Position numbers and translations under genes: made by a program
Shown here: piece after piece, positions 1 through 19,159 of the stretch
How positions within the stretch are numbered: the first letter of the stretch is position 1
Layout: the number at the start of each line of letters is the position of its first letter
Notes under the pieces: model-generated
What the model saw: only the letters and a program-made list of their open reading frames with translations
What the model was told of the DNA's origin: nothing
Databases searched by the model: none
DNA from: Haloferacaceae archaeon
GTDB taxonomy: Archaea; Halobacteriota; Halobacteria; Halobacteriales; Haloferacaceae
NCBI GenBank assembly: GCA_003554115.1
Contig: PWFE01000062.1
Location: 1 to 19,159, forward strand
DNA length: 19,159 nt
Direction of reading: 5' to 3'

Positions 1-277
1 CGGCAACGGTGTCGAGACCGATTGCACTCGCCGTCTGGGCATCGTAGGCCTCCGGGTTGATCGCCCAATACTCGCCCTTGTGTCGGACGAATCCGCGAGA
101 TTCGAGTCGACGGAGCGTCGTGCCGACGCTGCCGCGGGGAACGTCCAGTTCGTCGGCGAGTTCGCTCGGCCGGAACCCGAGTTCAGGATGATCGGCGAGG
201 AACTCCAGGATGCGACGCCCGTTGGTGTCCTCGCTCGGGAGGTCAGTCGGCTGGTAGCTTTCGAAGTCGACGGGCAT
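1..277 (-). CDS. Winged-helix (MarR/ArsR-like) DNA-binding protein, C-terminus cut by window edge
   Basis: The reverse strand reads from ATG at 277 for 92 codons without a stop and runs off the left edge. The protein begins [10 protein letters not shown]. Residues about 20-75 form a winged-helix DNA-binding domain: helix [10 protein letters not shown], then [20 protein letters not shown] as helix-turn-recognition helix, then a wing around [12 protein letters not shown]. This is the classic 'one rule per domain, stop after sensing' layout of small haloarchaeal MarR-type regulators. No effector domain is visible in the part present. It diverges from leuB across a 103-bp gap, so it could act on that shared region, but nothing in the sequence proves this. 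A toxin or other partner gene could follow to the left, outside the window. Start choice: a TATA-like GTATAC lies about 27-30 bp upstream, which fits a leaderless transcript. Confidence 0.8.
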
Positions 278-302
278 TGTAACTCTATGTAATCAATTGT
301 CA

Positions 303-308
303 GTATAC
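303..308 (-). promoter_or_regulatory. TATA-like box of the winged-helix gene
   Basis: GTATAC sits about 26-31 bp upstream of the ATG at 277 on the minus strand, in an AT-rich stretch (281-318). The spacing fits a leaderless haloarchaeal promoter. The box is symmetrical, so it could also serve the other strand, but it is too far from the leuB start to be that gene's leaderless promoter. Confidence 0.35.
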
Positions 309-380
309 GTAATAACACTACGGGTGGGCTATCTCCCCAGACATCGACATCCTCTTTTCAGTCCTGGACAGACAGTTCGT

Positions 381-1364
381 ATGACTCACCAAATCGCCGT
401 CATCGAAGGCGACGGTATCGGACAGGAAGTGATCCCAGCAGCCATCGACGTTCTTGAGGCACTTGATCTCGATCTCGAATTCAGCTACGGCGAGGCAGGC
501 GACGCCGTCAAAGCCGAGACGGGCGAGGCACTCCCGCAGTCGACCTACGACCTCGCAGCCGAGGCCGACGCCACCCTCTTTGGGGCGGCCGGCGAGACCG
601 CCGCCGACGTCATTCTCCCGCTTCGGGAGGCCGTTGATTCGTATGTTAACATTCGACCTGCCAAAGCCTACCCCGGAATCGAGGCCGTCAGACCCGAAAC
701 CGACCTCGTCTTTTTGCGCGAAAACACCGAAGGAGTCTACTCGGGCCACGAGGACGACCTCTCCGATGACCTCTCGACGCTCACTCGCGTCGTCACCACC
801 TCAGCCTCCGAAAAGCTCGCCGAGTTCGCCTGTGAGTATGTCACCGAAAGCGTCGACCACGACGGCTTTAGCGTCGTCCACAAAGCGAACGTGATGCGGA
901 AAACCGACGGTCGGTTCCGCGATGCCGTGGTCGACATCGCCGAAGAACAGGGCGTTGAAACCGACGAGGTGCTAATGGATGCCTTTGCGACGCGAGTGTG
1001 TCTCGACCCCGAGCAGTTCGATGTGATCGTCTGTCCGAACCTCGCGGGCGACGTGCTCTCGGATCTCGCGGCGGGCCTCGTCGGCGGACTCGGCCTGTTG
1101 CCGTCGGCGAACATCGGCGACGACAACGCGCTGTTTGAGCCAGTCCACGGCACGGCCCCCGACATCGCGGGCGAAGGCGTTGCCAACCCCTCGGCGACGA
1201 TTCTCTCAGCCGCAATGCTACTTGACCATCTCGGCTACAGCGACGAAGCCGACCGCGTCGAGACGGCCGTCGAAACTGTGCTGGCCGAGGGGCCACACAC
1301 CGGCGACCTCGGTGGTGAGGCGTCGACCGAGGAGATGACCACCGCGATTGTCGACCAACTTTAG
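381..1364 (+). CDS. leuB: 3-isopropylmalate dehydrogenase (isocitrate/isopropylmalate dehydrogenase family)
   Basis: A 327-residue cytosolic beta-decarboxylating dehydrogenase. The expected role is oxidation and decarboxylation of 3-isopropylmalate to 2-oxoisocaproate in leucine synthesis, with NAD and Mg or Mn. Visible motifs: GDGIG at 10-14, the substrate loop [13 protein letters not shown] at 81-93, [10 protein letters not shown] at 113-122, Lys168 in HKAN, Asp200 in MDAF, metal ligands in [13 protein letters not shown] near 220-232, and [12 protein letters not shown] at 253-264, the cofactor loop. The length is normal for archaeal LeuB. The frame is open upstream to an ATG at 297, but the family start [12 protein letters not shown] at 381 fits better because the extra 28 residues have no family counterpart. 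leuC and leuD are not adjacent in the window. Isocitrate or homoisocitrate dehydrogenase is the alternative; the short length and the loop at 81-93 favour LeuB. Confidence 0.82.
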
Positions 1365-1425
1365 CGGAGAAAGGTCAATAATAACCATACTGTTTCTTTT
1401 CAACATTGATAATCAGAGCCATGGG

Positions 1426-1430
1426 TATAT
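1426..1430 (+). promoter_or_regulatory. TATA-like box of the FIST/kinase operon
   Basis: TATAT in the context GGTATATGAC is centred 30 bp before the ATG at 1458, the usual spacing for a leaderless haloarchaeal transcript. It is flanked by an inverted repeat, AAGGTCA at 1371-1377 and TGACCTT at 1430-1436. That repeat may be an operator or chance. Confidence 0.45.
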
Positions 1431-1457
1431 GACCTTGAGTTTTAACTATCTGAGTAG

Positions 1458-2564
1458 ATGACGGTCACCTCCACCGTGGTCCCTGGTGAGGACCTCCACG
1501 AGACGCTGGTCTCAACAGCCGCCAGCGAGTCGGTCGAGGGGATTCTCCTGCTTGCAACTCCTGATGAGCCACTGCTCACAGATTCCTTCGAGTCGACTCT
1601 TCAGTCGCTATCGGTTCCGATCTTTGGTGGTATCTTTCCCGAAATTATCGCTGAGGGAGATAACACCGATTCGGGTGTGCTGGTTGTCGGGCTGTCGGCC
1701 GAGCCAGTTGTCACGACAGTAGAGGGCTTGAGCGATCCAGACACCGCATTCCGCGACGCGCTCGATCCGAGACTCCCGGCCAAGGGATACAGAACGGCGT
1801 TCGTGTTCGTCGACGCCTACAGCGAGTGTATCGAACAGTTTATTCAGGCACTGTTTCGGACCTACAGCGTTGAGCTGAGTGTTATTGGTGGCGGTGCGGG
1901 CACACTTGGTGATGAACGCAGCCCCTGTCTGATTACCAACGAGGGCGTTATCGAAGACGCCGCGGTGATTGCGGCACTACATGCGCCGACCTCCGTCGGC
2001 GTTAACCACGGCTACAAGGAGATCGCTGGGCCGTTTAGAGTCACTGACGCGGAAGGATCAACGCTGCATACGCTTGATGGCAAACCGGCTTTCGAGCAGT
2101 ACCGCGACGTGGTTGAGCGCCACGCGGGCCGGACGGTGACGCCCGAGACCTTTTTCAAGGTCGCCAAATCATACCCGTTCGGCATTAGCCGTCTGGACGG
2201 CGAACAACTGGTTCGTGACCCGTTTGCGGTTGAGGACGGCTCAATGTCCTGTTTCGGAGCCGTACCTGAGGGTGAGTTTTTAAGTGTGTTGGCCGGCGAT
2301 GCCGACTCGCTCGTCGACGCCGCACACACTGCGGCCGACCACGCCACAAGCGGGTCTTTTGGGCCCGAAAGTCTGCTGTTTTTCGACTGTATCTCACGCG
2401 TCCTGTATCTCGAAGACGACTTCGACCGCGAGTTGGCAGCAGTCACCGACCATGGACTGCCTGTTGTCGGTGCACTCACTATCGGTGAGATTGCGAACGA
2501 TGGCATCGGACATCTCGATTACTACAACAAAACCGCGGTTATCGGTGCGTTAGGTGACGTATGA
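1458..2564 (+). CDS. FIST N/C domain sensory protein
   Basis: A 368-residue soluble protein with the FIST architecture: an N-terminal FIST half (about 20-215, with SVIGGGAGTLGDERSPCLI in the middle and GVNHGYKEIAGPFRVT at its end) and a FIST_C half (about 215-350, with a catalytic-looking but non-enzymatic LLFFDCISRVLYLEDDF and the closing VVGALTIGEIA). FIST proteins are thought to bind small ligands such as amino acids and to feed histidine kinases or methyl-accepting proteins. No membrane segment or signal peptide is seen, so it is cytosolic. Its TGA overlaps the ATG of the downstream histidine kinase as ATGA at 2561-2564, so the pair is almost certainly co-translated and likely works as sensor plus transmitter. 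The ligand cannot be read from the sequence. Confidence 0.85.
   Translation: MTVTSTVVPGEDLHETLVSTAASESVEGILLLATPDEPLLTDSFESTLQSLSVPIFGGIFPEIIAEGDNTDSGVLVVGLSAEPVVTTVEGLSDPDTAFRDALDPRLPAKGYRTAFVFVDAYSECIEQFIQALFRTYSVELSVIGGGAGTLGDERSPCLITNEGVIEDAAVIAALHAPTSVGVNHGYKEIAGPFRVTDAEGSTLHTLDGKPAFEQYRDVVERHAGRTVTPETFFKVAKSYPFGISRLDGEQLVRDPFAVEDGSMSCFGAVPEGEFLSVLAGDADSLVDAAHTAADHATSGSFGPESLLFFDCISRVLYLEDDFDRELAAVTDHGLPVVGALTIGEIANDGIGHLDYYNKTAVIGALGDV
2552..2557 (+). promoter_or_regulatory. Shine-Dalgarno-like site for the histidine kinase
   Basis: AGGTGA lies inside the 3' end of the FIST gene, three bases before the kinase ATG at 2561. It matches the archaeal anti-Shine-Dalgarno complement (core GGTGA). 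With the ATGA stop/start overlap it supports the kinase start and re-initiation. Confidence 0.55.
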
Positions 2565-4411
2565 CCGACAGACAACAGCGGATTCAGACCCTGTATGAAA
2601 TTTCGCTATCGATTGGCTCGAAAGGGACACTGGTCGACACTGCCGATGATGCGCTGTTGGGCTATCTACAGAAACTAAACTGCTCTGTCGGGGCAATCTA
2701 CCGGCATCGGTCGAGCGCCGAACGAGCCGACTACGAAACCATTGCAACGATTCCGGCGGTTCCAGAGAGCAACAACACGCTGCAGGCAGCCTTCGGTGCG
2801 CTGCCGGATGCCAACAGGCCAATCGGTGAGCAGCTACCGATTTCGGGACAGACCGAAGAGGGAGCCCACTTCTGTCTGTTCGAACTTCCCGACTTTGGCG
2901 TGCTCGCAATCGGGAAACACGGCGGCCGAGTCGACGAGATTACGCGGTCAGCACTTCGTCCGCTCAACGAGAAGCTCGCCGAAGCCTGCCGGAGTAAACT
3001 GATCGAGACACAACAGCGCGTCGAGCGCAACCGGTTTGAGGCCGTGTTCGATGCGATTCCCGAACCGATTGTCAGCACTGTCGTCGACGATGACGGAATC
3101 GAGCGGGTAAAACACATCAATACGCCGTTTGAAAAGACGTTCGGCTACAGTGCGGAAGCCGCACGCGGTCGACCGATCGGTGCGCTCATTACCCCTGTTG
3201 TGACTGGTAGCAGCCACACACAGATCACCGCCGACAGAAGCGACGAATCCGAAACGTTCGCAACAGCCGACGGGACAGCCGAGTTTCTCAGTCGACAGGT
3301 TGCAGTCAACGGCTGTGAGTCCAAAGAGTACATCCACCTCTACGTCGACATTTCGGAACAAAAACAGCACCAACACGAACTCGAACGCTACGAACGGCTT
3401 GTCGAGAACCTCCCAATCGGTGTGTATCGAACCACGCCCGGGCCGGACGGCGAGTTCCGACTGGTCAACAAAGGGCTGGTCGACATTTTGGAAGCCGAAA
3501 CGGCAAGCGATTTCGAGACGATGGCTGTTTCTGACTCATATATTGGGGCGACCAAACGCAGCCAGTTCAGTGAGTTGTTGCTTGAACAGGGCTCGGTCGA
3601 CGGGATTGAACTGGAGTTACAGACACTCAAGGGTAATCCGATCTGGGCGGCAGTTACCGGCCGAGCAGTCCAAGAAAACGGCGAGACCGTCTTTGAGTTG
3701 GCGCTGCAGGATGTCACCGAACGAAAAGAGCGCCAACAACAGCTTACAGTGCTCAACCGTGTGTTGCGGCACAACCTCAGGAATGCGATGAACGTCATCA
3801 AAGGCAACACCCGACTGCTCGGTGAAGCAGTCGACGCATCGTTCGAACCACATATCGCCGCCATTGAACAGCGCGTCGACAGTCTCGAGCAGTTAAGCAA
3901 TAAGGCAGGCACGATGCGTTCGCTGTTCGACCAAGGCCGCGAGGTGACCACGAGTGTCGAAATGAGCGGCCTACTAGCAGAGCTGAAAGCCGAGTTTGAG
4001 TCGTCGTATCCCGAAGCAACGATTTCGATAGAGACGGCCGATCCGGTCTCGGTTCAAGCGGATGTCCGACTAAAAATGGCACTGGACGAACTGCTTGATA
4101 ACGCCGTTGTCCACAACGACAACCCCCAGCCGGCAGTGACAGTGAGTGTCTCTGGCTCAACGGTGAAACCGCCAAGTCGCTGGGTCGACATCATGGTTTC
4201 CGACAACGGGACCGGAATCCCCACCGAAGAGTGGCAGACACTCGAAAACGGCGAGGAAACACCCTTGCAGCACGGTACTGGCCTCGGTCTCTGGTTGGTG
4301 TACTGGACGGTCTCGCTGCTCGGAGGGACAATCGAGCGATCAATCGTCGACTCGGGCTCACAGGTCGTCTTGACGCTTCCGCGCGCACCAACTGCTCATT
4401 CGGCAGACTAA
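2561..4411 (+). CDS. PAS-domain sensor histidine kinase, cytosolic
   Basis: A 616-residue kinase without membrane segments. In order: an N-terminal GAF-like region (about 1-150), a first PAS domain (about 155-270, opening FEAVFDAIPEPIV), a second PAS domain (about 280-390, opening RLVENLPIGVYRT and closing QDVTERKERQQQ), a dimerisation/phosphoacceptor helix with VLRHNLRNAMNVI where His404 is the likely phosphorylated residue, and a HATPase domain. The ATPase shows the N box (DELLDNAVVHND, Asn514), G1 (SDNGTGIP, Asp548) and G2 (GTGLGL, 572-577). The H-box wording is the usual haloarchaeal type. The gene overlaps the FIST gene by 4 bp, so FIST is its probable ligand-sensing partner. No response regulator is encoded nearby, so the output is unknown. 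The stop codon lies in a 16-bp tandem repeat. Confidence 0.9.
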   Translation: MTDRQQRIQTLYEISLSIGSKGTLVDTADDALLGYLQKLNCSVGAIYRHRSSAERADYETIATIPAVPESNNTLQAAFGALPDANRPIGEQLPISGQTEEGAHFCLFELPDFGVLAIGKHGGRVDEITRSALRPLNEKLAEACRSKLIETQQRVERNRFEAVFDAIPEPIVSTVVDDDGIERVKHINTPFEKTFGYSAEAARGRPIGALITPVVTGSSHTQITADRSDESETFATADGTAEFLSRQVAVNGCESKEYIHLYVDISEQKQHQHELERYERLVENLPIGVYRTTPGPDGEFRLVNKGLVDILEAETASDFETMAVSDSYIGATKRSQFSELLLEQGSVDGIELELQTLKGNPIWAAVTGRAVQENGETVFELALQDVTERKERQQQLTVLNRVLRHNLRNAMNVIKGNTRLLGEAVDASFEPHIAAIEQRVDSLEQLSNKAGTMRSLFDQGREVTTSVEMSGLLAELKAEFESSYPEATISIETADPVSVQADVRLKMALDELLDNAVVHNDNPQPAVTVSVSGSTVKPPSRWVDIMVSDNGTGIPTEEWQTLENGEETPLQHGTGLGLWLVYWTVSLLGGTIERSIVDSGSQVVLTLPRAPTAHSAD

Positions 4412-4444
4412 CCATTCGGTAGACTAACCATTCGGCAGACTGAC
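4397..4444. repeat. Three tandem copies of a 16-bp unit across the kinase stop codon
   Basis: Unit CATTCGGCAGACTAAC occurs at 4397-4412, again at 4413-4428 with one change (C to T) and at 4429-4444 with one change (A to G). The first copy encodes the last four residues (HSAD) and the TAA stop of the kinase. The unit is not a multiple of three, but each of the first two copies carries TAA, so loss or gain of copies after the first would leave the protein unchanged. Confidence 0.93.
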
Positions 4445-4453
4445 CGTCTGCTG
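4433..4453 (+). terminator. Hairpin after the FIST/kinase operon
   Basis: CGGCAGAC (4433-4440) can pair with GTCTGCTG (4446-4453) around a 5-base loop TGACC, with one G-T pair. It uses the third 16-bp repeat as its left arm. There is no T-run after it, so termination is a guess from position only. Confidence 0.35.
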
Positions 4454-4463
4454 AGAAGGTGAG

Positions 4464-4474
4464 ATAACATAAAC
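4464..4474 (+). promoter_or_regulatory. TATA-like box of the small ribbon-helix-helix gene
   Basis: ATAACATAAAC ends 24 bp before the ATG at 4498, in an otherwise GC-rich region. The spacing suits a leaderless transcript and separates this gene from the kinase operon. Confidence 0.45.
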
Positions 4475-4497
4475 CGCTGGCTGCCGTCGAATCCAGT

Positions 4498-4644
4498 ATG
4501 GTCCAGATTGAACTCAGCGAAGAGACCGTCGACCGGCTGGATATGCTCCGAGAAACCGACGAAAGCTACGACGAAATCGTCACCGAGCTGCTCAACATCT
4601 ACGAAGTCGAAGAACTCACCCTGTTTCGAAGCGGCGACGGCTAG
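4498..4644 (+). CDS. Small ribbon-helix-helix-like protein (DUF7557/VapB-antitoxin-like)
   Basis: A 48-residue acidic protein: a beta strand VQIELSEETVDRLDML, then helices RETDESYDEIVTELLNIYE, then a short tail ending RSGDG. The pattern 'strand with alternating hydrophobic residues, E-T-V-x-R-L-D-x-L, D-E-S-Y-D-E-I-V' matches a common haloarchaeal family of mini CopG/VapB-like proteins. Such proteins act as antitoxins or orphan DNA-binding proteins. No PIN or other toxin gene is next to it, so it looks like an orphan. Its TAG stop lies in CTAG (4641-4644), shared with the stop of the opposite-strand DUF5799-like gene. The family name is from memory of similar sequences; the fold is inferred. 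Confidence 0.75.
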   Translation: MVQIELSEETVDRLDMLRETDESYDEIVTELLNIYEVEELTLFRSGDG

Positions 4645-5102
4645 CCGTCGTCTTCGAGATACGCCGTTCTGGCCTGCTCGAAACTGTCGGTTTCGACAAG
4701 ATGTGACTGGAGTGCCTCGGCGTACTCGCCGGTAAGGCGTTCGGCAGCCGCGAGTTTTTCGGCGTCGACACTCCCATCATCACCCCCGCCGAAGCCGAGT
4801 GCGGATTTCAGCGAGCCCAGCAGCCCGCCCGTCGAGCCTCCAGTCGGCTCGGCCGGTCGACCCCCCATCCCAGCCGTCTGCGTGCGGATCGATTCCAACT
4901 CCGGGATGATCGTCTCGACGTTGTCCGTGTTGGCGACGATCCGGGCGGTCTCTGGATTCTCGGCGTCGTCGATTTCGAACTCGGTTGCGGTCATAATCAG
5001 TCCCCACTCGGCGTTACTGAACTGCGAGGCTTGGACCTGCTCGTTGAACTCCTGGTCGACTGCCATCCGCTGGCCGATAATTGCGTCCGTCCAGTTGCTC
5101 AT
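4641..5102 (-). CDS. DUF5799-like haloarchaeal protein of unknown function
   Basis: A 153-residue acidic soluble protein. Residues 1-75 form a compact domain opening MSNWTDAIIGQRMAVDQEF and containing SQFSNAEWGLIMTATEFEI. It is followed by a Gly-rich linker (about 77-108, with GLLGSLKSALGFGGG) and a C-terminal helix (AAAERLTGEYAEALQSHL). This arrangement matches haloarchaeal DUF5799 proteins as I recall them. No catalytic motif is visible and I cannot give a function. The frame is open to an ATG at 5159, but the family start is at 5102; the extra 19 residues have no family character. The gene converges on the small ribbon-helix-helix gene with a 4-bp stop overlap and diverges from halocyanin. 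Confidence 0.78.
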   Translation of the reverse strand: MSNWTDAIIGQRMAVDQEFNEQVQASQFSNAEWGLIMTATEFEIDDAENPETARIVANTDNVETIIPELESIRTQTAGMGGRPAEPTGGSTGGLLGSLKSALGFGGGDDGSVDAEKLAAAERLTGEYAEALQSHLVETDSFEQARTAYLEDDG

Positions 5103-5162
5103 GGGGTATGTATGGGCGGCCGGTGTATCAGCGTATCGAGTGGGCCGAAACAGCATCACTCA

Positions 5163-5189
5163 TAGGTAGTCACTACCTACTCAGTGTAT
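5163..5189. promoter_or_regulatory. Palindrome and motif abutting the halocyanin start
   Basis: TAGGTAGT (5163-5170), C (5171), ACTACCTA (5172-5179) is a perfect 8+1+8 palindrome. It is followed at once by TACTCAGTGTAT (5178-5189), which runs into the halocyanin ATG at 5188. The same 12-mer recurs at 7706-7717 upstream of menA. No good TATA box is visible for halocyanin. A repressor site over the transcription start is plausible but unproven. Confidence 0.4.
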
Positions 5190-5634
5190 GGACGAGAGAC
5201 TCCGTCGACGAACCGTGCTTGGAGCCACAGCCAGCGGCCTTGCGGTGTCGCTTGCGGGCTGTCTCGGCGGTGATGACGAGGAGATCGAAGCCGAGACGTA
5301 CGGCGATTGGTTCCAAAACGCCCGAAACTTTGAGGGAACAATCGATGAAACTGACAGCGATGAGGTGACCGTGGCTGTTGGTTCCGGTCAGGGGCTGTCG
5401 TACGATCCGGCCGCCGTCCGAATCACCACCGGCACGACGATTGTCTGGGAGTGGACGGGTGTCGGCGGCAGCCACGACGTTGTCGAAGAGGACGGCGAGT
5501 TCGAAAGCGACACCTACGTCGACGAGGGCGAAACGTTCAGCCATACGTTCGACGAATCGGGCGTCTATCGGTACGTCTGTACGCCCCACCAGACACAGGG
5601 TATGGTTGGCGCTGTCGAAGTTGTCGACGAGTAG
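5188..5634 (+). CDS. Halocyanin (blue copper electron carrier, Tat lipoprotein)
   Basis: A 148-residue precursor. Residues 5-25 are a Tat signal with lipobox: arginines RRRTVLG, a hydrophobic core, then LAGC with Cys25 as the lipid-modified residue. After an acidic linker, residues about 60-146 form a plastocyanin-like domain. The copper ligands are visible: His96 (GGSHDV), Cys131 and His134 (YVCTPH) and Met139 (TQGM). It sits on the outer face of the membrane and passes electrons between membrane complexes and a terminal oxidase. It converges on menC (menaquinone synthesis) with a 7-bp gap, which puts two electron-transport functions side by side. Regulation may involve the palindrome abutting the start. 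Confidence 0.92.
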   Translation: MDERLRRRTVLGATASGLAVSLAGCLGGDDEEIEAETYGDWFQNARNFEGTIDETDSDEVTVAVGSGQGLSYDPAAVRITTGTTIVWEWTGVGGSHDVVEEDGEFESDTYVDEGETFSHTFDESGVYRYVCTPHQTQGMVGAVEVVDE

Positions 5635-5641
5635 TCACCGC

Positions 5642-6688
5642 CTACTCGGTGGGCCACAGCCCATCGAACCGCTGTTCACAACGTTTACTGCCGGTCGGGA
5701 GCCACGCATGGCCGTCACTGATTTCGATTGGATCGGCTGCCAGATCCTCGGAGAGTAACGAGCCGGTTGCGAGCCCACACGCGGACACCTCTGGGAGAGC
5801 GGCTGCAACGTGAACTGCTGCCGTGCGGGCGACGACCGCATCGACAGTCGTTGTAACAGTCGGCGTCAGGCCAGCCGATTGGGCCTGCATGGCGGTCTCA
5901 ATCGTCCGTGTGGGACCACCGAGAGCCATCGGTTTGAGGACGGCGACGTCGGCTGCTTCCGCATCAAGTATCGTCGCAAGCGAGTTGATCGATAACGACT
6001 CATCGACCGCAATGTCGACCCCATGTCCACGGAGTGCGGCCAGTCCCTCAAGATCGTCGGCCGCAAGCGGCTGTTCGAGATACTCGATGTCGACCGCGAG
6101 TTCCGAAAGCAGACGATCCGCCTCGGTCCGACTCCATGCGCCGTTGGCATCAAGCCGAATCCGTGCGCGCTCGCCAACCGCACGGTCGACTGCTCGAATG
6201 CGGTCGAGATCCGCACTCACTGACCGAGCACCGACTTTGAGTTTGAGCCACTCAAAGCCCTCCTCAACCGCGGCGGTTGCGGCCGCGACGGTGGTCTCGA
6301 CATCGCCGTCACCAATGGTGGCGTTCACCGGGACGGACTCGGCCGGTGTTCGCGATCCGACAAACTGTTCGTGAAGCCACTCCGCCAGCGAGCGGTTCGC
6401 TAAACGGGCACGTCCGTCACAAACCGCGAGGTCGACCGAATGCGCGGCGGCAGGTGTCTCTGTGGGGTCTGGCCGGTTCGGCGGCATCTCATCGGCCTGA
6501 ACAACTGACTGAAGGGTTTGTCGACACGTCTCGTAGGATTCGGTCCAGCCAGCCAGCGGTGTGGCTTCACCGAGTCCCTGGTGGCCCTCAACAGTGAGAC
6601 CGATCAACAGCCCTCGGCGGTCAGTGATCTTGCCAGCCGCAGTCCCGAGTGGCGTGGCCAACGAAAGGGAAAACGGTTCAACCCACAT
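5642..6688 (-). CDS. menC: o-Succinylbenzoate synthase
   Basis: A 348-residue enolase-superfamily enzyme that dehydrates SHCHC to o-succinylbenzoate in menaquinone synthesis. Visible residues: the catalytic lysine motif LKLKVG with Lys149 and Lys151, metal ligands Asp180 (RLDANGAW), Glu205 (EQPL) and Asp229 (AVDES), and the second catalytic lysine Lys252 (LKPMALGG). The N-terminal capping domain reads PFSLSLATPLGTAAG. Its ATG overlaps the stop of menA by one base (TGATG), so the two are translationally coupled with menA first. menE often follows menC in haloarchaea but here halocyanin follows on the other strand, so CoA ligation must be encoded elsewhere. N-succinylamino acid racemase is the related alternative; the menA neighbour favours MenC. 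Confidence 0.9.
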   Translation of the reverse strand: MWVEPFSLSLATPLGTAAGKITDRRGLLIGLTVEGHQGLGEATPLAGWTESYETCRQTLQSVVQADEMPPNRPDPTETPAAAHSVDLAVCDGRARLANRSLAEWLHEQFVGSRTPAESVPVNATIGDGDVETTVAAATAAVEEGFEWLKLKVGARSVSADLDRIRAVDRAVGERARIRLDANGAWSRTEADRLLSELAVDIEYLEQPLAADDLEGLAALRGHGVDIAVDESLSINSLATILDAEAADVAVLKPMALGGPTRTIETAMQAQSAGLTPTVTTTVDAVVARTAAVHVAAALPEVSACGLATGSLLSEDLAADPIEISDGHAWLPTGSKRCEQRFDGLWPTE

Positions 6689-7623
6689 CAGAGTGCCAAC
6701 CCGATCCCGAACAGCAGCGAGTAGGCTGCCAGTAGTTTACCAGTCGTCTCCAGAGCAGGGTTCAACGCGGCTCCCGACGTTTTCGTCCAGACGGTGCGTG
6801 TAACCATCGCCGCAATCGGGAGCGTGAGCAGTGGCAGTAGCACAGTCAGTGACCAGCCGTCGACTGCCCAGAGCCAGACGGGAACCAGATACGCCAGCCC
6901 GAACAGCCCGGTGTACTCCAGTCGACTCACCCGGTAGCCGAACCGGACGGCGAGCGTCCGTTTGCCGGTCGTTACGTCCTCCTTGCGGTCTCGGATATTG
7001 TTTACCACCAGTATGTTCGTCGAGATTGCGGCCACCGGAAGGCTGGCCAGAAACGCCGTTGCTGTGACTGTTCCCGGTGGGATTGTCGTCGACAGCGGTG
7101 CGGCCAAGACCGCTGCGGCCTGGACGTAGTAGGTACCCATTACCGCGATCACGCCAAAAAAGACGAAGACGAACAGGTCACCTAGGCCGTGATAGCCGAG
7201 TGGGTAGGGCCCGCCCGTGTAGGCAATGCCTGAAATCACCGATAAGAGGCCAATAACTAAGATAGGGGCTCCTCCGACGTAGACCAGATAGCTGCCAACG
7301 ACGATGGCTGTGGCGAACGTGAGATACATTGCACGCTTGACACGCTCGGGGGCAATAATGCCAGACTGGGTAACACGGGTGAACCCCTCACGGGCCTCAG
7401 TGTCTGCGCCCTGAATCGCATCGTAGTAGTCGTTGGCGAAGTTGGTACCGATCTGGATCAGTGCCGCACCAACAAAGGCCGCAAGTAGCGGTCCTAGTGA
7501 AAAAACGCCGTCGGCCCACGCTAGGCCACCACCGACGACAATCGGCGCAGCTGCCGCCGGCAACGTCTGTGGACGAGCCGCCGCAAGCCACGCGCGGGTT
7601 CCTGACAGTTCCGTTCCGCTCAT
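6688..7623 (-). CDS. menA: 1,4-Dihydroxy-2-naphthoate polyprenyltransferase
   Basis: A 311-residue UbiA-superfamily membrane enzyme that attaches a polyprenyl chain to dihydroxynaphthoate in menaquinone synthesis. The first Asp-rich motif is NFANDYYDAIQGAD (61-74) and the second is NNIRDRKEDVTTGKRT (208-223). Both bind the Mg-polyprenyl diphosphate. There are about eight hydrophobic segments, starting near AAAAPIVVGGGLAW and ending with GKLLAAYSLLFGIGLAL. The length is normal. It is the first gene of the menA-menC operon. The AT-rich upstream region (7690-7745) holds TATA-like sequence for the minus strand 75-105 bp before the start, so a 5' leader of some tens of bases is likely. Confidence 0.93.
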   Translation of the reverse strand: MSGTELSGTRAWLAAARPQTLPAAAAPIVVGGGLAWADGVFSLGPLLAAFVGAALIQIGTNFANDYYDAIQGADTEAREGFTRVTQSGIIAPERVKRAMYLTFATAIVVGSYLVYVGGAPILVIGLLSVISGIAYTGGPYPLGYHGLGDLFVFVFFGVIAVMGTYYVQAAAVLAAPLSTTIPPGTVTATAFLASLPVAAISTNILVVNNIRDRKEDVTTGKRTLAVRFGYRVSRLEYTGLFGLAYLVPVWLWAVDGWSLTVLLPLLTLPIAAMVTRTVWTKTSGAALNPALETTGKLLAAYSLLFGIGLAL

Positions 7624-7705
7624 TACTGCCTCTCAGGTCGCCGTCGGAGTGAACCTTCGGATTTCGCCACGTCTCGGCGGTGGCTTGGTCGACCTCATAA
7701 ATACT

Positions 7706-7717
7706 TACTCAGTGTAT
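7706..7717. promoter_or_regulatory. Motif TACTCAGTGTAT between menA and the dehydratase gene
   Basis: The 12-mer TACTCAGTGTAT is identical to 5178-5189 at the halocyanin start, and 14 of 15 bases match when three leading bases are included. The core is an imperfect palindrome (TACTC A GTGTA, four of five base pairs). It sits in the AT-rich promoter region of menA, between divergent genes. In 19 kb a 12-bp match can arise by chance, so only the placement makes it notable. Confidence 0.3.
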
Positions 7718-7774
7718 AATAAATTTTTTGTATCGGCATTTGAATAGGGTGAGACTGCCGTTTCCGAACGCCAG

Positions 7775-7785
7775 TACTATTTAGG
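7775..7785 (+). promoter_or_regulatory. TATA box of the dehydratase gene
   Basis: TACTATTTAGG is centred 27 bp before the ATG at 7807, a good leaderless promoter arrangement. Confidence 0.55.
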
Positions 7786-7806
7786 GTTGCAGATAGAAGC
7801 CGGGGT

Positions 7807-9042
7807 ATGGTCAGCTACGACTCACTCCACGATCCGAACGCGGAGTACACCATGCGGGAGCTGTCGGCCGAAACAATGGGCGTTGCGGGCAAGCGCGGCG
7901 GCGGCCGCGATGTCGAGATCACCGACGTCCAGACGACGATGGTCGACGGGAACTTCCCGTGGACGCTAGTTCGTATTTATACTGATGCCGGCATCGTCGG
8001 CACAGGCGAAGCCTACTGGGGTGCGGGCGCACCGGAACTCATCGAGCGAATGAAGCCGTTCATCATCGGCGAAAACCCCCTAGATATCGACCGACTCACT
8101 GAACATCTCGTCCAGAAAATGTCCGGTGAGGGTTCGATTGGCGGTGTGACTGTCACCGCGATCTCCGGGATCGAAGTCGCACTGCACGATCTGGCGGGCA
8201 AAATTCTCGACATCCCTGCCTACCAGTTGTTAGGCGGCAAATACCGCGACAAAGTCCGCGTCTACTGTGATTGTCACACGGCTGATGAGGCCGATCCCAC
8301 CGCGTGTGCCGACGAGGCCGAACGTGTTGTTGAGGAGTTGGGATACGACGCCCTCAAGTTCGACCTAGACGTTCCATCTGGCCACGAGAAAGACCGGGCT
8401 AATCGTCACCTGCGCGGCGTTGAGATCGACCACAAGGTCAGTATCGTCAAAGCGGTCACCGAGCGCGTTGGCTCGCGGGCTGATGTGGCGTTCGACTGTC
8501 ACTGGACGTTCTCCGGTGGGAGTGCCAAACGCCTCGCGCAGGCGCTCGAGCCGTTCGATGTCTGGTGGCTCGAAGACCCAGTGCCGCCAGAGAACCACGA
8601 TGTCCAACGCGAGGTCACCCAGTCGACCTCCACGCCAATCGGTGTCGGCGAGAACGTCTACCGGAAACACGGCCAGCGGCGGTTGATCGAAAACCAGGCC
8701 GTCGACATCATTGCCCCTGACATGCCCAAGGTCGGCGGCATGCGCGAGACCCGGAAAATCGCAGATCTTGCAGACATGTACTACGTGCCGGTGGCGATGC
8801 ACAACGTTGCCTCACCGATTGCGACGATGGGATCGGCCCACGTCGGGGCAGCGATTCCGAACTCGCTTGCGGTCGAGTACCACAGCTACGAACTCGGCTG
8901 GTGGGAAGATCTGGTCGAAGAAGACGTCATTGAGGACGGCTACATCAAGATTCCCGAGAAACCGGGGCTTGGTGTGACCCTGGATATGGATGTCGTCGAA
9001 GAGAAAATGGTTGAGGGCGAAACGCTCTTCGACGAAGCGTAA
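7807..9042 (+). CDS. gnaD: Enolase-superfamily sugar-acid dehydratase, probably D-gluconate dehydratase
   Basis: A 411-residue mandelate racemase/muconate lactonizing-type enzyme. The N-terminal capping domain covers about 35-150 (DVEITDVQTTMVDGNFPWTL). The barrel shows Lys184 (LKFDLD), metal ligands Asp230 (AFDCHW), Glu256 (WLEDPVPPE) and Glu282 (GVGENVY), with His232 and His332 (VAMHN) as likely acid/base residues. This layout is that of acid-sugar dehydratases. Gluconate dehydratase of the semi-phosphorylative Entner-Doudoroff pathway is the best haloarchaeal match I know, giving 2-keto-3-deoxygluconate. Galactonate or xylonate dehydratase are the alternatives. It is transcribed alone, with a TATA box at -27. 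The 3' end carries a hairpin that overlaps the stop and recurs 50 bp downstream. Confidence 0.85.
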   Translation: MVSYDSLHDPNAEYTMRELSAETMGVAGKRGGGRDVEITDVQTTMVDGNFPWTLVRIYTDAGIVGTGEAYWGAGAPELIERMKPFIIGENPLDIDRLTEHLVQKMSGEGSIGGVTVTAISGIEVALHDLAGKILDIPAYQLLGGKYRDKVRVYCDCHTADEADPTACADEAERVVEELGYDALKFDLDVPSGHEKDRANRHLRGVEIDHKVSIVKAVTERVGSRADVAFDCHWTFSGGSAKRLAQALEPFDVWWLEDPVPPENHDVQREVTQSTSTPIGVGENVYRKHGQRRLIENQAVDIIAPDMPKVGGMRETRKIADLADMYYVPVAMHNVASPIATMGSAHVGAAIPNSLAVEYHSYELGWWEDLVEEDVIEDGYIKIPEKPGLGVTLDMDVVEEKMVEGETLFDEA

Positions 9043-9105
9043 ACTTCGTCGGGCTGGAAAATCTTCTATTTTCCGTGTTTGACGAGGCGTAAGGCTCGTC
9101 GAGCC
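9031..9105 (+). terminator. Hairpin cluster at the end of the dehydratase gene
   Basis: Three hairpins follow each other. GACGAAG/CTTCGTC (9031-9037 and 9044-9050) spans the stop TAA at 9040-9042. GGAAAAT/ATTTTCC (9056-9062 and 9068-9074) follows, with a 5-base loop. GACGAG/CTCGTC (9081-9086 and 9095-9100) comes last and can rearrange to GGCTC/GAGCC (9093-9105). The third hairpin is a diverged copy of the first, 50 bp apart. They are probably termination or RNA-stability elements. Confidence 0.6.
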
Positions 9106-9213
9106 AACGAAGCGTTGTGCTGTAGGTTTCGACTGCGCGTGGATCTGATAGTGCGGTCGACAGCAGGCATTAGGAGTCGACTACTCCATGGTAGGCGGCA
9201 GTTACGCCGGTTG

Positions 9214-9230
9214 TGTGTTTTCGAAACACA
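9214..9230. promoter_or_regulatory. Palindrome upstream of the glutaredoxin promoter
   Basis: TGTGTTT (9214-9220), TCG, AAACACA (9224-9230) has perfect 7-bp arms. It ends 10 bp before the TATA box at 9241, the usual place for an archaeal activator site. The factor that would bind is unknown. Confidence 0.4.
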
Positions 9231-9240
9231 GGCGACACAG

Positions 9241-9254
9241 ATATATTATTAAAT
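9241..9254 (+). promoter_or_regulatory. TATA box of the glutaredoxin gene
   Basis: ATATATTATTAAAT lies 18-31 bp before the ATG at 9272. It fixes the start at 9272, because the longer frame from 9188 would place this box inside the coding region. Confidence 0.65.
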
Positions 9255-9271
9255 GGTACGCACCGGTTGGT

Positions 9272-9520
9272 ATGACAGAACTCACACTGTATGATCGGCC
9301 GGATTGTCCCTACTCGAAACGCGTTCGACGCGTACTTGAGGTACTAGATATCGACTACGAGGAGATCATCGTCCCTGCGGACCGCGAGGAGCGAGATGAC
9401 GTCGAGTCGATTACCGGCCAGCGCGGGATTCCCGTCTTAGTCGACGACAGCCATCCCGACGGCTGGTTGGCCGACAGTGGCGAGATCTCATCGTATCTCA
9501 AAGAAACATACAACACATAA
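9272..9520 (+). CDS. Glutaredoxin-like thiol protein with CPYS active site
   Basis: An 82-residue thioredoxin-fold protein. It opens with strand TELTLYDR and the active site CPYS (12-15), so only one active-site cysteine is present. Then come helix KRVRRVLEVLDI, strand YEEIIVP, the TGQRGIPVLVDD segment with its cis-proline loop, and the ending GEISSYLKETY. CPYS resembles the monothiol type that carries iron-sulfur clusters or reduces glutathionylated proteins. Haloarchaea use gamma-glutamylcysteine rather than glutathione, so the physiological thiol partner differs. Nothing in the neighbourhood names a substrate. A palindrome lies just upstream of the TATA box and may regulate it. Confidence 0.9.
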   Translation: MTELTLYDRPDCPYSKRVRRVLEVLDIDYEEIIVPADREERDDVESITGQRGIPVLVDDSHPDGWLADSGEISSYLKETYNT

Positions 9521-9650
9521 CCCGGCGTCCAGCACACCAGAGTCGCCTGTTTTTATATTAGCTGTAGGTATCGAGAGTCGAAAGACTGCGACGTGTTCAT
9601 CGTTGGTAATCCAACACTCGAATGATACGTCGACGGCGATAGCGGCGACA

Positions 9651-9660
9651 GTAATAATAA
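9651..9660 (+). promoter_or_regulatory. TATA-like sequence before nikR
   Basis: GTAATAATAA lies 33-42 bp before the ATG at 9693, which would give a short leader of about ten bases. A small inverted repeat GTTGG-TAAT-CCAAC (9602-9615) lies about 40 bp further upstream and could be an operator. Confidence 0.4.
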
Positions 9661-9692
9661 CATCTATCATTCAATGGCTCGTGAGTTAATAT

Positions 9693-10121
9693 ATGACCGT
9701 TGTCAGCGTCTCCATGCCGGAAGACCTGCTCAGTCGAATCGACTCGTTTGCCGACGAACACGGCTACACCGGCCGCAGTGAGGTCGTCCGCGAGGCTGCC
9801 CGGAACCTGCTGGGGGAGTTCGAGGACAAACGACTCGAAGACCGTGATCTGATCGCAATCGTCACTGTGTTGTTCGACTACGAGACGACCAGTGTCGAAG
9901 AACGCATGATGCATCTCCGCCACGAACACGAACACCTCGTCGCCTCGAACTTCCATAGTCACGTCGGCAACCATTACTGTATGGAGCTGTTTGTCCTCGA
10001 AGGACAACTCGACGAGATTTCGACATTCGTCGGCAAGATCAGAGCGACACAGGACACGCTGTCAGTTGATTACTCGGTGATGCCCGTCGACGATTTTGAC
10101 TCCTTAGAGAACTTCAACTAG
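9693..10121 (+). CDS. nikR: NikR-family nickel-responsive repressor
   Basis: A 142-residue protein with a ribbon-helix-helix DNA-binding part (1-45: [17 protein letters not shown], then [17 protein letters not shown]) and a C-terminal ACT-like metal-binding part. The four high-affinity nickel ligands of E. coli NikR (His76, His87, His89, Cys95) align with His77 (RHEHEH), His88 and His90 (NFHSHV) and Cys96 (NHYC), all at an offset of one. It should therefore sense Ni(II) and repress nickel uptake or other metal genes. No nickel transporter or urease gene is in the window, so its targets lie elsewhere. Its TAG stop shares CTAG (10118-10121) with the opposite PAP2 gene. Confidence 0.88.
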
Positions 10122-10906
10122 TCCTCGCCGATGTATCGGTCGGCAAGATACACACACACACCAGCCAGCACAATACCGAAGACCACGTCAGTCGCCCAGT
10201 GGATACCGAGATACATTGTCGAAATGATAACACTGACCGCTAAGACAGTCGCAATCGCCAGCCAGTAGGGGTACTCCTCGCGTGTTTTGTATGCGAAGAT
10301 GGCGACCGTCGCCGACAGTGATGTGTGAAGCGACGGGAACACGTTGGCTGGATCGTTCACTTCGGTCGTAATCATCTGGTACTGTGCATCGGTTTGGTAC
10401 AGCAAGTTCGTAAACACGACATCGTTGAAGTTTCGTGGCCCATAAGCCATGAAAATAATGTACAGTATCAGTCCAATAAAGTAGTTGAAACTGTAGGCCC
10501 CAACAAGTCGTTTCAGTGTCTCACGTTCCGAGAGGGCGGCGTAGGCCAACAGCGGAAAGACGAGTAGAAACGCATACCCGTACATATAGACCGCTGAAAA
10601 GTAGGTTGTGAGTGCCTCGGTCTCGAACGACTGAACAACGGCGACGAACTCACCTTCTATCGAGTAAATCGTGTTCGTGATGTTTAGTCCGATGATCCGC
10701 GAGACCTCTTGGGCAGAATCACGCAGCACTGAGTTGAGTGCTAACACGACGAGCAGTACCCCAAAGTATGGGGCAAACTCACGAGATCGTGGCCTGAACT
10801 CTTCGGCGAGTATCGACAACCGGCTTCGGCCAATAATCACTGTGCTGAACAGACAAATCACCGCGACGATGGCCACAAATTCGACGAGTAACTGAGTTCG
10901 ATACAT
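10118..10906 (-). CDS. PAP2-family membrane phosphatase
   Basis: A 262-residue membrane protein with about six hydrophobic segments. The PAP2 catalytic motifs are PSLHTS (191-196, His194) and YLGIHWATD (232-240, His236 and Asp240). An upstream GPRNF (156-160) may serve as the first conserved motif, which is not in the canonical KxxxxxxRP form. Such enzymes act on phosphatidate, polyprenyl diphosphates or inositol-lipid intermediates at the membrane surface; the substrate cannot be read here. The long N-terminal membrane region resembles Aur1/IPC-synthase-type PAP2 proteins. Its start overlaps the stop of the upstream solute-binding lipoprotein by one base (TAATG), so the two are translationally coupled. 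It converges on nikR. Confidence 0.86.
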
Positions 10907-12843
10907 TATCTGATCTGTGAGATGAGTTCGTTGTCAGCGGTGTACTGATAGCCGATGTCACGAAACTGTTCGCGGGCGCGTTCGACATCAAGGTCACCAT
11001 CCGTCCCGATAAACGGGACCTCGGGATCCGATCCATCCCAGCGTAGCGAATCAGCCAACCACTCAGTTTCGGCAAGTGGGCTCGCAATCGGTCGACCGTA
11101 CCCATCGAAGTACTGTTCGACGAGTCTCGACTTATCGATGACTTGGGCAATCAGTCGGCGCACGTTTGGGTTCCGCAACGGTTCTCGGCGAGTGTTAAAT
11201 CCGAGATGATAAAACGCGTTCGACTGGTGCTCGATCAGATCAAGATCCGAATCAGCCTCGATAGTGCCGACCTCCGTCGGTCTGAGTGTGGCGATCGTCG
11301 CATCGGCTTCACCGCTTCGTAGCAGTTCCATGGCCACCGTATCCGAGCCAACTGAGAAGACTGTGAGGCGCTCGAACGGCAGTGGCCCATCGTAGGCTTC
11401 CGGTGGCGGCTCGAACCGCTCTTCGGGTGGTATTTCTGTGTCGTCTACCGTGGACTCACTGGCGTCGGCTTCGGCGATTGTGCTGTTGGGCTGTGTCGTC
11501 GACTCGTTTGAAACAGATTCGTTTGCGGCGTCGACATCGGCCTCGTCATCGGCGTCGGGTTGTGTGCGAAGCCGCCATAAGAAATGCGAATCGAACCGGG
11601 TGAACTCAACGATGTCGTCGCCGGGCTCTTGGTCGAATTGGATCGGCCCGCTGCCGACCGCCTCTTGATTAGCTGTGGTGAGTGCGACGGTTGTCTCGCC
11701 GCTCCGGTTGCGAGGTCGTTCGATTCGTGTTCGGGTCTCCCAGATGTGGGCCGGTAGTATGGGTACAGCAAGCGCTCGCTTGGCGACCTGTTGGCTTGCG
11801 TTAGTAAAGCGAATCCGCAACTCGCGGGAGTTTTGGACGTGTATGGCCTCGACCAGCGAGATTCGACCACGGAACCGCTCGGATGGAATCGGACGAACGG
11901 CCTCTCCCAGAGAGGTATCACGGAGAAACTCGTAGGTAAAGTAGACATCGAACGCGGTCAGTGGTTCGCCGTCGTGCCACTCAAGGCCCTCACGAAGCGT
12001 GATCGACACTTCGAGTTGGTCGTCCGTCTCGTCCCACTGATACTCGCGGGCCAGCCACGGAATGTAGTCTCCGTTCTCTTCGAGCACAAGCGGATCGTAC
12101 AGCAGGTCGACGAGCGATTCGCCCTGCTTGTAGTCGGCCGAAATCGGGTTTCTGTTTCCCGTGATCCGGTCGTCGACAACGGCTAATCCGAGCGTTCCAG
12201 GGTCGCCGGTTGGATTTAGCTTCAACAGGTTGTGAGGTCGAGTCGGTGCACGCTGGTTCCAACTGTCGGCTTCGAACGAGTTGGTCCGAACCCCACTCAG
12301 ATGGGTCGGTGCGACAAGCGGAACGAACGGCTGAGTTCGGGCCAACAGCTCTTGTAGTTCGTCGACCGCCTGCTGTCGACGCTCACCGCTGGTTGATCGC
12401 TGACTGTCGAGCAGTTGGTCGCTGCTCAGATGTGTAAACCCATACGGGTTCTGCCAGCCCAACGCCCCATCGAACGTCGAACGAAACAGCGGGTAGAGCA
12501 GATCTGGATCTGGCGGCTGTGGATACGGAAACTGTCCGACGTAGATGTCGAAATCATGGTTCAACAACACCTGCTCGGAAAAGCCTCTGACGTCGACGAG
12601 CCTTAGCTGGGCGTCGAAGCCGACGGCTTCGAGTTTGGAGCGCAACTCTTGGGCAATCCTAATACCAAACGGATCGAGATCGGCGTACAGCGTCGTGATG
12701 TCGACCGAGAGTGGAGTCTGTTGAGACCGACCAACACGAGTCTGCACACGCCCGATACAGCCCGCAGCTGCGGCAGAGAGACCAGCGGCTCCAGCCAGCA
12801 GCGACCGACGGGAAAGCCGTGGGGTTGTATCGGAGCCAATCAT
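10906..12843 (-). CDS. ABC-type solute-binding lipoprotein, family 5, with apparent circular permutation
   Basis: A 645-residue Tat lipoprotein: SRRSLLAGAAGLSAAAAGC gives twin arginines at 12-13 and lipid-modified Cys29. The rest is a peptide-binding (SBP_bac_5) protein in an unusual order. Residues about 44-205 (ELRSKLEAVGFDAQLRLVD, DFDIYVGQF, PDPDLLYPLF, AVDELQELLARTQPFVPL) look like the normal C-terminal part. Residues about 238-645 (SLVDLLYDPLV, LAREYQW, ITLREGLEWHDGEPLTAFDV, then GSGPIQF, ELLRSGEADA, NPNVRRLIAQVIDKSRLVE) look like the normal N-terminal and middle parts. An acidic Ser/Thr-rich insert of about 55 residues lies at 428-485. No permease or ATPase gene is adjacent. It is coupled to PAP2. 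The frame stays open upstream to 13254, but the Tat signal fixes the start. Confidence 0.87.
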   Translation of the reverse strand: MIGSDTTPRLSRRSLLAGAAGLSAAAAGCIGRVQTRVGRSQQTPLSVDITTLYADLDPFGIRIAQELRSKLEAVGFDAQLRLVDVRGFSEQVLLNHDFDIYVGQFPYPQPPDPDLLYPLFRSTFDGALGWQNPYGFTHLSSDQLLDSQRSTSGERRQQAVDELQELLARTQPFVPLVAPTHLSGVRTNSFEADSWNQRAPTRPHNLLKLNPTGDPGTLGLAVVDDRITGNRNPISADYKQGESLVDLLYDPLVLEENGDYIPWLAREYQWDETDDQLEVSITLREGLEWHDGEPLTAFDVYFTYEFLRDTSLGEAVRPIPSERFRGRISLVEAIHVQNSRELRIRFTNASQQVAKRALAVPILPAHIWETRTRIERPRNRSGETTVALTTANQEAVGSGPIQFDQEPGDDIVEFTRFDSHFLWRLRTQPDADDEADVDAANESVSNESTTQPNSTIAEADASESTVDDTEIPPEERFEPPPEAYDGPLPFERLTVFSVGSDTVAMELLRSGEADATIATLRPTEVGTIEADSDLDLIEHQSNAFYHLGFNTRREPLRNPNVRRLIAQVIDKSRLVEQYFDGYGRPIASPLAETEWLADSLRWDGSDPEVPFIGTDGDLDVERAREQFRDIGYQYTADNELISQIR

Positions 12844-12886
12844 CAACGAATACGAACGAGTGGTGTCTACATGTGTTCCAGCAAGG

Positions 12887-12899
12887 ACATATAATAACG
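12887..12899 (-). promoter_or_regulatory. TATA-like box of the solute-binding protein gene
   Basis: Read on the minus strand, GTTATTATATG lies about 45-56 bp before the ATG at 12843. This implies a leader of about 20 bases and separates this transcript from the upstream membrane-protein gene. Confidence 0.45.
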
Positions 12900-12934
12900 C
12901 TACGATCTCTGTCGTTTTCTGTCGGAATTCGTGA

Positions 12935-14191
12935 TTAGAGATAACCGAACAGCGGCAGTGCAAGCCCGACAAGCCATGCCGCCACGGCCACGACAACCAG
13001 CGGCGGATCCGTTTTATCGGCTGTCGGCTCGTCTTCGCGCCCGGCGTTGTGTGAGTCGACGAGCGTGACCGCCAACACCCCGAGAGCCAGCAGCAGCCCG
13101 ATCCGGTGAAGCACCAGTTGAATCGGGACGATACCGATGCCGATGGCAGCGAAATCGTAGACGAATCCCGCACCCATCCCGACAATCGTAAAGCCGAACG
13201 CACTGAGCGGGCGGAGCCGTGGTGCGAACGTCGCGACAATGGCGGGTGGGCCAACCACGATCAACGGATACAACAACCCCGCGATGTACTGCGGTGAGTA
13301 CCCTGAGACGATCGACTCAAGAGCGATTCCAATCGCTCGAACCCCCAACAGCAGCCCTACCAACAAGGCTGCCAGCACGAAGCCATAGCGGTTTGTCTTC
13401 GCCCACTGGCCGAGATTACCGCCAACCCGACCGAGTGCCGTCCGGGTATCACGGGCGAAGACAGTCGACAGCAGACCGATTACCGCCAGTTCAATGCTCG
13501 AAATCCAGCCATCGCTCCAGCCGCCATCGAGACCGTAGTGCGTTCGGCTGACGTCCTCGACGAACGGCTGGTCGATAAAGTCGTCCTCGATAACGCGGGC
13601 GGGTCCGTGTATATCAGTGACAGTGTGGCGAAGCCGGAACCAATCGAAGTACTCCTCGTGGACCTGAATGGCGGTCCAGTCGTCGGCTTCGGAGGTGTAC
13701 GCCCGGATGTGGCTTCGTGACCCGAGATACGCCCCGCTGTGGAGCTGGTAGCTTTCGTCGACCCACTCGGCATCGCCGCCGTGCGGACTCGAATCGATGA
13801 ACGAATACCGTGTCGAACCGTCGGCGTCATCCCAGTCGACGCCGTCTTGGACCGACAGGTTGTAGCTGTCGGGATCTGCATCCTCTTCGGTTTCGTCCAT
13901 CGGCTCCCACTCAAGTTCTTCACTGTCGGTCAACGCCTGTTTTGTCCGGTCCGGATCGCCGTGAATAACGACGTTGATCGCCAGCGTTCGGCCGTCTACG
14001 GATTCCGATCGGCTGGTGTATGGCCACAGGTAGCTTCCGTTTTCGGTCGGCTGAATCAGTCGGTCGTCGTCGACGGTTGCGATCTCTTGGTCGGGCTCGT
14101 CGCTCGGAAAGAATCCGACACTCCCGGCGAGGAGATACGCGCCAGCGAGAACGATAACGGCGGCAATAAGTAGCGTTCGCCGTTGGCTCAT
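12935..14191 (-). CDS. Polytopic membrane protein of unknown function, possibly LssY_C-related
   Basis: A 418-residue protein. One hydrophobic segment (6-26) anchors an extracytoplasmic-looking acidic domain (about 30-228), then about six membrane segments follow (near 232-247, 270-291, 302-323, 328-351, 353-378 and 397-418). The soluble domain reads LAINVVIHGDPDRTKQAL, then GAYLGSRSHIRAY, then WTAIQVHEEYFDWFRLRHTV and DIHGPARVIEDDFID. This run of features recalls the LssY C-terminal domain, which in bacteria is found with PAP2 phosphatases, but the likeness is by eye only. It lies upstream of the solute-binding/PAP2 pair on the same strand with a 91-bp gap. I cannot assign a function with confidence. 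Confidence 0.75.
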   Translation of the reverse strand: MSQRRTLLIAAVIVLAGAYLLAGSVGFFPSDEPDQEIATVDDDRLIQPTENGSYLWPYTSRSESVDGRTLAINVVIHGDPDRTKQALTDSEELEWEPMDETEEDADPDSYNLSVQDGVDWDDADGSTRYSFIDSSPHGGDAEWVDESYQLHSGAYLGSRSHIRAYTSEADDWTAIQVHEEYFDWFRLRHTVTDIHGPARVIEDDFIDQPFVEDVSRTHYGLDGGWSDGWISSIELAVIGLLSTVFARDTRTALGRVGGNLGQWAKTNRYGFVLAALLVGLLLGVRAIGIALESIVSGYSPQYIAGLLYPLIVVGPPAIVATFAPRLRPLSAFGFTIVGMGAGFVYDFAAIGIGIVPIQLVLHRIGLLLALGVLAVTLVDSHNAGREDEPTADKTDPPLVVVAVAAWLVGLALPLFGYL

Positions 14192-14210
14192 CTACTGATA
14201 TTGCGGTGGT

Positions 14211-14223
14211 AGATATCAAAAAG
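14211..14223 (-). promoter_or_regulatory. TATA-like box of the membrane-protein gene
   Basis: On the minus strand CTTTTTGATATCT is centred about 25 bp before the ATG at 14191. Confidence 0.45.
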
Positions 14224-14248
14224 TCTGTCGCTCGGCAGTACTGCAAGG

Positions 14249-14255
14249 TTCAAAT
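14249..14255 (+). promoter_or_regulatory. TATA-like box of aroC
   Basis: TTCAAAT is centred 28 bp before the ATG at 14280, in a GC-rich context. Confidence 0.4.
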
Positions 14256-14279
14256 GGGCCGGGGTCTCATCAGACAGTA

Positions 14280-15434
14280 ATGAACGGCAATCGGTTTGGG
14301 CGACTGTTTCAGGCAACGACCTACGGCGAGAGCCACGGTGAGGCAATGGGTGTGACCGTCAGCGGCTGTCCAGCAGGAGTTGAACTCGACGAGGAGGATA
14401 TCCAGCGAGAACTCGACCGGCGGAAACCCGGCCAGTCGATGATCACAACCTCACGAGGCGAGCCCGATGCGGTCAAAATCAATTCGGGTGTCCAAGACGG
14501 CTACACGACAGGGACACCCATTGGGCTGGTTATCGAGAACAAGGACGCCCGCTCGGGCAAGTACGAACCCTATATCACCGCACCGCGACCCTCTCACGGA
14601 GACTTTACGTACTCTGCCAAATTCGGCACGCGCAACTGGGGCGGTGGCGGTCGGTCATCGGCACGCGAGACCGTCAATTGGGTTGCTGCAGGAGCAATCG
14701 CGAAAAAGATCAATGAAGCCCACGGCATCGAAGTCAAAGCGCACGTCAACCAGATCGGCGACGTCAAAGCTGGCGAAGTGAGTTGGGAGGACATGCTTGA
14801 GCACACCGAAGAAAACGAGGTCCGGTGTGCCGACCCCGAGGCTGCCGAGAAGATGCGCGAGTTGGCCGATGAGTATCAGAAAGCGGGCGACTCCATTGGC
14901 GGGTCGATCTACTTCGAGACCCGTGGGGTTCCGCGTGGACTGGGTGCGCCACGGTTTGATTCGTTCCCTTCGCGGTTGGGTCAGGCGATGTTTTCCATTC
15001 CCGCGTGTACGCACGTCGAGTTCGGCTTGGGCAAGGAAGCCCGCGAGTGGAGCGGCAAAGACCGCAACGAAGACTGGGCGTTCGACGAGGATGGCGACCC
15101 CGTCCCGAAAGGCAACAAACACGGCGGGATGCAGGGCGGCATTACAACGGGCCAGCCGATCTGGGGTGAGGCCACCTGGCATGCGCCGACATCGATCCCG
15201 AAAAAACAGGAGACCGTCGACTGGGAAACAGGCGAAACCAAAGAGATCCAGGTCGTCGGCCGACACGATCCCGTACTGCCGCCTCGCGGCGTCCCAGTTG
15301 TCGAAGCCATGCTGAATCTAACGATTCTTGATTTCATGCTGCTGGCTGGCCGGATCAACTCCGACCGACTGGATGGCGACGTTGGTGAGTACGATACCGA
15401 CTACCACCCACGCAGCCCGGACAACATGGAGTAG
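14280..15434 (+). CDS. aroC: Chorismate synthase
   Basis: A 384-residue enzyme of normal length that converts 5-enolpyruvylshikimate-3-phosphate to chorismate using reduced FMN, the last step of the shikimate pathway. Motifs: FGRLFQATTYGESHGEAMG (6-24), RRKPGQS, RPSHGDFTYSAKFG, GGGGRSSARETVNWVAAG, the central GGSIYFETRGVPRGLGAP, GMQGGITTGQPI, and the C-terminal RHDPVLPPRGVPVVEAM. Two catalytic histidines fall in GESHG and RHDP. It is transcribed alone from its own TATA-like box. aroA, often beside it in haloarchaea, is not in the window. Chorismate also feeds the menaquinone route to which menC and menA belong, though that link is only metabolic. Confidence 0.97.
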   Translation: MNGNRFGRLFQATTYGESHGEAMGVTVSGCPAGVELDEEDIQRELDRRKPGQSMITTSRGEPDAVKINSGVQDGYTTGTPIGLVIENKDARSGKYEPYITAPRPSHGDFTYSAKFGTRNWGGGGRSSARETVNWVAAGAIAKKINEAHGIEVKAHVNQIGDVKAGEVSWEDMLEHTEENEVRCADPEAAEKMRELADEYQKAGDSIGGSIYFETRGVPRGLGAPRFDSFPSRLGQAMFSIPACTHVEFGLGKEAREWSGKDRNEDWAFDEDGDPVPKGNKHGGMQGGITTGQPIWGEATWHAPTSIPKKQETVDWETGETKEIQVVGRHDPVLPPRGVPVVEAMLNLTILDFMLLAGRINSDRLDGDVGEYDTDYHPRSPDNME

Positions 15435-15491
15435 TCGACGGCTCGGACCGAATCGCGTATATAAGTAATCGTCGACTACTGCGGACGTTTT
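15430..15491 (+). terminator. Long-armed hairpin plus T-run after aroC
   Basis: AGTAGTCGAC (15430-15439, spanning the aroC stop) is a perfect inverted repeat of GTCGACTACT (15471-15480), with a 31-base loop. GCGGACG then TTTTT follow at 15481-15491. It reads as an intrinsic-type terminator. The loop contains an AT-rich TATATAAGTAA (15458-15468) with no gene placed to use it. Confidence 0.5.
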
Positions 15492-15557
15492 TCCCTGTCT
15501 ACGAGCTGTTGATTGGAGCGCAGATGTGCATATAGAAACAAAAGGTGGATCCCGTTC

Positions 15558-15650
15558 TTAGGGCCACTCACTTGCCGAAAGTTCGTTCGAAGCGTCACCG
15601 GAAGGGTTCTCCCAGATTATCTGGACGGTATCGCCCTGCTCTACGATTTA
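15558..15650 (-). pseudogene. In-frame continuation of the pilin gene beyond its TAA
   Basis: Directly after the pilin stop (TAA at 15648-15650) the same frame continues for 29 codons to a second TAA at 15558-15560. It encodes IVEQGDTVQIIWENPSG and DASNELSASEWP. This reads like the last beta strands of haloarchaeal pilins, where a 'G-D-T-V-x-I-x-W' strand followed by a polar turn is usual. The codon use is normal for the genome. The simplest reading is that one stop codon splits a longer pilin of 151 residues. Whether the stop is real, suppressed or a sequence error cannot be told here. Confidence 0.6.
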
Positions 15651-16013
15651 TTCGTTTTCTGTGGCGTTGTACAGCTCAAGGCTGTCACCGTTTTCGATGG
15701 TTTCGTTCCAGCCGTCGGCGGTGTCAATCGGGCTTTCTGGAGCAGGGAATCCCGGCGTGTCGTCGACAGTCACACGAATGGTTTCGGTATCGATGGCTTC
15801 ACCGCCTTCGTGTGTGATTGTCACATTCGTCTCGTCGTCGAAGTCGTACGAAAAGAAGGCCTGTGGAACTGTTTCGGTGGTTCGATCACCCATCCCAAGG
15901 ACGAACGCGCCGACCGTCGATGCGATGATGACGGTGATTACCACCACCAGAATAATGCCGACGACTTCCGATGCTCCCCGCCTGTCCGATATGAGTAGTG
16001 TCCGTACACGCAT
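15648..16013 (-). CDS. Type IV pilin with archaeal N-terminal domain, shortened by an in-frame stop
   Basis: A 121-residue pilin. The short positive leader MRVRTLLISDRRG precedes the class III cleavage site, expected between Gly13 and Ala14 by the prepilin peptidase PibD. Then comes the hydrophobic assembly helix SEVVGIILVVVITVIIAST (15-33). The remainder is an acidic beta-rich domain: FFSYDFDDETNVTITHEGGEA, then TIRVTVDDTP, then GWNETIENGDSLELYNATENE. The product would be assembled into an adhesion pilus. The start at 16013 gives the standard short leader; a start at 16049 would add 12 unlikely residues. The stop at 15648 seems premature because pilin-like sequence continues in frame for 29 codons. 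The gene stands alone. Confidence 0.85.
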   Translation of the reverse strand: MRVRTLLISDRRGASEVVGIILVVVITVIIASTVGAFVLGMGDRTTETVPQAFFSYDFDDETNVTITHEGGEAIDTETIRVTVDDTPGFPAPESPIDTADGWNETIENGDSLELYNATENE

Positions 16014-16499
16014 GGCTGGATCAACCGCGGCTCGCAGTCTACAACCCACACATGGTCGAATCCAGACCTCTCGGCTCCGCGTCGACCGGCTGTTTCCTGT
16101 ATCTACCGCGCTGTCATGACTCTCTGTTGGATTTACTTACAAATTAATGATATATGATCGCTGGCCCGATGGGTCGACTACTGAGACATTTAAAATCAAC
16201 TGCTGATTCGCCTAAAAGAGTACATGAGAAATGGAGAGTCGACGGGCTACGTAGGGTCACGTCTGCTTTCGATTGCTATCGGCATCCCGGTGTCTGTCGA
16301 TATCGCAGTCAGAAATTTCAATCGACTGATTTTATTCAACGTTGCCGCTCATTCTGCCGTCTTTTGTGTGTTATTGTAGGAATTTATTCAGCCACCCAAA
16401 ATCTTCATTATTTTTCCTTGTCAATCCATAGCAAACTCTTTTACCCGGGGCTGGCAAACTTCGAATACGAGTGGCCCACGGGGCCGTGAGACCAAAATT
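16014..16499. other. AT-rich 486-bp gap between divergent pilin and porA
   Basis: No gene is supported here. The base composition is clearly more AT-rich than the genes, especially about 16130-16210 and 16310-16440. Minus-strand AT-rich sequence near 16134-16157 could be the pilin promoter with a leader over 100 bases. Before porA, CTTTTAC (16437-16443) is a weak TATA-like candidate. A small GC hairpin GGCCC-ACG-GGGCC (16473-16485) lies just before the porA ATG. The one long frame (111 codons from 16154) is Arg-, Cys- and Phe-rich and unlike haloarchaeal proteins. Confidence 0.6.
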
Positions 16500-18398
16500 A
16501 TGACTGACAACGAACTTATCTGGCGAATCGCTGGAGGTTCCGGTGACGGGATCGCCTCGACCAGCCAGAACTTCGCCAAAGCACTGATGCGTTCAGGGCT
16601 TGACGTATTCACGCACCGACACTACCCGTCGCGTATTCGCGGTGGCCACACGTACACCGAGATTCGCGCCGCAAGCGAGCCGGTCAAATCCCGCGGAGAC
16701 GGCTACAATTTCCTGCTCGCGCTGGGTGATTCGTTCGCACGTAACCCCAAAGAGGGGTCGGTGTACGGCAACGAGGAGATCAAACCACTCTCGGAGAACC
16801 TCGATGAACTCCACGAGGGCGGTGTGATCATCTACGATTCGGGGCTGCTCGATGCTTCCGAAATCGAAAACTTCGACGAGCGCGTCGAAGAAAACAACTG
16901 GCACGTCTACGATCTCGATCTGCGCACGATGGCCCGCGAACAGGGTCGCGAAGTCATGCGCAACACAGCTGGTGTCGGTGCGACCTGTGCACTCGCCGGC
17001 ATCGAGTTGGAGTGGATCGAAGAGCTGATGACCGAGGCAATGCCCGAAAAGATTCTCGAGCCAAACCTCGAAATCCTACACAACGCCTACGATATGGTCA
17101 TCGAGGAGTACGACGTCGACGAACACGACGTCAAAATTCCAGAGGGCAGCCACGACGAAGAGCAGGTCCTGATGTCCGGATCGGATGCCATCGCCTACGG
17201 TTCGATTGACGAGGGCTGTCGCTTCATTGCGGGCTATCCCATGACGCCGTGGACCGAAGTGTTCCACATTCTGAGTCAGAACCTGCCAAAGGTTGGCGGT
17301 ATCTCCGAGCAGGTCGAAGACGAAATCGCCGCCGCCGCGCTGGCGATCGGTGCCAGCCACGCTGGTGTGAAATCCATCTCCGGATCGTCGGGTGGTGGAT
17401 TTGCACTGATGAGCGAACCACTCGGTCTCGCAGAGATGACCGAAACGCCGGTCGTGCTCATCGAAGCCATGCGTGCAGGTCCGTGTACCGGCATGCCGAC
17501 CAAACCCGAACAGGGCGACCTTGAACACGTCCTGTACACCTCACAGGGTGACTCCCAGCGCGTCGTGCTCGCGCCGGGAACGGTCGAAGAGGCCTACGTC
17601 CAGACGCGACGCGCCTTCCAGATCGCCTACGAGTACCAGATCCCGACGATCATTCTGTACGACCAGAAGCTCGGTGGCGAACTGATGAACATTCCTGCGT
17701 CGGTGTTCGACGAAGAGCCGAACCCATCGCTGGGCTCGACGCTCACAGAGGCCGAACTCGCCGAGGCACCACACGACGAGTCGGGCAAATACAGCCGCTT
17801 CCAGCACAACGTCGAAAACGGCGTCAGTCCACGGTCGATTCCCGGACAGAAGGGTGGTCGCTTCCTTGCGACGGGTAACGAACACACCCCAGAGGGCCAC
17901 ATCGAAGAGTCGCCCGAAAACCGCGTCGCCCAGATGGACCGACGCACCCAGAAGCTCGAAGCCATCGCTGACGACCTCGCCTCCCAAGACGAGAGCCATC
18001 AGACCTACAACGGCCCAGAAGACGCCGACTACGGCCTGATGACGTTCGGTAGCTCGCAGGGAACGGTCGAAGAGGCCGTCGACATGCTCAACGAGCAGGG
18101 TTATTCGGTGAAATCCCTCGGTGTCTCGGATATGGCACCGTACCCGAAAGCCGAAGTCAGCGAGTTCATCGAGAGCGTCGACGAGGTGCTCGTCGTCGAG
18201 ATGAACGCCACCGCCCAGTTCCGCGGGCTGACCCAGAAGGAACTCGGCCAGTACGGCGAGAAGCTTTCGAGCCTTCTCAAGTACAACGGCAACCCGTTCG
18301 AGCCACTCGACATTGTCGAGGGCTTTACCACGACCATCGTGGAGGACGAAGAGCTAACTGGCATCGAAACGAAGTTTGTCCCAGCAGCAGGTGACTAA
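16500..18398 (+). CDS. porA: Pyruvate:ferredoxin oxidoreductase, alpha subunit (fused gamma-alpha)
   Basis: A 632-residue subunit of the coenzyme-A-dependent pyruvate oxidoreductase, which makes acetyl-CoA, CO2 and reduced ferredoxin. Residues about 1-195 are the gamma-type domain (WRIAGGSGDGIASTSQNF, then SRIRGGHTYTEIR). Residues about 220-430 are the alpha pyrimidine-binding domain (VLMSGSDAIAYGSIDEGCRF, AGYPMTPWTE, SEQVEDEIAAAALAIGASHAG, MRAGPCTGMPTKPEQGDLEH). A transketolase C-like domain follows (MTFGSSQGTVEEAVDM, LVVEMNATAQFRGLTQKELG). The N-terminal wording and 632-residue length match haloarchaeal pyruvate rather than 2-oxoglutarate enzymes, which are shorter. porB follows after two bases. 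No separate ferredoxin-type delta subunit is present, as in other haloarchaea. Confidence 0.93.
   Translation: MTDNELIWRIAGGSGDGIASTSQNFAKALMRSGLDVFTHRHYPSRIRGGHTYTEIRAASEPVKSRGDGYNFLLALGDSFARNPKEGSVYGNEEIKPLSENLDELHEGGVIIYDSGLLDASEIENFDERVEENNWHVYDLDLRTMAREQGREVMRNTAGVGATCALAGIELEWIEELMTEAMPEKILEPNLEILHNAYDMVIEEYDVDEHDVKIPEGSHDEEQVLMSGSDAIAYGSIDEGCRFIAGYPMTPWTEVFHILSQNLPKVGGISEQVEDEIAAAALAIGASHAGVKSISGSSGGGFALMSEPLGLAEMTETPVVLIEAMRAGPCTGMPTKPEQGDLEHVLYTSQGDSQRVVLAPGTVEEAYVQTRRAFQIAYEYQIPTIILYDQKLGGELMNIPASVFDEEPNPSLGSTLTEAELAEAPHDESGKYSRFQHNVENGVSPRSIPGQKGGRFLATGNEHTPEGHIEESPENRVAQMDRRTQKLEAIADDLASQDESHQTYNGPEDADYGLMTFGSSQGTVEEAVDMLNEQGYSVKSLGVSDMAPYPKAEVSEFIESVDEVLVVEMNATAQFRGLTQKELGQYGEKLSSLLKYNGNPFEPLDIVEGFTTTIVEDEELTGIETKFVPAAGD
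18389..18394 (+). promoter_or_regulatory. Shine-Dalgarno-like site for porB
   Basis: AGGTGA at the end of porA ends six bases before the porB ATG at 18401 and matches the archaeal GGTGA core. It supports translation of porB from the porA message. Confidence 0.55.
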
Positions 18399-18400
18399 TC

Positions 18401-19159
18401 ATGAGTGCATTTTCAGCAATCGGTGACGACACAGAGTTCGACCAGACCGACTACACACCCGAGCTGGAACCCCAGGCAACCTGGTGTCCCGGCTGTGGTG
18501 ACTTCGGTGTCCTCAAGGCACTGAAAGGAGCCGCCCAAGAGCTTGGCAAATCCCCAGAGGAGATGCTGCTCACCACGGGTATCGGCTGTTCAGGCAAGCT
18601 CAACAGCTACTTCGACAGCTACGGGTTCCACACCATCCACGGTCGTTCGCTGCCAGTCGCGCGTGCGGCCAAACTCGCCAACCCCGGCGTCGAGGTCATC
18701 GCCGCTGGCGGTGACGGTGACGGCTACGGGATCGGTGGCAACCACTTCATGCACACCGCCCGCGAGAACCACGATATGACCTACATCGTGTTCAACAACG
18801 AGATTTTCGGCCTCACCAAAGGCCAGACCTCGCCAACGAGCCCGAAAGGTCACAAATCGAAAACCCAGCCATCCGGCAGTGCCAAAGAGCCACTCCGTCC
18901 GCTCTCGCTGAGTCTGACCTCCGGGGCCTCATACATTGCCCGCACGGCTGCGGTCAACCCGAACCAGGCCAAAGAGATCATCAAAGAGGCGATGGAGCAC
19001 GACGGCTTTGCGCACATCGACTTCCTCACCCAGTGTCCAACCTGGAACAAGGACGCAAAGCAGTACGTGCCGTACATCGATGTCAACGAGTCTGACGACT
19101 ACGAGTTCGACAAAACGGACCGTCGCTCGGCCGCCGATATGATGGCCGAAACCGAAGAC
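18401..19159 (+). CDS. porB: Pyruvate:ferredoxin oxidoreductase, beta subunit, 3' end beyond window
   Basis: The frame from ATG 18401 runs 253 codons to the right edge without a stop; complete haloarchaeal PorB proteins are about 310 residues. It binds thiamine diphosphate and one 4Fe-4S cluster. Four cysteines are visible in the family positions: Cys29 and Cys32 (TWCPGCGDFG), Cys63 (GIGCSGKL) and Cys212 (TQCPTW). The thiamine diphosphate motif is GGDGDGYGIGGNH (103-115), ending in FNN (131-133). The segment EIFGLTKGQTSPTSPKGHK is typical. It follows porA after a 2-bp gap and is co-transcribed with it. Confidence 0.94.
   Translation, partial: MSAFSAIGDDTEFDQTDYTPELEPQATWCPGCGDFGVLKALKGAAQELGKSPEEMLLTTGIGCSGKLNSYFDSYGFHTIHGRSLPVARAAKLANPGVEVIAAGGDGDGYGIGGNHFMHTARENHDMTYIVFNNEIFGLTKGQTSPTSPKGHKSKTQPSGSAKEPLRPLSLSLTSGASYIARTAAVNPNQAKEIIKEAMEHDGFAHIDFLTQCPTWNKDAKQYVPYIDVNESDDYEFDKTDRRSAADMMAETED

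Follow-up and report, generated by a model that had tools for sequence, protein, structure and literature searches.

A probable natural circular permutant among family-5 solute-binding proteins of haloarchaea as one instance of a recurrent rearrangement

The locus and the order of parts in the permuted binding protein

The window, by which we mean the whole stretch of 19,159 nucleotides analysed here (contig PWFE01000062.1 of assembly GCA_003554115.1, Haloferacaceae archaeon), carries on its minus strand a gene for a family-5 solute-binding protein (SBP) in which the C-terminal lobe precedes the remainder of the protein. The gene, the parts of its product and the two neighbours that matter most are the following:

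10906–12843, minus strand: permuted family-5 SBP gene, 645 amino acids plus stop
12757–12843, minus strand: residues 1–29, putative twin-arginine signal (RLSRRSLLAG) up to a lipobox-like AAAGC, read from the sequence
12283–12705, minus strand: residues 47–187, C-terminal lobe shifted to the front (profile positions 370–504 of 527), from profile alignments
12151–12282, minus strand: residues 188–231, old C-lobe end joined to the old mature N-terminus, lying between the matches and seen in the rotated alignments
11485–12150, minus strand: residues 232–453, old N-terminal lobe (profile positions 62–249), from a profile match
11377–11484, minus strand: residues 454–489, most of an acidic Ser/Thr/Asn-rich insert, from the family alignment
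11020–11376, minus strand: residues 490–608, middle part (profile positions 233–353), from a profile match
10909–11019, minus strand: residues 609–645, helix (DVERAREQFRDIGY) forming the new C-terminus, from alignments
10118–10906, minus strand: PAP2_3 membrane phosphatase, a conserved neighbour that shares one base with the stop codon of the SBP gene
12935–14191, minus strand: 418-residue membrane protein just upstream of the SBP, from neighbour comparison

By Pfam the protein is a member of family 5, as SBP_bac_5 (PF00496) scores 147.7 bits against a cut-off of 32.4; the match covers residues 260–637 and profile positions 2–283 of 368, and the last part of the model has no counterpart at the C-terminus. 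Comparison with a reference profile of 527 positions, built from 33 unpermuted haloarchaeal SBP_bac_5 ORFs, recovers all segments of the N-lobe, the middle and the C-lobe, and every part of a single SBP is present once: residues 47–187 match positions 370–504 (39 bits), residues 232–453 match positions 62–249 (67 bits) and residues 490–608 match positions 233–353 (58 bits), while the signal (residues 5–36) matches positions 8–40 weakly (8 bits). The usual order of N-lobe, middle and C-lobe is not found in this protein, and with its C-lobe in front it is a permuted variant. The helix DVERAREQFRDIGY, with which the chain now closes, directly precedes the C-lobe in unpermuted relatives. The Pfam TAT_signal model reaches E 0.71 on the window SBP, below its cut-off; the twin-arginine motif and the lipobox are visible in the family consensus. 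A NikA-type nickel-binding protein is not indicated by the NCBIfam nikA equivalogs, which give 44.5 bits against a cut-off of 600 and 32.5 bits against one of 393.

Alignment in both orders had been set beforehand as the test of a permutation, and the rotated order was superior to the native one in both comparisons made. In a single-sequence scan, rotation of the mature window chain reduced three matches to two and raised the best single domain from 66.7 to 103 bits, the full gain being obtained only with cuts at about residues 189–489, which leave the link between the old end and the front lobe intact. The full-sequence HMM score is nearly unchanged by rotation (168.0 bits native, 172.7 bits at best among the rotations shown) because HMMER sums separate pieces. 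A family profile of 94 proteins aligned with the unpermuted profile over 287 columns in native order (score 320, E 3.6e-40) and, with residue 213 as the rotation point (residues 41–212 placed after 645), as a single path over 425 columns (score 424, E 1.1e-53); taken by itself, the front lobe aligned with columns 425–561 of the 583 columns of the unpermuted template (E 5.7e-16). The profile map and the rotated alignment thus bear out the original prediction that the C-terminal lobe comes first and the N-terminal and middle parts follow. Its lobe limits need revision: the order stood, and the front lobe spans about residues 45–205 and the remainder about 213–645, in place of 44–205 and 238–645. 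The protein ends at ...VERAREQFRDIGYQYTADNELISQIR, 13 residues beyond the end that had been quoted.

The acidic Ser/Thr/Asn-rich insert starts near residue 428 and extends over about 11389–11562 (residues ~428–485); in the alignment its length is very variable, being long in closer relatives of the window SBP, whereas many other members have a short insert or none.

The PAP2_3 neighbour and the possible function of the window family

The phosphatase gene behind the window SBP matches PAP2_3 (PF14378) with 65.5 bits against a Pfam cut-off of 27, and its position is a family trait. Among 80 window-family loci fetched of 275 in the species-genome collection, the gene caller places a PAP2_3 gene within 400 bases of the SBP end in 69, with a gap of at most 33 bases or an overlap in 64 of these, and a profile search adds six directly behind the SBP (L026, L027, L029, L032, L049 and L076), giving about 75 of 80. 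Anywhere in the fetched stretch, a profile built from the PAP2 genes of the same loci finds PAP2_3 in 78 of the 80; as to the exceptions, the gene lies 2.2 kb further on in L005 and only upstream of the SBP in L067 and L079, L011 is without PAP2, and the sequence of L077 stops at the SBP gene. The neighbours keep the motifs PSLH and YLGIHWxtD, which we take to be PAP2-family motifs. From this gene order we tentatively suggest that the window SBP may bind a solute for the PAP2_3 phosphatase or regulate it.

It is just as conceivable, if somewhat short of probable, that the window protein is an ordinary, albeit permuted, SBP of an ABC importer whose permease is encoded elsewhere in the genome, the PAP2 gene being incidental; a distant permease and a role in the service or control of PAP2 are equally possible. 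Other permuted SBP families do sit in such a context: an ABC ATPase lies on the same strand within 5 kb at 17 of 20 of their loci (L186, L191 and L192 being the exceptions by the same ATPase motifs), and at eight of these loci all ten neighbouring ORFs tested are BPD_transp_1 permeases. PAP2 was found beside the SBP in none of these 20 regions, whereas its pairing with the window family is near-universal and tight, and no ABC motif was found on the same strand within 5 kb of the window-family SBP in 81 loci, in a test that rests on ATPase motifs (the permease motif is insensitive and found 1 permease in 20 control regions) and in which several contigs end within 5 kb. The importer reading also draws on the scores of the window protein on nickel and oligopeptide SBP models, although these are below cut-off, and on the NikR-type regulator next door (9693–10121), which converges on the PAP2 gene and scores 74.4 bits on NikR_C, above the Pfam cut-off and below the NCBIfam NikR cut-offs. 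The NikR-type gene is, however, present in only 8 of the 81 window-family loci, and the nickel link that it suggests is a lead only. A 140-residue neighbour in Natrialbales (L039:12767–13189) matches no NikR model.

A relative of the 418-residue upstream protein is encoded within five genes of the SBP in 42 of 81 loci, and in 35 of the 81 it is the next gene upstream and has the same orientation; an LssY_C-like domain was considered for it and rejected, as four members gave zero Pfam matches at E up to 10. Elsewhere in the window, a menA-type prenyltransferase gene and an o-succinylbenzoate-synthase-like gene lie adjacent at 5642–7623, where two menA-type models score above cut-off and the menC models below.

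Recurrence of the permuted order among family-5 proteins

The window case does not stand alone: family-5 binding proteins have been rearranged in this way repeatedly, and permuted members are common in Halobacteria. Among 109 SBP_bac_5 proteins from 19 chosen Halobacteria genomes, at least 42 are permuted, 61 have the usual order and 6 are without a listed C-lobe piece, the 42 of 109 being a biased fraction in that the genomes were hand-picked from 39, the first ten with permuted-looking matches in mind. Split by set of chosen genomes, 28 of 65 proteins are permuted in the first and 14 of 44 in the second, among the matches listed; the count leaves out signal-only matches and one C-lobe-only fragment (G018:C2), and cut points of the type found in protein L085 (see below) would score as unpermuted in it. 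A permuted SBP_bac_5 protein is likewise present in 37 of 40 haloarchaeal regions, which were picked mostly for short Pfam matches. The classified proteins, 175 in number, mostly hand-picked and partly redundant, comprise 72 permuted, 102 usual and 1 ambiguous case.

According to where the profile matches end, the permuted proteins fall into three cut-point classes, and within each class the chain ends join at nearly the same place. In class A, to which the window protein belongs, the chain ends after the YDPxxA helix and most matches end at profile positions 362–373; those of the window family end at 329–373, a wider range because its last helix aligns weakly. Class B matches end at positions 336–346, before the YDPxxA helix, and class C consists of the single protein L085, cut near position 464. 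Class A includes a bacterial protein (P0198), in whose family 119 of the 120 members listed (itself included) of 4007 found in all are permuted, the exception being a partial sequence of 346 residues. Those named among the listed members are mostly Bacillota (Thermaerobacter, Carboxydochorda, Neomoorella and others), with single Armatimonadota and Betaproteobacteria MAGs, while most entries are without a name. In alignment with the solved structure 5u4o, residues 244–554 of the bacterial protein correspond to chain residues 57–359 and residues 75–226 to chain residues 366–520, which places the class A cut between chain residues 359 and 366 of 5u4o. By the domain limits that we assume for DppA and OppA, this cut lies in domain III and both old ends lie in domain I, which would shift the lipid anchor out of domain I into domain III. 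The solved relatives have the usual order by best-stretch coordinates, both for the bacterial protein (60 listed of 107) and for P0001 (60 listed of 80).

Several permuted proteins have unpermuted homologs that are close enough for a piecewise comparison. Identities in the larger and smaller swapped pieces amount to 52% and 50% for L141/P0197, 48% and 48% for L085/L137 (with a smaller piece of 56 residues), 54% and 40% for P0198/P0199, and 40% and 31% for L088/L082. A permuted Natrinema protein (P0122) was compared with 30 unpermuted proteins, among whose named sources are Haloplanus, Salinirarus and Halolamina; the two pieces are 43–52% and 31–44% identical, and the old C-terminus passes straight into the old mature N-terminus, as read from the sequences. 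Here one and the same ABC-transporter operon begins with a permuted homolog at some loci and with an unpermuted one at others. Four permuted loci were run in the operon comparison and the figures cover two of them, which share permeases of 54–71% and ATPases of 54–70% identity with five unpermuted loci; in contrast, the operons of four other permuted loci gave 29–39% for the permeases and 44–51% for the ATPases. Since the permuted protein takes the leading place that an unpermuted homolog has in the same importer operon, transport function is probably kept in this family.

A tree of 60 chosen rows, 30 per order and all rearranged to the usual order, which carries a warning on letter make-up, contains starred branches that force at least six order changes. 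Its bootstraps give 7–8 changes (5–95% range) and a single change in 0% of 200 trees, and a single origin, with all permuted proteins held together, is rejected (p-AU 1.1e-6). A quick tree of 130 of 174 classified proteins, from which near-copies and some unpermuted rows were dropped and which has SH-aLRT support only and warnings on long branches and odd letter make-up, gives seven order changes, six of them forced. These counts cover gains and reversals alike. In the 60-row tree the window clade comprises 15 purely permuted class-A rows, which a branch at 100/99 separates from the rest; in the 130-row tree the permuted class-A clade has 30 rows at SH-aLRT 93, under the star limit. The window clade is without a close unpermuted sister among the tree rows, and its own permutation event therefore looks old. 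Unpermuted proteins of the Haloplanus type branch inside permuted ones (P0186 and P0187 versus P0164–P0196, P0186 lying outside at 97/91), possibly reflecting two gains at the same cut point or one reversal to the usual order.

We regard the window protein as a natural circular permutant of the family-5 (SBP_bac_5) fold with a probability of roughly 0.93, a judgement based on its sequence and those of its relatives. A fusion of two partial SBP genes, that is, a stray C-lobe fragment placed before a truncated SBP, would look alike in order alone; the missing unpermuted sister of the window clade and the unequal identities of the pieces in the P0198/P0199 and L088/L082 pairs agree with it. Such a fusion is nevertheless very improbable, given that in five other cases the two pieces share their unpermuted homologs, that every part occurs once and that the ends meet so consistently within each class. 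An assembly or gene-calling artefact, against which the original prediction had already argued, can be dismissed: the C-lobe stands in front in 120 of 120 listed database relatives (the best 120 of 299, including one that is identical with the query), which come from many sources, and the permuted order runs through one uninterrupted frame in isolate genomes.

The proposed search for the same order in other haloarchaea was thereby successful as well, the named ones among these best 120 of 299 relatives being archaeal and nearly all haloarchaeal by name, with many lacking a name. Single-piece matches to the window family above 500 bits occur in 59 of 97 haloarchaeal genomes. Natronorubrum bangense carries tandem copies of the permuted SBP (L068, L069) and has identical-score matches on its chromosome and a plasmid, as if a stretch had been duplicated between them. 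In one protein of 847 residues (P0093) a piece resembling the upstream gene reads through into the SBP, which may be a gene-model fusion.

Proposed rearrangement, known systems and meaning

In the natural circular permutant proposed here, the chain keeps, by its sequence, one complete binding protein. The old C-terminal lobe was linked to the former mature N-terminus, and the new ends arose within the C-terminal lobe, immediately behind the YDPxxA..LLxEAGY helix. The protein is predicted to be exported via its Tat-type lipobox signal and to fold as the usual two-lobed clam, which would be tethered to the membrane from domain III and not from domain I, judging from the position of the cut. Duplication and fusion followed by loss is a known route to circular permutation, and the rearrangement most likely arose from a tandem SBP gene duplication with fusion, after which the outer parts would have been lost. 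A protein with a duplicated C-lobe, the expected intermediate, was found in none of 461 proteins with SBP_bac_5 matches; L085, which had been flagged, represents the third cut point.

The permuted SBPs share all sequence parts of the fold with DppA, OppA, NikA and AppA (family 5 or cluster C, PF00496), and they resemble DppA/OppA-type proteins in their predicted lipoprotein-type export signal and, in many permuted relatives, in the ABC operon; they differ in that the order is C-lobe, N-lobe, middle, whereas DppA/OppA-type SBPs have the usual one. The closest published precedent that we found concerns another fold class: Tp0684 (TpMglB-2), the glucose-binding lipoprotein of Treponema, is described as a natural circular permutation that also occurs in Gram-positives, and its authors suggest that the permutation may relate to anchoring and propose the designation 'Type Ic / Cluster Bc' (PMC4990184). 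The two cases are alike in that a lipid-anchored binding protein has been circularly permuted in nature; as far as that report describes it, TpMglB-2 is a type I or cluster B protein that binds sugars and represents one sub-class (PMC4990184), while the permuted family-5 SBPs belong to cluster C, have three cut points and changed order at least six times. In the open-licence literature we found no report of circular permutation in family-5 or haloarchaeal SBPs and no paper on PAP2_3 paired with a solute-binding protein.

Beyond the original prediction, the analysis adds the recurrence of the permutation, unpermuted homologs with about 50% identity and the PAP2 neighbour of the window family. 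Family-5 SBPs vary in the order of their parts much more than had been assumed. Where a protein family contains natural circular permutants, they usually go back to one ancient event, and the at least six order changes within one superfamily stand in contrast to this pattern. The permuted and unpermuted homologs, with 31–54% identity in the swapped pieces and in one case the same operon type, form natural before-and-after pairs, and these make the cost or gain of the permutation in folding, anchoring and permease docking directly testable. Pfam-style domain matches look truncated on permuted SBPs, and order-dependent alignments, trees and structure searches may mishandle many haloarchaeal SBPs. 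One possible, if doubtful, wider picture is that the C-lobe is a permutation hot spot in archaea and bacteria and that the window clade left ABC transport to form a two-gene surface unit with PAP2_3. The conserved PAP2 pairing hints in this respect at a possible transporter-free use of the SBP fold.
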